A DNA stretch of 64,000 nucleotides from the NCBI GenBank assembly GCA_001442985.1, contig LDYB01000019.1, positions 62,001-126,000 on the forward strand, given 5' to 3'. The translations under genes were made by a program, and so were the position numbers. This document shows positions 1 through 64,000 of this stretch, one piece after another. Position 1 is the first letter of the stretch. Each line of letters begins with the position of its first letter. The notes beneath the pieces are model-generated. The model was not told where the DNA came from and did not search any database. It saw nothing but the letters and a program-made list of their open reading frames with translations. The stretch comes from Armatimonadetes bacterium DC (GTDB lineage: Bacteria; Armatimonadota; Fimbriimonadia; Fimbriimonadales; GBS-DC).

Positions 1-500
1 CGTTGGCGTCCCCGCCCGTGCTGGTTACACTTTCAGGGGGCAATCCCGCTATTCATCCGCTGGCGCCGCTGGTGCGACGCTTGCGTTCGCTGGGTTACGC
101 CGTGGCGTGCGAGACGCAGGGCAGTATCGCGTGCGAGTGGTTTCGGGAGCTGGATGTGCTGGTGCTTTCTCCCAAGCCGCCCAGCGCCGGGCAGATCACC
201 CCTGTAGAAGCGGTGCGCGCCTGCGTGCAGGTGGCACCCGACGAAACCCATCTCAAAATCGTCGTGTTCGGGCGCGAAGACTATCTCTACGCACGCGCTA
301 TGTTCGAAGCGTTCCCGCACCTGCCAGCGGTTATCCAGCTGGGCACGCCCACCGAGTTGCAGACTCCTCAGGAGCTGGTGCAACATTACCGCGACCTCAC
401 TGCCTTGGTGCTTCGCTGGCTCCACGAGGATAGGCTCTATCGCGTGCGCCTGCTTCCGCAGCTGCATCGGGTGCTGTTTGAGGCGACGCAAGGGGTTTGA
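1..500 (+). CDS. queE: 7-carboxy-7-deazaguanine synthase QueE, C-terminal part
   Basis: The gene enters from the left edge, so its start and radical-SAM CxxxCxxC cluster lie outside the window; the TTG at position 3 is an internal codon. The visible 165 codons match the C-terminal half of QueE: a glycine-rich LSGGNP strand, the CETQGS segment, and the SPKPPSAG motif of the substrate- and SAM-binding region. QueE is a radical SAM enzyme that contracts carboxytetrahydropterin to 7-carboxy-7-deazaguanine in queuosine synthesis. The queuosine gene queA lies 1.5 kb downstream on the same strand, which supports the call, although a minus-strand gene separates them. The frame ends in TGA at 500. Confidence 0.8.
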   Translation, partial: LASPPVLVTLSGGNPAIHPLAPLVRRLRSLGYAVACETQGSIACEWFRELDVLVLSPKPPSAGQITPVEAVRACVQVAPDETHLKIVVFGREDYLYARAMFEAFPHLPAVIQLGTPTELQTPQELVQHYRDLTALVLRWLHEDRLYRVRLLPQLHRVLFEATQGV

Positions 501-547
501 TCATTCTGCTCTGTGTGGTACGGCTTTCGGGTGCTTGTTATGGGCAG

Positions 548-578
548 CGCCGCGCCCTCTGGAGGTCGGAGCGCGGCG
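548..578. terminator. GC-rich hairpin between convergent genes
   Basis: Arms CGCCGCGC (548-555) and GCGCGGCG (571-578) pair perfectly around a 15-nt loop. It sits between the end of queE and the end of the minus-strand PEP-CTERM gene, so it could terminate both. There is no T-run, so Rho-independent activity is uncertain. Confidence 0.4.
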
Positions 579-608
579 CAGATTGACTCTCGCTGAACGG
601 CTGTGTCC

Positions 609-1652
609 TCAGCGTTTGCGTGCGCGCCTGGCGTACAGCCCCACCAGCCCCACGCCTAACGCCAGGAGGCTGGCTGGCTCTGGCACGACTTGAAACTGCT
701 GGGTGAGAGTCGCGGCAGTAACGGTGCTGGAACCCAGCACATAGTCGTTCCGGTACCATGCGTCGTGCTTGAAATACACCTGAACCTGCACGGTAACAGT
801 CGTGCCTATCGCGTAGGAGCTGAGGTCAAGGTTATAGACATTCCCGGACGGACCGATACCGTAGGTTGTGGTGCTGTCGAAGGCGTTCCATGTGACGCCT
901 GAGGACGCACTGGTCTGGACGCTGGTGCTGTCTATGAAAAGTTCACCCCACAGGAAGACGACATCTCTGTGAGGGGAAGCAAGCGTGTCATAGACATAGC
1001 TATTCAGCCCTACAACGCGCGGATTGTTGTAGATGCGGTCGCGGAAGGCGTTTGTGGAACCCGTTGTCCAGCTCAGGTTGATCGAGGGGTTCGCATACTT
1101 GTCAATCTGAATGCCGTTCGAAGCATCGGCGTCCGCGTCATACGCCGCCAGGTTCGTGTTCGGGGTAGGGGAACCCAGCAAGGTGGGCATCGGGGCGTTC
1201 GCCACATAGAGGCTAAGTTCAGCGCGGCGTGTTTGCCAAGAGAAGTATTGCTCGTTCCACAGCCGTCCGCGAAAGATATCGTTGCCGCTCCATGAGTCGC
1301 CCACCTTTGCGCCCACCTGTTGAGGACCGGATTTGTAGACATTCAGCAGCCAGTATTCGGCGCGGTCGCCCCCGTTGCCTTCCCATCCTGTCCAGTAGGT
1401 GGAGACCCGCCCATAGGCATCGCCTCCGTCCACCACCCAGATGGGAGTCAGGCGCGCGTGCCGGGCAGTACGAGGTTGAACGCTCTGGTCACCGCGCAGA
1501 CGGATATGAGAGGTTGGACCGGCGCCGTTGGGAAGAGACCAGCCTGAATCCAGCTGGGCAACCGTGCCCTGCACTCGCTGAGCATGCGCAAACAGCAGGG
1601 AGATGAACCCTGCACTCAAAGTTAACCCAAGCCTGAAAAGATACCGCGTCAT
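609..1652 (-). CDS. PEP-CTERM sorted secreted protein
   Basis: This 347-residue protein starts with a signal peptide (basic MTRYLFRLGL, then a hydrophobic stretch ending near LLFAHAQ). It ends with a classical PEP-CTERM signal: VPEPAS, a hydrophobic segment of about 15 residues, and a basic tail ARRARKR. Such tails are recognised by exosortase/archaeosortase-type membrane proteases, giving proteins attached to or released from the cell surface. The middle is rich in W, Y, N, T and S and looks like a beta-sandwich; no catalytic motif was recognised. A GAGGTGAT ribosome binding site lies just upstream of the ATG. No exosortase gene is present in the window. Its specific function is unknown. Confidence 0.75.
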   Translation of the reverse strand: MTRYLFRLGLTLSAGFISLLFAHAQRVQGTVAQLDSGWSLPNGAGPTSHIRLRGDQSVQPRTARHARLTPIWVVDGGDAYGRVSTYWTGWEGNGGDRAEYWLLNVYKSGPQQVGAKVGDSWSGNDIFRGRLWNEQYFSWQTRRAELSLYVANAPMPTLLGSPTPNTNLAAYDADADASNGIQIDKYANPSINLSWTTGSTNAFRDRIYNNPRVVGLNSYVYDTLASPHRDVVFLWGELFIDSTSVQTSASSGVTWNAFDSTTTYGIGPSGNVYNLDLSSYAIGTTVTVQVQVYFKHDAWYRNDYVLGSSTVTAATLTQQFQVVPEPASLLALGVGLVGLYARRARKR

Positions 1653-1768
1653 TCCGAAATCACCTCGCTCTACGGGATTTCCGTCTCCTTAAGACTCAAA
1701 ATCCGTCCAGAACCGGACAGGTGCGCCTAAGTAACTGAGAAATTTCGGGGGTGCCCCTCTGGTTCAGG

Positions 1769-1774
1769 TACAAT
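1769..1774 (+). promoter_or_regulatory. -10 box TACAAT, probable leaderless transcript
   Basis: TACAAT ends 8 nt before the ATG at 1783. Transcription would start at or within two or three bases of the ATG, and there is no Shine-Dalgarno sequence between them. A good -35 box was not seen. Confidence 0.4.
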
Positions 1775-1782
1775 TTCCTCCG

Positions 1783-2019
1783 ATGGGTGCGATAGGCAAG
1801 ACGCTGATTCTGCTGGGCGTGGTGCTGGTGGGTGTGGGGTTGCTGTTTCTGGCGCTGGAGCGAGTTGGGGTTCGCCAGTGGCGCCTGCCCGGCGACATTG
1901 CAATAGAGCGCGATGGGTTCCATTTCTACTTCCCGCTGGGCACGAGCATTCTGATTAGCATCGTATTGAGCCTGATTCTGACCTTTCTCGCGTGGCTTGC
2001 GACACGGGGGGCGCGATAG
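1783..2019 (+). CDS. DUF2905 small membrane protein
   Basis: This is a 78-residue protein with two predicted membrane helices (about residues 6-25 and 50-72) joined by a loop carrying the family signature RLPGDIAIERDGFHFYFPLG. The length and the LPGDI...FYFPL pattern fit DUF2905, a family of unknown function often encoded beside queA or ruvB. Its 3' end is just before the queA start, and the two reading frames are closely coupled. No ribosome binding site is visible and a TACAAT box lies very close to the ATG, so the message may be leaderless. Confidence 0.8.
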   Translation: MGAIGKTLILLGVVLVGVGLLFLALERVGVRQWRLPGDIAIERDGFHFYFPLGTSILISIVLSLILTFLAWLATRGAR

Positions 2020-2021
2020 CG

Positions 2022-3053
2022 ATGGACGCCAGCCTGTTTGATTACGAACTGCCCGAAGAGTTAATCGCGCAGGAGCCGATAGAGCCGCGTGACCACGTGC
2101 GGATGCTGGTGCTACACCGCGAAACGGGCGCGATAGAGCATCGCCACTTCTATGACCTGCCGGAGTACCTGCGAGAAGGGGACACCCTCGTACTGAACGA
2201 CACGCGCGTTTCAGCGTGGCGGCTGTTTGGGCGCAAGCCAACAGGCGGGCGTGTGGAGGTGCTGCTGATGCGCCCCCTGGGCGATGGTCGCTGGCAGGCG
2301 CTGGTGCGCCCGGGCAGGCGCTTGCCCGAAGGCACGCGCGTGCTGATTGACACCCCACCTCACGAACCGCCGATTGAGATGGAGGTTCAGATTGAAGCGC
2401 GGCTGCAGGACGGCACGCGCATCGTGCGCCTGTTCGCGAATCAGCCCGTTGAGGAGATTCTGCCAGAGGTGGGGCGTGTACCGTTGCCACCGTATATTCA
2501 TCGCGAGCTACCTGACCCCGAACGGTATCAGACGGTGGTGGCGCGCCAGCCCGGCAGCGCTGCCGCGCCCACCGCAGGCTTGCACTTCACCCCACAGTTG
2601 CTGGAAACCCTGCGTCAACAAGGTGTGCAAGTTGCAACGATAACCTTACACATTAGCCTTGACACCTTCCGCCCCTTGCAAGCCGACCAGATTGAGGAGC
2701 ATAAGATGCACGGGGAGTGGTACACCGTTAGCCCTGAAGCGGCGGAGATTATCAACAACACGCGCGGGCGGATTGTGGCGGTGGGCACGACTTCCGTGCG
2801 CACGCTGGAGAGTGCGGCAGTGGGCAAACGGCGCGTGCAGGCGCAAACCGCCGAAACGAAACTCTACATCACCCCCGGCTATGAGTTCAAGGTGGTGGAG
2901 GGGCTGATTACGAACTTTCACCTGCCGCGCACCACGATGCTGGTGCTGGTCTCGGCGTTTGCAGGGCGTGAGAAGGTCTTGCACGCCTATCGGGAGGCGG
3001 TGCGCCTGCGCTATCGCTTTTTGAGTTTTGGGGACGCCATGCTGATTTTGTAA
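2022..3053 (+). CDS. queA: S-adenosylmethionine:tRNA ribosyltransferase-isomerase QueA
   Basis: QueA transfers and isomerises the ribosyl part of SAM onto 7-aminomethyl-7-deazaguanine in tRNA, giving epoxyqueuosine. The 343-residue product has the family hallmarks in order: FDYELPEELIAQEP at the N-terminus, DTRV near residue 60, the QPGSAAAPTAGLHFT core (the usual family form is VPGSAAAPTAGLHFT), and the C-terminal TNFHLPRTTMLVLVSAFAG motif. The ATG at 2022 was chosen over an in-frame ATG at 1992 because family members begin only a few residues before the DYELP motif and 1992 lies deep within the DUF2905 gene. It starts 2 bp after the DUF2905 stop, so translational coupling is likely. Confidence 0.93.
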   Translation: MDASLFDYELPEELIAQEPIEPRDHVRMLVLHRETGAIEHRHFYDLPEYLREGDTLVLNDTRVSAWRLFGRKPTGGRVEVLLMRPLGDGRWQALVRPGRRLPEGTRVLIDTPPHEPPIEMEVQIEARLQDGTRIVRLFANQPVEEILPEVGRVPLPPYIHRELPDPERYQTVVARQPGSAAAPTAGLHFTPQLLETLRQQGVQVATITLHISLDTFRPLQADQIEEHKMHGEWYTVSPEAAEIINNTRGRIVAVGTTSVRTLESAAVGKRRVQAQTAETKLYITPGYEFKVVEGLITNFHLPRTTMLVLVSAFAGREKVLHAYREAVRLRYRFLSFGDAMLIL

Positions 3054-3139
3054 GGTAGCCCAGAGATAGAATAGCCCCCCTGGGCGCTTGGAGTGTTGAA
3101 CTTTTCCGCAGAAACTGCAACATCCACGATCGTTGGCAT
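3011..3139 (-). pseudogene. Remnant of a fasciclin-domain gene (5' fragment)
   Basis: Reading leftward from an ATG at 3139 there is a strong AAGGAGGT ribosome binding site and codons for MPTIVDVAVSAEKFNT. That matches the conserved beginning of bacterial fasciclin-domain (FAS1) proteins, which typically read M-x-T-I-V-D-V-A-V-S. After about 16 codons (near 3092) similarity stops; the frame runs on through unrelated sequence and ends in TAG at 3011 antisense to the end of queA. The rest of the roughly 140-residue domain is missing. This looks like a gene lost by deletion with its translation start preserved. The match is short, so chance cannot be excluded. Confidence 0.45.
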
Positions 3140-3293
3140 AGCCGACCTCCTTATAGAGTGATGGCGTAATTATGCCAACTGGGCGGTCAGAGTTCGTGAA
3201 TTGCCCCCCTCCGCAAGATTCTCAATAGGGTGGTTTTTTTGAGGGGTACCGTTTTATGCGCTCCTGAAGCCTGTTGGGGAACGCCTCCGCCCT
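3140..3293. other. Intergenic stretch, part of a 457-bp gap
   Basis: Between queA and galE (3054-3510) the recognised items are the fasciclin remnant and the hairpin repeat. The part from 3140 to 3293 includes the presumed upstream region of the remnant, with an AT-rich patch around 3160-3175, and a run of seven T near 3234-3240. No gene was recognised. Positions 3391-3510 also contain nothing recognisable. Confidence 0.5.
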
Positions 3294-3390
3294 GACGGCT
3301 GAAGCCGTTCCTATAAAACGAAGCCGACCTTCGTCGGCTAAAATAGCCAGCGCAGGCTGGCTTTGTCTACTGGGAACGGCTTCAGCCGTC
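3294..3390. repeat. Modular multi-hairpin intergenic repeat, copy 1
   Basis: The element is bounded by perfect 18-bp inverted arms, GACGGCTGAAGCCGTTCC (3294-3311) and GGAACGGCTTCAGCCGTC (3373-3390). Each arm also contains its own palindrome (ACGGCT/AGCCGT). Inside are two 7-bp hairpins: AGCCGAC-cttc-GTCGGCT (3322-3339) and AGCCAGC-gcag-GCTGGCT (3345-3362). The whole can fold as a cloverleaf. A longer relative with the same stem modules lies at 38397-38543. Confidence 0.8.
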
Positions 3391-3510
3391 GGGTTCTCAA
3401 AGCAGCATCGTCTGGGATTCCCGAAGTTTGAAGCGCAGATTGGTATTATGCCCTTCGGCTGGGGACAGAATCTGTGATATGTATCACAAACTGGGATTCA
3501 GGGCGATTTT

Positions 3511-4494
3511 TTACGAGTCGTAGCCTTCGGGATGTTTGAGAAACCAGCGATAGGCGTGTTCTATCATCGTGGCTAAGTCGGGGTACTGTGGTTTCCAGCC
3601 GAGTTCGCGCTGGGCTTTCTCGGCGGAGGCGACGAGCCGCACGGGGTCGCCCGCACGACGCTCGGCATACACCACAGGGATTGGCTTGCCGATTACCTGT
3701 TCTGCCGTTCGGATGACCTCCAGCACCGAGTAGCCCTGACCGTTGCCGAGGTTATAAACGGTGCTGGGCGCGCCCGAACGCAGGCGCTGAAGCGCCAGAT
3801 AGTGGGCTTCGCAGAGGTCCCACACATGAATGTAGTCGCGAATGCAGGTTCCGTCGGGCGTGTCGTAGTCCGTGCCGAATACAGAAACATTCGGGCGCTT
3901 GCCCATCCCTGCGAACAGCACCAGCGGAATCAGATGCTCTTCGGGGCGGTGGTCTTCGCCCAGCTCGCCTTCGGGGTCGGCGCCCGCGGCGTTGAAGTAG
4001 CGTAGCGCAATCGAGCGAATGCCGTAGGCTTGCCCGTACCAGTGGAGCATGCCCTCCATAACGCGCTTGGTCTCGCCGTAGGCGTTAGTGGGCTGCAGGG
4101 GGTGCGTTTCAGGGATGGGAATCTGCTGAGGCTCGCCGTAGACCGCCGCAGTGGAAGAGAAAATAATCTGCGAAACGCCAGAGATTCGCATCGCTTCCAG
4201 CAAGCGCAGGCAGCCCAGCACATTATTATCGTAATACTTCGCGGGGTGGCGCATCGACTCGCCCGCAAAGATAAACGCCGCGAAGTGCATCACGCACTCG
4301 ATGGGGTATTGCGTGAAGACGCGCTGAAGGGTTTCCATATCGCGCAGGTCGCCTTCCACGACGGTTGCGTCCCGCACCGCCGCGCGATGCCCTGTCGAGA
4401 AATTATCCAGCACGACGACCGATTCGCCGCGCTGGAGCAGGTATTTGACCATATGCGAGCCGATGTAGCCCGCGCCGCCGATGACGAGTATCAT
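3511..4494 (-). CDS. galE: UDP-glucose 4-epimerase GalE
   Basis: GalE interconverts UDP-glucose and UDP-galactose with bound NAD. The 327-residue product opens with the Rossmann motif GGAGYIGSH, followed by LDNFSTGHR. It has the catalytic YGETK (Y-x3-K of the short-chain dehydrogenase fold) after FSSTAAVYG, and the C-terminal RRAGDPVRLVASAEKAQRELGWKP segment typical of GalE. It is the last gene of a minus-strand set Uma2-prmC-galE, with 48 bp separating it from prmC. Its product would supply galactose-containing surface polysaccharides. Confidence 0.93.
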   Translation of the reverse strand: MILVIGGAGYIGSHMVKYLLQRGESVVVLDNFSTGHRAAVRDATVVEGDLRDMETLQRVFTQYPIECVMHFAAFIFAGESMRHPAKYYDNNVLGCLRLLEAMRISGVSQIIFSSTAAVYGEPQQIPIPETHPLQPTNAYGETKRVMEGMLHWYGQAYGIRSIALRYFNAAGADPEGELGEDHRPEEHLIPLVLFAGMGKRPNVSVFGTDYDTPDGTCIRDYIHVWDLCEAHYLALQRLRSGAPSTVYNLGNGQGYSVLEVIRTAEQVIGKPIPVVYAERRAGDPVRLVASAEKAQRELGWKPQYPDLATMIEHAYRWFLKHPEGYDS

Positions 4495-4542
4495 CTGGGG
4501 AGTATTTTCGGCTTTCGGGAGCCGTGTCCTGCATGGGTTAGC

Positions 4543-5415
4543 TCAGGGATGCCAGACACCCTCCACAAGTCTCAGGTGTCCTGCAAGGTCGCGGGAGGCT
4601 CGCACCTGACGGTAGCCTGTGTTTTCCAGAAGCGTTTGCACTTCGGGCGCAAGGCGCGGGCTGGTTTCCAGAAGCAGCAAGCCCCCTGCGATTAGCACCT
4701 GTGTCGCCTGTGTTGCCAGCGTGCGATAGGGGCGCAGGGGGTCTTTAGCAGGAACCCGCAGAGCAGTGCGCGGTTCCCAGAGCCGAATCTCTGGCTCCAG
4801 CGCGTCCCACTCGTCGGGTAGCACATAGGGTGGGTTGCTCAGCACCGCGTGCGCCGACTGGGGGCGTAACCCAGAAAGCCACCGCATGCGGGTCAACAGC
4901 AGGCGTTCGCCCAGTCGGAATCGGGCGCGGTTTAGCTGGGCAACCCGCAGCGCCCTCGGGCTGATGTCCGTGCCGATGCCCTGCCAGTGCGGCAGGTGAA
5001 CGAGGGAGGCGACAGCAATCGCTCCTGAACCGACGCCTGCGTCCACCAGCACGCCCCCTTGACCCCGCCCCAGGGGGCACTCGATGGAGGTCGCCCACTG
5101 CACGAAGCGCTCCACCAGCAGCTCGGTTTCGGGGCGGGGCACCAGCACGCCGCGCCGTATCTCCAGCTCCAGCCCATAGAACCAGCGTCGGTGAGTGATG
5201 TAAGCCAGCGGCTCGCGTCGGGCGCGGCGTTGAAGCCAGCGCGTGAGTTTGCGCTGAAATGCAGGAGACAAAACGAACTCAGGGTGCGCCATCACCCACG
5301 CGCGGGGCTGATTGAGAAGGGCACTTAGCAGAACCCACGCCTCGCGCTCGGCGTTGGGAACTTCTGCCTCTGCTAACTGCTCGCGGGCGAACTGAAGCGC
5401 TTGCTCTATGCGCAT
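4543..5415 (-). CDS. prmC: Peptide chain release factor N5-glutamine methyltransferase PrmC
   Basis: PrmC (HemK) methylates the glutamine of the GGQ motif in release factors RF1 and RF2. The 290-residue product has the N-terminal helical domain (residues 1-80), a PRPETELLVE motif, a glycine-rich SAM-binding loop (DAGVGSGAIAVA, in place of the usual DLGTGSGAIA) and the catalytic NPPYV motif that places the glutamine amide. Its ATG overlaps the end of the Uma2-family gene by 10 bp, showing co-translation. prmC normally follows prfA; here it does not, which is a minor oddity of context. Confidence 0.9.
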   Translation of the reverse strand: MRIEQALQFAREQLAEAEVPNAEREAWVLLSALLNQPRAWVMAHPEFVLSPAFQRKLTRWLQRRARREPLAYITHRRWFYGLELEIRRGVLVPRPETELLVERFVQWATSIECPLGRGQGGVLVDAGVGSGAIAVASLVHLPHWQGIGTDISPRALRVAQLNRARFRLGERLLLTRMRWLSGLRPQSAHAVLSNPPYVLPDEWDALEPEIRLWEPRTALRVPAKDPLRPYRTLATQATQVLIAGGLLLLETSPRLAPEVQTLLENTGYRQVRASRDLAGHLRLVEGVWHP

Positions 5416-5975
5416 TCAAACAGGGTTGCAGGTTGGATGGAGGTCTCGCCCAGCACTTCGGAGCGGATCGGCTGGTCTTGCGTGAACACCCCCAGCGAGC
5501 GCCAGCCCGCCTCGCTCCAGCCCAGCACCTCCACCGACGCCGACTGGGGGTCTACCACCCACACCTCACGCACGCCAATCTGGTGATAGTCGCGCAGCTT
5601 TTCCAGCCAGTCGGAGGCGGTGTCGGAGGGCGAAAGGACTTCGATGATGAGGTCGGGAGCAATCTCCAGTCGGGGCTGGTTGGGCAGGTCGGGGATGGTC
5701 TGGGCGCGTTCGTGGGAGATAAAGAGCAGGTCGGGCTGGCGCGTGCGCAACGGCGAGCGCCGAATGACCACATCGTAGGGCGCTGGTAGAAGATAGCCCT
5801 TGCGCTCGCTGCGAATCTGCGCTCCCAGACGCAACATAAGTTCTGATACAATCATCTGATGCTTGAATAGGGGTGTCGGCAACTCTTTCACCTCGCCGTC
5901 AATAATCTCGTAGCGCGTCAGTGGCAGTTGCAGATACTCTTCCCAGCCGATCCCGCGCGTTGCTGTGCTGGTCAT
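5406..5975 (-). CDS. Uma2-family (DUF820) putative endonuclease
   Basis: This 189-residue protein has the Uma2 pattern: W-E-E-Y-L at the start, YEIIDGEV, a QPDLLFIS strand (the first acidic residue of a PD-(D/E)xK site), PDLIIEVLSPSDT, then a K-x-x-D-Y-x-x-I-G-V-x-E-V-W-V-V-D-P segment. The family shares the restriction-endonuclease fold and is expanded in cyanobacteria and several hot-spring phyla, but its biological role is not known. It is the first gene of the transcription unit; a GGTGAG ribosome binding site and an AGTATA (TATACT on the minus strand) -10 box at 5992-5997 precede it. It overlaps prmC by 10 bp. Confidence 0.85.
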   Translation of the reverse strand: MTSTATRGIGWEEYLQLPLTRYEIIDGEVKELPTPLFKHQMIVSELMLRLGAQIRSERKGYLLPAPYDVVIRRSPLRTRQPDLLFISHERAQTIPDLPNQPRLEIAPDLIIEVLSPSDTASDWLEKLRDYHQIGVREVWVVDPQSASVEVLGWSEAGWRSLGVFTQDQPIRSEVLGETSIQPATLFECA

Positions 5976-5991
5976 TGTCTCACCGGGTTGG

Positions 5992-5997
5992 AGTATA
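5992..5997 (-). promoter_or_regulatory. -10 box TATACT of the Uma2-prmC-galE unit
   Basis: On the minus strand TATACT lies 16 nt before the ATG of the Uma2 gene, leaving a short leader with the GGTGAG ribosome binding site. No clear -35 box was found. Confidence 0.45.
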
Positions 5998-6176
5998 CCT
6001 CAGCCAGTAAGTGCAGAGGCAGCTTGGGGGAATAGCGTGCGCAATGCAGAGGAAGAAGCAGGAATCTCTGTTTGTGCTCTCGAATAACTTATTCGGAGTT
6101 TGCGGATGTTCGTATCCCACTGAGAAGTAGGGGGTGCCGTCTCGCCAACTTCAAATCTGGTCAGGAGGTTTTGGAG

Positions 6177-7193
6177 ATGGAGTCACAGAGAAGTTTCTGG
6201 TTGCATCTGGGCTGGCTTTTAGCCGTGCTTTTGGCGTTTACGGGTGCTTTCGGGCAGACCTATGTAATGATGCCTGATAGCACGAATAATCGTCTGGTCT
6301 TGTTTGACCCGGAGACTGGCAGTGTAGTGAACAATAACCTGTTTGGCTTAGCAGGTGGCACGCCGTTGCATGCGCTACAGGTGGGTAATGAAATCTGGGT
6401 TTCTGAGCAGCTGGGGGACAGGGTTTCGCGCTGGTCGCTCACGGGCGATTTTCTGGGTGCGTTGGGTCCCTCAGGCTTGGATAACATTCGCGGCATGGCG
6501 CTGATTGACGGTGTACTGTATGTCACCAACGCGGGCACGGCGAACGGTGCGCCCGGCGCGGCAATCGTCAAATTTGACGCCAGCACAGGAACACCGCTGG
6601 GATTCTTTTCCACCGCGGGTTTAGCGCCCAGCCCGTTCGGAATCCTGCGGGATGGGGAGACGATTCTGGTGAGCTCCGCCTCGGCAAACGACGACATCCA
6701 TCGCTTTGATCTGAACGGCAACTCGCTGGGCACTTTCCATAACAGCACCGCGCTGAACTTTGTGGAGCAGATGGCGTTCGATGCAGATGGAAACATCCTG
6801 GCAGCGGGATTTTCGTCAAACAATGTGGTGGTGCTGGATCGCGACACGGGCGCTATTTTGAGAAGCTTTTCCGCTCCCGGAGCGCGGGGCGTGTTCCAGC
6901 TGCGAAACGGGAACATTCTCTGGACGAACAGCAGCGGCGCTCATGTCTACAATCCCTCGACAGGCACTTCAACTCTGGTCTACGCAGGTGGTGGACGCTA
7001 TCTGGACCTGTTGGCTCTGCGCGTTGAGGGCGACATCAACGGCGATGGCTGCGTGGACGACGCCGACCTGCTCCAGGTGCTGTTCGCCTTCGGGCAGACG
7101 GGCGCCGAACTGCCAGAGGATGTCAACGGCGACGGCGTGGTGGACGACGCGGACCTGCTCGTTGTGTTGTTTAACTTCGGGCAGGGGTGTTGA
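6177..7193 (+). CDS. Secreted NHL/beta-propeller-like protein with C-terminal dockerin-type repeats
   Basis: The 338-residue product starts at the ATG at 6177, 8 nt after an AGGAGG site; an upstream in-frame start at 6072 has no such support. It has a signal peptide (SFWLHLGWLLAVLLAFTGAFGQ), then repeated beta-propeller blades of the 'DSTNNRLVLFDPETG' and 'VVVLDRDTGAILRSF' type. The last 55 residues are two calcium-binding dockerin-like loops, GDINGDGCVDDADLLQVLF and DVNGDGVVDDADLLVVLF. Outside cellulosomes such type I dockerin repeats are common in planctomycete and armatimonadete secreted proteins. No cohesin was seen in the window. It probably binds surface or extracellular partners; no enzyme motif was recognised. 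Confidence 0.75.
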   Translation: MESQRSFWLHLGWLLAVLLAFTGAFGQTYVMMPDSTNNRLVLFDPETGSVVNNNLFGLAGGTPLHALQVGNEIWVSEQLGDRVSRWSLTGDFLGALGPSGLDNIRGMALIDGVLYVTNAGTANGAPGAAIVKFDASTGTPLGFFSTAGLAPSPFGILRDGETILVSSASANDDIHRFDLNGNSLGTFHNSTALNFVEQMAFDADGNILAAGFSSNNVVVLDRDTGAILRSFSAPGARGVFQLRNGNILWTNSSGAHVYNPSTGTSTLVYAGGGRYLDLLALRVEGDINGDGCVDDADLLQVLFAFGQTGAELPEDVNGDGVVDDADLLVVLFNFGQGC

Positions 7194-7283
7194 GTAAGCA
7201 TGTTTAGACTGCATATTGCCGCTCTCAGCACCGCCGATTTCGTGCGACTCATCGCCCCGCCCTAACAGGAACCCTATTCTGTT

Positions 7284-10200
7284 GTGGCGAAAAGGGGAGG
7301 TATGCAGAGCATCCTCAAAATCGGGTTTATCGGATGGCTGGTTGGTGCGATTGTTTGCAGCTATGCGCAGGCGGCGATTAAGTTCGCGCGGTTCCCCGCG
7401 CCCTCGCCCGACGGGAAGCAGGTGGCGTTTTCGTGGCAGGGGGATTTGTGGGTAGCGCCGATGGAGGGCGGATTGGCGCGACGGCTGACGGTTCACCCGG
7501 GCTACGATTTTGCTCCCATCTGGTCGCCTGACGGCACGAAGATTGCGTTCACTTCAGATCGCTACGGCAACGACGATGTGTTTGTGCTACACCTCGATTC
7601 GGGCACGGTTCAGCGCCTGACCTATTTTTCGGGGCGCGACAGGGCGCTGGGGTGGCTCCCCGACGGTTCGGGAGTGGTGTTCGAGTCGCGGCGCGATTGG
7701 GAACCCTACAGTGTGCAGTGGGTGGCTTATGTTGCCCTGCTCAAGGGGGGCACGCCGCATCGGCTCTGGGATGTGGCGGGCACGCCTGTGGCGATAGCGC
7801 CCGACGGTAAGCGCGTGGCGTTCGTGCGCCGCGATAGCGCATGGTGGCGCAAGGGCTACAAGGGCAGTGCGCAGGGCGATTTGTGGCTCGGCGTGCTGGG
7901 CACAAAGCAGTTCACACGCCTGACCCAGACCGATACGCCCGACAGCTGGCCGATGTGGTCTGCCGACGGGCGCACGCTCTACTTTGTGTCGGAGCGCGAT
8001 GGCACTTTTAACCTCTACGCGATGGAAGTGGACTCCAGGCGCGTGCGCCAGCTGACCCGTTTCAAAGACGATGGCGTGCGCTTCCCCCAGATTAGCGCGC
8101 AGGGCACGGTTATCACCTTCGAGCAGGGGATGGAGGTGTGGCGTCTGGACCTGAAGAGCGGGGCACAGCGTCCAATTGCGCTGTTTGCGCCTGCGCAGGA
8201 TGCGCGCCTCAATCCAGAGGTCGTGCGCACTTTTTCAGGGAATGTTTCGGAGTTTGAGATTGCGCCCGAAGGCAAGGAAGTCGCCTTCGTCGTGCGCGGC
8301 GAGGTGTTTGCCACGCGCTTCCCCGAAGGAGGCACAACACAAAACCTCACCAACACGGTGGTGCAGGAGACAGGGCTGAGCTGGAGCAAGGACGGCAAGC
8401 GCCTCTACTTCGCGCGGGAGGTGGACGGGCAGTTTGACCTGTTCTGCGTCTCCTCGGAAGACGCGAACGAGCCGCGCCTGCGCCGCACGACACGCCTCAA
8501 GACCGAGCGCCTGACCCAGACGCCCGAAAGCGAAACCAGCCCGAAGGTCTCGCCTGACGGCAAATGGCTCGCCTTCCAGCGCGGGAACGGGAATCTGGTA
8601 GTGCGCCATCTGGAAACAGGCGAGGAGCGCACGCTGGTGGAGTCGTGGAACCTGGGCACTTTTGTGTGGTCGCCCGATAGCAAGTGGCTGGCGTTTGATA
8701 TGAATGACGAAAACTACAACTCGGATATTTACATCGTCTCCGTAGAGGGTGGCGCGCCTGTGAATGTGAGCCGACACCCGCGCAACGACTATGCACCCTC
8801 GTGGTCGGGGGATGGGCGCGTGCTGGTGTTCCTCTCGGAGCGCGAAACCGATACGCTGAACATCTGCCATCTCTATCTGCGACGCGAGGATTACGAGAAG
8901 ACCCGTGCCGACCGCGATGACGAGGAAGACGAACGCTACGATGCGCCCAAAAAGCCAGAGGAGAAAAAGGACGAACCCAGCGTGCAGATTGACTTTGAAG
9001 ACATTCACCTGCGCGTTCGGTTGGTGACGCGCTACCCCGCAGGCGTGCAGGAGGCAGTGGTTTCTCCCGATGGCGAGCAAATCGCGTTCCGTTCGGCATA
9101 TCAGGGTCAGTCGGATTTGTATGTGATTAAGTGGGACGGTTCGGACGAGCGTCGCCTGACGACGGGCGGCGTCGCTCCAACCGCAATCCGCTGGAGCAAG
9201 GACGGCAAGACGCTCTATTTCCTCAGTCGGGGACGGATTCAGCGGGTAGCCGCTTCTGGGGGCACACCGCAGGCGACCCGAACCGAGGTGCGCATCACGA
9301 TTAACGAACCCGCCGAGCGCACCTACATTTACGAAGCTGCCTGGCGCGTGCTGAATGAGACCTTCTATGACCCCAACTTTCACGGCGTGAACTGGCAGGC
9401 GATGCGTGAGAAGTATCGCTCCTATCTGCCCTATGCCCAAACCGACCGCGACTTCACAACAGTGGTGCTGATGCTGCTGGGCGAACTGCGCTCGTCGCAT
9501 GTAAGCTTCTCCAGAGCGGGAGCCGATGAGGAAGAGACACCTGCTGCCAGCACGGGCATGTTGGGGGTGGTGTTCAGCAATCAGCGTGACGGCGAAGGCT
9601 TGCTGATTGAGCGGGTTATCCCCAACACGCCTGCAGCACGCAAGGATGTGAACCTGAAGCCCGGCGAGCGCATTCTGGCGGTCAACGGCACGCGCCTGAC
9701 ACCCACGACCAACATCTGGCAACTGTTGAATAATACCGTCGGCGAGCGGGTGCAGTTGCTGGTGCGCCAGCCTGATGGCACCGAGCGCACGGTATTTCTG
9801 CGCCCCATCTCGACAAGCGCGTTCGATGCGGCACGCTATCAGGACTGGGTTCAGCAGAACCGCCGATATGTAGAAGAGCGAAGTGGTGGGCGTATCGGCT
9901 ATGTGCATATTCAGGCGATGGGCGAGCAGAGCCTGCGCGAGTTCGAACGCGATCTCTACGCCGTCGCCGCTGGCAAAGAGGCGCTGATTATCGATGTGCG
10001 CTTCAACGGTGGCGGGCGCACGGCGGACTACCTGCTTGGCATGCTCCATGTGCCGCGGCACGCCTACACAGTCGGGCGCAACGGCAAACCGGGCTACCCG
10101 ATTGATCGGCTCCCGCTGGTGCCCTGGACGAAACCGATTGCGGTGCTGTGCAACGAGCGCAGCTTCAGCAACGCGGAGATTTTTGCGCACGCCATCAAAA

Positions 10201-10448
10201 CGCTCAAGCGCGGTCCCCTGGTGGGCATGCCGACCGCAGGGGGCGTTATCAGCACGGGGCAGGCGACGCTAATGGATGGCAGTCGCGTCAGCACGCCAGG
10301 GCGAGGCTGGTACACCATCGACAAACACATCAATCTGGAAGGCAACGGTGCCCAGCCTGATTATATGGTGGAGGATATGCCTGAAGACCTGATGGAGCAA
10401 CGCGACCGCCAGCTGGATAAAGCGCTGGAGATATTGAATAAGCCGTAG
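7284..10448 (+). CDS. Tricorn-type protease (S41 family)
   Basis: This 1054-residue protein has the tricorn layout: a signal-like N-terminus, two TolB/WD40-like propellers with repeated SPDG(T/K)xIAF blades (about 30-330 and 340-680), a charged linker near 540-570, a PDZ domain (about 770-850) and an S41 peptidase core. Candidate catalytic residues are His739 in RSSH, nucleophile Ser962 in ERSFSNAE and Glu1019 in LEGNGAQPD. An NGGG turn typical of S41 precedes the nucleophile. Tricorn-like proteases trim peptides made by larger proteases. An alternative start is the ATG at 7302, which sits directly after a GGGGAGG run; the start is therefore uncertain by 6 codons. The signal peptide suggests export. 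Confidence 0.88.
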   Translation: MAKRGGMQSILKIGFIGWLVGAIVCSYAQAAIKFARFPAPSPDGKQVAFSWQGDLWVAPMEGGLARRLTVHPGYDFAPIWSPDGTKIAFTSDRYGNDDVFVLHLDSGTVQRLTYFSGRDRALGWLPDGSGVVFESRRDWEPYSVQWVAYVALLKGGTPHRLWDVAGTPVAIAPDGKRVAFVRRDSAWWRKGYKGSAQGDLWLGVLGTKQFTRLTQTDTPDSWPMWSADGRTLYFVSERDGTFNLYAMEVDSRRVRQLTRFKDDGVRFPQISAQGTVITFEQGMEVWRLDLKSGAQRPIALFAPAQDARLNPEVVRTFSGNVSEFEIAPEGKEVAFVVRGEVFATRFPEGGTTQNLTNTVVQETGLSWSKDGKRLYFAREVDGQFDLFCVSSEDANEPRLRRTTRLKTERLTQTPESETSPKVSPDGKWLAFQRGNGNLVVRHLETGEERTLVESWNLGTFVWSPDSKWLAFDMNDENYNSDIYIVSVEGGAPVNVSRHPRNDYAPSWSGDGRVLVFLSERETDTLNICHLYLRREDYEKTRADRDDEEDERYDAPKKPEEKKDEPSVQIDFEDIHLRVRLVTRYPAGVQEAVVSPDGEQIAFRSAYQGQSDLYVIKWDGSDERRLTTGGVAPTAIRWSKDGKTLYFLSRGRIQRVAASGGTPQATRTEVRITINEPAERTYIYEAAWRVLNETFYDPNFHGVNWQAMREKYRSYLPYAQTDRDFTTVVLMLLGELRSSHVSFSRAGADEEETPAASTGMLGVVFSNQRDGEGLLIERVIPNTPAARKDVNLKPGERILAVNGTRLTPTTNIWQLLNNTVGERVQLLVRQPDGTERTVFLRPISTSAFDAARYQDWVQQNRRYVEERSGGRIGYVHIQAMGEQSLREFERDLYAVAAGKEALIIDVRFNGGGRTADYLLGMLHVPRHAYTVGRNGKPGYPIDRLPLVPWTKPIAVLCNERSFSNAEIFAHAIKTLKRGPLVGMPTAGGVISTGQATLMDGSRVSTPGRGWYTIDKHINLEGNGAQPDYMVEDMPEDLMEQRDRQLDKALEILNKP

Positions 10449-10522
10449 CGGGCGAGATTCCAGACAATTCTACGCCGCTGTCGTAGCAGGAAATGCTATG
10501 ATAGCGGCGAATTTTCTTGCCT

Positions 10523-11602
10523 ATGCGTGGACAGCGTGTGCGAATGGACTTTGACACGGCGTGGAAGTTCGCCGTTGAAAGCCTCCTCCCCTACTGCCTC
10601 GCCCTCTTCTTCCCAGAACTCTACCAACTCATCGACTGGACACACCCCCCAACCTTCCTCAACACCGAACTACGCAAAATCCGACCCGAAGCCAAAACTA
10701 AAAAACGCTTTGTGGACATTCTCGTGCAGGTACGCTTCCTCGACGGAACCCCCCGCCTGATTTACCTGCATATTGAAATCCAGGCGCAACCTGACCCCCT
10801 GTTTGCCCAGCGCCTGTTTGTGTACCACTACCGCCTGCTGGACTTGACCAACTTTGGCGAGGTGGTGTCGCTGGCAATCTTAGCCGACCCCGACCCCAAC
10901 TGGCGTCCTGAGGAGTTTGTGCGCTCGGTAGCAGGGTGCGAAGTGCGCTTTCGGTTTCCGACGGTGAAGTTGCTGGACTTTTCGGAGGAGGTGCTGGCAA
11001 GCAGCGACAATCCGTTTGCGCTGGTGGTGCGGGCGCACTTAGGGGCGTTGCGTTCGCGAGGGGATGCGCAGTTGTTGTTTGGGGAGAAGGTGCGTTTGGT
11101 GCGGGAGTTGGGGCGTATGGGGTATAATGAGGAGGTGGTTGTAAGTTTGTATAAGGTGGTGGATTATCTAATGGCGTTGCCGAAGGATTTGGAGGAGCAG
11201 GTGGAACAGATAGTGCGTTCGGTGGCGCGGGAGCGTCGTTTGGGGAAGTTGACGAGTTTGGAGCGTTTTGCGTTGGAGCGTGGGGCGCGTCGGGGCTTGC
11301 GGAAGGGCATGCGTCAGGGCTTGCAACAGGGCTTGCAGCAGGGCTTGCAGCAGGGCTTGCAGCAGGGCTTGCAGCAGGGCTTGCAACAGGGGTTGCAACA
11401 GGGGTTGCAACAGGGGTTGCAACAGGGCTTGCGGGACGCGGTTCTTACGGTGCTTCATGCGCGCTTTGGGGTGGTTCCTGAGCGTGTTCGGGAGGCGCTG
11501 GAGGCTATAGACTCGGTGGAGCGGTTGGAGGCGTTGAGTGCGCTGGCGGCGACCGCTGAGAGTCTGGAAGCCTTCGAGCAAGCGCTCCCGCAGGCAGAGT
11601 AA
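10523..11602 (+). CDS. Rpn/DUF4351-like PD-(D/E)xK nuclease with a QGLQ tandem repeat
   Basis: The 359-residue protein resembles the Rpn/YhgA-like transposase-related nuclease families. It begins FDTAWKFAVESLLPYCLALFFPELYQLIDW, has a KRFVDILVQV strand (acidic residue) and then LHIEIQAQ, the E-x-Q variant of the nuclease core. A helical region (about 150-250) follows, then nine and a half copies of QGLQ (about residues 265-304), then a helical C-terminus. Rpn proteins promote RecA-independent recombination in E. coli, so DNA cleavage is a reasonable inference. The start is uncertain: ATG at 10523 is used, TTG 10517 or ATG 10544 are possible, and none has a good ribosome binding site. Confidence 0.75.
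   Translation: MRGQRVRMDFDTAWKFAVESLLPYCLALFFPELYQLIDWTHPPTFLNTELRKIRPEAKTKKRFVDILVQVRFLDGTPRLIYLHIEIQAQPDPLFAQRLFVYHYRLLDLTNFGEVVSLAILADPDPNWRPEEFVRSVAGCEVRFRFPTVKLLDFSEEVLASSDNPFALVVRAHLGALRSRGDAQLLFGEKVRLVRELGRMGYNEEVVVSLYKVVDYLMALPKDLEEQVEQIVRSVARERRLGKLTSLERFALERGARRGLRKGMRQGLQQGLQQGLQQGLQQGLQQGLQQGLQQGLQQGLQQGLRDAVLTVLHARFGVVPERVREALEAIDSVERLEALSALAATAESLEAFEQALPQAE
11315..11432 (+). repeat. 12-bp tandem repeat inside the Rpn-like gene
   Basis: Nine full units and most of a tenth of CAGGGCTTGCAG, or its variants CAGGGCTTGCAA and CAGGGGTTGCAA, run without interruption. The unit length is a multiple of three, so copy-number change keeps the frame and only alters the number of QGLQ peptides. 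The first copies are nearly identical and the last ones share the same variant, which indicates recent expansion. Confidence 0.95.
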
Positions 11603-11609
11603 GCGTCTC

Positions 11610-12800
11610 CTACCGTTCAAACCCAAGGCGGCTCAGAAGCGCCATTAGCACGGCGACTGCAAACGCGCCCGCCACCACACTTAACAGCCCCGCCTGAAAG
11701 CTGCCCGTCAGCGCGACAATCGTGCCCGGAATCAGCGAACCGCCTACCCCGCCCAGAAGCACGGTCAACCCGTTATATAGCCCCGTAAGCGCGCCCGCCT
11801 GCTCTGGAGCCACGCGCTGCTGCAGGGTGGCGAACTCCTGGGCATTATAACTGCTCTGAAAAAAGACCCCCAGCGCGAACAGGAACACCACACCTGCAGG
11901 CACATCTACAAACGCCGTCAACATCACGGCGACACCTGCCAGCGCCAGCCCCAGCGCGGCGAACCGTACCCGCCTGCCCGTGCGGTCGCCCAGCCACGCC
12001 CAGAAGAATATCCCCACAATCCCCGACACGAACACCGCAAACAGCGGCAGGCTCAGCTCACCAAAGGCGATTCCCTTTGTGCGGTTCAGGTAGGTTGGCA
12101 GCCAGTTCAGAACCCCAAACACACAGAAGGCATTCAGCGAGCCTGCCAGAATGTAGAGCCACAGCCGCCAGTCCCCATAGACGCGCCTGTAGGGGTGGGG
12201 AGTGCTTGGGTGCGAAACGGGGGCGTCTGCTGGAATCAGCCATGCCACCAGCGGCAGGGAGAGCGACAGCCCTGCCAGCCCCAGCAACGCGAACGCAAAG
12301 CGCCAGCCGAACCGTTCCACCGCAGGCACAATCAGCAAGGGCGCGACCGCCAGCGCCACCAGAATCCCTGCCACATAAATTGAGTTGGCGCGCCCTCGCT
12401 CGTGGGGCGGAAACCAGCGCGCCACCAAAGCGCTGTTCATCGGCATATGCACGCTTTCCGCAACGCCCAGAAACAGCCGTAACCCAATCAGCGCCGCCAG
12501 CGAACCTCCAAGCGGGTAGACCAGGATGGTACAGAGTGAAAACCCCAGTATCGCCAGCATCAGACCGCGTTTGGGACCCCAGCGCTCGGCAAAGGGACTC
12601 AGCACCACCTGCGCCAGCCCAAAAGTCAGATAAAACGCGCCCAGCAGCAGCTCGCCCCATTTGCCCACCTCGCGGTCGCTCCAGCCGAAGTCGTGTGCAA
12701 TCGCTGGCAGGGCAATCGCCAGATTGTTGCGGTCAATATAATGCACAAACACCGTGAGTGCCAGCACCAGCGGGATGCGCCAGCGCGTGGAGGCGCTCAT
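11610..12800 (-). CDS. MFS transporter, anion:cation symporter-like
   Basis: The 396-residue protein has 12 predicted membrane helices and the MFS signature between helices 2 and 3 (AERWGPKRG). The N-terminal FVHYIDRNNLAIALPAI and the R-x-F-L-G-V-A-E-S motif in helix 4 resemble the ACS family, which takes up sugar acids and other organic anions. The ATG at 12800 overlaps the stop of the upstream esterase gene as ATGA, so it is used instead of the in-frame ATG at 12815. Pairing with an acetylxylan-esterase-like gene suggests uptake of a sugar or sugar acid, which is an inference. Confidence 0.82.
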   Translation of the reverse strand: MSASTRWRIPLVLALTVFVHYIDRNNLAIALPAIAHDFGWSDREVGKWGELLLGAFYLTFGLAQVVLSPFAERWGPKRGLMLAILGFSLCTILVYPLGGSLAALIGLRLFLGVAESVHMPMNSALVARWFPPHERGRANSIYVAGILVALAVAPLLIVPAVERFGWRFAFALLGLAGLSLSLPLVAWLIPADAPVSHPSTPHPYRRVYGDWRLWLYILAGSLNAFCVFGVLNWLPTYLNRTKGIAFGELSLPLFAVFVSGIVGIFFWAWLGDRTGRRVRFAALGLALAGVAVMLTAFVDVPAGVVFLFALGVFFQSSYNAQEFATLQQRVAPEQAGALTGLYNGLTVLLGGVGGSLIPGTIVALTGSFQAGLLSVVAGAFAVAVLMALLSRLGFER

Positions 12801-13717
12801 GGAGATAACACCCACTCTTCCAGACGCGGACGCATGGCGGGCGACCAGTCGTGCCCCAGCTCCTCGTAAATCAGCAGGCGTTTGGGCACGCGAAGCGCGT
12901 CATAGAGCGAGAACACCACTGGCGCGCGGATGCCGGGGTCTTTCATCGCAAGGCTTATCTGCACAGGCGCGACCACAAAAGGCGCATGGTTTACCGTGTC
13001 GTAATACTGAAGCGTCTGCAGAAGTTGCTCCAGCGAGACGCCATGGCGTTCCATGTAGTCCTGAAACTCTTTCATCGGGTAGCGCCAGACCGCCCGCTGG
13101 AGCAGGTATTCCCAGTAGGTGAGCGCGGGCAGTTCCGCCACCACGCGCTTCACCAGTTTACACCATGCGCCCATCATTACCGCCAGCCCGCCGCCCTGAC
13201 TCAGCCCTGCGACGGCTAAACGCGCCGAATCGACTTCGGGTTGCGCCGCCAGTACCCGCATCGCCAGCAGGCAGTCCAGCATAATTCGCCGGTAGACATA
13301 GGTCTGCGGCGATTCGATGCCCTGTGTGAAGTAGCCCAGCTCGGGCGTGTAGGGCACATTCGGCACAACGGCGTACCCATGCAGGTTGATGGAGAAGGTG
13401 AGGCAGCGTTCGAAGGCGGTGTTCTCGTTGATGGGCACGGTAGACACGCCATACCCTGGCAGATACAGCACCGCGGGGGCAGGCAGTGTGGTAGCGCGGG
13501 GAATGGCGAACCAGCCCTCGCGCCCGCGCCCGTCGCAACCGAGCCAGCGCAGGCGCTCCACCCGATGCGTGGGTAAATCGTCGCCCGGAAAGTGGACACG
13601 CTCGAACTGCAGGGGGAGCGCGTCCGCTTCATCTGCTACCGCACGCCAGAACGGCTCGAAGTCCGCAGGCGGCTGGGGCGGTTTCAGCAGCACAGGCTCA
13701 TGAGTAACGCCTGTCAT
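12797..13717 (-). CDS. Acetylxylan esterase / cephalosporin-C deacetylase-like hydrolase (AXE1 family)
   Basis: The 306-residue alpha/beta hydrolase has the AXE1 pattern: an N-terminal lid beginning DFEPFWRAVADEADAL, a LPGYGVS oxyanion strand, DCLLAMRVLAAQPEVDSARLAVAGLSQGGGLAV with the nucleophile serine in GLSQGG, and a C-terminal GHDW holding the likely histidine. AXE1 enzymes remove acetyl groups from acetylated sugars and related esters. No signal peptide is seen, so it acts in the cytoplasm on imported oligosaccharides. It overlaps the downstream MFS transporter by 4 bp, and the two probably work together in carbohydrate use. Confidence 0.82.
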   Translation of the reverse strand: MTGVTHEPVLLKPPQPPADFEPFWRAVADEADALPLQFERVHFPGDDLPTHRVERLRWLGCDGRGREGWFAIPRATTLPAPAVLYLPGYGVSTVPINENTAFERCLTFSINLHGYAVVPNVPYTPELGYFTQGIESPQTYVYRRIMLDCLLAMRVLAAQPEVDSARLAVAGLSQGGGLAVMMGAWCKLVKRVVAELPALTYWEYLLQRAVWRYPMKEFQDYMERHGVSLEQLLQTLQYYDTVNHAPFVVAPVQISLAMKDPGIRAPVVFSLYDALRVPKRLLIYEELGHDWSPAMRPRLEEWVLSP

Positions 13718-13723
13718 CGTGCC

Positions 13724-13966
13724 TTACTCAAACACGGAGCGCTCTATCGGCTCCACATGCAAACCCGTGGTGTGGAGCCACGCAGTGGCACGCTGAATCT
13801 CCTCTACGGGACCCTCCAGCTCCAGCAGCGCCCAGCCGAAGTCCTCGTCGATGTTCGCCTTGAGGATGTTGACCTTGAGGTCAAAATCGTGTCCCAGTCG
13901 CCATAGCCAGGGCACGCGCACCTGTTCGGGCGTTACGGTGGCAATCTTCATATGCACCTTGGTCAT
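13724..13966 (-). CDS. NIL-domain protein
   Basis: This 80-residue protein begins at the ATG at 13966, preceded by a GGAGGTG site. The frame continues open upstream, but those codons lie inside the previous gene. The sequence with PEQVRVPWLWRLGHDFDLKVNILKANIDEDFGWALLELEGPVEEIQRATAWL fits the NIL domain, an ACT-like ligand-binding fold found at the C-terminus of methionine ABC transporter ATPases and as free small proteins next to sulfur-metabolism genes. Its start overlaps the stop of the AhpD-like gene (ATGA), so they are co-translated. The ligand is unknown. Confidence 0.75.
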   Translation of the reverse strand: MTKVHMKIATVTPEQVRVPWLWRLGHDFDLKVNILKANIDEDFGWALLELEGPVEEIQRATAWLHTTGLHVEPIERSVFE

Positions 13967-14334
13967 GAAGCACCTCCCTGTGATTTTGCTTTCTCTTCGA
14001 ACAGTTCGTCCATGACTTCGTAGGCGTAGCGCAGGTGGGGGATAACGATGGAGCCGCCGATGATGAGGGCGATATTCATCGCCTCGTGGAGTTCCTCGCG
14101 GGTGGCGCCTTCCTGCACACAGCGATCCAGGTGATAGAAGATGCAGTCGTTGCACCGTAGCACCATCGAGCCCACCAGCCCCATCATCTCCTTGTATTTG
14201 ACGGGGATGGCGCCTTCGTCGTAGGCGGAGGCGTCCAGCGCGAAGAACCGCTGGAAGGGCTTGAAGCCGCTTCCGAGGATGCGGTTATTCATCTCCTGCC
14301 GATAGAGCCGGGTTTCGTGCGCCTTTTTGTGCAT
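13963..14334 (-). CDS. Carboxymuconolactone decarboxylase / AhpD-like protein
   Basis: The 123-residue protein has the AhpD-type core: PVKYKEMMGLVGSMVLRCNDCIFYHLDRCVQEGATREELHEAMNIALIIGG. CNDC is the redox CxxC and the nearby histidine (FYH) is the usual partner, so a thiol-dependent peroxide or electrophile detoxification role is plausible; some members are decarboxylases. A TACACT box on the minus strand (14343-14348) ends 8 nt before the ATG, which suggests a leaderless message starting a new transcription unit at the end of the HerA gene. An alternative start is an internal ATG 14 codons later. Confidence 0.82.
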   Translation of the reverse strand: MHKKAHETRLYRQEMNNRILGSGFKPFQRFFALDASAYDEGAIPVKYKEMMGLVGSMVLRCNDCIFYHLDRCVQEGATREELHEAMNIALIIGGSIVIPHLRYAYEVMDELFEEKAKSQGGAS

Positions 14335-14363
14335 CGGGGATAAGTGTACCCGACGCGCCCGGC

Positions 14364-16049
14364 TTAGCCTTCGGCGCCCTCCTGCAGGTAGGCAGGTCGC
14401 GGGAAGCGAATCTTCACAGGCTGGCGGAAGATGGCGTGGCTGATAATCAGTTCGCCCTTCTGCAGGCGGGTGATGTTCGCCTTGACCGCGGGGTCTAAAA
14501 ATCGGTAGGCGGGAGCAGAGAGTTCTGAAGAGCCCGTGCGCCCCACCACTATTGTGGAGCAGTTGCCCGCGACGCGCTCATGTACCGCACTCATAAACTG
14601 CTCCGCACCGAACAGCACCACGCCCAGCGAGCGCCCGCGCTCCGCGATGTCCAGCACCTGATCGATGATGGGCGACCCTGTTTCGCGCTGGGGAGCGTAC
14701 TTGTTCAGCTCGTCGACGAAAATCAGCACTTTTTCGGGCAGGTCGTCCCCATCGCCTGAGTCTTCCGAGTAGAGCTTGTATATCGTGCGCAGGATGTCGC
14801 CGAACACGAGGGTTTGCTCGTCGTCGGTGAGTTTGGCGATGTCCACCACAACCACCTCGCCGCCGCGAATTCGGGCGATTTCCTCGCTCAGGTTTTTCAC
14901 ATTGTGTCGGCGCTGGCTCACGAAAATGCCCGACTGGCGCGTTTGCACAATTCGGCGGAGCAGGCGTCGGAACCGCGCGACGGAAACCGCACGCACATCG
15001 CCCACATTCTGGGCTTGACCATCCTTGACAAGCGGCTCGCCATTCAGTAGACTGTCCCAATCTGTTACGGATGCCCATCGGCTTCGGGGTCCCCATGCGC
15101 CCGTACGCGGGTCGGATAATCCCTGCGTAATTTCGCCAATCAGCGCCCCCACCGTGTCCCACGGATCAGGAATGTTGGAGAGTAGCAGATCCAACTTGTC
15201 ATAGGTGTCTTGCAGGGAATAGGCATACAGGAACCAGTCGCGCTGGGGGATTCGGAAACTGTTTGGGCGACCTGTGGTGGGGGTGTCTTTGCCGTAAGGC
15301 AGGAGGTAGCGGACATTCTCGAACGGTTTTGGGGTCAGCCCCAGCGCATCCCAGAGCGCATGCTCTTCGGGCGAAAGCCCGTGCGCAGGCGGCTGATCGA
15401 TGCTGAGCAGGTCGCCATGCTTTACATTCAGGATAATCACTCCGATTCGATCGCGATTTTTCACGCTCTGAAGGAGCGACTGGATGAGGAAGATGGCGTA
15501 AGAGGTTTTGGTCGCCAGCCCGGAGATGCCGCTGATGTTCACATGCGCGCCTTCCGGACCCAGGATGTAGCGGCTGTCCAGGTAGACCACCGCGCGGGCG
15601 CCGTTGGACATCTCAATCAGTCCTGCGGGCACGCGATAGTGTTCGGGCATCTGGGTGATGCCCAGCGCGTCGTGGATGCCCGACTCGTCAGCGAAGCGGA
15701 TGGGGCGATCGTTGGGCACAGGCATGTAGATGTCCTGATCGTTGGACAGCACGGCGGCGTGCGCCACGGTCGTACCCTGTCGCACCGTGTTCGGCTCGCT
15801 CTCCACCTGACCAAAGTCGTTGGAGATAAAGTTGGAGAGGTGCGCAGGGGCGTCGGTGCTATGCTCTAAGCTCGTAACGATCCCGAAAGTGCGGCTGACC
15901 CCCTTGTTGGGGGCGACCTGCTCCGCCTCCACAATATCGAAGGGGTTCACAATCACATCGGGCGCCAGCCAGAAGTGGAATGAGTCGGAGGTGTTCGGCT
16001 GGTTCGCCGTTGCGGAAGACAATCCGATAATCGGTCGTGTGTCGCTCAC
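14364..16049 (-). CDS. HerA-like ATPase (DUF87, DNA translocase)
   Basis: The product is about 561 residues. It has an N-terminal HAS-barrel (FDIVEAEQVAPNKGVSRTFGIV), a P-loop GISGLATKTS (about 174-183), a Walker B strand VLIFVDELNKYAP (about 440) and a C-terminal strand with the family's arginine region (RGRSLGVVLFGAEQF). The P-loop has threonine where most have glycine before the lysine. HerA hexamers pump DNA and pair with the nuclease NurA in archaeal end resection; bacterial relatives also serve in defence systems. GTG at 16049 is preferred because GGAGGTG ends 6 nt upstream; ATG at 16064 is the alternative. It follows nurA by 5 bp and ends the operon. Confidence 0.85.
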   Translation of the reverse strand: MSDTRPIIGLSSATANQPNTSDSFHFWLAPDVIVNPFDIVEAEQVAPNKGVSRTFGIVTSLEHSTDAPAHLSNFISNDFGQVESEPNTVRQGTTVAHAAVLSNDQDIYMPVPNDRPIRFADESGIHDALGITQMPEHYRVPAGLIEMSNGARAVVYLDSRYILGPEGAHVNISGISGLATKTSYAIFLIQSLLQSVKNRDRIGVIILNVKHGDLLSIDQPPAHGLSPEEHALWDALGLTPKPFENVRYLLPYGKDTPTTGRPNSFRIPQRDWFLYAYSLQDTYDKLDLLLSNIPDPWDTVGALIGEITQGLSDPRTGAWGPRSRWASVTDWDSLLNGEPLVKDGQAQNVGDVRAVSVARFRRLLRRIVQTRQSGIFVSQRRHNVKNLSEEIARIRGGEVVVVDIAKLTDDEQTLVFGDILRTIYKLYSEDSGDGDDLPEKVLIFVDELNKYAPQRETGSPIIDQVLDIAERGRSLGVVLFGAEQFMSAVHERVAGNCSTIVVGRTGSSELSAPAYRFLDPAVKANITRLQKGELIISHAIFRQPVKIRFPRPAYLQEGAEG

Positions 16050-16054
16050 AGGGT

Positions 16055-17185
16055 TCACCTCCATTTGAGAAATTGTTGCACCGCCTCGCGGGAGAGCAGC
16101 GCCTCACGCACGGCGCGTTCAGCGAGGTGGATGGGGTACAAATGCGCGTGCCAGCGTCGGTCGCGCCCATGCGGGGTTACCTGACGCTCCGCCACCAGTG
16201 CAGAAGAGAGGCGGTCAATCAGGGAGGAGGGCACAGGCTCCTGCGTCGGGTTCGCCAGCTCCACTTTCACCACGCCCATCATGGGGTAGTCCAGATGGCG
16301 TTGCTCGCGCAAGCGTACATACCAGAAGACCACCTTCCCCTCGCGTGCGCTGAAGACCGCCGTGCGATGAGCTGCCTGCAAGCCTGTTAGGAGGCGATAG
16401 ATGGAAAACCGTTGCGCACGCGGTCCGCGCCGATACACAAACTGTGGGTCTTTGCGAAAATTCTTGGAGACGCCTATCACAGGGTAAGTCTGCCCCTCTT
16501 GAGTCAGCAGGTTCAGAATGGGCTGGAACATCAACGAGCCGTCGGCAATCAGCCATGTGTCCTCGTTGAGCATAGGCAGAAGCTGCGCGATAATTTCCGC
16601 CTCCAGTTTGCGCGTTTCATAACGCACTTTGCCCGCCGCCCGACTGCGCAGGTCCATGTCGGACGCCACGCGCTCGTCAATCTCACGCTCGGCGATGTTC
16701 AGCAGGTGAATGCCCGCTCCCGTTGTCAGCGATTCGAGCGACGCCCAGAGATCTTCCGAGAGCCGCTCTTTGCCCACCAGCAGGATGTTTCGGATTTGCA
16801 GCTGTTCGCGGCGCACGGAGCCGTCTGGCTCGCGTCGCAGGGCGCACGCGCCCACCTGCGCGAAATGCACCGGCGACTCGCGTTCATGCTCCAGCACTGT
16901 ACCCAGGAAGTAGGAGCGGAAGGAGCCGTCCAGAAAGTAGCGGTAGAGGTGCATCTCGCGTCGCCCGATGGGGGGTGTGGGGCGATAGAGGGTAGGGAAT
17001 CGCCCCGCCTCGTCGCTTTCAAAGATGCTTTCGAAGACGCGCTCCTGATAGTTGAGGCGCTGGTCCTCGCGCTCTTCAGCGTCGGGGCGCTCCAGCTCCT
17101 CCTGTGCCCCACCCACCGCAGGCAGCACCTCCGCCTGCTGGGCGAACTCGCGTAAGACACCTCGCAACGCCTGCAACGCGCTCAT
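16055..17185 (-). CDS. NurA-domain nuclease
   Basis: The 376-residue protein shows the NurA pattern: a first acidic motif FLDGSFRSYF (about 126-135), a second LIADGSL (about 240), then GVSKNF (about 270) and a C-terminal HLYPIHLAERAV. NurA is a Mn-dependent 5'-3' exonuclease and ssDNA endonuclease that works inside the HerA hexamer. The N-terminal 70 residues are acidic and glutamine/glutamate rich, which is longer than in archaeal NurA. Its ATG overlaps the stop of the methylase gene (ATGA) and its stop precedes the HerA start by a few bases. The coupling strongly suggests the three proteins form one complex or pathway. Confidence 0.8.
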   Translation of the reverse strand: MSALQALRGVLREFAQQAEVLPAVGGAQEELERPDAEEREDQRLNYQERVFESIFESDEAGRFPTLYRPTPPIGRREMHLYRYFLDGSFRSYFLGTVLEHERESPVHFAQVGACALRREPDGSVRREQLQIRNILLVGKERLSEDLWASLESLTTGAGIHLLNIAEREIDERVASDMDLRSRAAGKVRYETRKLEAEIIAQLLPMLNEDTWLIADGSLMFQPILNLLTQEGQTYPVIGVSKNFRKDPQFVYRRGPRAQRFSIYRLLTGLQAAHRTAVFSAREGKVVFWYVRLREQRHLDYPMMGVVKVELANPTQEPVPSSLIDRLSSALVAERQVTPHGRDRRWHAHLYPIHLAERAVREALLSREAVQQFLKWR

Positions 17186-20100
17186 GCACTGGTCTCCTCC
17201 TCATCGGGCGACGCGCTCAGCTCTTTGAGGCTCTGCTGAATTTCGCGCAGTTCGGCGTCGGTCAGCCCCCACACCTGCGCCGCCGCTTCGTCAATCGCCT
17301 GCTCGATGGTCTGCAGCTCCGTTTGCGCCCGCTGGTAGGCGTTCACCACCTCAAGCAGCTTCGCCGCGTCTTCGGGCTTCAGGCGGGGCAGTATCGCCTC
17401 CAGGTCTATCTCCTTCGGGATTGGAACGGTCTCCGCGTCTTCCGAACGGGCGCTTTTGCCGTCCCACTGGCTCACAATCTGGTGCGCCCGCGCCGATAAC
17501 TCCGCCAGACGCCGGTGAACGGGATTCTGAGGGTCAAAACGTGGGATGCGGAGCCTTTCCAGAATGTGCGGGTCCATCTGGATGGAAACCGCGTATGCCA
17601 GTACCTTCAGAGCCACTATTGAGCTGTTGAGCAAGGCACACAGGTAATGCGCCTCTTCTTCGCTGGCGCAATCGATGAGCATAAGTTTATGGTCGGGTAT
17701 CACAAGTTTACCCTCATATGCGCCCACCACCGCAGCCGTCATGAGGCTGGATTGCTCCCGCCACACCACCTTCCACTCGGTGAAGGTGTAGTGATCGATG
17801 TCCATCAGCCCGTAGAACTCTTCCTCACGCTTGCTGAGGATTTGTTTATAGCCGCTGCGCTCGCGCAGAATCTTCTCAAAGCGTTTCAGATAGCCGTAGG
17901 TTCGGGGGTAGTCTTTCTGGAGCTGTACCTCGGGGTAGGCAGTGCTGGGTTCGTGGGGGTTCTGCGGCACGATAATCCATGCGGAGGGTTCGGCGCGCCA
18001 GCGTTGCACATCGCGCCCCCGCAGCAGGGGATACAGCAGGTGGGGTTCAACTGGCTCGGTTACTTCGTCCACCTTGCGTTTGGCGCCTTCGGTGAGGTTG
18101 CGCACGACGATAAGCCCGTCGGGGCGCGTCATCACTTGTTCCACCCAGTAGACGCCGTTCGCGCCACCCGTGTTGACCCCTTCGTGCGCCTTGTAAGCCG
18201 ATTGACCCAGCACCTTGCGCAGGGCGTGAATTGCTTTCGGGCGCGCGGTGAGCCACTGCGAGGTGGGGTCATGGGGGTCTACGGGTTCGGCGTACAGGTT
18301 CAGGCGGCGGGTGGCTGCCTTCACTTCGTCCAGCGTGCTGTCGTAGGTGAATTTTTCGCCTTTCACTTTGCGCCAGAGGGTGTAGGGGATGGGGTAGCGG
18401 GTGTCGCGCCCTTTCTGAAGGATAATCACGGCGGTGCGGTTGCTGGCGCCCTCAAACGGGTTCAGCGCGACCATATCGTCCACCAGCACTACTTTGAGGG
18501 GCGTATGGTCGGGCAGTTTGAATCGGCGGAAGCCCGCGCCTGCGGCGGTCTTCAGCAGGCTCTGGGTTATCACGAAGCCCAGTTTGCCGTCTCGCTTGAG
18601 CAGTTTGTCCATCACCACATAGGTCATCAGGGCGGAGAGGTCTACTTTCACGGTGCCCAGTCGTGGGCGTCCGCCCTTGAATTGCCCGGCGAGCTGATAG
18701 TGGCTCCAGAGGTCTTTCGTGTTTTCGCGGTAGCGGTCGGGCAGGTGTTCCCAGTTGACCCATGGGGGGTTGCCGACGATGTAGTCGAACGCGCCGACGG
18801 TGATGGGCGCGAAGTTATTTTTGAGCAGGCGCGCCCACAAGCCGTTCAGCCCCTTGCGATGCAGCTCCAGAAGTTGCTTGTAGAGCTGGCGCAGCTGTTT
18901 GTGGTCGTCTTCGGAGAGCGAGACGCCCAGATTCGAGGCGTGGTGCAAGAAGGCGTCGGGTTCCATCTCGCGGCGCAGGCACTCTTCCAGCAGGTCGCAG
19001 AAACGGTCAAAGTGCTGGGGGGTGCAGAGTGTGCGGGGCACCATCAGCACGCCGACGGCGGTGGGGAACAGGTAACAGTTCTGCACGAAGAGGTCTCTGC
19101 CAATCGCGGGCATCAGCACCGAGTCGGCAAGGTAGACGGGGATAGAGACTTCCCTGCGTCGGTGTTCGAGCAGGTCGGCAATTGCCAGCAGATAGTTCAC
19201 GCGGGCGGTCAGCACCGCGAGCGGGTTGATGTCGAAGCCCACCACATTCTGCAGGATGGCTTCGAGCAGTTCGGTTTCGGAGAGCATCAGCGGGCGTGCG
19301 AGGGCTTGCATACGGGCAATCAGCAGCACGAGGAAGGTTCCTGAACCGCATGCTGGGTCCAGCCAGCGGGTTTCGATCAGTTTCTGGCGCAGTTTCGGTT
19401 CGGGCGTGTGGGGGTCAAACAGGGCGTTGTCCATCTGGTTGAGCAGGCGCTGGGCGAGCCAGTCGGGGGTGTAATATTCGCCGAGGTTGTGGCGTACCTC
19501 GCGCGGCAGCAGGTAGTGATAGAGTTTTTTGAACAGGTCGCGCGTCTCTTCGGGCAGGATGCTGAGCGTGGCGGGGTCGTACTCATCGAGTCGCCTGATA
19601 ATCGCGCGCAGGGCGTTCTCCAGCGTGGAGTTCCATGCGTGTAGATACCATGCGAAGAAGTCGCCTTCCAGCAGGTTCAGGATGCCGAAGGTGCGGAAGA
19701 CGGCGCCGTCTTCCATGTGTTGCAGGCGTTCGCGCAGTTGTTCGCCCTCGGCGGCGAGGAGCTGGCTGAAGATGGGCGCGCTGATTTTGCCGCCCAGATG
19801 GCGCGAGAGCGCCTGCCACGCCAGCAGTTTCACCAGCAACGCGAAGTAAGTGTGAAGCGCGAAGAAGAATCGCTCCGCCTCGTGCTGGCTTTTAATCTCG
19901 ATGCCCGCCCTGCGGACCCATTTCTGGAGCGGCTCCAGCTTGCGCCCCCCGAACGCCTCCGAGTAGTCAATCGCCTGGCTGAAAAAGAGCTGCCATTGCT
20001 CGAAGAGTTTGGACACCAGCCCGTCGGGTTGCTCCAGCGCGGTGTTGAGCGCGTGATAGAGGCTGTGCAGGATGTTTTGCGTGCGCGATTGTTCGAGCGC

Positions 20101-20625
20101 GAAATCGCGGTTGAGGTTTTCTGGAGTGAGCGCAATCCCCGACGCCAATCCCGACAGCCAGCGCAGGAAGCGCGCCAGCGTCTGCTCGTTCACCGCTACG
20201 GGAGGCTCGACTGCCCAGCTGCCGTTGCTGGAGCGCACGAAAATGAGGTGCTTGCCATCGAAGGCGACGCCTGCCAGTCGCTCGACGGCGTGGCGGTCTT
20301 TCTTCGCGATGCCTTCCATGTAGCGTTTGACCTGCTCGACGGCGTGCTGGGTGGCTCTGTCGGTCAGGGTGGGTTTGAGGACGCCTGGGCGCTCATACTC
20401 GATAACGAGGCGGTTGAACACGGCGTCGGCGCGCCCTGTGGCGAGGCTGTATTCGGCGTGCGCCATCGGGTTGAGACCAATCTGAACGCAGAACTTGTCC
20501 AGCAGGGGATCGATGCGGTTGCGCAGGTCCGCCTCGTTAAGGCAACTGGGCAGGCAATCCTGCAGCTGGGCGTACAACCGCTGTGCCCACTCGTGAATCC
20601 GCTTTTCGCGCTCCTGTTCGGTCAT
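17182..20625 (-). CDS. Eco57I-type (class I SAM) DNA adenine methyltransferase with nuclease-like N-terminus
   Basis: The 1147-residue protein has motif I DPACGSG (423-429), the preceding GEYYTP, motif IV NPPW (619-622) and a C-terminal target-recognition region ending in IPRFDPQNP. This layout fits Eco57I/PglX-like N6-adenine methylases of type IIG or BREX kind. The N-terminal 150 residues resemble a PD-(D/E)xK fold: D67 in GRADAVF, E76 and E78 in VIEYE, and Q98-x3-Y102. The usual lysine is replaced by E78, so cleavage activity is unproven. It starts 6 bp after the M24 peptidase stop with a GGGGAG site, and is coupled to nurA and herA downstream. A role in DNA modification and defence is inferred. 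Confidence 0.85.
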   Translation of the reverse strand: MTEQEREKRIHEWAQRLYAQLQDCLPSCLNEADLRNRIDPLLDKFCVQIGLNPMAHAEYSLATGRADAVFNRLVIEYERPGVLKPTLTDRATQHAVEQVKRYMEGIAKKDRHAVERLAGVAFDGKHLIFVRSSNGSWAVEPPVAVNEQTLARFLRWLSGLASGIALTPENLNRDFALEQSRTQNILHSLYHALNTALEQPDGLVSKLFEQWQLFFSQAIDYSEAFGGRKLEPLQKWVRRAGIEIKSQHEAERFFFALHTYFALLVKLLAWQALSRHLGGKISAPIFSQLLAAEGEQLRERLQHMEDGAVFRTFGILNLLEGDFFAWYLHAWNSTLENALRAIIRRLDEYDPATLSILPEETRDLFKKLYHYLLPREVRHNLGEYYTPDWLAQRLLNQMDNALFDPHTPEPKLRQKLIETRWLDPACGSGTFLVLLIARMQALARPLMLSETELLEAILQNVVGFDINPLAVLTARVNYLLAIADLLEHRRREVSIPVYLADSVLMPAIGRDLFVQNCYLFPTAVGVLMVPRTLCTPQHFDRFCDLLEECLRREMEPDAFLHHASNLGVSLSEDDHKQLRQLYKQLLELHRKGLNGLWARLLKNNFAPITVGAFDYIVGNPPWVNWEHLPDRYRENTKDLWSHYQLAGQFKGGRPRLGTVKVDLSALMTYVVMDKLLKRDGKLGFVITQSLLKTAAGAGFRRFKLPDHTPLKVVLVDDMVALNPFEGASNRTAVIILQKGRDTRYPIPYTLWRKVKGEKFTYDSTLDEVKAATRRLNLYAEPVDPHDPTSQWLTARPKAIHALRKVLGQSAYKAHEGVNTGGANGVYWVEQVMTRPDGLIVVRNLTEGAKRKVDEVTEPVEPHLLYPLLRGRDVQRWRAEPSAWIIVPQNPHEPSTAYPEVQLQKDYPRTYGYLKRFEKILRERSGYKQILSKREEEFYGLMDIDHYTFTEWKVVWREQSSLMTAAVVGAYEGKLVIPDHKLMLIDCASEEEAHYLCALLNSSIVALKVLAYAVSIQMDPHILERLRIPRFDPQNPVHRRLAELSARAHQIVSQWDGKSARSEDAETVPIPKEIDLEAILPRLKPEDAAKLLEVVNAYQRAQTELQTIEQAIDEAAAQVWGLTDAELREIQQSLKELSASPDEEETSA

Positions 20626-20631
20626 GACCGT

Positions 20632-21762
20632 TCACTCCCCCATCTCCATCAACTGCACAGGGGATTGGCTCAGCACCTCGCAGCCCGTTTCGGTGACCAG
20701 CACATCCTGTTCGATGCGCACGCCGCCGAAGCCGGGGATGTAGACGCCTGGTTCGACAGTCAGCACCATGCCTGCCTCCAGCTTGCCCTTTTCGCGGGGC
20801 GAGAAGCCGCGCCCATCATGCACGGTCAGCCCGATGGAGTGCCCCAGACTGTGCCCGAAGTAGTCCGCCAGCCCGTGTTTGGCGAGGGTTTCACGAGCAA
20901 TCGCGTCGATCTGCTTGCCGCGCCTGCCGGGGCGGATGGCGGCGATGCTCCGCTCCAGTGCTTCCAGCACGGCGTTGTAAACCCGTTTGTGTTCCGGCGA
21001 GGCTTTGCCAATCACCACCGTGCGCGTGATGTCGGAGCAGTAGCCGTTGAGGCGTGCGCCGAAGTCCACCGTCACGAAATCGCCCCGTTGCAGGCGGCGT
21101 TCGGTGGGATGCGCGTGGGGCAGGGCGCTATTGGGACCCGAAGCCACGATCGTCTCGAACGCAGGATACGCACCCTGACGACGGATATAGAAGTCTATCT
21201 CCATCGCGATATCCCACTCGGAGACTTCGGGCTGGAACAGGCGCAGGATGTGCTGGAAGGTCGCATCGGCAATCGCGACGGCGGCGCGAATTGGCTCCAG
21301 CTCGCTCGCCTCTTTGACAAGGCGGAGCGAATCGACGGGGATGGGCACAGGGCGCACGGCAATCCCCTCTTTTCGCAGGGCGCGCCGCAGCCCCTTGAAA
21401 AACGAAAGGCTGTTGCTGGGGTCTACGCCCAGCATGCGCACACCCAGCGCTTGAAGCAGGGGACGCAACGCTACGGGCGGCTCCACCCCAACAGGGATTC
21501 GCGTGCAGGGGATGTCGGGCGCTTCGGCGGCAATCTGGGTCTCGTAAATCCCGCTGGTCAGCAGGTGTTCCGCGCTGGGGGTCAACACCAGCCACGCGAA
21601 CGACCCCGTGAAGCCTGTGAGATAGTGCAGATTCGGCGCGCCCGTAACCAGCACGGCATCCACAGGCGTCTTGCGCGGCGCCCCGAAAAGCTTCTCACGC
21701 AAACGCTGGCGCCGCGCAGGGTAGTCTAATCTAACGGCTTGACCTTGATGTTGCGAAACCAT
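20632..21762 (-). CDS. M24 metallopeptidase, Xaa-Pro aminopeptidase-like
   Basis: The 376-residue protein has the creatinase/prolidase N-domain followed by a pita-bread peptidase core. Metal ligands are visible: two aspartates in VDFGARLNGYCSDITR, the histidine in GHSLGHSIGLTVHD, and two glutamates in TVEPGVY and GGVRIEQD. Such enzymes remove N-terminal residues before proline. The ATG at 21762 overlaps the end of the DUF1080 gene by 37 bp; the open frame extends further upstream only as a shadow of that gene. The gene is followed 6 bp later by the methylase gene, so the DNA-processing operon may share its transcript. Confidence 0.9.
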   Translation of the reverse strand: MVSQHQGQAVRLDYPARRQRLREKLFGAPRKTPVDAVLVTGAPNLHYLTGFTGSFAWLVLTPSAEHLLTSGIYETQIAAEAPDIPCTRIPVGVEPPVALRPLLQALGVRMLGVDPSNSLSFFKGLRRALRKEGIAVRPVPIPVDSLRLVKEASELEPIRAAVAIADATFQHILRLFQPEVSEWDIAMEIDFYIRRQGAYPAFETIVASGPNSALPHAHPTERRLQRGDFVTVDFGARLNGYCSDITRTVVIGKASPEHKRVYNAVLEALERSIAAIRPGRRGKQIDAIARETLAKHGLADYFGHSLGHSIGLTVHDGRGFSPREKGKLEAGMVLTVEPGVYIPGFGGVRIEQDVLVTETGCEVLSQSPVQLMEMGE

Positions 21763-22424
21763 AGCGGATTCCCGTGATTCTGGAGTGCGATATAACCCGG
21801 GCGTGTCATCTGATTGTAGGGGTACTTGAACTTGTTGGGTGTGCCGTCGGGGTTGCGGTGCGGTTCCGTCCACTTGCTCAGGTCTACCTCGTTCACCTTC
21901 TTGCCGTTCAGGTAGACGGTGATGTGGGTGTCTTTGCAGATGATGTGATAGGAGTTCCACTCGCCCGGGGGCTTGACGGCGTTCTCGGAGGGCGCCTGAA
22001 TATCGTAAATTGCGCCGCAATCGTGGCGGGAGGGCTTCTCCACGCCGTAGCTGTCCAGAATCTGCACCTCGATGCCCGTCTGAACAGGGTCGTTTTTATC
22101 CCAGATTCGGAAAAAGACGCCGCTGTTGGCTTTGGGGGTCAGCTTGAAGTCAAGTTTCAGTTCGAAGTTTTTATAGATGCCGTCGGCGTAAATCATCCCG
22201 CCCCCCTTGCCCTTGCAGTAGAGGGTTCCGTCCTCGACGCTCCACGAGTCGGGGTCGCCCATAATGGTCCAGCCGCTGAGGTCTTTGCCGTTGAACAGCA
22301 GCTTCCAGCCCTCTTTTTGTTCGCGTTCGGTGAGCTGGTTGGGTTCCTGAAGGGCGACGCCTGCCAGCGCCAGCATCACAAACGCCGCAATCAGAAAGCC
22401 GATAGGTCGCCGTGCGTTGTTCAT
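21726..22424 (-). CDS. DUF1080 (3-keto-disaccharide hydrolase-like) secreted protein
   Basis: The 232-residue protein has an N-terminal membrane/signal segment (RPIGFLIAAFVMLALAGVAL) and a single DUF1080 domain: GWKLLFNGKDLSGW, a SWSVEDGTLYCKGKGGGMIY strand, the NSGVFFR core and a C-terminal YIALQNHGNPLWFRNIKVKPL. The fold is a concanavalin-like jelly roll. Characterised members act on 3-keto-sugars, so carbohydrate binding or hydrolysis is likely. It is widespread in planctomycetes, verrucomicrobia and armatimonadetes. It overlaps the peptidase gene by 37 bp and may begin the transcription unit; no clear promoter was seen. Confidence 0.88.
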   Translation of the reverse strand: MNNARRPIGFLIAAFVMLALAGVALQEPNQLTEREQKEGWKLLFNGKDLSGWTIMGDPDSWSVEDGTLYCKGKGGGMIYADGIYKNFELKLDFKLTPKANSGVFFRIWDKNDPVQTGIEVQILDSYGVEKPSRHDCGAIYDIQAPSENAVKPPGEWNSYHIICKDTHITVYLNGKKVNEVDLSKWTEPHRNPDGTPNKFKYPYNQMTRPGYIALQNHGNPLWFRNIKVKPLD

Positions 22425-22463
22425 AGGGCAGGCTATACCACGCCTGCCGTGATTTTCCTGCTA

Positions 22464-23042
22464 TTAGCGACAGATTTCGGGCGAATGGAGTAGCACGAGG
22501 GGACAGGTGGGGTCGGCGCTGGTGCCGCAGTGGAGGCACGCATCCCCTGCGTTCAGGATGCCCGCGCCGACGCCTGCACGGATGAATGCGCTCAAGCCGT
22601 TGATGAAGGCGTGGCGCTCGGCGTCGCTCATGGTCGCCAGCACGCGGGCGAACCGCTGTCGGCGTTCCGCATCCACGCGCTCAATCAGGCTCCGCCCCTC
22701 GTCGGTCAGCAGCAGCCCCACCTGACGGCGGTCGCGCGGGTTGGCAACCCGGCGAATCAGCCCCTTTTTCTCCAGACGATGCACCATATTGGTCGCCGAC
22801 GGGTACGAGATGTTCAGTCCCTCAGCCAGGTCGCCCACGGTAACACGCCGATGGGTTGCCAGATAGCGCAACGCCTGCATTTGCGAGTAGGTCAAATCCG
22901 ATTCTGCCAGCTCCTCCAGCAGCCGCTCGCCGATAGAGGTATACATCGCCTGCAGGAACACCTGCGCCACCAGCTCCGCGTGGTTTAACAACTCCTCACT
23001 CAGTGCGATGGGTAATTTAATCGGTTCTTTCACGAGACTCAC
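22464..23042 (-). CDS. MarR-family transcriptional regulator with a C-terminal cysteine cluster
   Basis: The 192-residue protein has the MarR winged-helix core: LTYSQMQALRYLATHRRVTVGDLAEGLNISYPSATNMVHRLEKKGLIRRVANPRDRRQVGLLLTDEGR. The conserved wing arginines (DRRQV) are present. Unusually, the last 25 residues carry four cysteines and two histidines (C169, H171, C172, C180, H186, C191), suitable for a metal or redox switch. The start is GTG at 23042; GTG at 23033 with a GGTGAG site just upstream is an alternative. A near-perfect palindrome at 23048-23078 lies directly upstream and could be its own operator. Confidence 0.85.
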   Translation of the reverse strand: MSLVKEPIKLPIALSEELLNHAELVAQVFLQAMYTSIGERLLEELAESDLTYSQMQALRYLATHRRVTVGDLAEGLNISYPSATNMVHRLEKKGLIRRVANPRDRRQVGLLLTDEGRSLIERVDAERRQRFARVLATMSDAERHAFINGLSAFIRAGVGAGILNAGDACLHCGTSADPTCPLVLLHSPEICR

Positions 23043-23047
23043 CGTGT

Positions 23048-23078
23048 ATAGTGTACCCTATGGGGGCGTACACTCTAT
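23048..23078. promoter_or_regulatory. Palindromic operator candidate for the MarR gene
   Basis: Arms ATAGTGTAC (48-56) and GTACACTCTAT (68-78) are an imperfect inverted repeat with perfect 6-bp cores GTGTAC/GTACAC 11 nt apart. It lies between the MarR start and the stop of the metallophosphatase gene, the usual place for autoregulation. Confidence 0.5.
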
Positions 23079-23906
23079 GATGACCGCTTCGGGGCGGGTA
23101 AACCAGCGGGGCACGGAGCGCCCCAGGGTTACACCGCTGCTGACATAGACCCAGGTTTTCCCCTCGCGCTTGAGTCCGTAGGGGTGGGTGATGCCATATT
23201 CAGTTTGGGGAAGGAAACTGCGCCCCAGCAACCGTTTTGCCAGCCGGTGGAAGCCGGGGGGAACCCAGATTTGCCCCGCGTGGGTATGCCCGCTGAGAAT
23301 GAGATGGGCGCGGTTGCGGTAGGGGCTAAGCGCGGCGTCGGGGTTGTGCGAGAGCAGAATCACTGCCTGTTTAGGGTTGGGCGGGATGGCGCGAAAGGTG
23401 CGCTCCCAGTTGGGGTTGCCTGTGTAAAGGTCGTCGATGCCTGCGAGAATGAACTCCGCCTCACCCTTGCGGAGCGTGCGCGATTCGTTCATCAGCACGG
23501 TGATGCCGAGCGCTTCCAGTTCGCGGCGCACCGCCTCGCCGCCCGACCAGTGGTCGTGATTACCCAGCACGGCGTAGACCCCCAGCGGCGCACGAATGCC
23601 CTTGAAGCCTTTGCGAATGTAGGGCAAATCTTTGCGCGAGCTGACCACATCCCCCACAATCACAATCAGATCGGGCTGGTGCGCATACACCTGCTGAAGA
23701 ACAGACTGCAGATGGCGCACGCTGAGATCATCTACGAGGTGGGTGTCGGTCAGCACCGCAATTCGGATGGGCGTTTCCACGGGGAGCGGGAGTGTTTCCA
23801 CACGGATTCGTGTCCAGCGCCCCACCCCAAGCCCCGTGCCTGTTATCGCAGTGAGAACCCCCAGTAGTCCCAGCATAAACCATGCTCCGCGTCGGCGTCG
23901 CCTCAT
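23058..23906 (-). CDS. Membrane-anchored metallophosphoesterase (YkuE/LpxG-like)
   Basis: The 282-residue protein begins with a basic stretch and one membrane helix (WFMLGLLGVLTAITGTGLGVG), so the enzyme domain faces outside. The calcineurin-like motifs are all present: LTDTHLVD, GDVVSSR, GNHDHW, SHNPD and GHTHAGQ. Relatives hydrolyse UDP-diacylglucosamine or other phosphodiesters in the envelope. The ATG at 23906 follows a TATAAT box (23919-23924 on the minus strand). The gene is divergent from the secreted hydrolase gene at 24012 and ends inside the candidate MarR operator. Confidence 0.88.
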   Translation of the reverse strand: MRRRRRGAWFMLGLLGVLTAITGTGLGVGRWTRIRVETLPLPVETPIRIAVLTDTHLVDDLSVRHLQSVLQQVYAHQPDLIVIVGDVVSSRKDLPYIRKGFKGIRAPLGVYAVLGNHDHWSGGEAVRRELEALGITVLMNESRTLRKGEAEFILAGIDDLYTGNPNWERTFRAIPPNPKQAVILLSHNPDAALSPYRNRAHLILSGHTHAGQIWVPPGFHRLAKRLLGRSFLPQTEYGITHPYGLKREGKTWVYVSSGVTLGRSVPRWFTRPEAVIIECTPP

Positions 23907-23981
23907 AGGTTGCGCGTTATTATACCCCTGTCAAGAGCGCCAGTTTTGCCAGAGCGGCGGCGAGCCGCGCCAAAAGTGTGC

Positions 23982-23987
23982 TATAAT
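23982..23987 (+). promoter_or_regulatory. Extended -10 promoter (TGCTATAAT)
   Basis: TATAAT is preceded by TGC, forming an extended -10 element, 24 nt before the ATG at 24012. No -35 box was recognised. Confidence 0.55.
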
Positions 23988-24011
23988 ATAGCCAGCGAGA
24001 GGAGAGTGGTT

Positions 24012-25898
24012 ATGAAACGCTTCTGGGGTTTGTTCGGGCTTTGTCTAATGCTGAGTTGGGCGGTCGCCCAGGAAGCACCACTGATTAATTACGCCGCTGG
24101 GATTGGTGAGTGCGAACACGATGAAGACCCCGAAGGGCGCGGGGATAATGTGGTGGATGGGTTCAGCTATGGTACCGTTGGAGACAGTGTTTTCGTGCCG
24201 GTCAAGGACACTAACGAATATATTTCAGGACAGGGGAGCCAACGGATAGAGTTCTCACGAGACAATACGGGCACAGCGACCTTCTACATGACCTTGTCCC
24301 TCCGCTTTCCTACCGAAATGTACCCCCAGCCAGGCGAAACGGTACGCATCAGTTTCTGGCTCAAAACAGCCAACTGGCAGAATGCACGCTACAGAGTGTT
24401 TGCCCGCGACTTTAACGGGGGCAACTCCGCCACTCTCCTTTCCAGCACAACCCCCCTGCCAGACTGGACGCGCTTTGAATATACTTACACACTTCCAGCC
24501 GTGGACCCCAACGGGATGCAGGTGCGGTTTCAAGTAGAGGCGCTCTCTGGAGTGTCTCAGGGGACTATCTGGATTGATAATATCGAAATTTACGGTTCCA
24601 AACGCTGGCCTGGCAAAGTACAGCGCACGCCAAAACTGGTTACCTACTACCACCCTACCACGATGCCGCTGGCGAACTCGGATTGGATTTTCTACGCCAT
24701 GAACTTTGACCTGGTTGGCACTTTCAACTCTACCGTCTACTTGCGCCCGATGAAGATTTATAACCCCGACCTCAAAACGATGGCTTATTATATGGCGGTC
24801 GGGAGCGTTGACTCCAACACATGGCCTGCGCGCGACCCCTTCGGTTATGACTACTGTAACACGAATCACCCCGAATGGTTTGCTCTGAATGTATTCGGCG
24901 AACGGATACGCTTTGCAGGCAACATTTACCTGATGGATATCGGTATTCCCGAATGCGCGGAATGGGCGGCAAGCAACATGCGTACCCGCGCGCTACGCGC
25001 CAATTGGGCGTTCAACTACTTCAAACTGGATGGGATTGTTACCTTCACTCAAAGCTTCAACCTGATGCGATACCCAACAAGAGCAAGCCGAACTGCCGCC
25101 GCGCAAAAATACCTGATGAAAATCCTGCAGTACACACAGGATTTCGGAACCGAGATTATCTTAAATCCGGGTAGTAACTCCATTTCGCGAGATCGGCTTC
25201 ACACCCTTTACCTGCGGCAGGGACTGGCTTCGGGCTTCTTGCTGGAGGGTGTGTTCACGCCCCTGTTTTCATTTCCTGTGGATTATGCCCCCTACTCGTC
25301 CTGGATATCCCATATGAACTCGCTGGCAGAGTACTCTGATAAGGTGCGTATCGTATTTAGTGGATACACCATCAATCCAGAGCGTCAGAGACGCATGAAA
25401 ATCTACGCTCTTGCCAGCTTCCTGCTCATTTCCGCAGACAATACCTATCTTTATCTGGATAAGCATTACTACGAAGGCGACCCACCCTACGCCCAGCGTG
25501 CCTGGAGACCCGATGAGGACTTTAATGTACCGCTCGGACAACCCACAGGTCCCTTCCAGGTCTTTTTCCAGAGCGCGGATTATCGGGGAGGGCTTTATTA
25601 TCGCCCGTTCGAGAACGGTTTTGTGCTGGTGAATCCGACGGGCAACACTCGCATACCTGTACCGGGACGTGCTGAGTCTTATTGGAAGGACGGTGCGACC
25701 TTTACCTGGACATTAAACGATACCTATTGGGAACTTTATACCCAGCAAACCTATCCCGCTGGAACACGCATCAAGTTGTATCCTAAAGAGGCGCGCATCT
25801 TCGTGCGAGTCGGTCAGGCATTGCGCAACTACCCTCCTGCCCAGAAAGCCCTCAAGGCACTGGAGGACTCACAGGTCATTCCTCTGCCTAAGAAATAG
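24012..25898 (+). CDS. Secreted putative glycoside hydrolase (GHL15-like TIM barrel)
   Basis: The 628-residue protein begins at the ATG at 24012 after a GGAGAG site. It has a signal peptide (FWGLFGLCLMLSWAVAQ), a beta-sandwich carbohydrate-binding-like domain (about 20-210), then a putative TIM barrel: YYMAVGSVDSNTWPARDPFGYDYCNTNHPEWF, ANWAFNYFKLDGIV with an acidic strand end, and TEIILNPGSNS. The C-terminal part (GGLYYRPFENGFVLVNPTGN) is a beta domain seen in hypothetical glycosyl hydrolase families. The exact family is uncertain. It probably degrades or remodels an extracellular polysaccharide. Its divergent neighbour is the metallophosphatase. Confidence 0.6.
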   Translation: MKRFWGLFGLCLMLSWAVAQEAPLINYAAGIGECEHDEDPEGRGDNVVDGFSYGTVGDSVFVPVKDTNEYISGQGSQRIEFSRDNTGTATFYMTLSLRFPTEMYPQPGETVRISFWLKTANWQNARYRVFARDFNGGNSATLLSSTTPLPDWTRFEYTYTLPAVDPNGMQVRFQVEALSGVSQGTIWIDNIEIYGSKRWPGKVQRTPKLVTYYHPTTMPLANSDWIFYAMNFDLVGTFNSTVYLRPMKIYNPDLKTMAYYMAVGSVDSNTWPARDPFGYDYCNTNHPEWFALNVFGERIRFAGNIYLMDIGIPECAEWAASNMRTRALRANWAFNYFKLDGIVTFTQSFNLMRYPTRASRTAAAQKYLMKILQYTQDFGTEIILNPGSNSISRDRLHTLYLRQGLASGFLLEGVFTPLFSFPVDYAPYSSWISHMNSLAEYSDKVRIVFSGYTINPERQRRMKIYALASFLLISADNTYLYLDKHYYEGDPPYAQRAWRPDEDFNVPLGQPTGPFQVFFQSADYRGGLYYRPFENGFVLVNPTGNTRIPVPGRAESYWKDGATFTWTLNDTYWELYTQQTYPAGTRIKLYPKEARIFVRVGQALRNYPPAQKALKALEDSQVIPLPKK

Positions 25899-25906
25899 GG
25901 AAAGCC

Positions 25907-25925
25907 GGGGCGCACACCGCGCCCC
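25907..25925. terminator. Hairpin between convergent genes
   Basis: GGGGCGC (25907-25913) and GCGCCCC (25919-25925) pair across a 5-nt loop, between the ends of two convergent genes. It lacks a T-run on either strand. Confidence 0.5.
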
Positions 25926-25932
25926 GCCCTGC

Positions 25933-28050
25933 CTACGCCTCCTCCTCAATCCTGTCCATCACATCACTCACCGTGCCCCAGCGATAGAACGCGGGCAGAA
26001 TCTGAATCACCGCGTCCATCTGCTCGAACAGGTCTTTGACAAAACTGAAATGCGGGTTGTTCGCCCCGTAAAGGCTGAACCGTGCTGGATCAAAGGACGC
26101 CAGCGGATCCGCAGGGTTCACCATCGATGCCCAGTATGGTGGGTGCTGGTATGGCGCTTCGTAATGCACCGCACAACCCAACCATGCATTCACCGCCGTC
26201 GTCAGCACCCGCTGATACCCACGCCACGCCATCGCCTCGTACTGCGTCCCCCAGTTCGTCGTCAAATCGTTCGCAATCGTAAAAGTCGGGCGCACCACAC
26301 TCGTCAGCGTCCCATGATAAAACCCTCCTGCATCACTGCCCGGAATCTCCAGCTGCCGTTCAATCGGCAAGACCAGCCCGTTCCACACGCGCGACGCAGG
26401 CACACGCTGTGCGTCGGAACCACGACGCGCAGACGCCTCGTGCGCCCGTATCCCACGCACGCCTTTCTCCCGCAACACGCGCCAGTAGCCCTGACCGCCC
26501 GTACTGTTCGCCGCGGCGTTCGCATAGCGGTGTATCCCACAAAAAGCGTCCGGGAAGCCCAGCCCATCCACCACATACGACTCCCCGCGCTCAATCACAA
26601 TCTTCGCAAGGTGATAATCCGCTGTGCGGTGCGGCGCACTCAAATCGCCCGTGCCTGTCATCTCCTCACTCACACCCAGCGGGATATCATAATAGACCCT
26701 GCCATCCATCACGACCTCTAAAGTACCAGCAGGAGGCGTCCCAGAATAGGCTTCTTTCAGCACGACACGCCCTGTCCGACGACGCACATCGTTCGGCTTG
26801 CCCAGCGTCCAGCGATCCGTCGCCGCATGACGCCCTATCGTCGCGTTGTAGGTCGCGTTCCCCCAGCCCTCGCTGCCCATCACCACATGGTCGTGAATGC
26901 AGACGGGCGTGGCACGGGCATGGTTCATCCGAATCTTCTGTAGAATCTGCTGCGCTATCTGCCGTTCCGATTCGGAGAGAACCTGTGCGACCTCGCTCTC
27001 TTCTGCTGTGCTATAGGTTCCGCTCGTCCAATAACTGCCCACCGTCCCGCAGATGATGTGCGTGTTCCGCGTGTTGGCAAAATCGATCAGCCAGTCCCAG
27101 AGGGCACGCAGATTCTGCAACCGTTCTGTGAGCGTGCCGGGCGTGTTGTAAATCTGCATGAAGTGGTCGATTTCCCAATACACAGGGAACGGACGGCGTG
27201 GCAAGACCCCTGCGCATTTCAAGCCGTAGGGAAGCCAGAAAGTGTAGAGCGCCGCGATGGAACGCAAGTTGCGGGTATCGCTCCCTGAAATGGGCAACAG
27301 GTAATGCTGGGCGTAGCGGTAGGCGACAATTGCGTCGTTGCCGAAACTGCGCCCACCCGAATAAGCCGATTCGGGATAATCGGGCACCGCAAGAATCTCG
27401 CCTTTAGGCATGGTCTGCCCGCGATAGGGGAAGTTCGTGCTGGCGAGCGCGGCATGCTTTGCGAGGTCTAAACGCGCGAAGTAAATCTGAATAGTGCCAG
27501 AGGTCTCATGCGCCCAGAAGCTGGTGGTGTAGACCCGTCGGTTCTCGCGCAGGAGTCGCACGGGCGTGCCCCCACGACAGGCAACATTCCACTGAGCCGT
27601 CAGAACCGAAGTGCCGCTACTGACCCCTGTTTCGGCTTCATAGAAAGTGTTCGGGTCGCTGGGGTTCCAGCGCACGAGGGGGAAGTCGCTGGGCAGGCGG
27701 GTATTGAGTGCGCTGCGGCTGGCGTGCAGGTGCATGCCGAAAAACAGCACGGGCGGGTCGGCGTCGGTGTTCCAGTTGAGCCATGTGGCTGTGCCGTCGT
27801 TGGGCGAGTTGCCGGTTGAACCGAACCGTACATGATTGAACACCAGCACGGCGTCGAACTGGCGCAGGTAGTCGCGGGCGGTGGCGCTATCGGGCACAAT
27901 CGTGCCCGCGCCTTTCGTATGGAGCTGGGTTGTGGACTGATAATAGGCGAGTTCGGTCTCGTAGCCCCAGCGCTGGAGCATGCGCAGGACGGATGCGGGA
28001 GGGGTATAGTTGCTGGCTGGGTTCGTCCAGACAATCAGCAGTTTCGGCAT
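25933..28050 (-). CDS. Large putative hydrolase at the end of the capsid cassette
   Basis: This 705-residue protein was not assigned to a family. Residues 1-130 look like a Rossmann or flavodoxin-type fold (KLLIVWTNPASNYTPPASVLRMLQRWGYETELAY...FDAVLVFNHVRFG). The middle holds PVYWEIDHFMQ and VCIHDHVVMG, acidic and histidine motifs like those of metal-dependent polysaccharide deacetylases. No signal peptide is seen. It begins directly after the stop of the upstream small gene with a GGGGTGAG site and so is part of the phage-like operon. It may be a tail-associated depolymerase, a cargo enzyme or a host gene captured by the cassette. The deacetylase-like idea is inference. Confidence 0.5.
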   Translation of the reverse strand: MPKLLIVWTNPASNYTPPASVLRMLQRWGYETELAYYQSTTQLHTKGAGTIVPDSATARDYLRQFDAVLVFNHVRFGSTGNSPNDGTATWLNWNTDADPPVLFFGMHLHASRSALNTRLPSDFPLVRWNPSDPNTFYEAETGVSSGTSVLTAQWNVACRGGTPVRLLRENRRVYTTSFWAHETSGTIQIYFARLDLAKHAALASTNFPYRGQTMPKGEILAVPDYPESAYSGGRSFGNDAIVAYRYAQHYLLPISGSDTRNLRSIAALYTFWLPYGLKCAGVLPRRPFPVYWEIDHFMQIYNTPGTLTERLQNLRALWDWLIDFANTRNTHIICGTVGSYWTSGTYSTAEESEVAQVLSESERQIAQQILQKIRMNHARATPVCIHDHVVMGSEGWGNATYNATIGRHAATDRWTLGKPNDVRRRTGRVVLKEAYSGTPPAGTLEVVMDGRVYYDIPLGVSEEMTGTGDLSAPHRTADYHLAKIVIERGESYVVDGLGFPDAFCGIHRYANAAANSTGGQGYWRVLREKGVRGIRAHEASARRGSDAQRVPASRVWNGLVLPIERQLEIPGSDAGGFYHGTLTSVVRPTFTIANDLTTNWGTQYEAMAWRGYQRVLTTAVNAWLGCAVHYEAPYQHPPYWASMVNPADPLASFDPARFSLYGANNPHFSFVKDLFEQMDAVIQILPAFYRWGTVSDVMDRIEEEA

Positions 28051-28560
28051 TTATCTCACCCCAATCACTTTGGCGTAGGTGTCTGCCGTGCCGGAGCTGG
28101 CGCGGGCGACGACGATGCGGTACTGGTCGTAGTAGGCTTCCTGCGGGTTCGTGTAGCCGATATCGATGCGGGCGCGTCCGTTCGCGGGCACGCTCGTGAA
28201 AGTGCCTTCTTTGACGACCGCCCAGCCGGAGACGAACGGTTCGCCGTTCGGGTCGGTCGCTCTGCCGTAGACGCGGTAGTGGTAGGTATCGCTGGTGGTG
28301 AAGGCGAGGAAGACGGTGATGCCGCGGTACTTGCCGGTGCCCACTAAGGTGGGTTGCTCACTGGCGGTGCTGCCGTAGAGGTCGGTATCGCCCACCTGCA
28401 GGTCGGTCAGGAGCGTGCGTCCTGTGGTGGGGACGAACTGGGTGATGGCGATGAGGGTGTCTACCGTCCTGAACTCCGCCTCGCCCACCACTTCGGTGGG
28501 AAGGGGGTTTGTGCGATTGGCGTCCACAATCTCGTTTTGCTTGAGGAACTTGAGTGCCAT
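28051..28560 (-). CDS. Small structural-type protein of the capsid cassette
   Basis: The 169-residue product starts at the ATG at 28560 with a perfect AGGAGG site 6 nt upstream; the frame extends upstream only through a hairpin region. It is beta-rich: FRTVDTLIAITQFVPTTGRTLLTDLQVGDTDLYG, then a fibronectin-like segment YHYRVYGRATDPNGEPF...DQYRIVVARAS. No family was recognised. Its place right after the capsid gene suggests a head-completion, decoration or spike-base role. It abuts the 705-residue gene with no gap, showing co-translation. Confidence 0.6.
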   Translation of the reverse strand: MALKFLKQNEIVDANRTNPLPTEVVGEAEFRTVDTLIAITQFVPTTGRTLLTDLQVGDTDLYGSTASEQPTLVGTGKYRGITVFLAFTTSDTYHYRVYGRATDPNGEPFVSGWAVVKEGTFTSVPANGRARIDIGYTNPQEAYYDQYRIVVARASSGTADTYAKVIGVR

Positions 28561-28578
28561 AGGAAACCTCCTGTAGCG

Positions 28579-28604
28579 TGGGGGCTGGGATTGCCCAGCC
28601 CCCA
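28579..28604 (-). terminator. Strong hairpin just after the capsid gene
   Basis: TGGGGGCTGGG and CCCAGCCCCCA pair perfectly over 11 bp around an ATTG loop, between the capsid gene and the next gene. There is no T-run on the minus strand, so it may stabilise the capsid message or act as a partial terminator rather than a full stop. Confidence 0.65.
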
Positions 28605-28616
28605 TATTGGAAAGAT

Positions 28617-29546
28617 TTACGCGCCTGTGCCCATCAGGGCGGTCTGCCACAGCCCGTAGCCGACGCCGTAGCGAGCGCGCACGCCGTAGTAGACCACATC
28701 GCGCATGAACATCTGCTCGCTATCGGGGCGGTCTAACGCGGCGAACTCGAGGGGCACATCGCGCCGTTCCTGAAAGATAATCGCCCGCACGGCACGCGAG
28801 GTGTCCAGCAGGAACCACTTGTTCTCATCCGCGCCCGTGAGGTAGGGCGTGACGATCAGGCGCAGCTTGCCCTGCAACACATTCCGATAGGGCGTGTAGT
28901 TGCCTGTCGTGTTGGCTTGCACCACAATCGGCGATTCCAGAAGCTCCATCGCCAGCCAGTGGAGTTTGGGTCCTACCAGCAGCGTGTCGGGCATGATGCC
29001 CATCGGGCGTCCGCGATCGTCTTTGAACTGCATCATCTGCGCAATCGCTTGCTGGAGCGCGTTCGTGGAGAGCGCGCCGCTGAAGATGTTGCTCTGGGTG
29101 CCGCTCTCACCGTCGCGATGGTTGGTGGCAAAGAAGGGCTTGCCATCGTAGGTCTTCTCGGTCGTGCCTTTGAGCAGCGCCTCAATCACCAGTTGCTCGC
29201 GATGGCGCACCGCCTCGGCGGCGAGGTCGCGCACGCGCATGCGAATCATATCGTACTGCTCATCTTCCAGAGCGCGGCGCTCCACGGCAATCGAGGCTTC
29301 CCACACCTTATCGCTAATCGTGTATTCGTAGGCTTTCAGCCCCGTCGGCGTGCGCTCATCTACAAACTCCCGCATCACAGGTACGGTACCGAGCCAGCCG
29401 TATTTCTGAACGGGTAGGTTCGTGCGCACAATCGTGGCAATCTGCGGCACAATACTGGCGCGGTCTTCTGAGCGATAGGCGTTGAAAAACTCCGTGCGGA
29501 GTCCCGCCTCAATCAGCGACATCAAATCGCTTCGGACTAACGGCAT
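28617..29546 (-). CDS. Major capsid protein, Mu gpT-like
   Basis: The 309-residue protein fits the Mu-like major head subunit (gpT) family of HK97-fold capsids: an N-terminal LIEAGLRTEFFNAY, an acidic-rich FVDERTPTGLKAYEYTISDKVWEASIAVERRALEDEQYD, RVRDLAAEAVRHREQLVIEALL, the FFATNH turn, DTLLVGPKLHWLAMELLES and a C-terminal YYGVRARYGVGYGLWQTALMG. A perfect AGGAGG site precedes the ATG. It lies after protease/scaffold and decoration genes, the normal head-gene order. No HK97 crosslinking pair could be confirmed. The frame is intact, without stops or frameshifts. Confidence 0.85.
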   Translation of the reverse strand: MPLVRSDLMSLIEAGLRTEFFNAYRSEDRASIVPQIATIVRTNLPVQKYGWLGTVPVMREFVDERTPTGLKAYEYTISDKVWEASIAVERRALEDEQYDMIRMRVRDLAAEAVRHREQLVIEALLKGTTEKTYDGKPFFATNHRDGESGTQSNIFSGALSTNALQQAIAQMMQFKDDRGRPMGIMPDTLLVGPKLHWLAMELLESPIVVQANTTGNYTPYRNVLQGKLRLIVTPYLTGADENKWFLLDTSRAVRAIIFQERRDVPLEFAALDRPDSEQMFMRDVVYYGVRARYGVGYGLWQTALMGTGA

Positions 29547-29558
29547 AGGCTGACCTCC

Positions 29559-29972
29559 TTACTGAACGAAGTTATCGATGCGAATGCGCAGGCGCGTGTC
29601 GTCCACAATCTCCAGCAGCGTGCCGACCTGCACATTGTGCGTGGTGCTTTTGGCGACCTCGTTATCGGATACGGCGCGCACGGTGGTTCCCACATCCGCC
29701 TGTGTGAAGGTGCCGACGCGATGATAGATAAAACTCCCGCGTTTAATCACCCGACAGCGTTTCGCGCCGTTCTCCCCGTTCAGGTTGTCCACGCTTTCAA
29801 ACGCGACACCCACGAAGCGCAAGCCACTGGTATCGCTGGCGGGCACGAGATACCCACCGGAGTTCACACACACCAGCGCGCCTTTCCAGATTTGCGTGTT
29901 GCCCGCGACGGGATAGGCGACCAGCAAGCCTTCGCGCTCATGCGCCTCATACGGTTCGCTTAATGCAGGCAT
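29559..29972 (-). CDS. DUF2190-like capsid decoration protein
   Basis: The 137-residue protein is beta-rich and fits the DUF2190/capsid-cement kind of protein that sits between scaffold and capsid genes in many Mu-like and Siphovirus heads: a SEPYEAHEREGLLVAYPVAGNTQIWKGALVCVNSGGYLVPA start, then FVGVAFESVDN, and a C-terminal NVQVGTLLEIVDDTRLRIRIDNF. An AGGAGG site precedes the ATG, which lies 1 bp after the stop of the protease gene. It likely binds the capsid outer surface. Confidence 0.7.
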   Translation of the reverse strand: MPALSEPYEAHEREGLLVAYPVAGNTQIWKGALVCVNSGGYLVPASDTSGLRFVGVAFESVDNLNGENGAKRCRVIKRGSFIYHRVGTFTQADVGTTVRAVSDNEVAKSTTHNVQVGTLLEIVDDTRLRIRIDNFVQ

Positions 29973-29973
29973 C

Positions 29974-30768
29974 TTATCGCACCTCCTTCTGTCGCAGAAT
30001 CTCGTCGGGGTTCAGGTCAGGGAACACCTGTTGCAAGAACGCCAGCTCTTCAGCGCTGAAATCGGGAGCAGGGGTGTTGGGCACGGGCGCGGTCTCGGCG
30101 AGCCACTCGCGTTTGGGCAGGCTCTCCACAAACTGGCGGAATAGCGCACTCACGCTCTGCTCCTGCCCATGAAAGCGCACGGCAAGCGTCTCGTCGCTCA
30201 TCAGCAACGCCTCGGCGAGGGGTGCCTGCACGGGAGCAATCCGTCCTTCTGAAACCCAGCGTTCCACCTGCGCGTGCGCCTGAAACTGTCGGAGCTGGAC
30301 TTCCAGCGTACGAACGCGCTCGGTCAGGGCAGACTCGTGAGCCGTCTCACAATCCTGCGTTTCGGGGTTCCAATCGGCTGGAAGGTTCGTCATCGTTTGA
30401 GCCTCCTTCGTTTGGGCGAACAGCTGGGCGCTCGCCACGCGGGGATTGCCCGTAACCGAAACCTCGTGAAGCGTGTTCAGGGCGGGACTCAGCCCCACGC
30501 TCAGCCCACGCACTCGAAGGCGACGCAAAAGCGCATCCGCTTCGGGAAACAGCGCGAGCAAGCCGTACAGCGAGTCGCCCTCCACCCACACTTTCTGCAC
30601 CCAGCCCAGCAGCACGGGCGAGGGGCAGTGCTCCACGAAGATCGGCACAGGGGCGCGAAAGTTGCGCACTATCTGCTGCAGCTGCTGGCGCGTCAAAACA
30701 ATCCGCTTGTCGGGATAGACGCCCGCCTCCAGCAGCTTCGCCTGACGAAACACCCAGTCAGTTCGCAT
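29974..30768 (-). CDS. Mu gpI-like prohead protease with scaffold domain
   Basis: The 264-residue protein fits the Mu-like I protein family. The N-terminal half has VYPDKRIVLTRQQLQQIVRNFRAPVPIFVEHCPSP, then VWVEGDSLYGLLALF and RGLSVGLSPALNTLHEVSVTGNPRVASAQ, carrying the histidine and serine expected for the protease. The second half is charged and helical (RVRTLEVQLRQFQAHAQVERWV), the scaffold part that is normally cut off in head assembly. A terminal acidic/Pro-rich tail follows. It is the first gene of the cassette; no good ribosome binding site is visible upstream of its ATG, and no terminase or portal gene precedes it. Confidence 0.75.
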   Translation of the reverse strand: MRTDWVFRQAKLLEAGVYPDKRIVLTRQQLQQIVRNFRAPVPIFVEHCPSPVLLGWVQKVWVEGDSLYGLLALFPEADALLRRLRVRGLSVGLSPALNTLHEVSVTGNPRVASAQLFAQTKEAQTMTNLPADWNPETQDCETAHESALTERVRTLEVQLRQFQAHAQVERWVSEGRIAPVQAPLAEALLMSDETLAVRFHGQEQSVSALFRQFVESLPKREWLAETAPVPNTPAPDFSAEELAFLQQVFPDLNPDEILRQKEVR

Positions 30769-30892
30769 TCCATAGGCAGGGGACGAAAGCCTGCAGAGGA
30801 GGCAACCACTTGACTGCTCTTAACGAAAATACAACACAACGCTAACCTTTTCTTAACCTGTCGTACTTCAGAATACAGGACAGGTGAATGCC

Positions 30893-31726
30893 ATGCGAAC
30901 CGACAGGAGAGGCTTTACCCTGATTGAGCTGCTGGTCGTGATTGCGATTATCGCCATTCTGGCGGCGATATTGTTCCCCGTGTTTGCTCAGGCGCGCTCG
31001 AAGGCGCGTCAGTCCTCGTGCCTGTCCAACATGCGCCAGCTGGGAACCAGCATGCGCATGTACGCCCAGGACTATGATGAGCGCCATGTCTACCTCTGGT
31101 GGGAGTGGCACATCGGCTTGCATCCGTACATCAAGAACTGGGATATCTTCATCTGCCCGCAATCCAGTGCGCCGCGCCCCCGCCTTGTGGAATACACTGC
31201 CGCCGACGGCTGCCGCGCAAACGACGACGCGCCCGGCTCACTGCTGGTGGGAACCTTCCCCACGAATGCCCCCGCGAATGTTACGGCACGCAACTGCAAC
31301 AAACCCGCCCCGCGCATCTACGGACACTACGCCAAAAACGAAGAACTCATCGCCAACTACGGCTACTACCGAACCACCTACAGCGGACAGGAACACAACG
31401 AAGCCCACTGGGACACAACGGCGGACATCATTATCGTTGCCGAGGCTCGCGCTGCCACCGAAGGTGTGCCTGAGTTCCTGCGGAGTGTTTTCGGAACCTC
31501 CACCCTGCCGTTTGACCTCTACCCGTACATCGAGCCGGGCGGTACGAACTGGAACGAGGTGTTCCTGATGCTCTCAGACCGACACAGCGGGGGGCAAAAC
31601 TGTGTGTTTGGCGATGGGCATGCCAAGTGGGTGCGCTACGAATGGTTCCGCTTGCCCCAGGGACGGCATGCCATCTCGCCCGCGATTGCACGCCTGAACC
31701 TGCCCGACAACCAGAACTGGCCGTAG
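30893..31726 (+). CDS. Prepilin-like secreted protein (N-terminal methylation motif, DUF1559-like)
   Basis: The 277-residue protein has the type IV prepilin leader: [50 protein letters not shown] with cleavage between G and F. The C-terminal [22 protein letters not shown] is the H-x-G-G-x-N-x-x-F-x-D-G-H motif seen in the large family of prepilin-like proteins of planctomycetes and armatimonadetes. Such proteins are thought to be pseudopilins or surface-located. The start is the ATG at 30893 (GTG at 30884 is in frame). It is divergent from the capsid cassette and followed 11 bp later by a small lipoprotein gene. Confidence 0.88.
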
Positions 31727-31737
31727 GGAGGCAAGCC

Positions 31738-31923
31738 ATGCGCTGGATACTCTGGAGTTTTGCCCTGACCCTTCTGGTAGGCGCTCTGGGCGGCTGCGCG
31801 AAGCCGGCGGAAGACTCAGGCGCTGCCGCAACGCCCCCTCCGACCACAAACCCGCTCGGTCAGGCGGCGCCAGCGGATACACCAGGCGCCGCCGCTGAGG
31901 AGCGCAAAGCCAGCGGCAACTGA
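31738..31923 (+). CDS. Small lipoprotein
   Basis: The 61-residue product starts at the ATG at 31738 after a GGGAGG site and carries a lipobox (LLVGALGGC) followed by a Pro/Ala-rich linker (AKPAEDSGAAATPPPTTNPLGQ). It is a short exported protein with no recognised domain, probably anchored in the membrane. It lies 11 bp after the prepilin-like gene and is likely in the same operon. Its function is unknown. Confidence 0.7.
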   Translation: MRWILWSFALTLLVGALGGCAKPAEDSGAAATPPPTTNPLGQAAPADTPGAAAEERKASGN

Positions 31924-31958
31924 ACAGCGCACGGGAGCGAGGTTCTCCTCGCTCCCTC

Positions 31959-32405
31959 CTATTTCCCCAACAGCTCCCGGCGCACTTCGTCAAAAGTCAG
32001 CACCTTGCCCTTGAGCCGTTGCGCCTCCTGCTCCGCCGCCTCGCGCGACGGCACTGCCAGCACCCGACTGCCCATCGGCGTCTGCAGGTCGTCCGCGCGC
32101 ACATAAAACGCCTGCGTGCCGTCCAGCCATTCGTCGGGCTTGTGATAGTTCGGCACGAAATAGCGTTTCGGTGTGAGCTTCTCGCGCTCCACATCCAGAA
32201 ACATACAGTTGAAGTCGTCGTACTTGCGGAACTCACCGTCGGGCGTTTCAATCGCGCAGCCGAACTGCGGCTCGTTGATAATCATCCGGCAGTTGGCGCA
32301 GGCGTCCTCGCCATACCGAATGCGCGGCAGATTTTCTGAAGCGCCACAGCCCGAAAACGCCAGCACGCCCAGCCAGCCCAACAATATCCAACCGTAGATT
32401 TTCAT
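31959..32405 (-). CDS. nosL: NosL, copper chaperone lipoprotein of N2O reduction
   Basis: The 148-residue protein has a lipobox (GVLAFSGC) and the NosL motif CANCRMII (C-x-x-C-x-M), the Cu(I) site that delivers copper for the CuZ centre of nitrous oxide reductase. The remaining RKYDDFNCMFLDVEREKLTPKRYFVPNY and FYVRADDLQTPMGS strands fit the family. The ATG at 32405 overlaps the stop of the NosB-D-F-Y gene (ATGA), so it is co-translated with it. It acts on the outer side of the cytoplasmic membrane. The longer in-frame extension to 32699 is antisense coding noise. Confidence 0.92.
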   Translation of the reverse strand: MKIYGWILLGWLGVLAFSGCGASENLPRIRYGEDACANCRMIINEPQFGCAIETPDGEFRKYDDFNCMFLDVEREKLTPKRYFVPNYHKPDEWLDGTQAFYVRADDLQTPMGSRVLAVPSREAAEQEAQRLKGKVLTFDEVRRELLGK

Positions 32406-35400
32406 TCGCGCGCACCTCGCTTTGCGAACCATGTCCAGGCTATCAGCAGCGGCACTGCCAGCCACGCCAGCAACGCGCCCACGCCGACCCACAGCACGCC
32501 ATCGCCGAATCGGTCGCGGGCATACAGCCCTGCCGAACCCAGCACCTCCAGATTGCCCTCCATCAACTGAATGACGGCTATCTTGAACACCTGCAGCGGG
32601 TTCAAAAAGGTCAGCCACAGCAGGGTCTGCGCTTTGAGCTGCAGGGCAATCGCCGTGCCGATAATGCCCAGATCGCTGATGAACACCAGCGCCAGCCACA
32701 TCAGGAGCGCAATCCCCACTGCTGTCGCGCCGCGTTTTACCAGCGTGGAGACCCCCATCCCCAGCGCCAGACAGACCCAGCCCAGCAGCAGGGTCAGCCC
32801 CATCTGACCTGCGAATTGCCCTACGGGCATATCTGCGCCGCTCATAAACAGCAGAAGCCCGCTACTGCCGAACCCCACCAGCACCGCCGAACCCAACAGC
32901 ACCATCCCGCCCAGAAACTTGCCCCAGATTAAATCCGTCGGGCTAATGGGGTGGCTCAGCAGGGTGTAGAGGGTCTGCTGGTCGCGCTCGGAGGCGACGC
33001 TCATCGCGCCCAGAATCAGCCCGATCAACGGCACAATCAGCAGCGAGAGGTTCAGCAGGCTCGCAAAAGTGCGCCCAAAGCCCGCCACACCGCCACTCTC
33101 GCCCGTGCCCGTCAGCCCAAAGGCGGTCAGGATGACCGACAGCACGGTGAAAATCCCCGCCAGCAACAGAAACCACCGATTGCGCCGCGAGTCCCGAATC
33201 TCCTTGACTGCCAGCAGACGCACTTTCTCCAGCAGCGAAGGGAGCGCCAGCGAGTTCTTCATACGGGGAACCTCGTCGGCGGAAGCTTCACCTGCGAAGC
33301 GCATCGTTTCAGGAATTTGCGACCAGTCGGGCGACTCCACAGGCGCGCGCCATTCGTAGTCCAGCACCTCAATACCCGAATCCAGCAGCAGTTTCAGGGG
33401 GTCCACACGCTTCGCTGGCAGATGATGCACCACAACCATGCCGTCAAACGCTTCCACGCTATAGCCCGCTTCCCGCAACAGCTGCTGGGCGCGCTCCGAG
33501 TCGCTGGGCGGCACCAGCAAGCGCAGGCTCCCGCGCTGAAGCCAGAGCTGGGCAAAGTCGCGTCCTGTCAGGTCGGCGACCTTTTTGCCATATTCCAGCA
33601 CAATTACACGGTCCGCCAGCGCGCGCACCTCCGCAAACTGGTGCGTGCAAAACACCAGCGTCTTGCCCTCTGCCTTGAGGCGACGCAACAGCTCCAGCCA
33701 CTCGGCGCGTGCCGCCGTGTCCAGATGCGCCGTCGGCTCGTCCAGCAGCAGAATCGGTGGGTCCGAGAGCAACGCCAGTGCCAGCGCCAGTTTCTGCTTG
33801 AGACCCCCCGAAAGCGCGTGCACAGGCTTCTCGACGTGCGGCTCCAGCTCCCACTCGCGCAGCAGGGTTTCCACACGCTCCGCCGCGACGCCCCGCAGGC
33901 GTGCGTAAAAATGCATGGTCTCCAGCACCGTCTGATCCGGGTGCAGGTGAATCAGCTGCGGCACATAGCCCACCTGCTGGCGCACGGCAAGGCTCTCCCG
34001 ATCCGCCGCATAGCCCAGCACGCGCGCTTCGCCCTCAAACCGTAACAGCCCCAGCAGACAGCGCAAAATGGTGGTTTTGCCCGCGCCATTCGCGCCCCAC
34101 AACGCCACCGTCTCGCCCTCGCGCACCACGAACGAGACCGAATCGACGGCTCGCACATTGCCAAACCGTCGGGTCAGGTTAGAGACCTTTATCACCGCAC
34201 CCGCCAATTGGACTGCCATCACCCGTTTCCCAGTTCGCTCTTTCTGCTTGCGAAACGCCTGCACGCGCGGTCGCGCCACTCCCAGCACGCCCAGCGTCAG
34301 TGTGAGACTCGCAAAAAGCAGCCATCCCTGCCTGGAGGCGACCCGTTTGCTGGTGTAAGGCGGGGGCAGGGGACGCATACGCGGCGCCTCATCCCGCACC
34401 AGCGGACGCGGCGCAAACAACGGGAACACACGCGCCCCGAAATCCAGCGCCTGCGCCGACGGACTGTAGGTCAACAACCGCAACGCCGCGTTCTGAGACG
34501 CCAGCAAATCAAACACCTTCACCGCCTGATACGCGACATCGCCTGTGCCGTCGCCGTCGGCGTCATAACCGCTGTAGTCGCTCCAGTAATTGCCCCTCCA
34601 TGATACCCCGCTCACCGAATGGGGACGCTCCAGAGAAACCTGCTCCCAGTTCTCAATAAAAGCGTTTTCCTCAAAGCGGTTCGTCTTGACCGCCAGATGG
34701 AGATACACCCCCACATCGTTGCGAATCAGCCAGTTGCCCCGATACACCCCTTCGCCGCTGTCCACAAAAATCCCCATGCGGTTATCCGCAATCAGGTTCT
34801 GCTCCACCTGAAGCCCATAGCCGTCCTTAATCCCTAACCCCATCCCGCTGGGACCCCGATTGGCGCGAATCTGATTTTTCGCCACGCGCACGCCATCACT
34901 ATACATAATGTAGACACCCACCGAGTTGTTTTCCAGAATGTTGCCCTCCACCACGCTGTTGCTACAATACATAAAATGCACACCATACCGCGACTGGCGC
35001 ACCACATTGTTCCGAATCTGTACCCCCTCCGAGTACCAGAACACGAGGTCGCGCCCCCCAACGACCGTGTTTTGCTCCACAATTGCGTGATGGCTGTACC
35101 AGATACGAATCTGGTCGCCGCGTCGGGCAATCGGCAGGTCATGCGAAAATATCATGTTGCGCCGCACCACCGTGCGATGTGCATAGTCCAGATGCACGCC
35201 AAACAACACCCTCTCGATGCGATTGTCTTCCACGATGCAGTCGGGCGCTTCCACATGGATGCCGCTGTCCTGGCTGTTCAACACGGTGCCGCTGTTTCGA
35301 ATCACAAAGCCCCTCACCACACTGTGAGGGGCTTTCAGCGTGAGAACGGTGCCCACGCCCCCACCGTCTAAGATGGGGGCGTGTTCGCCGAGGAGGTACA

Positions 35401-36217
35401 GCGGCTTCTCCACCACCCAGTGCCCGTGATGGATTCCGCCCACGACGCGAATCGTATCCCCAGCCTGTGCCCGCTGGAGGGCTTCGCTCAGGCTCAGAGT
35501 GCCCCCCGAAGCAACCACCCATTCACGCGCATGCAGGGGCGCCAGGCTGACAAGCAGCAGCCCCAGCGACGCAACTCCTGCGGCAGCACGACCGGGCATA
35601 GAGGCTTGATACCCCGCCAGCACACGCTCACACCGAACCCGTCGCGCGGTCGCCCACACTGCCAGCACGCTGGCAACCACCACCAGCGCGTACCCCAGCC
35701 ACGGCCAGGACACCACGCCGAACTGGGCAATCTTGCCAGGTCCCACAAGCGGTGGCACGAACGGCTTCACCATCGCGCTGAGGGGCGCCTTCGGGTCCAG
35801 ATTCAGCCCGAACTCCCGCAGCCAGTAATACAAATCCGCAGGGAACACCACCAGCACCGCCAGCACAGGCAGAATCAGCATCACCTGAAGCCAGCGCGGA
35901 CGCCGCACAAAGACCGACGCCAGCAACGCCAGAGCAATCAGGCTCAAACCGGGGATGGAAATCTTGCGCTCAAACGGCGCCGCTTCGCCCAGTGGGCGCA
36001 TCCCGATATAATGGTTCAACCCATCCACTTCGCGAACATCGCCCTGGGCGCCCGTAACATGAATGTAAACATACAGCCCTTCGGGGTACTGGGGCGCGAC
36101 AATCTCAATCCGCCAGTAGGGAAGGAAAATCGATGCCACTACCAGCAGCGACGCCAGCAACAACATCACTTTATTCAAGCCCTCTCCGGGGCAATCAAAA
36201 ACCTGTGTTCGGGTCAT
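32402..36217 (-). CDS. nosDFY: NosB-NosD-NosF-NosY single-chain fusion
   Basis: This continuous 1271-codon frame joins parts normally made as separate proteins. Residues 1-205 have four membrane helices and LNHYIGM, like the NosB membrane protein of clade II clusters. Residues 210-600 hold a helix and the NosD right-handed beta-helix (repeated N-x-I/V turns, DADGDGTGD near 557). Residues 675-970 are the NosF ATPase: GANGAGKT Walker A (711-718), LSGGLKQK signature (805-812), LLLDEP Walker B and the H-loop (FCTHQ). Residues 986-1271 are the six-helix NosY permease. NosDFY delivers material for CuZ maturation. ATG 36217 sits 8 nt after GGAGG; GTG 36226 is the alternative. nosZ precedes and nosL overlaps. 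Confidence 0.9.
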   Translation of the reverse strand: MTRTQVFDCPGEGLNKVMLLLASLLVVASIFLPYWRIEIVAPQYPEGLYVYIHVTGAQGDVREVDGLNHYIGMRPLGEAAPFERKISIPGLSLIALALLASVFVRRPRWLQVMLILPVLAVLVVFPADLYYWLREFGLNLDPKAPLSAMVKPFVPPLVGPGKIAQFGVVSWPWLGYALVVVASVLAVWATARRVRCERVLAGYQASMPGRAAAGVASLGLLLVSLAPLHAREWVVASGGTLSLSEALQRAQAGDTIRVVGGIHHGHWVVEKPLYLLGEHAPILDGGGVGTVLTLKAPHSVVRGFVIRNSGTVLNSQDSGIHVEAPDCIVEDNRIERVLFGVHLDYAHRTVVRRNMIFSHDLPIARRGDQIRIWYSHHAIVEQNTVVGGRDLVFWYSEGVQIRNNVVRQSRYGVHFMYCSNSVVEGNILENNSVGVYIMYSDGVRVAKNQIRANRGPSGMGLGIKDGYGLQVEQNLIADNRMGIFVDSGEGVYRGNWLIRNDVGVYLHLAVKTNRFEENAFIENWEQVSLERPHSVSGVSWRGNYWSDYSGYDADGDGTGDVAYQAVKVFDLLASQNAALRLLTYSPSAQALDFGARVFPLFAPRPLVRDEAPRMRPLPPPYTSKRVASRQGWLLFASLTLTLGVLGVARPRVQAFRKQKERTGKRVMAVQLAGAVIKVSNLTRRFGNVRAVDSVSFVVREGETVALWGANGAGKTTILRCLLGLLRFEGEARVLGYAADRESLAVRQQVGYVPQLIHLHPDQTVLETMHFYARLRGVAAERVETLLREWELEPHVEKPVHALSGGLKQKLALALALLSDPPILLLDEPTAHLDTAARAEWLELLRRLKAEGKTLVFCTHQFAEVRALADRVIVLEYGKKVADLTGRDFAQLWLQRGSLRLLVPPSDSERAQQLLREAGYSVEAFDGMVVVHHLPAKRVDPLKLLLDSGIEVLDYEWRAPVESPDWSQIPETMRFAGEASADEVPRMKNSLALPSLLEKVRLLAVKEIRDSRRNRWFLLLAGIFTVLSVILTAFGLTGTGESGGVAGFGRTFASLLNLSLLIVPLIGLILGAMSVASERDQQTLYTLLSHPISPTDLIWGKFLGGMVLLGSAVLVGFGSSGLLLFMSGADMPVGQFAGQMGLTLLLGWVCLALGMGVSTLVKRGATAVGIALLMWLALVFISDLGIIGTAIALQLKAQTLLWLTFLNPLQVFKIAVIQLMEGNLEVLGSAGLYARDRFGDGVLWVGVGALLAWLAVPLLIAWTWFAKRGARE

Positions 36218-36234
36218 TTTCATCACCTCCAGCG

Positions 36235-36270
36235 AAAAAAATGGGGTGGGGGCGTCCTGCCCCCAGCCCC
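36235..36270 (-). terminator. Rho-independent terminator between nosZ and the nosBDFY gene
   Basis: On the minus strand GGGG and GGGGGC pair with GCCCCC and CCCC (one bulged base) to make an 11-bp stem with a 5-nt loop, followed by ATTTTTTT. This is a standard terminator structure. Since the downstream nos genes have no visible promoter, partial readthrough is likely. Confidence 0.75.
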
Positions 36271-36281
36271 TATGAGAGGTC

Positions 36282-38270
36282 TCACGGCTCCACCAACAGG
36301 TACCCCATCATCTCCAGGTGGAGGGCGGAGCAGAACTCGGTGCAGTAGAAGGGATAGACTCCCTCTTTATCCGCCACGAATCGAACCGTGACGGTTTCAC
36401 CGGGTTCCAGACTCGCGCCGATTCCATACCCGGGGATGGCGAAGCCGTGAGTGGCGTCGCGCGTGCGCTCCGTGTTGGTAAGATGCCACACCACTTTCTG
36501 CCCCTTCTTCACCTTCACATGCTCAGGGGTAAAGTGGCTGCGGATAACGGTCGAGTAGACATACACGGTGTCGCCCTTAACCTCAACGCGCGGCTTGTCC
36601 AGACCGGGTTCAGTCGCTTTCGCCTGAGTGTGCGGATCCCAACCGACATCAGGGTAGGTCTCCCACGACTTCAGGCGATCCGCGCGGATAATCTGGGCGT
36701 AGTGCGGCTCGCCCATGCCCAGCGGCATATCCGCCAGCAAGCGCATCGTCTCGCCTGTGCCGCTGATTTCAATCAGCTGCAGGTTCTGTGGCAGGAGCGG
36801 ACCCGTGGTCAGGAAACGATCCACCGACCACTTGTTCAGCGCCACGAGATATTTGCCAGCAGGTTTCACCGTGTCGCCTTCTGCCGCGGCGAGGTGCCCG
36901 ATGTTGTAGTGGGTCTGAACCTTGCCCACCAGCTTCCAGGGCTCTTCGGGCGCCTTGTATTTGCAGCCGCCCAGCGTCCAGCGCGCGACTGCCGTGTCCA
37001 GGAAGAGACTCGTGTAGGCGTAACCCTTATCGTCAAACTGGGTGTGCAGCGGACCCAGACCCAGCTCCACCTGCGCCTCTTTGGTCGCGTCAAAGCGAAG
37101 CACGGGCACACCATACGGGTCGGTCTTCTCGTAGTCCTTGTTCTGGATGGCTTGTTTGATCTTCTCGATGTTGTAGACCGTTACATGGGGATCCAGCTTC
37201 CCGCCGACCACGATGTGCTTGCCGCACGGGCACACATCGACGCCATGCGGGCTTTTCGGCTCCGGCGTGAAGAACAACACGCCTCCTGCCACCGCCTCTT
37301 TGAGCGGAATGACACGGAAGCCGTTGATGCGAACGAACTTACCCGCCTTCACCAGCTGCTCTGCCTGCTTCCAGTTGATAATGTGCAGGTAGTCCATGTC
37401 GTTCTGGGAGACCCCAGCCTCAAACGGCGGGTTGCCTTTCTCCACACCGCCTGTCGCCATCTCGGTGTTGAACGAGTTCACAAACACCCAGCCGTCGCTC
37501 GCCGCCTTGCCGCAGTCCGCAAGGTCCTGCCAGTAGGGGGGAAGCTCTACCGCAAACGACTCCTCCAGCACAATCCGACCACGCTTGCGGTCGAACTTGT
37601 AGAAGGTAATCAGCCCACGGTACTCCTCCTTGTAGCGCTCAAGCGGGGCATACCGGTGCCCCAGCGGAACGCCATACTGCGAAACCTCCACCACATACTC
37701 CGTGTTGGGTGTTACGAACGCCGCGCCATGGTTATTGTTGAACACCGGGTTGCGCACAATCTGCTTGGTCTCCCAGTCCTTCAGGTCAATCACCGCCACG
37801 CGCCCGTTCAGCTTGTCGCCAATAAACAGAAACTCACCGTCATACTCTCCGTTGGTCTCGCTCAGGGCAGGGTGGTGCGTGTCCGCAGGGGGATAAGGTC
37901 CGCGTCCGTACACCTCGTGAATTGCGGTGTTCTCCACCCCAAACCCATAGCCGCTCCACGAATCGGGCACAAACACAGGGATTACCTTCAGGATTCGCAT
38001 CGAGGGGATGCCAATCGCAATCACCTGTCCGCTGTGTCCACCCGAAGCGAACATCACAAACTCGTCGTGCTTCCCACCCGGCACATAGGTGGCTAACGCG
38101 CCGTAGATGTCTTCTGGGGTCAGCCCACGCTCACGCGCAACCGCCAGCGCATCCGCAGGCAAACCCGACGGTAAACTGGGCGAACGGCTACCACGTACCC
38201 AAAACGCAATCGCCACAATCAGGAGCAGAACCACTCCTGCAATCAGGTACCGTGTTGTAGAGCCTCTCAT
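36282..38270 (-). CDS. nosZ: Nitrous oxide reductase NosZ (clade II type)
   Basis: NosZ reduces N2O to N2 in the envelope. The 662-residue product has a plain hydrophobic signal anchor (YLIAGVVLLLIVAIAFWV) with no twin-arginine motif, which fits the Sec-exported clade II form. CuZ histidine segments are visible (NNNHGAAF, SPHGVDVC, GPLHTQF, HYNIGHLAAAEGD). The C-terminal cupredoxin domain has the CuA motif CTEFCSALHLEM (C-x3-C-S-x2-H-x2-M). An AGGAGGAGAT site precedes the ATG. A strong promoter and a palindromic operator lie upstream. It heads the nos operon. Confidence 0.96.
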   Translation of the reverse strand: MRGSTTRYLIAGVVLLLIVAIAFWVRGSRSPSLPSGLPADALAVARERGLTPEDIYGALATYVPGGKHDEFVMFASGGHSGQVIAIGIPSMRILKVIPVFVPDSWSGYGFGVENTAIHEVYGRGPYPPADTHHPALSETNGEYDGEFLFIGDKLNGRVAVIDLKDWETKQIVRNPVFNNNHGAAFVTPNTEYVVEVSQYGVPLGHRYAPLERYKEEYRGLITFYKFDRKRGRIVLEESFAVELPPYWQDLADCGKAASDGWVFVNSFNTEMATGGVEKGNPPFEAGVSQNDMDYLHIINWKQAEQLVKAGKFVRINGFRVIPLKEAVAGGVLFFTPEPKSPHGVDVCPCGKHIVVGGKLDPHVTVYNIEKIKQAIQNKDYEKTDPYGVPVLRFDATKEAQVELGLGPLHTQFDDKGYAYTSLFLDTAVARWTLGGCKYKAPEEPWKLVGKVQTHYNIGHLAAAEGDTVKPAGKYLVALNKWSVDRFLTTGPLLPQNLQLIEISGTGETMRLLADMPLGMGEPHYAQIIRADRLKSWETYPDVGWDPHTQAKATEPGLDKPRVEVKGDTVYVYSTVIRSHFTPEHVKVKKGQKVVWHLTNTERTRDATHGFAIPGYGIGASLEPGETVTVRFVADKEGVYPFYCTEFCSALHLEMMGYLLVEP

Positions 38271-38296
38271 AATATCTCCTCCTGTCTCGTACTGCT

Positions 38297-38319
38297 CATT
38301 AGACCTAACTGGTCTAATG
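38297..38319. promoter_or_regulatory. Palindromic operator candidate downstream of the nosZ promoter
   Basis: Perfect 9-bp arms CATTAGACC (38297-38305) and GGTCTAATG (38311-38319) flank a TAACT spacer. The site begins about 10 nt after the -10 box of the nosZ promoter, in a position where a bound repressor would block transcription. The shape is like sites of Rrf2- or MarR-type regulators; which protein binds is unknown. Confidence 0.65.
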
Positions 38320-38328
38320 GCTGTAGTG

Positions 38329-38358
38329 ATTATACCCGATTGATGACAAAAAAGTCAA
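38329..38358 (-). promoter_or_regulatory. Sigma-70-type promoter of the nos operon
   Basis: On the minus strand TTGACT (38358-38353) and TATAAT (38334-38329) are 18 bp apart, close to the ideal sigma-70 promoter. The expected start is about position 38322, just upstream of the palindrome, giving a leader of about 50 nt before nosZ. Confidence 0.75.
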
Positions 38359-38396
38359 GGGGGGAGGAGGGTATTCGGAGAATCACCGCTGGACAG

Positions 38397-38543
38397 GACG
38401 GGTGAACCCGTTCCTGATAAACAAAGCCAGCCTCCGCTGGCTCTCGTAGCAGGGGCATCCTGCCCTCCGTCCACGCGCAGGATGCGCGTGCGACTTCAGC
38501 CGACGCAGGTCGGCTTCGTTTATTAGGAACGGCTTCAGCCGTC
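38397..38543. repeat. Modular multi-hairpin intergenic repeat, copy 2
   Basis: Outer arms are GACGGGTGAACCCGTTCC (38397-38414) and GGAACGGCTTCAGCCGTC (38526-38543), extended by matching GATAAAC/GTTTATT. Inside are four hairpins: AGCCAGC-ctcc-GCTGGCT (38425-38442), GGGCA-tcc-TGCCC (38453-38465), CACGCGCA-gga-TGCGCGTG (38472-38490) and AGCCGAC-gcag-GTCGGCT (38498-38515). Two of these stems also occur in the copy at 3294-3390, but in the reverse order. Confidence 0.8.
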
Positions 38544-38633
38544 TGGCGTCAACGCGGTGCAATGCTGTCGCTTGCTTGCCTTCCCAGACAGCTTCTAACA
38601 GGAGTCCACACTGCAAAAGCGTATGTAAACTCT

Positions 38634-40628
38634 ATGCACTCTCAAGACCTGATGACGGTTTTGCGTGAGCGGTTTGGCTTTGACGCCTTCCGCGACGGTC
38701 AGGAGGAGGCAATTCTCGCGGCGCTGGAGGGCAGGCGTGTCTTGCTGATTCAACCCACAGGCTGGGGCAAAAGTCTGGTCTATCAGATGATTGCCGCCCT
38801 CCGCGGGCTGACGCTCGTTTTCTCGCCTCTGCGGGCTTTGATGCGCGATCAGGTGCGCCAGGCATGTGAGCGCTACGCCCTGCGAGCCGATACCGTCAAC
38901 TCCGACATGGACGAGGAGGAGCAACAGGCGGTTCTGGAGCGTGCCGTAAACGGTCAAATTGACCTGCTTTATATCGCACCTGAACGACTCAGCAATCCCC
39001 TCTGGCAGGAATACCAGTTGCGTTTGCCCATCCGTGCTGTGGTGATTGACGAGGCGCACTGTGTCTCGGTGTGGGGGCACGACTTCCGTCCTGAATACCG
39101 CCGCATTGTCCACCTCGTGCGCTTGCTGCCCCCGGAAGTGCCCGTCGTTGCCGTGACGGCGACGGCAACCCCACGCGTAGAACAGGATGTGCGTGAGCAA
39201 ATCGGAGAGCCGTTCCACATTCTGCGCGGAGCCCTGACGCGCCCAAATCTCCGCCTCTTTGTGCAGCGCGTCAACTCCGACGCCGAAAAACTGGTCTGGC
39301 TGGACCACCTGCTCCGCCTTCTGCCTGGTAGCGGACTCGTCTACACCGCAACGCGCGGCAACAGCGAGTGGGTTGCCCAGTACCTTCAGGAGCGCGGGCA
39401 TACGGTGGCATACTATCACGCAGGCTTGGGGGCAGAGCGAACTGCCCTCGAACAGCAACTCATCCGAAACGAACTCAAAGCGCTGGTCTGCACGAACGCA
39501 CTCGGCATGGGGCTGGACAAACCCGACCTGCGCTTTGTGATCCATGCCGAAACACCCGCCTCGCCCCTGCACTACTATCAGGAAATCGGGCGCGCGGGTC
39601 GCGACGGCGAACCCTCATGGTGCGTCTTGCTGGCTCACCCCGACGACAAAATCCTGCAGGAGAACATGATTCGCAACAGTCGTCCCGCCCCAAACGCCTA
39701 TCAGCAGGTCTACACCCTGCTCCAGCAATCGCCCATGCGCGAGCGCGAACTCTCGCTTGAAACAGGGCTAACCCAGAACAGCCTGCGCACCATTCTGTAC
39801 GACCTGATGGATCAGGGGTTAATCACGCGCGATAGCGAGCGCTACTATCGGGCAATCAGACGCGGGCAAATTGACCACTTCCACTATCAGGCAATACTGG
39901 AGGCGAAACTGCACGACCTGGAGGCAATGCTCGCCTACTGGGAGACCTCAGAATGTCGCATGCGCTACCTCTGCCGCTTTCTGGGGGATGAGACTGCCCG
40001 GAACTGCGGCGTATGCGACCGCTGCCAGCAGAAAGGATTGCCGCCTCCTGAACCCGCCCTGTTCGCCGAAGCAGAGCGTTTTGCCTATCATCCGCCGCTT
40101 CCTTTAAGTGGAGTCTATCAGAAAGAACCTGTCTATGTGCAGGGCTATGCCCTGAGCTACTACGGAGGCACGCCCATCGGCGAAGTCGTGCATCGGTGCA
40201 AGTATGAAAGTGGAGGCGCGCTCCCCGATTGGGTTATTCAGCAGGCGGCGACCTGTGTCCGCGAGCGATTTCCCCTGCAACAGATTGACGCTCTCGTGCC
40301 TATCCCGCCCAGCGTCAGCGGCGGTTTCGTGGAAGATTTCGCGAGACGCCTTGCCCAGCAACTCGGCGTGCCTTATATGCCCGTTTTGCAAAAAACACGC
40401 GCCACCCGCCCGCAGAAAGAGTGGACGAACAAGGTTCAGAAAGCGGAGAACCTGAAAGATGCGCTCCTGTGTACCCAGCCCCTGAACGGCAAGCGCCTGC
40501 TGGTGGTCGACGATGTGTCGGATTCGGGAGTCACGCTGGAGGTAGCGGGTAAAATTCTGAAGAAGGCGGGCGCAGGCGCGCTCTATGCGTTCTGTCTCGC
40601 ACGCACACGCCACCGGGGGGATTTATAG
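38634..40628 (+). CDS. RecQ-family helicase fused to a ComF-type phosphoribosyltransferase
   Basis: The 664-residue protein begins with a RecQ superfamily 2 helicase: TGWGKS (42-47), DEAHCVSVWGHDFRPEY, TATATP, HYYQEIGRAGRDG and a RecQ zinc site (C-x-x-x-x-x-C ... CGVCDRC). After about residue 480 comes a phosphoribosyltransferase like ComFC: QQIDALVPIPPSVSGGFVEDFARRLAQQLGVP, then LLVVDDVSDSGVTLEVAG with the PRPP loop. ComFC works in DNA uptake with a helicase (ComFA), and here RecQ takes that place. No HRDC domain is seen. The ATG at 38634 lacks a close ribosome binding site, and ATG 38652 is possible. The DprA-like gene follows 2 bp later. Confidence 0.85.
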   Translation: MHSQDLMTVLRERFGFDAFRDGQEEAILAALEGRRVLLIQPTGWGKSLVYQMIAALRGLTLVFSPLRALMRDQVRQACERYALRADTVNSDMDEEEQQAVLERAVNGQIDLLYIAPERLSNPLWQEYQLRLPIRAVVIDEAHCVSVWGHDFRPEYRRIVHLVRLLPPEVPVVAVTATATPRVEQDVREQIGEPFHILRGALTRPNLRLFVQRVNSDAEKLVWLDHLLRLLPGSGLVYTATRGNSEWVAQYLQERGHTVAYYHAGLGAERTALEQQLIRNELKALVCTNALGMGLDKPDLRFVIHAETPASPLHYYQEIGRAGRDGEPSWCVLLAHPDDKILQENMIRNSRPAPNAYQQVYTLLQQSPMRERELSLETGLTQNSLRTILYDLMDQGLITRDSERYYRAIRRGQIDHFHYQAILEAKLHDLEAMLAYWETSECRMRYLCRFLGDETARNCGVCDRCQQKGLPPPEPALFAEAERFAYHPPLPLSGVYQKEPVYVQGYALSYYGGTPIGEVVHRCKYESGGALPDWVIQQAATCVRERFPLQQIDALVPIPPSVSGGFVEDFARRLAQQLGVPYMPVLQKTRATRPQKEWTNKVQKAENLKDALLCTQPLNGKRLLVVDDVSDSGVTLEVAGKILKKAGAGALYAFCLARTRHRGDL

Positions 40629-40630
40629 CG

Positions 40631-41500
40631 ATGGAGGAACGCGAATGGGTCTACTGGATGCTGCTGGCGCACGGTGAACACCGCGACCTGCGCAAACGCT
40701 TTCGGCAGCAGCAACCTGCCGACATCGGCGCCTTCCTGCGCGACCAGCCCGAATGGACACAAATGGAGCCACTCCTGACCCAGGAAGCGCTGGTGTTGCA
40801 CCAGTTCCTGCAGCAGGGAGGGCAGTTTCTTACCTGCTATCATCCCGAATATCCCGCGCGCCTGCATGATGCCTCTGCCCCACCGCTGGTGCTGTACGCG
40901 CTGGGCAAACTCGCCCTGCTGGAGTCTGCCCCCCTCGCCGCAATAGCAGGCTCACGCAATCCCTCGGAAGAGGCACAAACGCAAACCCAGCGCGTTGCCC
41001 AGCATCTCACAGAGCAGGGTTATGGCATTATCACAGGCTTCGCGAAAGGCATAGACCAGATTGCCGCGCGCACCGCGCTGGAAGCAGGCGGGATTGTGGT
41101 GGGGATCCTGCCTCAAGGGTTGCTTTCCAAACTAACCCAGCAGCTTGTTCGGGAATGGATGCAGCCCCTCAACGACGACCGCCTGCTCCTGCTCTCAGAG
41201 CTGCACCCGCTCGCGGGCTGGTCTTCAGGGGCAGCGATGATGCGCAACCGTCTGGTGGCAGCCCTCGCGGAGTTCGTGGTGATTATCGAATCGGGGGCGC
41301 GAGAGTCGCTCAAAAACGGCAAAAAAGTATTCAGCGGCACCTATCAATGCGCCGAAGTCGCCCACAAAATGGGGCGCACTGTGTACGCGCTGGATCTCCC
41401 TGCGCCAGGCAACCAGCAACTGCTAAAAACGGGCATCGCCCGACGGTGGGGCGAACCCCTCGAGCAGAGCCATCACTCCCAGCTTCATCTCTTCCCCTGA
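40631..41500 (+). CDS. DprA/Smf-like DNA-processing protein
   Basis: The 289-residue protein has a Rossmann-like DprA domain: PLAAIAGSRNPSEEAQTQTQRVAQHLTEQGYGIITGFAKGIDQIAARTALEAGGIVVGILPQG, then MMRNRLVAALAEFVVIIESG and an SGTYQCAEVAHKMGRTVYAL segment. DprA loads RecA on incoming single-stranded DNA during transformation. It diverges from standard DprA in losing the YP-x2-N segment after the glycine loop, and the N-terminal 80 residues are unlike the usual SAM-like domain. It begins 2 bp after the RecQ-ComF gene, so the two are co-translated. A DNA-uptake role is inferred; a defence role is an alternative. Confidence 0.8.
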   Translation: MEEREWVYWMLLAHGEHRDLRKRFRQQQPADIGAFLRDQPEWTQMEPLLTQEALVLHQFLQQGGQFLTCYHPEYPARLHDASAPPLVLYALGKLALLESAPLAAIAGSRNPSEEAQTQTQRVAQHLTEQGYGIITGFAKGIDQIAARTALEAGGIVVGILPQGLLSKLTQQLVREWMQPLNDDRLLLLSELHPLAGWSSGAAMMRNRLVAALAEFVVIIESGARESLKNGKKVFSGTYQCAEVAHKMGRTVYALDLPAPGNQQLLKTGIARRWGEPLEQSHHSQLHLFP

Positions 41501-41598
41501 AGCCCGGATTTCCCTCTAAACTCCGTACCCCTACCTGCCGATAATCCCCTCTGAGGCAAGGAGTGCCGAATCGTGCAGGGACGCGAGAGGAGGGAGCG

Positions 41599-42045
41599 AT
41601 GGAACCGATTCGCGCAACGCGCATCTTCTGGGATACGCCGACTCTGCAAACGGCGGAGCGGGCAATGAGCCACGCCAGCGCACGCCACCGCGCTCTGGCG
41701 CATAACCTGGCGAACGCCAACACCCCTAACTATCAGCGGGTGGATGTGCCTTTACCCACGCCGCCTGCCGAAAACCGCGCCGTGCAACTGGCGCGCCAGC
41801 ACGCCATAATCCCCATGCGCGCCTCCGACCCGCGCCACTACACCGCGCCCCCAGAACCCCGATGGAGGAACGCCCTTGAGCAGTTTTCGAACGCTCCCAT
41901 GCGAACGGACGGCAACACCGTAGACCCTGAACGCGAGATGGCGCTCTTAGCCGAAAACGAACTGCGCTACGCGATGCTCGTGCGAATCGCAGGCGGGCAG
42001 GTGCGTACCCTGCTCACCGCCATCACAGGCGGACAAAACCGATAG
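41599..42045 (+). CDS. flgB: Flagellar basal-body rod protein FlgB
   Basis: The 148-residue protein begins at the ATG at 41599, 6 nt after a GGAGGGAG site; an upstream in-frame start lacks support. It has the rod-protein signature HRALAHNLANANTPNYQRVDV near residue 30 and a C-terminal helix (MALLAENELRYAMLVRIAGGQVRTLLTAI). FlgB builds the proximal rod. It is the first of six adjacent flagellar genes in the standard order flgB, flgC, fliE, fliF, fliG, fliH. Confidence 0.93.
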   Translation: MEPIRATRIFWDTPTLQTAERAMSHASARHRALAHNLANANTPNYQRVDVPLPTPPAENRAVQLARQHAIIPMRASDPRHYTAPPEPRWRNALEQFSNAPMRTDGNTVDPEREMALLAENELRYAMLVRIAGGQVRTLLTAITGGQNR

Positions 42046-42055
42046 GAGGTGAACG

Positions 42056-42463
42056 ATGGGACTGATCAATACCATGCGCGTGAGCGCAAGCGGTCTTTCT
42101 GCAGAACGGCTGCGCATGGACATAATCGCCGACAACCTCGCAAACGCGAACAGCACGCGCACGCCCGAAGGCGGACCCTACAGGCGCAAAGTCGCCATCT
42201 TTGAACCCATCACCCCAACTGCCTCTATGCCAGGGGGCGTGCGCGTGGTGGGGATTGCCCATGACCCAACTCCGCCACGGCTGGTCTATCAGCCCGGACA
42301 TCCTGACGCCGACCCCAACGGCTATGTCGCTTACCCGAATGTGGAGATGGTGCATGAGATGGTGGACCTTATCACCGCCAGTCGCGCCTACGAAGCCAAC
42401 ATTCAGGCGTTCAACGCCGCCAAAAACATGTTCCTGCGCACGCTCGACATCGGGCGCGTGTAA
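42056..42463 (+). CDS. flgC: Flagellar basal-body rod protein FlgC
   Basis: The 135-residue protein has the rod motif RLRMDIIADNLANANSTRTPEGGPYRRKV and the FlgC C-terminus NPNGYVAYPNVEMVHEMVDLITASRAYEANIQAFNAAKNM. An AGGAGGTG site lies just upstream. FlgC is another proximal rod part and binds FlgB. The length is a typical FlgC length. Confidence 0.95.
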   Translation: MGLINTMRVSASGLSAERLRMDIIADNLANANSTRTPEGGPYRRKVAIFEPITPTASMPGGVRVVGIAHDPTPPRLVYQPGHPDADPNGYVAYPNVEMVHEMVDLITASRAYEANIQAFNAAKNMFLRTLDIGRV

Positions 42464-42476
42464 GGAGGGCTGAACG

Positions 42477-42803
42477 ATGGAGATTAAGGGCATCGTCCGT
42501 CCCCTGCCGCGAATCGAGATTAATGAGATCAAGCCGCCGGAATGGCTGGCGCCTGAGTCCACCGACGAGAGCGACACGCTACGCGCCGACTTCGGCGCGA
42601 TGCTCCGTGAGGTGATTGGGCAGGTCAACGACGCCCAGAATCACGCCAGTGAACTCGCCCAGCGGTTTGCTCAGGGCGAACCCGTGGACGAACATACGCT
42701 TGTGCTGGCGATGGAACGCGCCAACCTCGCGTTCCAACTGACCTTGCAGGTGCGCAACAAAGTGCTGGAAGCCTATCAGGAGATTATGCGTTTGCAAGTT
42801 TAA
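42477..42803 (+). CDS. fliE: Flagellar hook-basal body protein FliE
   Basis: The 108-residue protein has the FliE C-terminal pattern: QVNDAQNHASELAQRFAQGEPVDEHTLVLAMERANLAFQLTLQVRNKVLEAYQEIMRLQV. FliE joins the MS ring to the rod. It starts 13 bp after flgC with an AAGGAGG site. Confidence 0.94.
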   Translation: MEIKGIVRPLPRIEINEIKPPEWLAPESTDESDTLRADFGAMLREVIGQVNDAQNHASELAQRFAQGEPVDEHTLVLAMERANLAFQLTLQVRNKVLEAYQEIMRLQV

Positions 42804-42814
42804 GGTGAAAACTT

Positions 42815-44479
42815 ATGCAAAACCTGCTCACTCGGCTCAGGGAATGGTGGCATAACACGCCGCGAGCCACCCGCACAGGGATGCTGGTGGGCGCAGGGGG
42901 ACTGCTCGTTCTCTTTGTCGCGCTCGGATTCTGGGCGACCTCGCCCAATTACACCGTCCTCTACACCGGCTTGAGCCCCGCCGATTCCGCCCAGGTGGTG
43001 CAGGCGCTCAAAGAGAAAAATATCCCCGTGCGCACTTCGGGAGGTGGGAGCGTAATTGAGGTGCCCGCCGAACACGCCGAAACCGCCCGACTGGAGCTGG
43101 CAGCGCAGGGGCTTCCCAAAACGGGCGCGCCCGGCTATGCGCGACTCGAAAAAACGCCCTTCGGCATGACCCAGACGATGGAGCAGAACACCCTCCGGAT
43201 TGCGATGGAAGAGGAACTGCAAAACACCATCCAGCATCTGGAACCCGTTGAGAGCGCGCGAGTCCATATCACCCCTGGCAACGACTCGCCCTTCGCCGAT
43301 TCCCGAACCGAGCCAACAGCAAGTGTGGTCGTTACGCTCAAGCCCGGCATGCAGCTGACGCGCGATCAGGTGCGGGGGATTGTGCATCTGGTGAGCCACA
43401 GTGTGGAGGGCTTGAAGCCAGAAAATGTTACGGTGCTGGATTCTGAGGCGCGCCCCCTGTGGAACGGCGGCGACGATTTCGCCAGTGATCAGGAAATCGT
43501 GCGTGCCCGGCGTGAGGCGGAACGCGCCTACGCCGACGAACTCCGCCGCCAGATTCAACAACATTTAGACCGCGTGCTGGGCAAAGACAAATCCAGCGTC
43601 GTCGTGCAGGCAGAGCTGAACCTTGATAAGCAGGAGATTCAGTCCCAGCGTGTGGAGCCATTAGACCCGAACCGTGCCGCTGTCGTGAGCGAGACGCGCA
43701 CAAATGAGCGTCTGAGTGGCACGCCCCCCACTGCGGGAGGTGCGGCAGGAATCGCGTCCAACCGTGCCGAGACGCCGATGTACCCCGCCGCGCCCACCAC
43801 CACAGGTGTCGGCGAATACAACCGTGAAGATAGCGTGCGCAACTATGAGATTAACAAGCAGGTGGAGCATATCGTGCGGGCGCCGGGACGAATCGAGCGG
43901 CTCAGCGTCGCCGTGCTGGTGGACGAATCGGTGCCCGAAAACGCCGTGACCGCCATGCGCGCGTGGCTGGAGACCGCTGTCGGCGCCAGCCCCAACACGC
44001 CCAACCGAATCGTAACCGTTCAGCGCGTGAAGTTCGATACCAGCGCCGCCAAAGCCGCCGAAGAGGAACGCAAAGCGCAGGAAGCCGCCCGGCGTATGGC
44101 AACTCTCTGGAAACTGCTGCCCGTGCTGCTCCTGTTCATCGTGACTTTCTTCCTCGCGCGGGTGATTGGCAAGCAAATTAAACGCCCCACACCCAGCCTG
44201 CCTGCCCAGCGTCCCGTCGCTGCCCTCCCCGGCGGGGGCACGCTCGATGTGAGCATTGGCGAAGAGGGCATCGTCGCCCTCCATTCGGAAGGGGCGCCCA
44301 GCGAGGGTGGGGCGCTAACCCCCATCCGGCGGCGTGGGGAAGAGGAGTCGTTCCTTGAAGAAGAGATGGCACGCGCCATACGCGAACGCACCCAGCCCGA
44401 ACTGCTCGAAATCCAGAAATTCGCTCAGAACAAGCCCGAACATGTCGCCGCGCTTCTCAAAAACTGGATCAAGGGGTAG
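42815..44479 (+). CDS. fliF: Flagellar MS-ring protein FliF
   Basis: The 554-residue protein has an N-terminal membrane helix (about 25-45), the periplasmic ring-building motifs NYTVLYTGLSPADSAQVVQALKEKNIPV and RIAMEEELQNTIQHLEPVESARVHITPG, a second membrane helix (LLPVLLLFIVTFFLARVIG, about 430-450) and a cytoplasmic C-terminus ending NKPEHVAALLKNWIKG, which binds FliG. FliF forms the MS ring of the flagellar basal body. It follows fliE by 11 bp. Confidence 0.95.
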   Translation: MQNLLTRLREWWHNTPRATRTGMLVGAGGLLVLFVALGFWATSPNYTVLYTGLSPADSAQVVQALKEKNIPVRTSGGGSVIEVPAEHAETARLELAAQGLPKTGAPGYARLEKTPFGMTQTMEQNTLRIAMEEELQNTIQHLEPVESARVHITPGNDSPFADSRTEPTASVVVTLKPGMQLTRDQVRGIVHLVSHSVEGLKPENVTVLDSEARPLWNGGDDFASDQEIVRARREAERAYADELRRQIQQHLDRVLGKDKSSVVVQAELNLDKQEIQSQRVEPLDPNRAAVVSETRTNERLSGTPPTAGGAAGIASNRAETPMYPAAPTTTGVGEYNREDSVRNYEINKQVEHIVRAPGRIERLSVAVLVDESVPENAVTAMRAWLETAVGASPNTPNRIVTVQRVKFDTSAAKAAEEERKAQEAARRMATLWKLLPVLLLFIVTFFLARVIGKQIKRPTPSLPAQRPVAALPGGGTLDVSIGEEGIVALHSEGAPSEGGALTPIRRRGEEESFLEEEMARAIRERTQPELLEIQKFAQNKPEHVAALLKNWIKG

Positions 44480-44485
44480 GACGCC

Positions 44486-45502
44486 ATGCTCAAGCCAGCG
44501 GAAAAGAAGCTTACGGGTAAACAGAAAGCCGCAATTGTGCTGGTCGCCTTAGGCACGGAGATAGCCTCGAAAATCCTGCCGCACCTCAACGAGGCAGAAG
44601 TGGAGGAACTCAGCCTTGAGATTGCGCGATTGGGCAGCATCCCCGCCGAGGTGCGCCAGCAAGTGATTAAGGAGTTTTACGAAATCTGCCTTGCGCAGAA
44701 CCTCGCGCTGGAAGGCGGCTTGGACCACGCCCGCACAATGCTGGAGCAAGCCTTTGGTCCCGATAAGGCTCAGGAGATTCTGGAACGCCTGACCCGCGCG
44801 CTCCAGATGCTCCCCTTCGACTCCATCAAAGGCGTGCATCCTACCCAGCTCAGCACCTTCCTTGCCGATGAACATCCGCAAACCATCGCGCTGGTGCTGG
44901 CATATCTGGAGCCACAGACCGCCGCGGCGGTCATCAGCAACCTGCCCCCCGAACTGCGCCCCGAAGTGGCGGAACGCCTCGCCACGATGGGCAGCACGCC
45001 GCCCGATGTGATTCGCCGCGTAGAGGCTGTCCTGCAACGCAAGCTCTCCAGCATCGCCAGTCAGGAACTCAGCGCCGCGGGCGGCGTCAAAAGCCTCGTC
45101 GAAGTGCTACAGTGGGTAGACCGCAACACCGAACGCGCCATCTTTGACTACCTCAACGACACCAACCCCGAACTCGCCGAAGAAATTCGCAAACTCATGT
45201 TCACCTTCGAAGACCTGCTGCAACTGGACGACCGCGCCATCCAGCAGGTGCTGAAAGAGGTGGATATGAAAGAACTCGCGCTCGCCCTCAAAGGCGCCAG
45301 CGACGCGCTCAAAGAGAAAATCTTCCGCAACATGTCCGAACGCGCCGTCAACATGCTCAAAGAGGAGATTGAGTTTATGGGTCCCGTGCGCGTGCGTCAG
45401 GTGGAAGAGGCCCAACAGCGTATCGTGAGCATCGTGCGACGCCTTGAGGAAGCGGGTGAAATCGTAATTTCGCGCGGCGGCGAGGAGGAGATGCTCATCT
45501 GA
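44486..45502 (+). CDS. fliG: Flagellar motor switch protein FliG
   Basis: The 338-residue protein has the FliG domains: N-terminal KAAIVLVALGTEIASKILPHLNEAEVEELS for FliF binding, the EHPQTIALVLAYLEP motif for FliM, and the C-terminal torque domain FTFEDLLQLDDRAIQQVLKEVDMKELALALKGASDALKEKIFRNMSERA with the conserved charged residues. It starts 6 bp after fliF. It is the rotor part of the motor switch. Confidence 0.96.
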   Translation: MLKPAEKKLTGKQKAAIVLVALGTEIASKILPHLNEAEVEELSLEIARLGSIPAEVRQQVIKEFYEICLAQNLALEGGLDHARTMLEQAFGPDKAQEILERLTRALQMLPFDSIKGVHPTQLSTFLADEHPQTIALVLAYLEPQTAAAVISNLPPELRPEVAERLATMGSTPPDVIRRVEAVLQRKLSSIASQELSAAGGVKSLVEVLQWVDRNTERAIFDYLNDTNPELAEEIRKLMFTFEDLLQLDDRAIQQVLKEVDMKELALALKGASDALKEKIFRNMSERAVNMLKEEIEFMGPVRVRQVEEAQQRIVSIVRRLEEAGEIVISRGGEEEMLI

Positions 45503-45503
45503 A

Positions 45504-46271
45504 ATGAACAAACCCACTCCATTTCCAGCCCTCGAAACCTTACGGGAGGAGCGCGCCGCCGCGCCCCTCCCGCCAGACCTCGCCCCCTGGACAGGCACGG
45601 GTAAAGTCAAAACGAATGATTCCCCCAAGCCCGCGTCCGCCGTGTTCCCTGAAGTGAAGGCGCCCGCTCCCGAACCGCCTGCCCCTGACTTAGAATCCCT
45701 CCAGCGCAAAGCCAACGAAATTATCCGCACCGCGCATGCACAGGCGCAACAAATCCGTCAGCAAGCCTACGAAGCAGGCTACCAGCAGGGCTACGCCGAA
45801 GGCAAACAGCAAGCCCAGCAGGAAATGGAGCGCGCCCTCCAGCTCCAGATAGAGTCACTTCGCGCCGAGGTGGAACAGTTCCTCCAGTCCCTGCGTGCGG
45901 AGTTTGACGCCTACCTGCAGGCGACCGAAACCCCCATGCTGGAACTGGTGATGGAGATTGCCCGCAAAGTCATCCGCGAGGAGTTGCGCATGCACCCCGA
46001 CCATATCCTCGCGCTGATCCGAGACGCCCTGCGACGCATCAAGGGTTTCGGCGCCGTGCGCATCTTTGTGAACCCCGCAGACTTAGAGCGCGTGCGCCAG
46101 CATCGCGCCAGCCTGCTCAGCGTGCTGGACGGGATAGACCAGCTGGAGATTCTCGAAGACCGGCGCGTAGAGGCTGGCTCTTGCCGCATCGAAACAGAGC
46201 AGGGCACTTACGACGCCCGACTCACCACCCAGCTGGAACTGATTGAAAACGCCCTGCGTCAGGCGGGGTAG
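45504..46271 (+). CDS. fliH: Flagellar assembly protein FliH
   Basis: The 255-residue protein has a Pro/Ala-rich N-terminus, a long glutamine-rich coiled coil (YEAGYQQGYAEGKQQAQQEMERALQLQIESLRAEVEQFLQSL, about 85-135) and the C-terminal V/A-ATPase stator-like domain (MEIARKVIREELRMHPDHILALIRDALRRIKGFGAVRIFVNPADLERV, then SCRIETEQGTYDARLTTQLELI). FliH regulates the export ATPase FliI. It starts 1 bp after fliG. FliI would be expected next, but the cluster ends here and a gene on the opposite strand begins 4 bp later. Confidence 0.92.
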   Translation: MNKPTPFPALETLREERAAAPLPPDLAPWTGTGKVKTNDSPKPASAVFPEVKAPAPEPPAPDLESLQRKANEIIRTAHAQAQQIRQQAYEAGYQQGYAEGKQQAQQEMERALQLQIESLRAEVEQFLQSLRAEFDAYLQATETPMLELVMEIARKVIREELRMHPDHILALIRDALRRIKGFGAVRIFVNPADLERVRQHRASLLSVLDGIDQLEILEDRRVEAGSCRIETEQGTYDARLTTQLELIENALRQAG

Positions 46272-46275
46272 CCGC

Positions 46276-48843
46276 TTAGCCCAGAATCAGCTCGTACCAC
46301 ATCGTGCGGTGGGCAGGTTCCAGACGCAGCCGCGCCGTGTTGCGCCCCGTGCTGACCGCCGCGATTCGCTGCCGACGCTTGCCGTTGCTGTCCAGCGCCC
46401 AGCACGCAACCTTCTGCGCGGGGAAGGGCACGCTCAACTCCAGCGTCGGCACGGCGATTCGGGTCGGCGCATCGCCCCACTGGTTGCCCACCGTGATGCG
46501 CCCCTCGCCCAGCTCGCGCAGGTTCCAGCCCGTGTTTTCCGCATAGCTGACGGTCGTAATCAGACACCGCCAGCGTGTTCCATGCTCCAGCGCCGTCAAC
46601 ACAAACGCCGCGAACCCGTCCAGCGGCGCCTCCACACAGCGCAACTGGAAACGGTCGCCCAGCTCATAACTGCGCCCCTTCAGAAAACCCACGGCAACTT
46701 TGCTGACAGGGCTACGCACCACGAACACGCCTCGCTGCTGGCTGAACCCTGTCCACACCACCTCGCCCGTGTCCGATTCGTAGCGTTCAGGGTTCAACGC
46801 TACTTTATCAGGAGGCAGGGCGTTCGGCGGTGTGTCTTCGCGACGGCGTACAATCCCAATCCGATGGCGGAACGCCCAGCGCCCGTCCAGCCCCGCATGC
46901 TCGCCCGACACCAGCCCCCACGCCCAGGAAGTGCGCAGATGGTCTATCTCGTCGTCTGCATTCAGCTCCGCCGCTGTCCAGCGCCGTGCCCGCGCCACAT
47001 CCCCGCGCAAAAAGAGCGCCGCGCCCGCCCGCATCAGCCCCCACATCACAGGGTGCTGATTGATATCGAACATCCCCGTAATCCGCTCCGCCTTGAGGTC
47101 GGCGCTATGACTATAGGTATACAGAAACAGCGCGTCCCAATCCTGCAGGGAAGCCAGTGCCGTGAGCATCGGGATTGCTTCGGCGCAATACTGGTTCGGG
47201 GCAGGGTGATTATACTCCGTGACATTGAAGGGGCGCCCCACCACACGGCTCACCGCCAATCCCGTCAGCGTGCCCCCACCCGTGTTGACCATCGGCAGGT
47301 TGCGCACATACCAGTCGGTCGCGCTCCACGCCTGATTCGGGAACTCTGGGTGTTGCCAGTAGGCGTGCGTGTCTACCGCGTCCAGTTCCGCCATCAGGTT
47401 CGGCGTGCTACAGCGGATTATCGTGCCGAATACCACGCCCTTCACCTTCAGCTCCTCTTTCAGGAAGCGGTACATGCGTTGCCAGTAGTGTTGCTCGGTC
47501 TCCCACAGGAACCGCAGCCAATCTTTCTGGGCGCGTTCGGGGTAGCGCGCCCACTGCCGACGGTAAAGGATTGGCACGCGCCCCTCTGCCAGCGCCTCGC
47601 CCTCAGGCAGGTAGCGTACTGTGCCCCCTCTCTGAAGGCGAATCCCGCGTAGCCAGACCGCCCCCGTCTGCTTCCCCAGCCCCGAAAACAGCAAGCGTGC
47701 GTTGGTGTCATCCTGACTGACAAACCCGACCACCTCATAGGTTCGCCATTCGGGGGTCAGGCTCACGGTTTCCTCAACGCCCAGCGTCTGCCACGGCGCA
47801 TGCGCCATCCCGATGGAGACTCGCAGGGGGCGCTCGGCGTCGGCGCGCGCCTCAAAGCGAATCGTATAGAGCGCCCCACGCTCCACCTGCAGATTCGGCT
47901 GATGAAACTGCACATGCCAGTCCTGATCGCTCGCCTGCGTAATACGGATTTGCACCGCGCCTTCCTGATAGACCGCCTCTGCACGGGCGCTCCCGTGCTG
48001 TTCCAGCACCCACTCGGCGCCGCCCCGCGTAAAATCGGCGTTGCGCAACAACGAGGTTCCCAGCGGCTGGTCTATCTCGCCCCATGCCTCTCGAAGGCGG
48101 GCAGTTGTGCTATAGCGACGGCGGAGCCACTCGTTCCACTGGCGTTGCAGCGCCTGCTGGAACAGTTCGGGCATGCGGTCATACACGCCCAGAAACCAGC
48201 TCTGCAGGCATCCGTTCTCGTTGTTGATTTCTACCATCGCCAGGGCGGGGTCTTCAGCATAGGTCAGCCCTGTGTAGGGGTTCCGATGGGTCAACAGCTG
48301 GCGGGCGTACTCCTGCTGAAGCACCATCAGCGGCTCATAGAAAAAGCCAATCCCGTGCTGGTCTTTCACATCCCGTACCGAGTCAATCGCTTCGGGCAAG
48401 CCATCCTTACTGAAAAATCGGCGGTTGACCAGCAGATTGATGTTCCCATAAATCCCGCGCTTTTTCAGCTCAGCGAACAGGTAGTCAAACCGATCCAGCG
48501 CTTCGGGGTTCAGCGTGCGTGAAGTGCCTCCAGAGTAGTCGATGAGGGAAGGCTGTGCCCAGTCGGCGTCCATGTGATGAAACCGAACGCAGTTCACCCC
48601 TGCTCGCGCCAGCCGCTCCGCAACTTTGGGCGCGTCGCTTTTCGGGGGAAAGTTCGCGCCTGCCGTGAAGTTGACCCCCCAGAATCGGATTCGGCGCGAG
48701 CCTGTGTAATAATGTCCATCCCGACCGACCCGCACTGCCCCCCGTGCCCCTGCAGGCGCATGAAGCAAAAAGCGGAAGTCGGCTATTCCTTCTGGCGCGC
48801 TGTCCCAGCCGAACCCGAACGGAAATGTGTTGCCTCCTTGCAT
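46276..48843 (-). CDS. Glycoside hydrolase, clan GH-A-like, with inserted carbohydrate-binding domain
   Basis: The 855-residue protein has a TIM barrel starting at GSRRIRFWGVNFT and ERLARAGVNCVRFHHMD. The acid/base candidate is in MVEINNEN (about 205-212). A CBM4/9-like beta-sandwich seems inserted around residues 265-400 (NADFTRGGAEWVLEQHGSA...WHVQFHQPNLQVERGALYTIRFEARAD). The nucleophile candidate is in PFNVTEYNHPAP (about 545), and a C-terminal beta domain follows. No signal peptide is present, so it is probably cytoplasmic or exported by another route. The substrate is unknown. It is convergent with fliH and has no clear ribosome binding site at its ATG. Confidence 0.75.
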   Translation of the reverse strand: MQGGNTFPFGFGWDSAPEGIADFRFLLHAPAGARGAVRVGRDGHYYTGSRRIRFWGVNFTAGANFPPKSDAPKVAERLARAGVNCVRFHHMDADWAQPSLIDYSGGTSRTLNPEALDRFDYLFAELKKRGIYGNINLLVNRRFFSKDGLPEAIDSVRDVKDQHGIGFFYEPLMVLQQEYARQLLTHRNPYTGLTYAEDPALAMVEINNENGCLQSWFLGVYDRMPELFQQALQRQWNEWLRRRYSTTARLREAWGEIDQPLGTSLLRNADFTRGGAEWVLEQHGSARAEAVYQEGAVQIRITQASDQDWHVQFHQPNLQVERGALYTIRFEARADAERPLRVSIGMAHAPWQTLGVEETVSLTPEWRTYEVVGFVSQDDTNARLLFSGLGKQTGAVWLRGIRLQRGGTVRYLPEGEALAEGRVPILYRRQWARYPERAQKDWLRFLWETEQHYWQRMYRFLKEELKVKGVVFGTIIRCSTPNLMAELDAVDTHAYWQHPEFPNQAWSATDWYVRNLPMVNTGGGTLTGLAVSRVVGRPFNVTEYNHPAPNQYCAEAIPMLTALASLQDWDALFLYTYSHSADLKAERITGMFDINQHPVMWGLMRAGAALFLRGDVARARRWTAAELNADDEIDHLRTSWAWGLVSGEHAGLDGRWAFRHRIGIVRRREDTPPNALPPDKVALNPERYESDTGEVVWTGFSQQRGVFVVRSPVSKVAVGFLKGRSYELGDRFQLRCVEAPLDGFAAFVLTALEHGTRWRCLITTVSYAENTGWNLRELGEGRITVGNQWGDAPTRIAVPTLELSVPFPAQKVACWALDSNGKRRQRIAAVSTGRNTARLRLEPAHRTMWYELILG

Positions 48844-48888
48844 AGTAAAGGCAAAGTTCGTTGAAGCGCCTCAAAATCCTGTTGAGTA

Positions 48889-48906
48889 GGAACGGTTTCA
48901 GCCGTC
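48889..48906. repeat. Solo half-arm of the hairpin repeat
   Basis: GGAACGGTTTCAGCCGTC matches the right outer arm of the repeats at 3373-3390 and 38526-38543 with one change (C to T) that still allows a G-U pair in the small palindrome. It stands alone in the region between the glycosidase and mreB. Confidence 0.7.
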
Positions 48907-48920
48907 GCCTTTTCAGTTAA

Positions 48921-50033
<1,113 letters not shown>

Positions 50034-50039
50034 ACCGCC

Positions 50040-50849
50040 ATGCGCCGCTCGCTGATGATGATGGCAATCCTTGCCGCCGCGGGGCTGGCGCTGGGCGTGT
50101 ATCACAATCGGCATACGCAGAATGGACAGTCGGACCCGATCACGGCGCTTGTGCGTGCAACGATTGTGCCCCTCCAGAGTGGGTTGAGCAATATCGCGAA
50201 CGCGGTTAGCACGCGCGGGCGCGCTCTGATTCAGGCACAACACGCCGCACGCGAGGTTGACCAGCTCAAAGAGGAAAACGCACGCCTGCGCCTGCAACTG
50301 AGCCAGATGGAGCAAATTCAACGCGAGCATACCACGATGCAGAGCCTGCTCCAGCTGCGTCCCGCGCTGATGGGCAAATGGGTCGGCGCCCGAGTAATTG
50401 CTAACTACCCCCAGGCAGGACAGCAAACGCTGATTATTGATAAAGGCACACGCGATGGGATTCAGCCAGGCGCACCCGTCGTGGTTGGTGAGGGGCTGGT
50501 GGGCGTGGTGGTGCAAGCCGATTCGAGCCATGCGATTGTGCGCTTCGTGAGTGCCCCCCGCGTGGCGGTGAGCGCGAAAGTGCTGAACCCGCAAAAAGTA
50601 TCTACGGGTGTGGTGGAAGGGCGGGGCGAGTCGACGCTCCTGCTCAACTTTTTGTCTCCCGAAGCGCCTGTCCAGGCAGGGGATAAGGTCGTAACCGCAG
50701 GGCTGGGTAGCAAATATCCCCCTAACATCCCTATCGGTACGGTGGAGCGTGTCTGGATAGACCGCCAGTATTCCGTCAAGAAGGCGATCGTCGTGCCCGC
50801 GGTGGACTTCAGCACCCTCGAGATCGTTCTTGTTCAGCAAGGAAAGTAG
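50040..50849 (+). CDS. mreC: Rod shape-determining protein MreC
   Basis: The 269-residue protein has one N-terminal membrane helix (SLMMMAILAAAGLALGVY), a coiled coil (AAREVDQLKEENARLRLQLSQMEQIQRE, about 75-105) and the MreC beta-barrel core (GARVIANYPQAGQQTLIIDKGTRDGIQPGAPVVVGEGLVGVVVQADSSHAIVRFVS...VVTAGLGSKYPPNIPIGTVERV). It joins the MreB cytoskeleton to the peptidoglycan synthases. The usual next gene, mreD, follows only after a two-gene insertion. Confidence 0.93.
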   Translation: MRRSLMMMAILAAAGLALGVYHNRHTQNGQSDPITALVRATIVPLQSGLSNIANAVSTRGRALIQAQHAAREVDQLKEENARLRLQLSQMEQIQREHTTMQSLLQLRPALMGKWVGARVIANYPQAGQQTLIIDKGTRDGIQPGAPVVVGEGLVGVVVQADSSHAIVRFVSAPRVAVSAKVLNPQKVSTGVVEGRGESTLLLNFLSPEAPVQAGDKVVTAGLGSKYPPNIPIGTVERVWIDRQYSVKKAIVVPAVDFSTLEIVLVQQGK

Positions 50850-50857
50850 CTGGTGAG

Positions 50858-50876
50858 CAGGGTATAATTTGCCCTG
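50858..50876 (+). promoter_or_regulatory. Promoter with overlapping inverted repeat of the PIN gene pair
   Basis: TATAAT (50863-50868) lies between arms CAGGG (50858-50862) and CCCTG (50872-50876). The pair of genes downstream thus has its own -10 box inside the mre operon, and the inverted repeat is placed for autoregulation. No good -35 box was found. Confidence 0.5.
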
Positions 50877-50889
50877 GAGGCAGGAGTGC

Positions 50890-51270
50890 ATGCGATTCTA
50901 CAGCGTCAAAGAGCGAAAAATGGTAGAGGTTCCCGATAGTGAGGTCAAGCCTGTGCGCTATGAGTGGAAGACGCGCTCAGGTAAGACAAGCGTGCGGTAT
51001 GCTCTGAAAGTGGCATACAAAGGACAAAGGTTCCACAAGTTTGTAGACGAAGCAACTTATCGCAAGTTTGCTCCAGCTGCTCCGGGGGCTCCCTTGGGGA
51101 CCTCACGAAAGAGTGCCGCATCGCCTTCCCGCTTAGACGAATTCTTCGCGCGCTACGAGGAGCGGGTCGGGGATGTATTCCGCAGAGCAGCAGCTCAGTG
51201 TGGTCTGGACTGGGATAAGATGGATGACGATGAACGAACTGCTTTCGTCGCTAAGTGGCTGGACGATTAA
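50890..51270 (+). CDS. Putative antitoxin paired with a PIN toxin
   Basis: The 126-residue protein begins at the ATG at 50890 after AGGAG. It is basic in its first third (SVKERKMVEVPDSEVKPVRYEWKTRSGKTSVRYALKV) and acidic at its end (DWDKMDDDERTAFVAKWLDD). No known antitoxin domain was recognised. It is called an antitoxin only from size and position: its stop overlaps the start of a PIN-domain gene (TAATG). By eye its codons are more AT-rich than the mre genes on either side, suggesting transfer. Confidence 0.5.
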   Translation: MRFYSVKERKMVEVPDSEVKPVRYEWKTRSGKTSVRYALKVAYKGQRFHKFVDEATYRKFAPAAPGAPLGTSRKSAASPSRLDEFFARYEERVGDVFRRAAAQCGLDWDKMDDDERTAFVAKWLDD

Positions 51271-51689
51271 TGCCTCAGCGCGTTGTGTTTGACTCGAATG
51301 TTATCATCTCCGCGATTGGATGGGGCGGCAAACCTCGTCAGTGCCTTTCTTTAGCACAAGATGGCAAAGTGCACGGACTAACTTGTTCCGCTATCTTGGA
51401 CGAAGTGCATCAAAAACTGATACAAAAATTGCGCTTTTCCACTGACAGGGCGCAGCGCTACATCGAAGCGCTACGCGAATTTCTTGAGGTAATCTCCACA
51501 ACAGGGGAGGTTAAAGGCGTTTGTAAGGACCCAAAGGATGAGGCGGTACTGGAATGTGCGGTGCTAGGTAAAGCATCTTACTTAGTCACGGGAGATAGGG
51601 ATCATTTGTTACCAATTCGCGAGTTTCGCGGCATCCTGATTGTATCGCCCGCAGAATTTTTGCGCATCCTGGAGAGTGACTCGACTTGA
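51270..51689 (+). CDS. PIN-domain ribonuclease, putative toxin
   Basis: The 139-residue protein fits the 'PIN family toxin component' group. Catalytic acids are visible: D7 in VVFDSNVIISA, E in SAILDEVHQK, D in CKDPKDEAVLECAV, and D in LVTGDRDHLLPI. PIN toxins cut RNA. The stop of the partner gene overlaps its start (TAATG) and its own stop overlaps the mreD start (TGATG), so the pair is inserted with translational coupling on both sides. It is likely more AT-rich than its neighbours. Confidence 0.85.
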   Translation: MPQRVVFDSNVIISAIGWGGKPRQCLSLAQDGKVHGLTCSAILDEVHQKLIQKLRFSTDRAQRYIEALREFLEVISTTGEVKGVCKDPKDEAVLECAVLGKASYLVTGDRDHLLPIREFRGILIVSPAEFLRILESDST

Positions 51690-52249
51690 TGTACGACCGT
51701 ATTCGCCCCTCGTGGATTGTGCGCCTTGCGCTCTGGCAGGGATGGGGCATCACCCTGCGAGTGGTGCTACTCATCCTGCTGGCAGAGGTGTTGCAAGGGG
51801 TGCTGGCGCCGCGCATTGCGATTGCGGGTGCTGTCCCGAACTTCCCCCTTGTGGCGCTGGCGTGCATCGCCATGCGCACGAACCCCACCCTCGCGGCGTG
51901 GGCGGGGTTTCTCTCAGGGCTTATTGAAGCAAGCCTGCAGAATCATCTGATAGGGAGCTTTATTGTCAGCCGTGTTCTCGCGTGCTATGCCACCGCCTTT
52001 CTGCCGATGACGCTCAACCCCCAGCGTCGCCTGAGCGCCGTGCTGGCGCTATTGATCCTCACAGCTCTGGCACAGGGGCTGCTCTACCTGTTTGCCCCCA
52101 GTGTGTTAGGAGGGGAGTTCGTGGAAACAAACCTCCGCGCGCTGGTGTATAATATAGGGATGGTGCTGCTGGCGTTCGGTATCTGCCGACGCTGGCTGCC
52201 CTTATCGTTGTTGGAGGATGACCGACGATATGGAACATTTAACCTGTAA
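51689..52249 (+). CDS. mreD: Rod shape-determining protein MreD
   Basis: The 186-residue protein has five or six membrane helices (VVLLILLAEVLQGVLAP, NFPLVALACIAM, AAWAGFLSGLIEASL, LSAVLALLILTALAQGLLYL, ALVYNIGMVLLAFGI) and the FLSGLI segment found in MreD. It is a membrane part of the elongasome. The ATG at 51689 overlaps the stop of the PIN gene, so its translation now depends on that gene rather than directly on mreC. Sequence conservation in MreD is low, so the position next to mreB and mreC counts. Confidence 0.8.
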   Translation: MYDRIRPSWIVRLALWQGWGITLRVVLLILLAEVLQGVLAPRIAIAGAVPNFPLVALACIAMRTNPTLAAWAGFLSGLIEASLQNHLIGSFIVSRVLACYATAFLPMTLNPQRRLSAVLALLILTALAQGLLYLFAPSVLGGEFVETNLRALVYNIGMVLLAFGICRRWLPLSLLEDDRRYGTFNL

Positions 52250-52281
52250 ACTGCTACAAAACAACGGGAGGAGGAACTGCA

Positions 52282-53568
52282 ATGTCGCAGACGATGCTCG
52301 CCGCTGAGCCGAAAAAACGACAGGAAGAAAGCAACGCCTATGCGATCGCGGTGCGCCAGCTTGAGGCGGCAGCACACTACCTGAACCTGGACCGTAGTCT
52401 ACTGGAGGTATTGAAGCACCCGCGCCGAGAACTCACCGTGAACTTCCCCGTCAAGATGGACGATGGCTCCGTGCGTGTCTTCACAGGCTATCGCGTCCAC
52501 CACAACCCCGCGCGCGGTCCCGCAAAAGGCGGAATCCGCTACCATCCCGAAGTCACCCTCGACGAGACCCGCGCCTTAGCGATGTGGATGACCTGGAAAT
52601 GCGCCGTCGTGAACATCCCCTACAGCGGCGCCAAAGGCGGCGTTGTCTGCGACCCCAAGCGGCTCTCCGTCCACGAACTGGAAAACCTCACCCGGCGCTA
52701 TATCACCGAGATTTCCATCATGATCGGACCCGAGTCCGATATCCCCGCGCCCGATGTCGGCACGAACCCGCAGGTGATGGCGTGGATTATGGACACCTAC
52801 TCCATGCATAAGGGCTACACCGTGCCTGCGGTGGTCACGGGCAAGCCGATTGCGATTGGCGGTTCGGAGGGGCGTCTCGAAGCCACAGGGCGAGGGGTGT
52901 GCGTGGTGGCGCACGAAGCGGCGAAAATGCTTGGCTTCACTCTGGAAGGGGCGCGCGTTGCCATTCAGGGCTTCGGGAATGTCGGCTCCGCCACCGCCAA
53001 GCTGATGCATCAGGCAGGCGCGAAGGTCGTTGCGGTCTCCGATGTGCGCGGCGGAATCTATAACCCGAATGGGCTGGACATCCCCAGCCTCCTGCACTGC
53101 GCAGGACGCGACGGCTGCCTGCAAGCCTACCGCGACGCGGAACTCATCACCAACGAGCAACTGCTCGAACTGGACTGTGATATCCTCGTGCCCGCGGCGT
53201 TACATGGCGTGATAACCGCCCGCAACGCGCCCAACATCAAAGCCCGAATCGTCGTGGAGGCTGCCAACGGTCCCGTCACACCCGACGCTGACGAAATTCT
53301 GGACGAAATGGGCGTGCTGGTCGTGCCCGACATCCTCGCCAACGCGGGCGGCGTGATTGTCTCCTACTTTGAGTGGGTTCAGGACCTGCAGGCGTTCTTC
53401 TGGGAAGAAGAAGAGGTCAACGCCAAGTTAGAGAAGGCGATGCGCAAGAGCTTCGCCCATGTGGTGCAGACCGCCGAACAGAACAAGGTCAACCTGCGCA
53501 TGGGCGCGTATATTATCGGCGTCAAGCGCGTCGCCGAAGCGACGACGATTCGCGGCATCTACCCATAA
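52282..53568 (+). CDS. gdhA: Glutamate dehydrogenase
   Basis: The 428-residue protein has the Glu/Leu/Phe/Val dehydrogenase pattern: GYRVHHNPARGPAKGGIRYHP, the catalytic lysine in MTWKCAVVNIPYSGAKGGV, GPESDIPAPDVGTN and the nucleotide loop AIQGFGNVGSATAKLMHQAG. It converts 2-oxoglutarate and ammonium to glutamate. The size fits the hexameric class of about 420 residues common in thermophiles. A GGGAGGAGG site precedes the ATG. Its 3' end overlaps the convergent glycosyltransferase gene by 47 bp. Confidence 0.95.
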   Translation: MSQTMLAAEPKKRQEESNAYAIAVRQLEAAAHYLNLDRSLLEVLKHPRRELTVNFPVKMDDGSVRVFTGYRVHHNPARGPAKGGIRYHPEVTLDETRALAMWMTWKCAVVNIPYSGAKGGVVCDPKRLSVHELENLTRRYITEISIMIGPESDIPAPDVGTNPQVMAWIMDTYSMHKGYTVPAVVTGKPIAIGGSEGRLEATGRGVCVVAHEAAKMLGFTLEGARVAIQGFGNVGSATAKLMHQAGAKVVAVSDVRGGIYNPNGLDIPSLLHCAGRDGCLQAYRDAELITNEQLLELDCDILVPAALHGVITARNAPNIKARIVVEAANGPVTPDADEILDEMGVLVVPDILANAGGVIVSYFEWVQDLQAFFWEEEEVNAKLEKAMRKSFAHVVQTAEQNKVNLRMGAYIIGVKRVAEATTIRGIYP

Positions 53569-54247
53569 CGCGCCACAACACCACCAGATCGCAGAGCGCA
53601 CGCCAGTACCGTCCGAACCCATATCGGGAACGACCGTACTGGCGTGCGCGATGGGAAACCACCACCTCTGCAACGGTGTACCCCATCCGATGCGTTAGCA
53701 CGGGCAAAAAACGGTGAAAATCACGCACCAGATAGGGGCGCAACGCTTCCATCACCTCCCGACGCATGCCCTTGAAGCCACAGTTGATATCGTGTAATGG
53801 CACGCCCGTCGTCCAGCGCAAAAGCGTGTTGAAGACCCAAGACGCCGCCCGCTTCACCCACCCATCCCGACGCGGACGACGCCAGCCCACCACCATCCCC
53901 GCGCCTTGCTGGAGCCTCTCCAGCATCGCTCCCATCGCCGAGGGGTCTTCCTGCAAGTCCGCGTCCAGCGTGAAGATATACTGTCCCTGCGCCTGAGCGA
54001 ACCCGCTGGCGTAGGCTGCCGTCTTCCCCAGCCGATGCGGATGCCGAACGGCGCGCACGCGCGAATCTGCTTCACACCACGCCTGAAGTTTCTCAGCAGT
54101 GTCGTCGGTGCTGCCGTCATCGACCAGAATCAGCTCCCACTCGTACCCCAGCGCATCCAGCACAGGCGGCAGCGTGTCCCGAAGCGCCTCCACATAGGGC
54201 GACTCGTTATGCATTGGCACAATCAAGCTCACTCCGGTGGAACCCAT
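53522..54247 (-). CDS. Family 2 glycosyltransferase (dolichol-phosphate mannose synthase-like)
   Basis: The 241-residue protein has the GT2 core: SLIVPMHNESPYVEALRDTL, ELILVDDGSTDDTAEKL, the DxD-type motif in FTLDADLQEDPSAM, and DINCGFKGMRREV before the C-terminal helix. Such enzymes make polyprenyl-phosphate sugars used by GT39-type transferases, and the neighbouring upstream gene is one of these. The two frames overlap by 19 bp. GTG at 54232 is an alternative start. The end overlaps gdhA in antisense. Confidence 0.9.
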   Translation of the reverse strand: MGSTGVSLIVPMHNESPYVEALRDTLPPVLDALGYEWELILVDDGSTDDTAEKLQAWCEADSRVRAVRHPHRLGKTAAYASGFAQAQGQYIFTLDADLQEDPSAMGAMLERLQQGAGMVVGWRRPRRDGWVKRAASWVFNTLLRWTTGVPLHDINCGFKGMRREVMEALRPYLVRDFHRFLPVLTHRMGYTVAEVVVSHRARQYGRSRYGFGRYWRALCDLVVLWRVMGRCRESSSLRRRA

Positions 54248-55803
54248 CGGTAGACCCGAAACACCTCCAGCGGCAAGCCGTACCCGAAGGCGAACGGCGC
54301 ACGCCCGCGCACCAGCGCATAATAGTACCCGCCCACCTCCGCATTCATCGTGTAAACCGCAGCCCCCAGGGGGTAGTAGCTCACGAGAGTGCCTGCGTAA
54401 TGGGCGCTGGTTTCAAAATCGGCTGGCAACCGCCCTTTGTAAGCCAGCTCCGGCACGAGAATCAGATCGCCCGGCTCCAGCCCTTCGCCGCTCGGCAGGA
54501 TTTTACGGAAGCCTGCCCGCTCTGCGTAAAACATCCAGCCCCATGAGCCTGCATACCAGACCCGCTCATGACCCCACATCGCTCGCGCGCGTGCCGCAAA
54601 ATCCCGATAAACCTGCGCATACTGATAGTCGCCCCAGAGAATCAGCAGACTCAACACCGCCTGCACACCAAGTATGGTACGGTGGAGCCTGCCCGGCGGC
54701 GCTCCACGCATCAGCAGCAACACCATCGGCACCAGCGCAAACAGCAGATGGCGCATCGCCTGAAACGGCACACCCCACACCGCGCCCGCCAGCCCGATTC
54801 CCAGCCACAGGCGCAGGAACCAGCCTGTTGCGTCTGAGCCTTGCGACGGAGCAGGGGAGAGAAGCGCCAATCCCAGCTGTGTGGCGCCCAGCGCCAGCCA
54901 GACCATCGCCTGCCAGTGGAACGGCTCGCTGGCGTAAAACGCGCGATGCCAGTACGCCAACCCCACAACGCCCAGCACGAGCAGTCCCGTTTGCCACAGG
55001 GGCAGGCGCCGACTCCACAGCACCGCCAGCCCTATCAGTGTGCTGGCGCCCAGCCCCACCACAGCGGGCAGCCACTTCGCCTCCCACGGCGCGCTTCCGC
55101 GACGCTCCTGCCACAGATAAAGCAGGTGCGGCTCGCCGTATACCCAGAAGTTATGCCCGCTCCAGAGCGTTATCGGCACCAGCGCCACAGCAAGCCACCA
55201 CACCTGCCGCCACGCACCTTGAAAGACTGCGTACGCCAGTGCGACCCCAACCCAGGAGAGCGCCGTATACTTCGCCAATCCCGCCAGCCCACCCAACAGC
55301 GCGCCCCAGAACAGCCAGCCACGATGGGCACGATGAATCCCTTCCACCCAGCATGCCAGCCCTGCCACAAACAACCCCAGAGCGGGCACATCGCGCATCA
55401 GATTCATGCCGGGCAAAACCGCAGGCGAGAGCAATACCCACGCCGCCGCCCAGCCCGCATACGACTCGCCCAGCCACCGCCACGCCAGCCGATAAACGCC
55501 CCACCCCAGCAACCCAGCAAACGGCATCAGCCATAAGTGAAGCCACCACTCCCGATAGCCTCCAAGCGCAATTGCAGGCGCCAGCCAGTAGCTCACCAGA
55601 GGGGGATTCGTGGTCGTTTCAAACAACGAGCGCGGCTCCGCAAGCCAGAAAAACTCCCCATCAAACGGACGCAGGGGGTTTTTCAACACCTGCGCCGCCA
55701 CATGCAACACAACTGTATCATCAATATGCACGGGCTTGGTGAGCAGCAGGAAAGCCGCGAGCAGCGCCGCCAGCCCCCACAAACCGCTCGCCCAAGCCCG
55801 CAT
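54229..55803 (-). CDS. GT39-like membrane glycosyltransferase
   Basis: The 524-residue protein has about ten membrane helices and the GT-C architecture of ArnT/PMT-type transferases: HIDDTVVLHVAAQVL with an acidic pair in the first loop, FETTTNPPLVSYWLAPA, and a C-terminal soluble domain. It probably moves a sugar from a polyprenyl-phosphate carrier to a protein or envelope glycan, with the adjacent GT2 enzyme making the donor. It follows the DJ-1/PfpI gene by 15 bp in the same direction. Confidence 0.8.
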   Translation of the reverse strand: MRAWASGLWGLAALLAAFLLLTKPVHIDDTVVLHVAAQVLKNPLRPFDGEFFWLAEPRSLFETTTNPPLVSYWLAPAIALGGYREWWLHLWLMPFAGLLGWGVYRLAWRWLGESYAGWAAAWVLLSPAVLPGMNLMRDVPALGLFVAGLACWVEGIHRAHRGWLFWGALLGGLAGLAKYTALSWVGVALAYAVFQGAWRQVWWLAVALVPITLWSGHNFWVYGEPHLLYLWQERRGSAPWEAKWLPAVVGLGASTLIGLAVLWSRRLPLWQTGLLVLGVVGLAYWHRAFYASEPFHWQAMVWLALGATQLGLALLSPAPSQGSDATGWFLRLWLGIGLAGAVWGVPFQAMRHLLFALVPMVLLLMRGAPPGRLHRTILGVQAVLSLLILWGDYQYAQVYRDFAARARAMWGHERVWYAGSWGWMFYAERAGFRKILPSGEGLEPGDLILVPELAYKGRLPADFETSAHYAGTLVSYYPLGAAVYTMNAEVGGYYYALVRGRAPFAFGYGLPLEVFRVYRWVPPE

Positions 55804-55818
55804 CGGGTTCCAGAAGGG

Positions 55819-56397
55819 CTATGCCTCGATTCGCACGCCCAGCACCTGCAGGAACTTCGCCAGCCAGTCGGGATGCGCCGGCCACGCAGGCGCAGTTACC
55901 AGCTTCCCGTCCACCACCGCCTTATCCACAGGAACCTCCTCGTAGTTCGCGCCTGCCAGAGTCAGCTCGGGTCCCACCGCAGGATAGGCGGTCGCGGTGC
56001 GCCCCTTCAAAACGCCTGCCGCAGTCAGCACCTGCAAGCCATGGCAGATCGCGGCGACAGGTTTGTCGTTCTCAAAAAAGTGGCGCACCATCTCCAGCAC
56101 CTTCGGGTCGCGACGGATATACTCCGGCGCGCGCCCGCCCGGAATCACCAGCGCGTCGTAATCCGACACACGAACCTCGTCAAACGAATAGTTCAGGGTG
56201 AAGTTATGACCCGGCTTCTCGGAGTAGGTCTGGTCACCTTCAAAGTCGTGGACCGCTGTGCGCACTTTCTGACCTGCACGCTTGCCCGGACAGACCGCAT
56301 GCACCTCCAGCCCGACCATCTGCAACGCCTGAAACGGAACCATGACCTCGTAGTCCTCTACGAAGTCGCCGACAATCATCAGCACCTTCTTCGGCAT
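55819..56397 (-). CDS. DJ-1/PfpI family protein
   Basis: The 192-residue protein has the fold's nucleophile elbow AAICHG (C118, H119), the acidic residue E14 in FVEDYEV and the [19 protein letters not shown] end. Members act as chaperone/deglycase-like or protease-like proteins in stress. A TATACT box (56432-56437 on the minus strand) and an AAGGAGG site precede the ATG. It starts the unit DJ-1-GT39-GT2 on the minus strand. Confidence 0.9.
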
Positions 56398-56431
56398 CGT
56401 TGTACCCTCCTTAGGGGCAATCCCCTACAAG

Positions 56432-56506
56432 AGTATACCCGCCCATAACCCCCAGCGGCGCACCAAAACTTTCCCTGTGGACTTCCGTCTAAAATCGTGG
56501 TATACT
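56432..56506. promoter_or_regulatory. Divergent promoter region
   Basis: Two -10 boxes face apart: TATACT on the minus strand (56432-56437) for the DJ-1 gene and TGGTATACT on the plus strand (-10 at 56501-56506, with an extended TGn) for the Spy-like gene. No clear -35 boxes were seen. Confidence 0.55.
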
Positions 56507-56540
56507 ATGCATAGGGGGCACCCCCCAAGGAGGTTACACG

Positions 56541-57245
56541 ATGAAAAAGTTCTGGATTTTAGGTGGTCTTCTGGTCTTGATGAGCGGGCTTTCCGTATTC
56601 GCTCAGGAAGATGCACCAGGGAAAGGGCAGGAAGTGCCAGCAGAGGGGCGGGTTCAGCCTGCGCCTGCACCTGCGCCCCAGCGCGGGGATGTGCTGGCGC
56701 CTGCGAACCTCGCACGCGAACTGAACCTCACCGAAGAGCAACGCGCCCGCGTCGAGGGACTCTGGAAGCAGTATAACGACCGCAACGAGGCGCTCCGACG
56801 CGACACCTCGCTGACCCCCGAACAGCGCATGCAACGCATGGGACAGAATCGTCAGGAGTATGTGCGCCTCGTACGCTCCCTGCTCAACGAGGAGCAACTC
56901 AAGAAGTTTGAGCGACTTCTGGAAGAGCAGGCGCCCGCCTACGGCAGCATGGCCAATATGCGCTTCAGCCCCGAGCAGCTGGAGAAACTCAAGGAGATTA
57001 CCCAGCGCTACGCCAAACTCCGCCAGCAGATTGTCCAGGATCAGTCGCTGGACCCCAGCGCTCGCGCACGACGCCTGCAGGAAATCAATCAGCAAATGCT
57101 GCAGGAAATCCGCGACAAGGTGCTGACACCCCAGCAACGCGAACAGTGGGACAAAGCCCTGAAAAAAGACCAGAAAGCCAACGAGAAAGACAAAGAGGGC
57201 AAAGACTCCGGGAAGGAAGGGCAAAATCCGTCGGGCAACCCGTAA
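56541..57245 (+). CDS. Spy/CpxP-like periplasmic protein
   Basis: The 234-residue protein has a signal peptide (FWILGGLLVLMSGLSVFAQ), a Pro/Ala linker and a long helical region with repeated LTxEQ-type segments: ARELNLTEEQRARVEGLW, SLTPEQRMQRMGQNRQEYVRLVRSLLNEEQLKKFERLL, MRFSPEQLEKLKEITQRYAKLR and VLTPQQREQWDKAL. Spy-type chaperones hold unfolded proteins in the periplasm. A lysine/glutamate-rich, disordered tail ends the protein. An AAGGAGG site precedes the ATG. The identity of the family is moderate since the repeats are generic helical. Confidence 0.65.
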   Translation: MKKFWILGGLLVLMSGLSVFAQEDAPGKGQEVPAEGRVQPAPAPAPQRGDVLAPANLARELNLTEEQRARVEGLWKQYNDRNEALRRDTSLTPEQRMQRMGQNRQEYVRLVRSLLNEEQLKKFERLLEEQAPAYGSMANMRFSPEQLEKLKEITQRYAKLRQQIVQDQSLDPSARARRLQEINQQMLQEIRDKVLTPQQREQWDKALKKDQKANEKDKEGKDSGKEGQNPSGNP

Positions 57246-57252
57246 GTGTGCT

Positions 57253-57285
57253 GCGGTAGGGTAGGGGAGAACCTTACTCTACCGC
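57253..57285. terminator. Bidirectional hairpin between convergent genes
   Basis: GCGGTAG plus GTA pair with TAC plus CTACCGC, with one G-T pair, to form an 11-bp stem with an 11-nt loop. It lies between the ends of the Spy-like gene and the DUF4230 gene. There is no T-run. Confidence 0.55.
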
Positions 57286-57935
57286 TGAAATTCTACCTCC
57301 ACCTCTTCGAACCCCAGCGAGCGCAAGAGTTCTGTCAGGCGTTCCTGAGCGTTCCGCTGTGCCAGTTCCATCAGCTCGCCCTTAAGAGCGGCTTCCCGCG
57401 CCTCCTCAATCGCCTGCTGACGCGCGCGGGTTTCAATCTCCTTATCGGGCTGGAACACCAGCCAGCCCCGCTTGCGGTCATAAACCTTTGTGTGCGCCTC
57501 GTTGAGGCTCACATGCAGCAGGCGCGGCGGTGGGAGTTGCAAGCGCACACGCTTGCCTTCTACCTGAATTTGTTCAGGCTTCAGCTCGGCGAAGTCAATC
57601 CCTGCCACCGCCTCCGCGCGAGCAATCAGCAGCACGCGCTCGCCCGCCAGCCACACGGGTAAGCCATTGCTCGCCTCCACTTCGATGATGTGGTTTGTAA
57701 TCTGGCGCGCGGTCTCAAGGCGATTCAGTCGCTGCAGGTGCGACACAATCACCGTCGGGCTGGGATGCGTGTGATACACCGTTGCGGTCAGCCCGCTCCA
57801 GCCGCGCCGAATCGCTTCCCGCAGGGCAGGACCCAGCAGCGCACTGAGCAACAGCACCGCAATCGCGAGCCACAGCAGCCGCCCTCCTCCCGCCAGAGCC
57901 AGCGCCTTCACGCGGCGCCACAGAAGCATTCCCAT
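57279..57935 (-). CDS. DUF4230 membrane-anchored protein
   Basis: The 218-residue protein has one N-terminal membrane helix (LLWLAIAVLLLSALLGPAL), then a beta domain with the DUF4230 pattern (VSHLQRLNRLETARQITNHIIEVEA, LLIARAEAVAGIDFAELKPEQIQVEGKRVRLQLPPPRLLHVSLNEAHTKVYDRKRGW), and a helical C-terminus (AIEEAREAALKGELMELAQRNAQERL) ending with a LLRSLGFEEVEVEF tail. The function is unknown. It is the last gene of the ftsH operon on the minus strand. Confidence 0.85.
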   Translation of the reverse strand: MGMLLWRRVKALALAGGGRLLWLAIAVLLLSALLGPALREAIRRGWSGLTATVYHTHPSPTVIVSHLQRLNRLETARQITNHIIEVEASNGLPVWLAGERVLLIARAEAVAGIDFAELKPEQIQVEGKRVRLQLPPPRLLHVSLNEAHTKVYDRKRGWLVFQPDKEIETRARQQAIEEAREAALKGELMELAQRNAQERLTELLRSLGFEEVEVEFQR

Positions 57936-57959
57936 ACCCTCAGTATACCGCAGGCGGGG

Positions 57960-58250
57960 CTACTCACCCAGCAGGTGGGCGGCAATCTGTGCCCACTCCG
58001 ACTCAAAATCGCCACTAAAAGGCGGCTTGCTGGCGCGGCGATACCAGTAGTGCGCATTCCCAATATCGCCCTCTTTGCGATGGAGGTAGGCATGCACCCA
58101 CGCGCTTTCGGGGCTGGGGTCGTTCTGCACCAGCTGGTGGGCGCGCTCCCAGTCGCCCTTTGCCTCATACCACAGCGCCTGCAGGGGAACTGAAAGCCCT
58201 GCAGGCGGTTGCGGGTCGTTCAGGGTGGCACGGAACTCTTCCAGACGCAT
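57960..58250 (-). CDS. Small TPR-like protein of unknown function
   Basis: The 96-residue protein is acidic and helical: ALWYEAKGDWERAHQLVQNDPSPESAWVHAYLHRKEGDIGNAHYWYRRASKPP resembles two tetratricopeptide-like helices. No signal peptide or catalytic motif is present. It lies 11 bp after ftsH and 24 bp before the DUF4230 gene in the same direction. It may be a partner of either, but that is only suggested by position. Confidence 0.7.
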   Translation of the reverse strand: MRLEEFRATLNDPQPPAGLSVPLQALWYEAKGDWERAHQLVQNDPSPESAWVHAYLHRKEGDIGNAHYWYRRASKPPFSGDFESEWAQIAAHLLGE

Positions 58251-58261
58251 AGAGTCGCCTC

Positions 58262-60205
58262 CTAACTGGGCGCGGCGCGCGGCTTGAGCGATTTCTTCGC
58301 AGGCGCCGACTCAGGATGCGCCTCCGCTTCGGTTTCCGAGGGGGGCGCGGGCGTCGGCTCGGGTGCAGGCTCTGCTGTTTGCGCGCCCTGACCTTCCTCA
58401 CCATGGAGCAGCGCCAGAAACTCCTCGCGATTCAGATGCTCGCGCTCCAACAGCACCTGCACAATCCGATCCATCGTCTCGCGACGCTGGCTCAGAATCT
58501 CCTTCGCGCGCTGGTAGCACTGCTCGATAATGCGACGCACTTCCTGGTCAATCTCGTAAGCGATCTGCTCACTGTAGTTGCGATCTTCCATCAGGTCGCG
58601 CCCAAGGAACGGGCTGCCGTGTCGGCGTCCGAAGGTGAGCGGACCGAGTTTCTCGCTCATGCCGAACTCGGTGACCATCGCGCGTGCCAGCTCGGTGGCG
58701 CGTTTCAGGTCGTCCTGCGCGCCCGTGCCTACCTCGCCGAACACAATCTCCTCGGCGACACGCCCGCCCAGCAGCGCGGTAATCCGATCCAGAAGCGCCG
58801 ATTTTGTATACAGGTAGCGGTCGCGTTCGGGCATCTGAATCGTGTAGCCGAGCGCCATCCCGCGCGGCAGAATGGAGATTTTATGCACCGGCTCTGCTTC
58901 AGGCAGCAGCTCGCCCACCAGCGCGTGCCCCACCTCGTGGTACGCCACCACAAGGCGCTCTTTTTCGTCCACCACGCGGCTGCGCCGCTGGGGTCCTGCA
59001 ATCACGCGATCGATGGCTTCCTCAAACTCATCCATCGTGATACGGGTCTTGTTGCGTCGCGCCGCCAGCAGCGCCGCCTCGTTCACCAGATTGGCGAGGT
59101 CTGCTCCCGTGAAGCCGGGCGTGCGCTTCGCCAGCACCTCCAGATTCACATCAGGCGCCAGCGGTTTGCCTTTGGTGTGAACTTCCAGAATCTTCTTACG
59201 CCCCTCCACATCAGGCGGGTCGACCACGATATGGCGGTCAAACCGTCCGGGGCGGAGCAGGGCAGGGTCCAGAATGTCGGCGCGGTTTGTGGCGGCAATC
59301 ACGATAATGCCCTGATTGGGGTCAAACCCGTCCATTTCCACCAGCAGCTGGTTGAGCGTCTGCTCGCGCTCGTCGTGTCCGCCGCCCAGCCCTGCGCCGC
59401 GCAGGCGCCCCACGGCGTCAATCTCATCGATGAAGATGAGAGCAGGGCGGTTCGCTTTGGCGGTCTCGAACAGGTCGCGCACGCGCGCCGCGCCGACGCC
59501 CACAAACATCTCCACAAAATCGGAGCCGCTGATGTGGAAGAACGGCACGCCTGCCTCGCCCGCCACCGCACGCGCCAGCAGTGTCTTGCCGCAGCCGGGC
59601 GGACCCAGCAGCAATACACCCTTGGGGATTTTCGCGCCCAGCGCCTGATACTTGCGCGTGTTTTTGAGGTAATCCACAATCTCGGCGAGCTCCTGCTTCG
59701 CTTCGTCTACGCCCGCCACATCGTCAAAAGTGACGCGGGGGATGCTCTCGTTGTAGCGCTTCGCGCGCGCCTTACCGAACGAGAACGCCTGATTGTTGCC
59801 CGCCTGCGCGGAACGCATCAACAGGAACCAGATTAGCCCCCCGAAAATCAGAATCACCAGAAACATCCCCAGCAACTGGCTCAGATAATCGGGTGTGCGC
59901 GCTTCGGGGGCAAAACGCACGCTGATTTTCGCATCGAGCATCTTCTGAACAAGGGCATCGCGCGTGGAGCCAGCCGGCGGCAACGAAGCGTAAAAGCGCG
60001 TGCCGTCCTTGAAAGTCCCTGTCAGACGGTCGCCCTCCGCTACCGCCTCCTGAATCGTGCCTTGCTCAATCGCATGCACCAGCTCGGTGTAGCTCAACTC
60101 GCGCGCACCCAGAGGCTGCAGATGGCGCAGGTAGTTCATCAACAGAAGCACCATCAGTACAAGCCCCACCACAGTCACGAAGGTACGGATATTTCGGCTC
60201 AACAT
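58262..60205 (-). CDS. ftsH: ATP-dependent zinc metalloprotease FtsH
   Basis: FtsH degrades membrane and regulatory proteins. The 647-residue product has two N-terminal membrane helices (about 8-25 and 110-130), the AAA domain with [18 protein letters not shown] and the second region of homology, and the zinc motif HEVGH of the M41 protease with a downstream acidic ligand. The C-terminal 50 residues are Pro/Glu/Ala-rich and extend past the usual end. A GGGAGG site precedes the ATG. The gene is divergent from the peroxidase gene. Confidence 0.95.
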
Positions 60206-60253
60206 AGACCTCCCGAATACTTAACGATTCTGGCAGTTTGGCGTTGCGTCCAC

Positions 60254-60269
60254 AGCGCCAAACGGCGCT
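60254..60269. other. Hairpin in the divergent ftsH/peroxidase region
   Basis: AGCGCC-aaac-GGCGCT makes a 6-bp hairpin between the two divergent genes, in the ftsH leader or promoter. Two direct CCTGATAG copies follow at about 60300-60318. The role is unknown; nothing else was recognised in the 161-bp gap. Confidence 0.4.
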
Positions 60270-60366
60270 CTTCCAGAGTCAAGTATACCCCAAATCTTGC
60301 CTGATAGTTCCCTGATAGCAGGAATTGGTATGCCTGCCCCGTAAACGACTCACCTGGTGAGCAACG

Positions 60367-62730
60367 ATGCGACGACGAACGGCTCTTCTGGGCGGAAGCG
60401 TGTTGACCTTATTGGGGCTTCTGACGCTCTCGGCGCTTTCGGACGCAACGCAGTGGCGCGGCATGCGCATCGCACAGGGCGCGTTAGTGCCCGACCCGCC
60501 CCCACGCGCAGGCGAGGAACCCGCCACAGGGCTGCAGAAACCCTTCCCGAAAGAAATTGTCCAGCCGCCCGACAACCCCACCACCCCCGAAAAGGTGGAG
60601 CTGGGACGCCTGCTCTTCTTTGACCCGATTCTCTCCGACGACAACACGCTCTCGTGCGCCCACTGCCACCATCCCGATCTGGGCTTTTCTGATGGGTTAC
60701 CGCGTTCCCGGGGCAAGGGCGCTGCCGGGGCAGGCACTCAGCGCAAAGGCGGGATTGAACTCGCCCGAAGCGCGCCCACCCTCTGGAACGCCGTGTTCAA
60801 CCACCGCCAGTTCTGGGATGGGCGCGCCCGCGACCTGGAAGAGCAGGCGCGCATGGTCATCACCACGCCCGAAGAGGTCAACGCCGACCCCGAAGCGCTG
60901 GTACGCGAACTGAAAGCCATCCCCGAATACCGGCGCCTGTTTGACCGCGCCTTCGGCGGCAAAAACGGCGAGTCCATCACCTTCACCAACATTGTGCGGG
61001 CGATTGCGGCGTTTGAGCGCACGCTGGTCAGCTACAACTCACGATTTGACCGCTACGCTGCGGGCGACGGCAGCGCCCTCACACCGCAGGAGAAGCGCGG
61101 GCTTAAACTCTTCCTCTCGCCCAAAACGCGATGCAACGAGTGCCACGGCATCCCCACCTTTGCCAATCGCGACTTCAAAGTGATTGGCGTGCCGCCTGTG
61201 CCGGGCGCCCCTGAAGATAAGCCCAAGCCCGAAGCCGAAAAGGGCAGAGGCGGCGGTCCCAACGGCGCGTTCAAGATTGCCACCCTGCGCAATATCGCGC
61301 TCACCGCGCCCTATATGCGCAACGGCGCGTTCGCCACTCTTGAGGAAGTTCTCGACTTCTACGCTGGGGGCGGCGGACGCGGGCGCGGACTCGATGTGCC
61401 CCTGCAGGACGATAAAATCCGCAAGTTCCAGCTCACCCAGCAGGAAAAAGAAGACCTGATTGCGTTTTTGCTCGCGCTCACCGATGAGAGCGCCAAGCCG
61501 CCCATCCCGAAGCGCGTGCCTTCAGGATTACCCGTCGTGCCGCGGCTGGTGCCCAACCTGCCCACGAAGCTCAACATCGATAGTCCCGAACTCAAGCGCA
61601 TTCAGGCGATGCACCGTGAGCGCCAGACCACAGCCCGTCAAGTCGCGCTCGCCTCGCATACAACACAGCCCCAACGCCCCACGAGAACCGAGCAGAAGCC
61701 GACTCAGAAGATTGTAGAGGTGCGCCCCGGACAGAGCATTCAGGAAGCGGTGGATCGCGCAGGGCGCAACGGTGTCGTGCGCATCTACCCCGGCGTCTAC
61801 CACGAGAATGTGCTGGTGATTCATCACGGCGTGCGGATTGAGGGCGTCATTCAAAACGGCAAGCGCCCCGTGCTGGACGGCAAAAACGAGCTGCCCGACG
61901 GTATCTCGGCGCTCGGCAACGATTTCACCGTGCAGGGGCTTGAAATCCGCAACTATCAGGGCAACGGCGTGGTGGTTCACGGCGCACGGAATGTGGTCTT
62001 CCGCGACCTCGTGGTGGACAACACGGGCTTGTACGGTGTCTACCCCGTAGAATGCGACGGCGTGCTGGTGGAACACTGCACCGTGTCGCGCGTGCGCGAC
62101 GCAGGCATCTATGTGGGGCAGTCGCGCAACATCATCGTGCGGCGTAATAAAGCTTTCCAGAATGTAACGGGCATCGAGATTGAGAACTGCGTGAACGCGC
62201 TCGTCGAGGACAACGAGGTTTATGAGAACACAGGCGGGATTCTGGTCTTCCTGCTACCCTTCAACCCCTCCAAAGTGCAGGAGCAAGCCATCGTGCGGCG
62301 CAATAAGGTCTACAACAACAACACGCCCAACTTCGGTGACCCCGGCGCGATTGTTTCCAATGTGCTGAAGGGCACAGGGATTATGCTCCTTGCGGCAGAC
62401 CGCACCGAAGTCTACGAAAACGAAGTCGTGGGCAACGACACTTTCGGGATTCTGGTGGTCAGCTTGCTGAACCTGTTCCCGCGCGATACCAAACTGGATG
62501 TAGACCCCTTCCCCGACCACAACAAAATCTACAACAACACGGTTCGCGATAACGGCAAGAACCCCGACACGCGCCTCGCCCGCTTCGGCGTGCCTGCGGT
62601 AGACCTGCTCTGGGATCTCTCAGGGCAGGGCAACGGCTGGGACCAGCCGGGCGTGAAGAGCTTCCCGCCGCAACTGCCCCCCATCAAGCGCGAAACCCCA
62701 GCAGGAAATCAGGGAGGTGTGGAAAATTAA
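60367..62730 (+). CDS. Diheme cytochrome c peroxidase (MauG-like) fused to a beta-helix domain
   Basis: The 787-residue protein has a signal/anchor helix (residues 7-25), then a MauG/CCP-type part with two heme-binding motifs, CAHCH (97-101) and CNECH (256-260), and the typical [27 protein letters not shown] and [23 protein letters not shown] segments. A Pro/Arg-rich linker (about 390-455) leads to a right-handed parallel beta-helix (about 465-745) with repeats such as [36 protein letters not shown] and [11 protein letters not shown]. Diheme peroxidases reduce hydrogen peroxide or modify proteins; beta-helix domains usually bind carbohydrate or protein. A GGTGAG site lies 6 nt before the ATG. 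Confidence 0.9.
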
Positions 62731-62737
62731 CTCGCGT

Positions 62738-63772
62738 ATGCGAAACTGGCTCTGGCTGGGTTTGATGGCGTGCATGCTTGGCGTCGGGGCAGGGCAGGAT
62801 CTGGAGTCTTACCTGCGCCTGCGCAAGCAGCACAAAGTGTCGCAGCTGACTCCAGCGGGCGCGCTGGAACTGGTGGTGGGCAAGCGCGTGCTGGAGGTGG
62901 AAGGCGTCGTGCGCGGCTACACTGCTGTGGACGATTACACCTCCATCTATCTGGAGATAGACTCCAGCAAAAGCCTGCCGATTCGGGTTCGCCCCAGCGA
63001 CCGCTGGGTGCTGAACGGGCAGGTGCGTATCCGCGCGCTGGTGCAGGTCACGCGCGAAAACGAGTGGGCGATGCCCGACTACCAGCTGCTGGGCGCCACC
63101 TATGCCAGCACTTTCGCACGGTGGGAAGCGCAGGAACGGGCACGCCAGCAAACCCAGCCGCCAAAAAGCCAGCCCCAGAACACACCCCGACCCCCCGCAC
63201 GCGGCAAAGACCTCGCCAGCCGAAACGCCTCGCCCAAACAACCCCCCACGATTGTGGACTGGCAGACCTTCGCCCGCAATCTGGAAAGCTATGTGCCCTA
63301 CTATTATCAGGCTATTCGCAAGTTCAACCCCCGCCTGAACCCTGCCACTGCCGAACAGATTGCACGCGCCATCTTGCATTTCAGCGTACGATACGGCGTA
63401 GACCCCCGTTTCATCATGGCGATTGTGCTGGTGGAATCGGGCTTCAACCCGTCCGCTACCTCGCGAAAAGGCGCGATGGGGTTGGGACAACTGATGCCGG
63501 GCACCGCGCGCGGGCTGGGGGTTGTAGACCCCTACGACCCCATCCAGAATCTGGAAGGCACGGTGCGCCTCGTGCGTGGGCATCTGGTCAAATACTGGTC
63601 GCAAACGGGCGACCCCGACGGCTGGGACCATGTGATTCTCGCGCTGGCGGCGTATAACGCAGGCTCTGGCGCGGTGCGCCGACACGGCGGCGTGCCCCCC
63701 TACAAAGAGACCCAGAACTACATCCGCAAGGTGATTCGCGTCTACAAACAACTTTGCGGCGTCAAAGAGTGA
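62738..63772 (+). CDS. Lytic transglycosylase (SLT domain)
   Basis: The 344-residue protein has a signal peptide (LWLGLMACMLGVGAG), an OB-like N-domain (about 40-120), a Pro/Gln-rich linker and a C-terminal SLT domain. The catalytic glutamate is in VLVESGFNPSATSRKGAMGLGQLMPGTARGLGV, and AAYNAGSGAVRRHGG is the usual second motif. It cuts peptidoglycan between MurNAc and GlcNAc. The ATG at 62738 is used; the in-frame GTG at 62717 is not likely because it overlaps the GGGAGG site and the previous gene. Confidence 0.88.
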   Translation: MRNWLWLGLMACMLGVGAGQDLESYLRLRKQHKVSQLTPAGALELVVGKRVLEVEGVVRGYTAVDDYTSIYLEIDSSKSLPIRVRPSDRWVLNGQVRIRALVQVTRENEWAMPDYQLLGATYASTFARWEAQERARQQTQPPKSQPQNTPRPPARGKDLASRNASPKQPPTIVDWQTFARNLESYVPYYYQAIRKFNPRLNPATAEQIARAILHFSVRYGVDPRFIMAIVLVESGFNPSATSRKGAMGLGQLMPGTARGLGVVDPYDPIQNLEGTVRLVRGHLVKYWSQTGDPDGWDHVILALAAYNAGSGAVRRHGGVPPYKETQNYIRKVIRVYKQLCGVKE

Positions 63773-63773
63773 G

Positions 63774-64000
63774 ATGGCTATCGTGATTGAGCCGATGGAA
63801 GAATCGCATCTTCCAGAGGTGATGCGCATCGAGCGCGCAGTCTTCCAGCCGGGCTGGTCGGAGCAAGCCTTTCTGCAGGATTTGCGCAACCCCTCGGCGT
63901 TTTACCTCGTGCTACGCTTTCAGGGCAAAATTGTGGGCTACGCTGGCATGTGGATGGTGGTGGACGAAGCGCATATCACCAATGTCGCCGTGTTGCCCGA
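63774..64000 (+). CDS. rimI: Ribosomal protein S18-alanine N-acetyltransferase RimI, N-terminal part
   Basis: The gene runs off the right edge; 75 codons are visible. The translation begins MAIVIEPMEESHLPEVMRIER and continues FQPGWSEQAFLQDLRNP, FYLVLRFQGKIVGYAGMWMV and DEAHITNVAVLP, which matches the GNAT fold of RimI with the ITNVAV strand before the acetyl-CoA loop. RimI acetylates ribosomal protein S18; in some organisms the same family acts with TsaB/TsaD. It starts 1 bp after the transglycosylase stop, so the two are co-transcribed. Confidence 0.88.
   Translation, partial: MAIVIEPMEESHLPEVMRIERAVFQPGWSEQAFLQDLRNPSAFYLVLRFQGKIVGYAGMWMVVDEAHITNVAVLP

Follow-up and report, generated by a model that had tools for sequence, protein, structure and literature searches.

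We report that a cassette of phage-type head genes in Armatimonadetes bacterium DC is probably the capsid part of a gene transfer agent (GTA)-like, DNA-packaging particle that was domesticated in the Armatimonadota. The genes of this element are identifiable as phage head, packaging and neck genes, are dispersed over host chromosomes, co-occur across genomes, are co-inherited with host genes and are subject to purifying selection. Their products would form a particle that packages host DNA and transfers it to other cells. That DNA is actually transferred, and that the system is active in the strain from which the window derives (the window being the entire 64-kb stretch of DNA analyzed here), we hold to be less probable than the general assignment.

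The cassette, at 25933-30768 of the window, consists of five intact open reading frames, all on the minus strand, with an RNA hairpin between the third and the fourth:

29974..30768, minus strand: head maturation protease/scaffold, Mu gpI-like, 264 aa (PHROG 976, E 1.9e-9)
29559..29972, minus strand: capsid cement/decoration protein, 137 aa (PHROG 1731, a virion structural family, E 1.1e-27; weak match to PF22758)
28617..29546, minus strand: major capsid protein of the Mu gpT family, 309 aa (PF10124, E 3.2e-63; PHROG 371, E 2e-68)
28575..28606, minus strand: strong RNA hairpin immediately downstream of the capsid gene, without a T-run (MFE -28.2 kcal/mol for 28561-28620, z -3.7)
28051..28560, minus strand: 169-aa protein, first of a two-gene module that recurs (about eight further loci in the family have it immediately ahead of a 705-aa homologue)
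25933..28050, minus strand: 705-aa protein, second of the two-gene module (homologues in 14 of 22 genomes)

The PHROG and Pfam matches uphold the identities that a preliminary description had given to the first three genes, namely a gpI-like protease/scaffold, a decoration protein and a gpT-like capsid. Residues H47, S90 and E102 of the protease/scaffold are invariant among 11 homologues, phages included. The capsid protein, the only one of the gpT type in its genome, matches the capsid in PDB entry 8rkc in a sequence search (E 2.6e-58), and its Pfam matches are Mu gpT and Phage_capsid_4, with nothing else. The cement gene adjoins the capsid gene in every Fimbriimonadales locus examined, and protease-cement-capsid is the conserved unit, genes four and five forming a separate module. 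The intact five-gene operon of the preliminary description is therefore intact in its frames but is not one conserved unit: genes four and five recur at many other loci, and relatives conserve protease, cement and capsid but mostly do not keep the five together.

Strong ribosome binding sites had likewise been ascribed to the cassette; the cement, capsid and fourth genes have clear Shine-Dalgarno sequences, the fifth gene has a weak one, and none is evident ahead of the protease gene. The start of the fourth gene lies at 28560, preceded by AGGAGG (169 aa), and a longer frame, from 28650, runs into the capsid gene. Several relatives have hairpins at the equivalent site behind the capsid gene, which differ in sequence yet are kept in place, as would be expected if the capsid gene were highly expressed and followed by an attenuator; the hairpin at 28575-28606 may itself be an attenuator or a site of processing. 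Scans for promoter and terminator consensus sequences gave matches at chance level only. The cassette has the GC and third-position GC values of host genes and is flanked by host genes, encoding a glycosyl-hydrolase-like protein, a DUF1559 prepilin-like protein and NosL (by Pfam), in agreement with the glycosidase and prepilin-like neighbours noted previously. A nitrous-oxide-reductase type gene cluster (31959-38270; NosL by Pfam, the rest by inspection) adjoins the cassette.

Profile searches of the window found no portal and no terminase, and an intact prophage was rejected on these grounds and on the host-gene flanks. The earlier statement that no other phage genes accompany the cassette is accurate only as far as the window goes; elsewhere in the genome (2.85 Mb in 26 contigs, 95% complete), two further contigs carry genes for a portal, an adaptor and a stopper. 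A single Mu-type portal gene (G000:C25:99762-100880; PF06074, E 3e-70) stands alone among host genes, and a neck operon (G000:C14, about 219.4-220.5 kb) encodes, besides the adaptor and the stopper, a membrane protein and a protein of 67 aa. The capsid gene, the portal gene and this operon are on three separate contigs. In structural alignment, the best rows for the adaptor model (pLDDT 88) are five phage connectors, those of Bxb1, SPP1, SaPI1, E217 and Douge (Z 6.0-7.6, the next unrelated row having 3.3). These scores, below the level where fold alone is proof yet consistent with the gene order, suggest that the adaptor is of the phage connector type. In plain Foldseek, the top row was again a phage connector, at E 4.7, with no viral match under 0.001, and PDB sequence searches with adaptor and stopper returned chance matches only. 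Neither PF03237 nor a 14-row TerL profile detected a terminase in this 95% complete assembly, owing to either an assembly gap or a real loss.

The carriers of the element are Fimbriimonadales and other Armatimonadota. Across 151 genomes, with bit-score thresholds chosen by hand, capsid, portal and terminase co-occur (Fisher p 3e-23 to 4e-35), and the element genes are nearly always present in one copy each and mostly scattered. Family f1 has the portal in 18 of 18 genomes, the terminase in 17 of 18, the capsid in 15 of 18 and one adaptor in 13 of the 13 tested, and the Walker A, Walker B and nuclease residues of its TerL are invariant. The complete genome G004 (2.99 Mb) carries the portal at 1.23, the capsid at 1.41, the terminase at 2.27 and the adaptor at 2.56 Mb. 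Genes flanking element loci are common to close species only. The operon of Fimbriimonadaceae has the order protease-cement-capsid-membrane protein-adaptor-stopper, the terminase and portal genes being next to it in some cases and at other sites in others; deeper Armatimonadota have one cluster, terminase-portal-protease-cement-capsid-(variable genes)-adaptor-stopper-holin-amidase, which in several lineages begins with a small-terminase-like gene and ends with the amidase. The portal or terminase has in-frame stops in a few relatives. Capsid and portal are absent from genus g11; therefore, the element is not essential. G040, G047 and G051, of this genus, retain a diverged TerL (31-33% identical) without capsid or portal, which is either a relic or part of another element. 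In several species of one lineage (L050, L088, L158, L160), an aquaporin-type gene lies between TerL and portal in the cluster. A bin named Methanoregulaceae archaeon (L137) contains a cassette nearly identical to that of a Fimbriimonadaceae locus (L140), reflecting bin contamination or a wrong label.

Pairwise distances of capsid, portal and TerL follow those of the host protein FtsH (Mantel r 0.94-0.97, 0 of 2000 permutations being as high), in a test that is descriptive because the rows share ancestry. For each genome of the family, the identity of its capsid to that of the window is nearly the same as the FtsH identity, and the two are still close outside the family. A capsid tree of 128 rows, inferred by a quick tree search, places the window among 55 cellular sequences in a clade (SH-aLRT 82) that includes no viral contig and, inside it, in a subclade of 20 (SH-aLRT 99). 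Viral contigs searched with a single capsid sequence yielded no relative, and one distant match was obtained with the cement protein. Two IMG/VR viral contigs (L179, L199) fall within a cellular Armatimonadota capsid clade; they are probably host chromosome, labelled viral because of the element genes. G018, G119, G133 and G137 were rejected as carriers of the element capsid, as their capsids fall on tailed-prophage branches.

In pairs of close relatives, as distinct from strains of the window species, dN/dS is 0.036-0.055 for the capsid, compared with 0.03-0.05 for FtsH; 0.05-0.11 for the portal, with synonymous sites near saturation; 0.10-0.14 for the cement protein; 0.08-0.19 for the protease; 0.16-0.20 for TerL; 0.08-0.11 for the adaptor; and 0.14-0.21 for the stopper. 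Thus, head, packaging and neck genes are under purifying selection in relatives (dN/dS 0.04-0.21). The preliminary description had named two observations that would speak against domestication. Neutral evolution of the capsid gene was not found, its dN/dS in relatives being about 0.04, and no relative has a complete prophage at the same site; related tailed prophages are at other sites and have different capsids (32-43% identical). The proposal of a domesticated capsid or part of a GTA is strongly supported by co-inheritance, purifying selection and the scattered, single-copy portal, terminase and neck genes.

The two remaining cassette genes are of another character. The 169-aa and 705-aa proteins have no match in Pfam, PHROG or NCBIfam; a PDB sequence search with the 705-aa family gave chance matches only, and the AlphaFold model of the 705-aa protein is poor (pLDDT 41) and was left out of the structure comparison. 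Accordingly, the label of a large enzyme given previously to this protein is not sustained. The pair recurs across family f1, mostly distant from the capsid, with one locus beside prophage endolysin and minor tail genes and two beside an amidase. At the latter (L308:7244-11653 and L312:7434-10747, syntenic in G004/G008), the gene order is amidase, 169-aa gene (apparently repeated) and 705-aa gene, and these loci might be a lysis/surface module that became detached from the element. In the closest family cases, where the capsid is 80% identical, the pair proteins are about 30-37% identical. The 705-aa gene comes after the capsid gene in three genomes, most relatives being without it beside the capsid, and the slot between capsid and adaptor holds other, unrelated genes in other lineages. 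The variable capsid-side slot, the phage links and the fast divergence suggest that both proteins are surface-exposed and of the receptor type. The 169-aa protein might be a capsid-borne or fibre-base protein and the fast-evolving 705-aa protein a surface-binding or surface-modifying spike. By analogy with the two-protein head spike on the RcGTA capsid, for which there is precedent in PMC10218006, the pair may act as capsid-borne surface-binding proteins.

We propose that an ancestor captured a phage with a Mu-type head, the replication, integration and apparently the tail genes of which were lost, while the head and packaging genes would have become inherited host genes and the original operon would have broken up and scattered in many Fimbriimonadales. 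The protease/scaffold, cement and capsid proteins would assemble the shell on the portal, the terminase would pack DNA through the portal, adaptor and stopper would close the neck, and the holin-like protein and amidase, still cluster-adjacent in some lineages, would release the particle by lysis. Because its genes are spread over hundreds of kilobases, a particle would be unable to package the full set of them and should carry mainly host DNA. Counting against the GTA-like reading are the terminase missing from the own assembly, the stops in a few relatives, the absence of capsid and portal from genus g11 and the lack of an identified tail for delivery.

The tail, in particular, bears on whether the particle is a GTA in the strict sense. 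In the homologous phages, tail genes lie directly behind the connector, and the compact clusters of deep Armatimonadota lineages contain none. A search with phage tail profile A4 had no match in about 20 genomes positive for the element, apart from prophage carriers and one weak case. PF10145 had no match in element genomes and is uninformative as a tail test, because it also missed the real tape-measure gene of a prophage in G004. That prophage (L307 and L051, about 658-690 kb) is a separate, tailed one of the gpT type, with genes for portal, TerL, tape measure and minor tail proteins, and shares its host genome with the scattered element. A tail is likely to be absent from the core cluster, the tests being weak for the rest of the genome. 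A reader may accordingly prefer a tailless head system over a strict GTA, in which heads filled with host DNA borrow the tails of resident or superinfecting phages or just release their DNA for uptake, and we regard this as a serious minority possibility. The compact clusters and the A4 results are in its favour, as are the retained adaptor and stopper, which would dock a foreign tail, and the tail theft known for capsid-forming PICIs (cited in PMC11389934); a dispersed, diverged tail could have escaped the tests, however, and there is no known helper phage. Similarly tentative is the broader view of a phylum-wide tailless GTA, in which neck-closed, DNA-filled heads would bear lineage-specific surface proteins from the variable capsid-side slot and would deliver their DNA through tails borrowed from phages or by setting it free for natural uptake.

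Decay, mobility and compartment formation appear less plausible. A once-active GTA or prophage, partly decayed, with the strain devoid of terminase and hence unable to pack DNA, is unlikely: the terminase not found in the own assembly, the in-frame stops in relatives and the absence from g11 fit such a relic, but all head, packaging and neck genes have dN/dS of 0.04-0.21 (in pairs of relatives, so that decay in this strain is possible), catalytic residues are invariant, frames are full and retention in the family is near-universal. The head-only gene content recalls capsid-forming PICIs (PMC11389934), and a mobile satellite of this kind, or a degenerate prophage, could be spreading horizontally; this is very improbable, given genes scattered over the chromosome in complete genomes, distances that follow FtsH and a capsid clade without any phage contig. 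Least credible is the encapsulin-like container of the preliminary description, with the 705-aa protein as cargo. That the 705-aa gene follows the capsid gene in three genomes would agree with it, but the capsid is Mu gpT, with no encapsulin match, and the reading is disfavoured because this capsid co-occurs with portal, terminase, maturation protease and neck proteins, where an encapsulin-family shell would have linked cargo and neither portal nor terminase; moreover, the 705-aa gene is mostly not beside the capsid and occurs elsewhere, also beside a prophage.

The GTA-like reading can be set against known systems. Three of the six GTA attributes listed in PMC9662315 are recognizable here, from genes alone: tailed-phage (Caudoviricetes) origin, from the gpT capsid, Mu portal, TerL, gpI protease and cement matches; an endogenized, often multi-locus genome, with three contigs in the own assembly and four distant loci in G004; and vertical inheritance with host co-diversification, from the Mantel correlations and the all-cellular clade. 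The remaining three concern the particles themselves: incomplete packaging of the element's own genome, which the distances between the loci predict; a content of mostly random host DNA; and delivery of that DNA to other cells. The classified GTAs whose genetic basis is known are those of Alphaproteobacteria and Brachyspira (PMC9662315), and a recent case is from Faecalibacterium (PMC12946183). Our search of open-licence papers found no GTA report for Armatimonadota, and as far as this literature shows, the element is new for the phylum, independently domesticated, scattered and perhaps tailless. The "incomplete prophages" reported in Fimbriimonadales MAGs, for example, a 7.1 kb "portal; head; capsid" region (PMC8597652), are probably the same element; the scattered head-only layout explains why such systems are labelled this way and makes the tail question testable. 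If the reading is correct, a GTA was independently domesticated from Mu-headed phages in many Armatimonadota, a phylum with few cultured members, and would give communities of hot springs, soil and freshwater a route through which to exchange genes.

The nearest matches found are Mu-like phages, and the recognized GTA families (Rhodo-, Barto- and Brachygtaviriformidae) were compared by description. RcGTA and the other Rhodogtaviriformidae, the alphaproteobacterial type I GTAs, are likewise phage-derived, vertically inherited and dispersed, the RcGTA genes occupying five loci in R. capsulatus (PMC9662315), and the two proteins of the RcGTA head spike are a possible parallel to genes four and five. 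In contrast to RcGTA, which has a tail and baseplate, the present element has a Mu gpT-type head, an Armatimonadota host and stronger dispersal, with no tail found. BhGTA/VSH-1 (Brachygtaviriformidae) also co-diversifies with its host and has a single-copy terL outside the structural cluster (PMC9662315), but that cluster is a single one of 16.3 kb, in a different phylum. FpGTA I and II (Faecalibacterium, PMC12946183) share a head/packaging operon apart from a second operon, and particles without identifiable tails; unlike the present element, known from its genes, they are from Bacillota, their particles have been seen experimentally and they have baseplate, fibre and lysis genes in the second operon. 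Capsid-forming PICIs encode heads and take tails from phages but are contiguous mobile islands, whereas here the genes are scattered and vertically inherited. Finally, Mu-like siphophages and prophages with gpT capsids have homologous portal, protease, cement and capsid genes in the same order, but with tail genes directly behind the connector and on separate branches of the capsid tree.

Follow-up and report, generated by a model that had tools for sequence, protein, structure and literature searches.

A conserved NosD-NosF-NosY fusion frame, joined to NosB in some genomes, in the clade II nos operon of family GBS-DC

Genes and domains at the locus

The window, a stretch of 64,000 nucleotides from a draft genome of 2.85 Mb, carries a clade II nos operon, with a Sec-dependent NosZ accompanied by NosB. 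On the minus strand, one stop-free frame runs from an ATG at 36217 to 32402, comprising 1,271 codons plus the stop codon (1,274 codons if counted from the first GTG); its product has 1,271 residues and a mass of 139 kDa. A preliminary description of this DNA had placed a single 1,271-codon frame with the domain order NosB, NosD, NosF, NosY at 32402 to 36217. Frame, profile, and PDB matches confirmed this reading, and the coordinates are correct; the gene lies on the minus strand, and the plus strand of the same interval contains several stops in the frame read. The following features were identified.

31959 to 32405, minus strand: nosL (PF05573; CANCRM motif), with an ATG that overlaps the fusion's stop codon TGA
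32402 to 36217, minus strand: NosB-NosD-NosF-NosY fusion frame, open, domain order B, D, F, Y
32417 to 33214, minus strand: NosY permease domain (PF12679; 7o0y_D)
33347 to 34192, minus strand: NosF ATPase (Pfam and PDB match; ABC motifs)
34274 to 34330, minus strand: membrane helix, residues 630 to 648, linking periplasmic NosD to cytosolic NosF
34373 to 35491, minus strand: NosD beta-helix, residues 243 to 615 (TIGR04247; PF05048)
35528 to 35584, minus strand: hydrophobic segment before NosD, residues 212 to 230, ending in APLHA followed by REW; former NosD signal peptide, with a possible signal peptidase I site between the two
35633 to 36217, minus strand: NosB domain, four membrane helices; LNHYIGM at residue 67, FGLNLDP at residue 136
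36226 to 36230, minus strand: Shine-Dalgarno-like GGAGG, 8 bases 5' of the ATG at 36217, read in the sequence
36282 to 38270, minus strand: nosZ, clade II (Sec-dependent) N2O reductase (TIGR04246), with the CuA motif CTEFCSALHLEM present

The fusion gene sits between the clade II nosZ upstream, whose product scored 837 bits against TIGR04246 (cut-off, 625), and nosL, whose product scored 46 bits against PF05573 (cut-off, 24). Clade II nosZ-B-D-F-Y-L clusters have the same content and order, a Sec-type NosZ, and a NosB with the LNHYIGM motif, whereas NosB, NosD, NosF, and NosY are merged into one frame in the window.

The NosB label, which had previously been based on position and helix pattern, was correct and has a broader basis than that. 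The N-terminal domain, encoded between nosZ and nosD, is a polytopic membrane protein with four predicted helices (residues 14-32, 86-104, 109-127, and 173-191; 12-29, 81-101, 108-138, and 174-202 in the AlphaFold model) and contains LNHYIGM, the published NosB signature (PMC9697520). A profile built from such proteins also finds stand-alone NosB adjoining NosD in most other loci. The domain had no match in Pfam or the PDB, hence there was no curated model to apply.

The NosD domain scored 386 bits against TIGR04247, above the curated cut-off of 300. NosF scored 100 bits against PF00005 and contains a Walker A motif (GANGAGKT, residue 708), LSGGLKQ (802), a Walker B motif (ILLLDE, 822), and the CTH of the H-loop (857); it matched 7o0y_B with an E value of 2.1e-36, many ABC ATPases matching as well. 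NosY, located within the nos cluster, scored 102 bits against PF12679 and matched 7o0y_D with an E value of 1.4e-27. The NosD, NosF, and NosY chains of PDB 7o0y, which together with related entries we take to be the NosDFY ABC transporter of Pseudomonas stutzeri, all match the fusion by sequence and in the same order along the chain. That transporter has the same three protein families and the same functional context; it consists of three separate proteins in a ratio of 1:2:2, whereas GBS-DC has one chain. The claim that each domain retains its key motifs was therefore borne out by the motifs and scores above.

Other genes in the window include Mu-like phage head genes (28617 to 30768, minus strand), which lie downstream of nosL between cellular genes and comprise the major head protein gpT (PF10124, 214 bits), a virion structural protein, and a head maturation protease. 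They are adjoined by a gene for a 705-residue protein (25933 to 28050) that has no Pfam or PHROG match. At 38562 to 40628, upstream of a dprA-like gene, a RecQ-like helicase and a C-terminal phosphoribosyltransferase (PF00156) share one 688-residue frame.

Fusions in the GBS-DC family and in other lineages

A check of the junctions in related genomes, as the preliminary description had proposed, covered four nos-bearing relatives: Bacterium HR15, TGS_ARM5, and the Fimbriimonadales metagenome genomes KatS3mg016 and KatS3mg018 from a hot spring. KatS3mg018 is a circular complete genome assigned to family GBS-DC, Fimbriimonadia (PMC9671151); the window accordingly belongs to the Fimbriimonadales (Armatimonadota). 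The four relatives, with identities to the window of 51 to 66%, have the same D-F-Y joints and reinforce the single frame; NosD-F-Y is one frame in 5/5 nos-bearing family genomes found, including the closed genome AP024673. NosB is also joined in three of the five (window, HR15, and TGS_ARM5), giving frames of 1,271 to 1,300 residues. In KatS3mg016 and KatS3mg018, a separate NosB gene is found 16 to 30 bases before a NosD-F-Y frame of 1,058 to 1,066 residues. The F-Y linkers of the five genomes measure 43, 55, 43, 49, and 43 residues, all in frame, and both alternative frames of each contain stops. Judged from these sequences, chance cannot plausibly account for an F-Y joint kept in frame across five genomes. 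Two stretches that resemble each other, NTPTKGEGSPL and NTPHKGEGSRF, lie in the linkers of HR15 and KatS3mg018; they could stem from an interspersed repeat whose copies are now translated.

True NosD was detected in 8 of 291 Armatimonadota genomes. NosD and NosF were joined in all eight, and a joined NosY was seen in the GBS-DC family alone. Outside this family, NosB-NosD-NosF occurred in genomes G121 and G122 and NosD-NosF in G219; NosY is encoded on its own in G121 and G219, and in G122 the contig stops short of NosY. A NosD-alignment scan of 84,980 genomes gave 80 loci, and with extra loci from other searches 98 were classified, a set that is biased towards relatives of the query and includes one near-duplicate pair. 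It contained D-F only (45 loci), D alone (35), B-D-F (7), B-D (6), B-D-F-Y (3), and D-F-Y (2). NosD was thus joined to NosF in 57 of the 98, commonly in Chloroflexota, Planctomycetota, Calditrichota, and others.

In more even draws, NosD scored above the cut-off in 22/400 Chloroflexota, 17/392 Planctomycetota, 101/296 Bacteroidota, and 8/193 Omnitrophota. Frames of at least 690 residues accounted for 13 of the 22 in Chloroflexota and none of the 101 in Bacteroidota, frame length alone being no proof of fusion. No further NosY fusion was found in the draws of these four phyla. Two long NosD frames were rejected as four-way fusions due to out-of-frame upstream extension: that of G762 (Planctomycetota, 1,328 amino acids) is NosD alone, and the real state of that of G509 (Chloroflexota, 1,148 amino acids) is D-F.

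State changes on the NosD tree numbered at least 15 for D-F, 7 for B-D, and one for F-Y, and the five F-Y genomes formed one supported set (99, quick tree). On this tree, NosY joining has a single origin, and it is present in no other sampled lineage. The many gains and losses of the D-F joint (15 changes) point to a minor functional role of fusion.

Two further loci deserve mention for their layout. A Poribacteria locus (L067, 543 to 4109) encodes, within a single 1,188-residue frame, two tandem NosB domains and then NosD and NosF. The complete genome of Candidatus Lucifugimonas marina JH1073 (CP046147), whose record is not labelled as a metagenome genome, encodes a NosD-NosF fusion of 783 residues. 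We found no published description of these NosD-NosF or NosD-F-Y fusions in a literature search that also took in N2O in connection with Fimbriimonadales and that left subscription papers largely outside. A NosB-NosL fusion is found in Dyadobacter and some Flavobacterium (PMC9697520); it also joins nos accessory genes including NosB, with a different partner and without NosD, NosF, and NosY.

Membrane topology and the NosB/NosD junction

Every D-F fusion (57/57) has a hydrophobic helix between NosD and NosF, and nearly all stand-alone NosD proteins in the sampled groups end in such a helix. Because of this helix, a D-F fusion consists of a periplasmic domain, one membrane crossing, and a cytosolic ATPase, as topology requires. 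The joining helix is present in the AlphaFold model of the window protein (residues 428 to 446 of the modelled piece). The solved NosD (7o0y) is different, as its match stops 13 residues short of the C terminus of the chain, hence it has no membrane helix after the beta-helix, unlike the fusion and most sampled clade II-like NosD. A hydropathy estimate of the window protein puts NosB in an in-out-in-out-in arrangement, with the fifth segment leading out, NosD outside, the sixth segment returning to the cytosolic side, where NosF lies, and NosY within the membrane. The chain order would thus be topologically consistent, running from NosB with four transmembrane helices through a fifth segment derived from the NosD signal peptide to NosD, a transmembrane helix, NosF, and NosY.

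The segment that acts as signal peptide in separate NosD persists at the NosB/NosD joint of the fusions. In a crude motif count, made with no trained predictor, a signal-peptidase-like motif was present at this joint in 12 of 16 fusions versus 54 of 79 separate NosD proteins and about 15% at NosB helices. Because the motif is kept, NosB is expected to be often cut off, and signal peptidase cleavage may remove it from the fusion. The preliminary description of NosB as part of one polypeptide holds for the frame; it overlooked this possible removal at the B/D site. Such a cut has a precedent, in proteins unrelated to Nos, in the cytochrome b/c1 polyprotein FbcH of Bradyrhizobium, where cleavage at an internal signal peptide separates a membrane protein from an exported one; our literature search returned no account of FbcH.

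It is less probable, though a serious contender, that the four-domain chain remains whole and the transporter keeps NosB as a lasting component. NosB is joined in the window, HR15, and TGS_ARM5, its joining has arisen independently in Omnitrophota, Poribacteria, Planctomycetota, and Acidobacteriota, and a membrane-spanning fifth segment would satisfy topology without a cut. However, the signal-peptidase-like motif is retained at the joint and two close relatives encode NosB separately. In addition, the AlphaFold model of NosB-NosD (pLDDT 87.9), which reproduces the four NosB helices, shows a low-confidence junction at residues 203 to 227.

Subunit ratio and proposed assembly

PDB chain counts give a ratio of 1 NosD to 2 NosF to 2 NosY (16 chains in 16 entries, 30 in 15, and 34 in 17, respectively). 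This ratio is out of reach for a fusion unless further subunits are supplied, and none of the five family genomes was found to have a second NosY gene that could mend it. A D-F-Y chain without free subunits would give 2:2:2, or leave one NosD idle. The stoichiometric conflict pointed out in the preliminary description is therefore sound by the chain counts; it is not special to this chain, since NosD-NosF fusions in many phyla raise the same problem. Overlooked there was that internal starts probably yield free NosF in some of the D-F fusions elsewhere.

An ATG with a good Shine-Dalgarno sequence occurs at the NosF start in 18 of 57 D-F fusions. Control windows have one in about 4% of cases and separate NosF genes in 21 of 41; these are motif counts that assume the usual anti-Shine-Dalgarno sequence in these phyla. 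Free NosF is probably made in addition from part of the D-F fusions elsewhere, as these motifs indicate. Such a site is present in 0/5 genomes of the GBS-DC family, and because NosF start signals are absent there, 1:1:1 looks obligatory in this family. In the window, a fair Shine-Dalgarno sequence (-6.6 kcal/mol) precedes an ATG at residue 986, ahead of NosY; this site, from which a free NosY might be started, is not conserved. Another ATG, at residue 667 ahead of NosF, has a weaker one (-4.2 kcal/mol). No conserved internal NosY start was found across the five F-Y genomes, and the KatS3mg016 F-Y linker is devoid of any ATG.

We regard it as rather unlikely that one frame gives several products, with internal initiation at NosF or NosY, or proteolysis of the linkers, supplying extra free NosF and NosY so that 1:2:2 is kept. 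The excess of NosF-start sites over control windows and the two ATGs in the window point that way, whereas the family's lack of NosF sites and the ATG-free KatS3mg016 linker point the other. Moreover, if domains were started internally, linkers should gather stops or frame changes, and none have been gathered. A decayed or unused operon whose stops were lost by drift is very improbable: nothing but the odd layout favors it, while the ATPase motifs, NosD family score, NosZ CuA motif, and NosL are all intact and conservation across genera is high, which agrees with the earlier view, likewise drawn from sequence, that the fusion looks functional. That an assembly or sequencing error erased stops or frameshifts has a negligible chance of being right despite the draft state of the window genome (26 contigs), since independent genomes, one of them closed, keep the same joints at 51 to 66% identity, which excludes chance and rules out an artefact for D-F-Y.

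The D-F-Y chain was modelled by AlphaFold with a pLDDT of 87.5 and a pTM of 0.77. The F-Y part of the model aligns with ABCG half-transporters over at least 600 columns, which suggests a working cis arrangement. In structural comparison, the D-F-Y model matched ABCG half-transporters (ABCG2 and ABCG5/G8) best; they are dimeric and carry a nucleotide-binding domain (NBD) and then a transmembrane domain (TMD) in one chain. They differ in lacking a periplasmic beta-helix arm and in their substrates, and with 16 to 19% identity the resemblance is structural only, the fusion not belonging to ABCG at the sequence level.

On balance, we favor a functional clade II nos operon whose transporter for loading NosZ with copper is produced as a single chain, with a releasable NosB and a D-F-Y homodimer bearing two NosD arms. 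Signal peptidase would most likely cut after the fifth segment and release NosB. NosD-F-Y would remain uncut and pair with a second copy of itself; each chain would have its NBD ahead of its TMD, as in ABCG half-transporters, and the homodimer would bear two NosD arms where the solved complex has one. From what is known of the family, this single-chain transporter would take copper from NosL and pass it to NosZ, as NosDFY does. With somewhat less assurance, at a little short of an even chance, GBS-DC NosZ is matured by such a 2:2:2 homodimer and D-F fusions across phyla behave likewise, so that 1:2:2 would be one of two architectures.

The fusion is a real and conserved variant of the known NosBDFY system, wider in occurrence than the preliminary description had it and qualified with regard to NosB and stoichiometry. 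No biological step other than N2O reductase is known to act as a sink for the strong greenhouse gas N2O, and the way in which NosDFY loads its copper centres is known structurally from a single organism. In a naturally occurring single-chain version, the gene itself sets the ratio of subunits, which tests the need for one NosD arm per transporter. The widespread NosD-NosF fusions, such as that of Lucifugimonas marina JH1073, make the ratio question testable outside the GBS-DC family.

Follow-up and report, generated by a model that had tools for sequence, protein, structure and literature searches.

The window analysed here, a stretch of 64,000 nucleotides from Armatimonadetes bacterium DC (contig LDYB01000019.1, positions 62,001 to 126,000), carries two adjacent genes that are almost certainly a member of the PsyrTA/RqlHI family, since the first one matches the complete PsyrT profile of PADLOC and the second one has PsyrA as its best match. 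The features of this family are all found in the pair: a RecQ-type helicase and a C-terminal phosphoribosyltransferase (PRTase) in one protein, an intact PRPP site, and a DprA-like partner encoded directly 3' of the fusion. It is very likely that the pair is an already described system for which a toxin–antitoxin operon is the best explanation, the RecQ-based competence machine proposed in the first-pass annotation being a false lead that can be removed. Chance can be taken as excluded, because all the motifs are conserved across phyla and so is the gene pair.

PsyrTA is reportedly known from Pseudomonas syringae through the work of Sberro et al. in 2013. The best studied example is RqlHI, the pair of E. 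coli F11, in which the PRTase domain of RqlH is the genotoxic part, the D663 region is required for toxicity, and RqlI, whose HTH part is dispensable, binds and restrains RqlH (Russell & Mulvey 2015; PMC4670107). The toxicity of RqlH alone, its relief by the partner and the contact between both proteins have been described for E. coli RqlHI only (PMC4670107).

The RecQ–PRTase fusion

In the first gene (psyrT/rqlH-like; 38634..40628, plus strand), one frame holds a RecQ-type helicase and a PRTase domain, a fusion that the first reading had proposed, together with a zinc-binding region. This frame is open from position 38562 (longest reading, 688 aa) to the stop at 40628. The start is likely to be 38634, the position originally given, which yields a protein of 664 aa, because relatives align only from about residue 23-28 of the longest reading. 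Pfam recognizes DEAD (1.1e-26), Helicase_C (1.6e-20), RecQ_Zn_bind (4.7e-08) and Pribosyltran (3.7e-11) domains. The SF2/RecQ helicase core (38694..39608, plus strand), supported by the matches to DEAD (45-207) and Helicase_C (247-349) and by Foldseek, contains the motifs TGWGKS, DEAH, TATAT and GRAGR. It is followed by the RecQ zinc-binding region (39891..40028, plus strand), whose four conserved Cys are invariant in an alignment of 22 sequences, and by the PRTase domain (40134..40610, plus strand), which corresponds to the part of E. coli RqlH that is toxic (PMC4670107). Within this domain, the PRPP-binding loop LLVVDDVSDSGVT (40497..40535, plus strand) is intact and shows the DD..DS..T pattern. 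Walker A, DEAH, GRAGR, the zinc Cys and the PRPP loop are all intact in the window fusion, and the key residues, those of the DD..DS..T pattern included, are invariant in 61 relatives.

The best PADLOC match of the fusion is the PsyrT profile (755 bits, E 1.4e-227, profile positions 5-687 of 689), which is also matched by 61 out of 61 aligned relatives. The ShosT profile matches the PRTase weakly (34 bits). The PRTase is intact. Its description as ComFC-like refers to a distant likeness, since the ComF subfamily model TIGR00201 gives a weak match at the C-terminus (31.6 bits; cut-off 233.55). In the AlphaFold model of the fusion (pLDDT 93.0), the nearest structures found by Foldseek are RecQ cores, the best one being the E. 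coli RecQ core 1oyw. A PsyrT-type protein encoded by an E. coli conjugative plasmid is 35% identical to the window fusion over 696 columns, and the gene next to it is annotated as DprA.

The DprA-like partner

The second gene (psyrA/rqlI-like; 40631..41500, plus strand) encodes a putative antitoxin of 289 aa with a DprA (SLOG) fold, assigned from Pfam, PADLOC and fold comparisons. The DprA-like gene does follow the fusion directly: the junction (tag|CG|ATG; 40626..40633, plus strand) leaves a gap of 2 nt. In close relatives the psyrT-psyrA junction is a 4-nt ATGA overlap; therefore, both genes most simply read as one operon.

The loss of standard DprA segments that had been noticed in this protein is borne out. 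Pfam DNA_processg_A is matched at 9.9e-41 and the C-terminal DprA winged helix is unmatched, the score lies below the cut-off of the canonical dprA equivalog (121 vs 191 bits), and the SGALITA stretch found in the canonical DprA of the host is missing, whereas the GSR, G.A.G.D and M.R motifs common to its own family are retained. In PADLOC, PsyrA is the best match (169 bits, 4.9e-50), followed by ShosA (127 bits). The top fold matches of the AlphaFold model (pLDDT 94.5) are the antitoxin ShosA (8zva, the top PDB match) and DprA (3uqz).

Two other loci of the host genome were considered as further pairs. One is a third DprA-like gene (L085:9409-10302, G000:C15:19435-20067; 297 aa, 56 bits to PF02481, no winged helix), which adjoins genes for a two-component-propeller protein and a DUF255 protein and has no PRTase neighbour. 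In the other one (L086:7510-9124, G000:C9), a SLOG cluster-4 (LDcluster4) gene overlaps a ribose-phosphate pyrophosphokinase gene tail to tail. Both were rejected, as a PRTase toxin gene of the PsyrT type adjoins neither of them.

Distribution and linkage of the pair

The host genome comprises 2.85 Mb, is 95% complete and has Fimbriimonadales (Armatimonadota) MAGs as its closest named kin. Among 121 related genomes, full-length fusions number eight in the family of the window and about 14 elsewhere in the order or phylum; one further family fusion is truncated at the end of its contig, and the fusion frame of genome G082 is broken in two. The partner is encoded in every fusion-bearing genome of this set. 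Within the family, the two genes are linked in G000, G004, G007, G008, G009 and G011. In G012 and G015, psyrA lies on another contig, far from the contig end, and a different gene adjoins psyrT; the same arrangement is apparent in G017, although there the contig ends within psyrT. Thus, in two, probably three close relatives psyrT and psyrA (L077/L078, L079/L080 and L081/L082, respectively) are encoded apart, with unrelated neighbours, for which rearrangement and mis-binning of MAG contigs are the candidate causes. Another member of the family, G001, has only a psyrT fragment of about 107 residues, 66-69% identical (L083:5270-5674, G001:C100), and no psyrA match above the level of canonical DprA; this fragment is apparently a decayed remnant.

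A species-level genome scan keyed to the PRTase motif alone gave 80 loci, which span Bacteroidota, Bacillota, Actinomycetota, Pseudomonadota, Chloroflexota, Verrucomicrobiota, Cyanobacteriota, Acidobacteriota and others. The count of the pairing that the first-pass annotation had called for is clear: a DprA-like ORF lies downstream of the fusion in 76 of these 80 motif-selected loci, a sample chosen by similarity to a query alignment of mostly paired examples and not an unbiased census. It follows directly in 74 loci and after about 1.6 kb in two. In three of the four exceptions the partner position lies beyond the contig edge, and the remaining one, G012, is unlinked. The overlap is of exactly 4 nt in 30 of the 76 paired loci, with starts assigned mechanically.

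The two Bacteroidota loci with about 1.6 kb between the psyrT and psyrA homologues (L111 and L120) have room for an extra gene. An archaeal plasmid RecQ–PRTase (L103, NZ_CP011565.1) has the divergent PRPP loop DDTVGSRWS and lacks a neighbouring gene annotated as DprA-like; it is possibly a different or decayed branch.

Almost all Gram-positive RqlH proteins have been reported to lack RqlI (PMC4670107). However, the Bacillota, Actinomycetota and Chloroflexota loci of the 80-locus sample have the DprA-like partner directly downstream, and the survey argues that PsyrT-type proteins have such a partner far more consistently than that report indicated. The discrepancy may come from the stricter ortholog criteria of PMC4670107, and the sample used here favours kin of paired examples. 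An uncultured thermophilic lineage is hereby added to the range of PsyrTA. Smaller additions are that the operon is split in some relatives, that the antitoxin is short and that Gram-positive phyla have the partner gene downstream.

Genomic context and transmission

In a phylogeny of 81 sequences, the clade of the window fusion has full support, with a Bacteroidota-rich clade as its sister group, and further Fimbriimonadales fusions are placed in different clades; this tree is a quick one, with compositional warnings. The patchy presence of the pair and these separate clades suggest that it spread by horizontal transfer in Fimbriimonadales.

Some copies are found on plasmids. In an E. coli conjugative plasmid (L100, NZ_OX030731.1:37352-40869), the order of genes is hsdM, hsdS, RecQ–PRTase, DprA-like and hsdR, so that the pair lies inside a type I restriction-modification (R-M) operon. 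An Acinetobacter plasmid carries the pair beside BREX pglX, and a Nostoc plasmid carries it beside parAB. The window copy is flanked by nos genes on one side and by flagellar genes on the other, these neighbours being named from sequence alone. In the neighbourhoods of relatives, about two of 128 neighbour genes are type I methyltransferases, and no clear enrichment in defence genes was seen among these 128 genes, a count that has no matched control. Residence in defence islands is not general for the pair, because defence genes are few among these neighbours and the window copy sits between nos and flagellar genes. No RNA or tRNA features were found in the window, and phage records gave helicase-level matches only, none of them covering 80%.

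The alternative that survives best is that the pair is a selfish addiction module of no benefit to the cell, which we consider unlikely. Toxin–antitoxin logic, carriage on plasmids (including the copy beside parAB), the patchy distribution and the absence of a fitness defect in an ExPEC double deletion of rqlHI (PMC4670107) are in its favour, but its conservation is long, across many phyla and with all active-site residues invariant, and the plasmid pairs are inserted in R-M and BREX operons.

Genome maintenance and competence as less likely readings

A lower probability still is given to a role in genome maintenance, in which PsyrT would be the RecQ of the cell, regulated by a DprA-like protein, in line with the beneficial DNA function considered by Russell & Mulvey. 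The fusion is the sole RecQ-type match in the host genome, helicase activity is known for the M. smegmatis homologue, and an action of RqlHI on DNA has been proposed (PMC4670107). However, four family members that are 94-100% complete (G002, G003, G005 and G006) lack the fusion and gave no RecQ-type match at E 1e-20, and G001 has its fragment only. PsyrT is therefore dispensable, since near-complete relatives without the fusion have no RecQ at all, and a housekeeping RecQ is disfavoured on the same grounds; the placement in the tree also suggests acquisition rather than vertical descent. Quite improbable is a variant in which hot-spring Fimbriimonadales would have recruited the short PsyrA and the sole-RecQ PsyrT, apart in some species, as a regulated DNA-processing complex and not as a toxin–antitoxin system.

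The proposal that the RecQ–PRTase fusion replaces ComFA and ComFC and its partner replaces DprA in the uptake of single-stranded DNA is highly improbable and was rejected, because the same genome encodes elsewhere a canonical DprA (on C20; 260 bits vs the 191 cut-off, DprA_WH present), a separate ComFC with a double zinc ribbon (C14:24356; 91-96 bits, also under the strict ComF cut-off of 233.55) and ComEC (on C16). The domain analogy to ComFA, ComFC and DprA had already been pointed out by Russell & Mulvey (PMC4670107), and no ComFA-sized DEAD-box gene was seen in the host genome; however, it does not follow from a missing ComFA that RecQ stands in for it, and the replacement of ComFA by RecQ is unsupported. 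The fusion PRTase resembles ComF weakly, the nearest profiles are those of PsyrT and PsyrA, and the distribution of the pair, patchy within the family, extends to E. coli and to plasmids. Canonical DprA, expected to be missing wherever the pair is present, is found in the host, and most pair-bearing relatives have a second, canonical-type DprA match. Of the two observations that would have told against this proposal, canonical comFC and dprA genes elsewhere were found, while the other one, lack of co-occurrence in relatives, was not, as the two genes co-occur strongly. What stands of the two-gene module for single-stranded DNA is a conserved module; its assignment to DNA uptake does not.

Proposed mechanism and role in defence

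The toxin–antitoxin reading, preferred here, makes such action of the pair in this organism probable, by analogy with the E. coli pair and ShosTA. The PRTase domain would be both aided and restrained by a helicase travelling on DNA. It might consume or perturb the PRPP/nucleotide pool, or act on bases at the DNA, which would damage DNA and arrest growth. The DprA-like partner would bind PsyrT, and probably single-stranded DNA, and hold the toxin in check. When DNA metabolism is disturbed, for instance by a phage, the PRTase would be released and the cell would stop. ShosT has been described as a PRTase/pyrophosphatase that disturbs purine metabolism, and ShosA as a DNA-binding protein (reviewed in PMC12593503); we infer that PsyrT may act like ShosT.

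The other suggestion of the first-pass annotation, a nucleotide-sensing defence system, came nearer the mark, as PsyrTA is catalogued both as a toxin–antitoxin system and as a candidate defence system. A pair of DprA and PRTase proteins protects against T7 and lambda, and a defence role has been proposed for it (PMC9122126). In one E. coli host, PsyrTA expression caused a growth defect and no protective activity was detected (PMC12409345). A phage-defence role of the window pair is plausible but unproven, and, by analogy, the chances that defence is its purpose appear evenly balanced. Some observations run against the best explanation: the window copy lies outside a defence island, the genes are apart in G012, G015 and probably G017, and PsyrA is devoid of the RqlI extension.

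Comparison with known systems

The competence proteins ComFA/ComFC and DprA share with the window pair a PRTase fold, a helicase and a DprA fold, but the host has separate canonical ComFC and DprA proteins, and the window partner fails the dprA cut-off and has no winged helix. The homologue of RqlH in M. smegmatis has the same architecture of helicase and PRTase but was reported to be without an RqlI partner (cited in PMC4670107). ShosTA of E. coli also combines a PRTase effector with a DprA-like antitoxin, and the window partner matches ShosA (8zva) best in fold; however, ShosT has no helicase and its profile matches the window PRTase weakly (34 bits). The closest likeness is to PsyrTA/RqlHI, in which a RecQ–PRTase fusion is followed by a DprA-like gene, with agreement in the full-length profile match, gene order, junction, zinc Cys and PRPP loop. 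The window pair differs from it in that its PsyrA has 289 aa, compared with 400 aa in RqlI, and lacks the C-terminal HTH extension, and in that it is a chromosomal copy, located between nos and flagellar genes.
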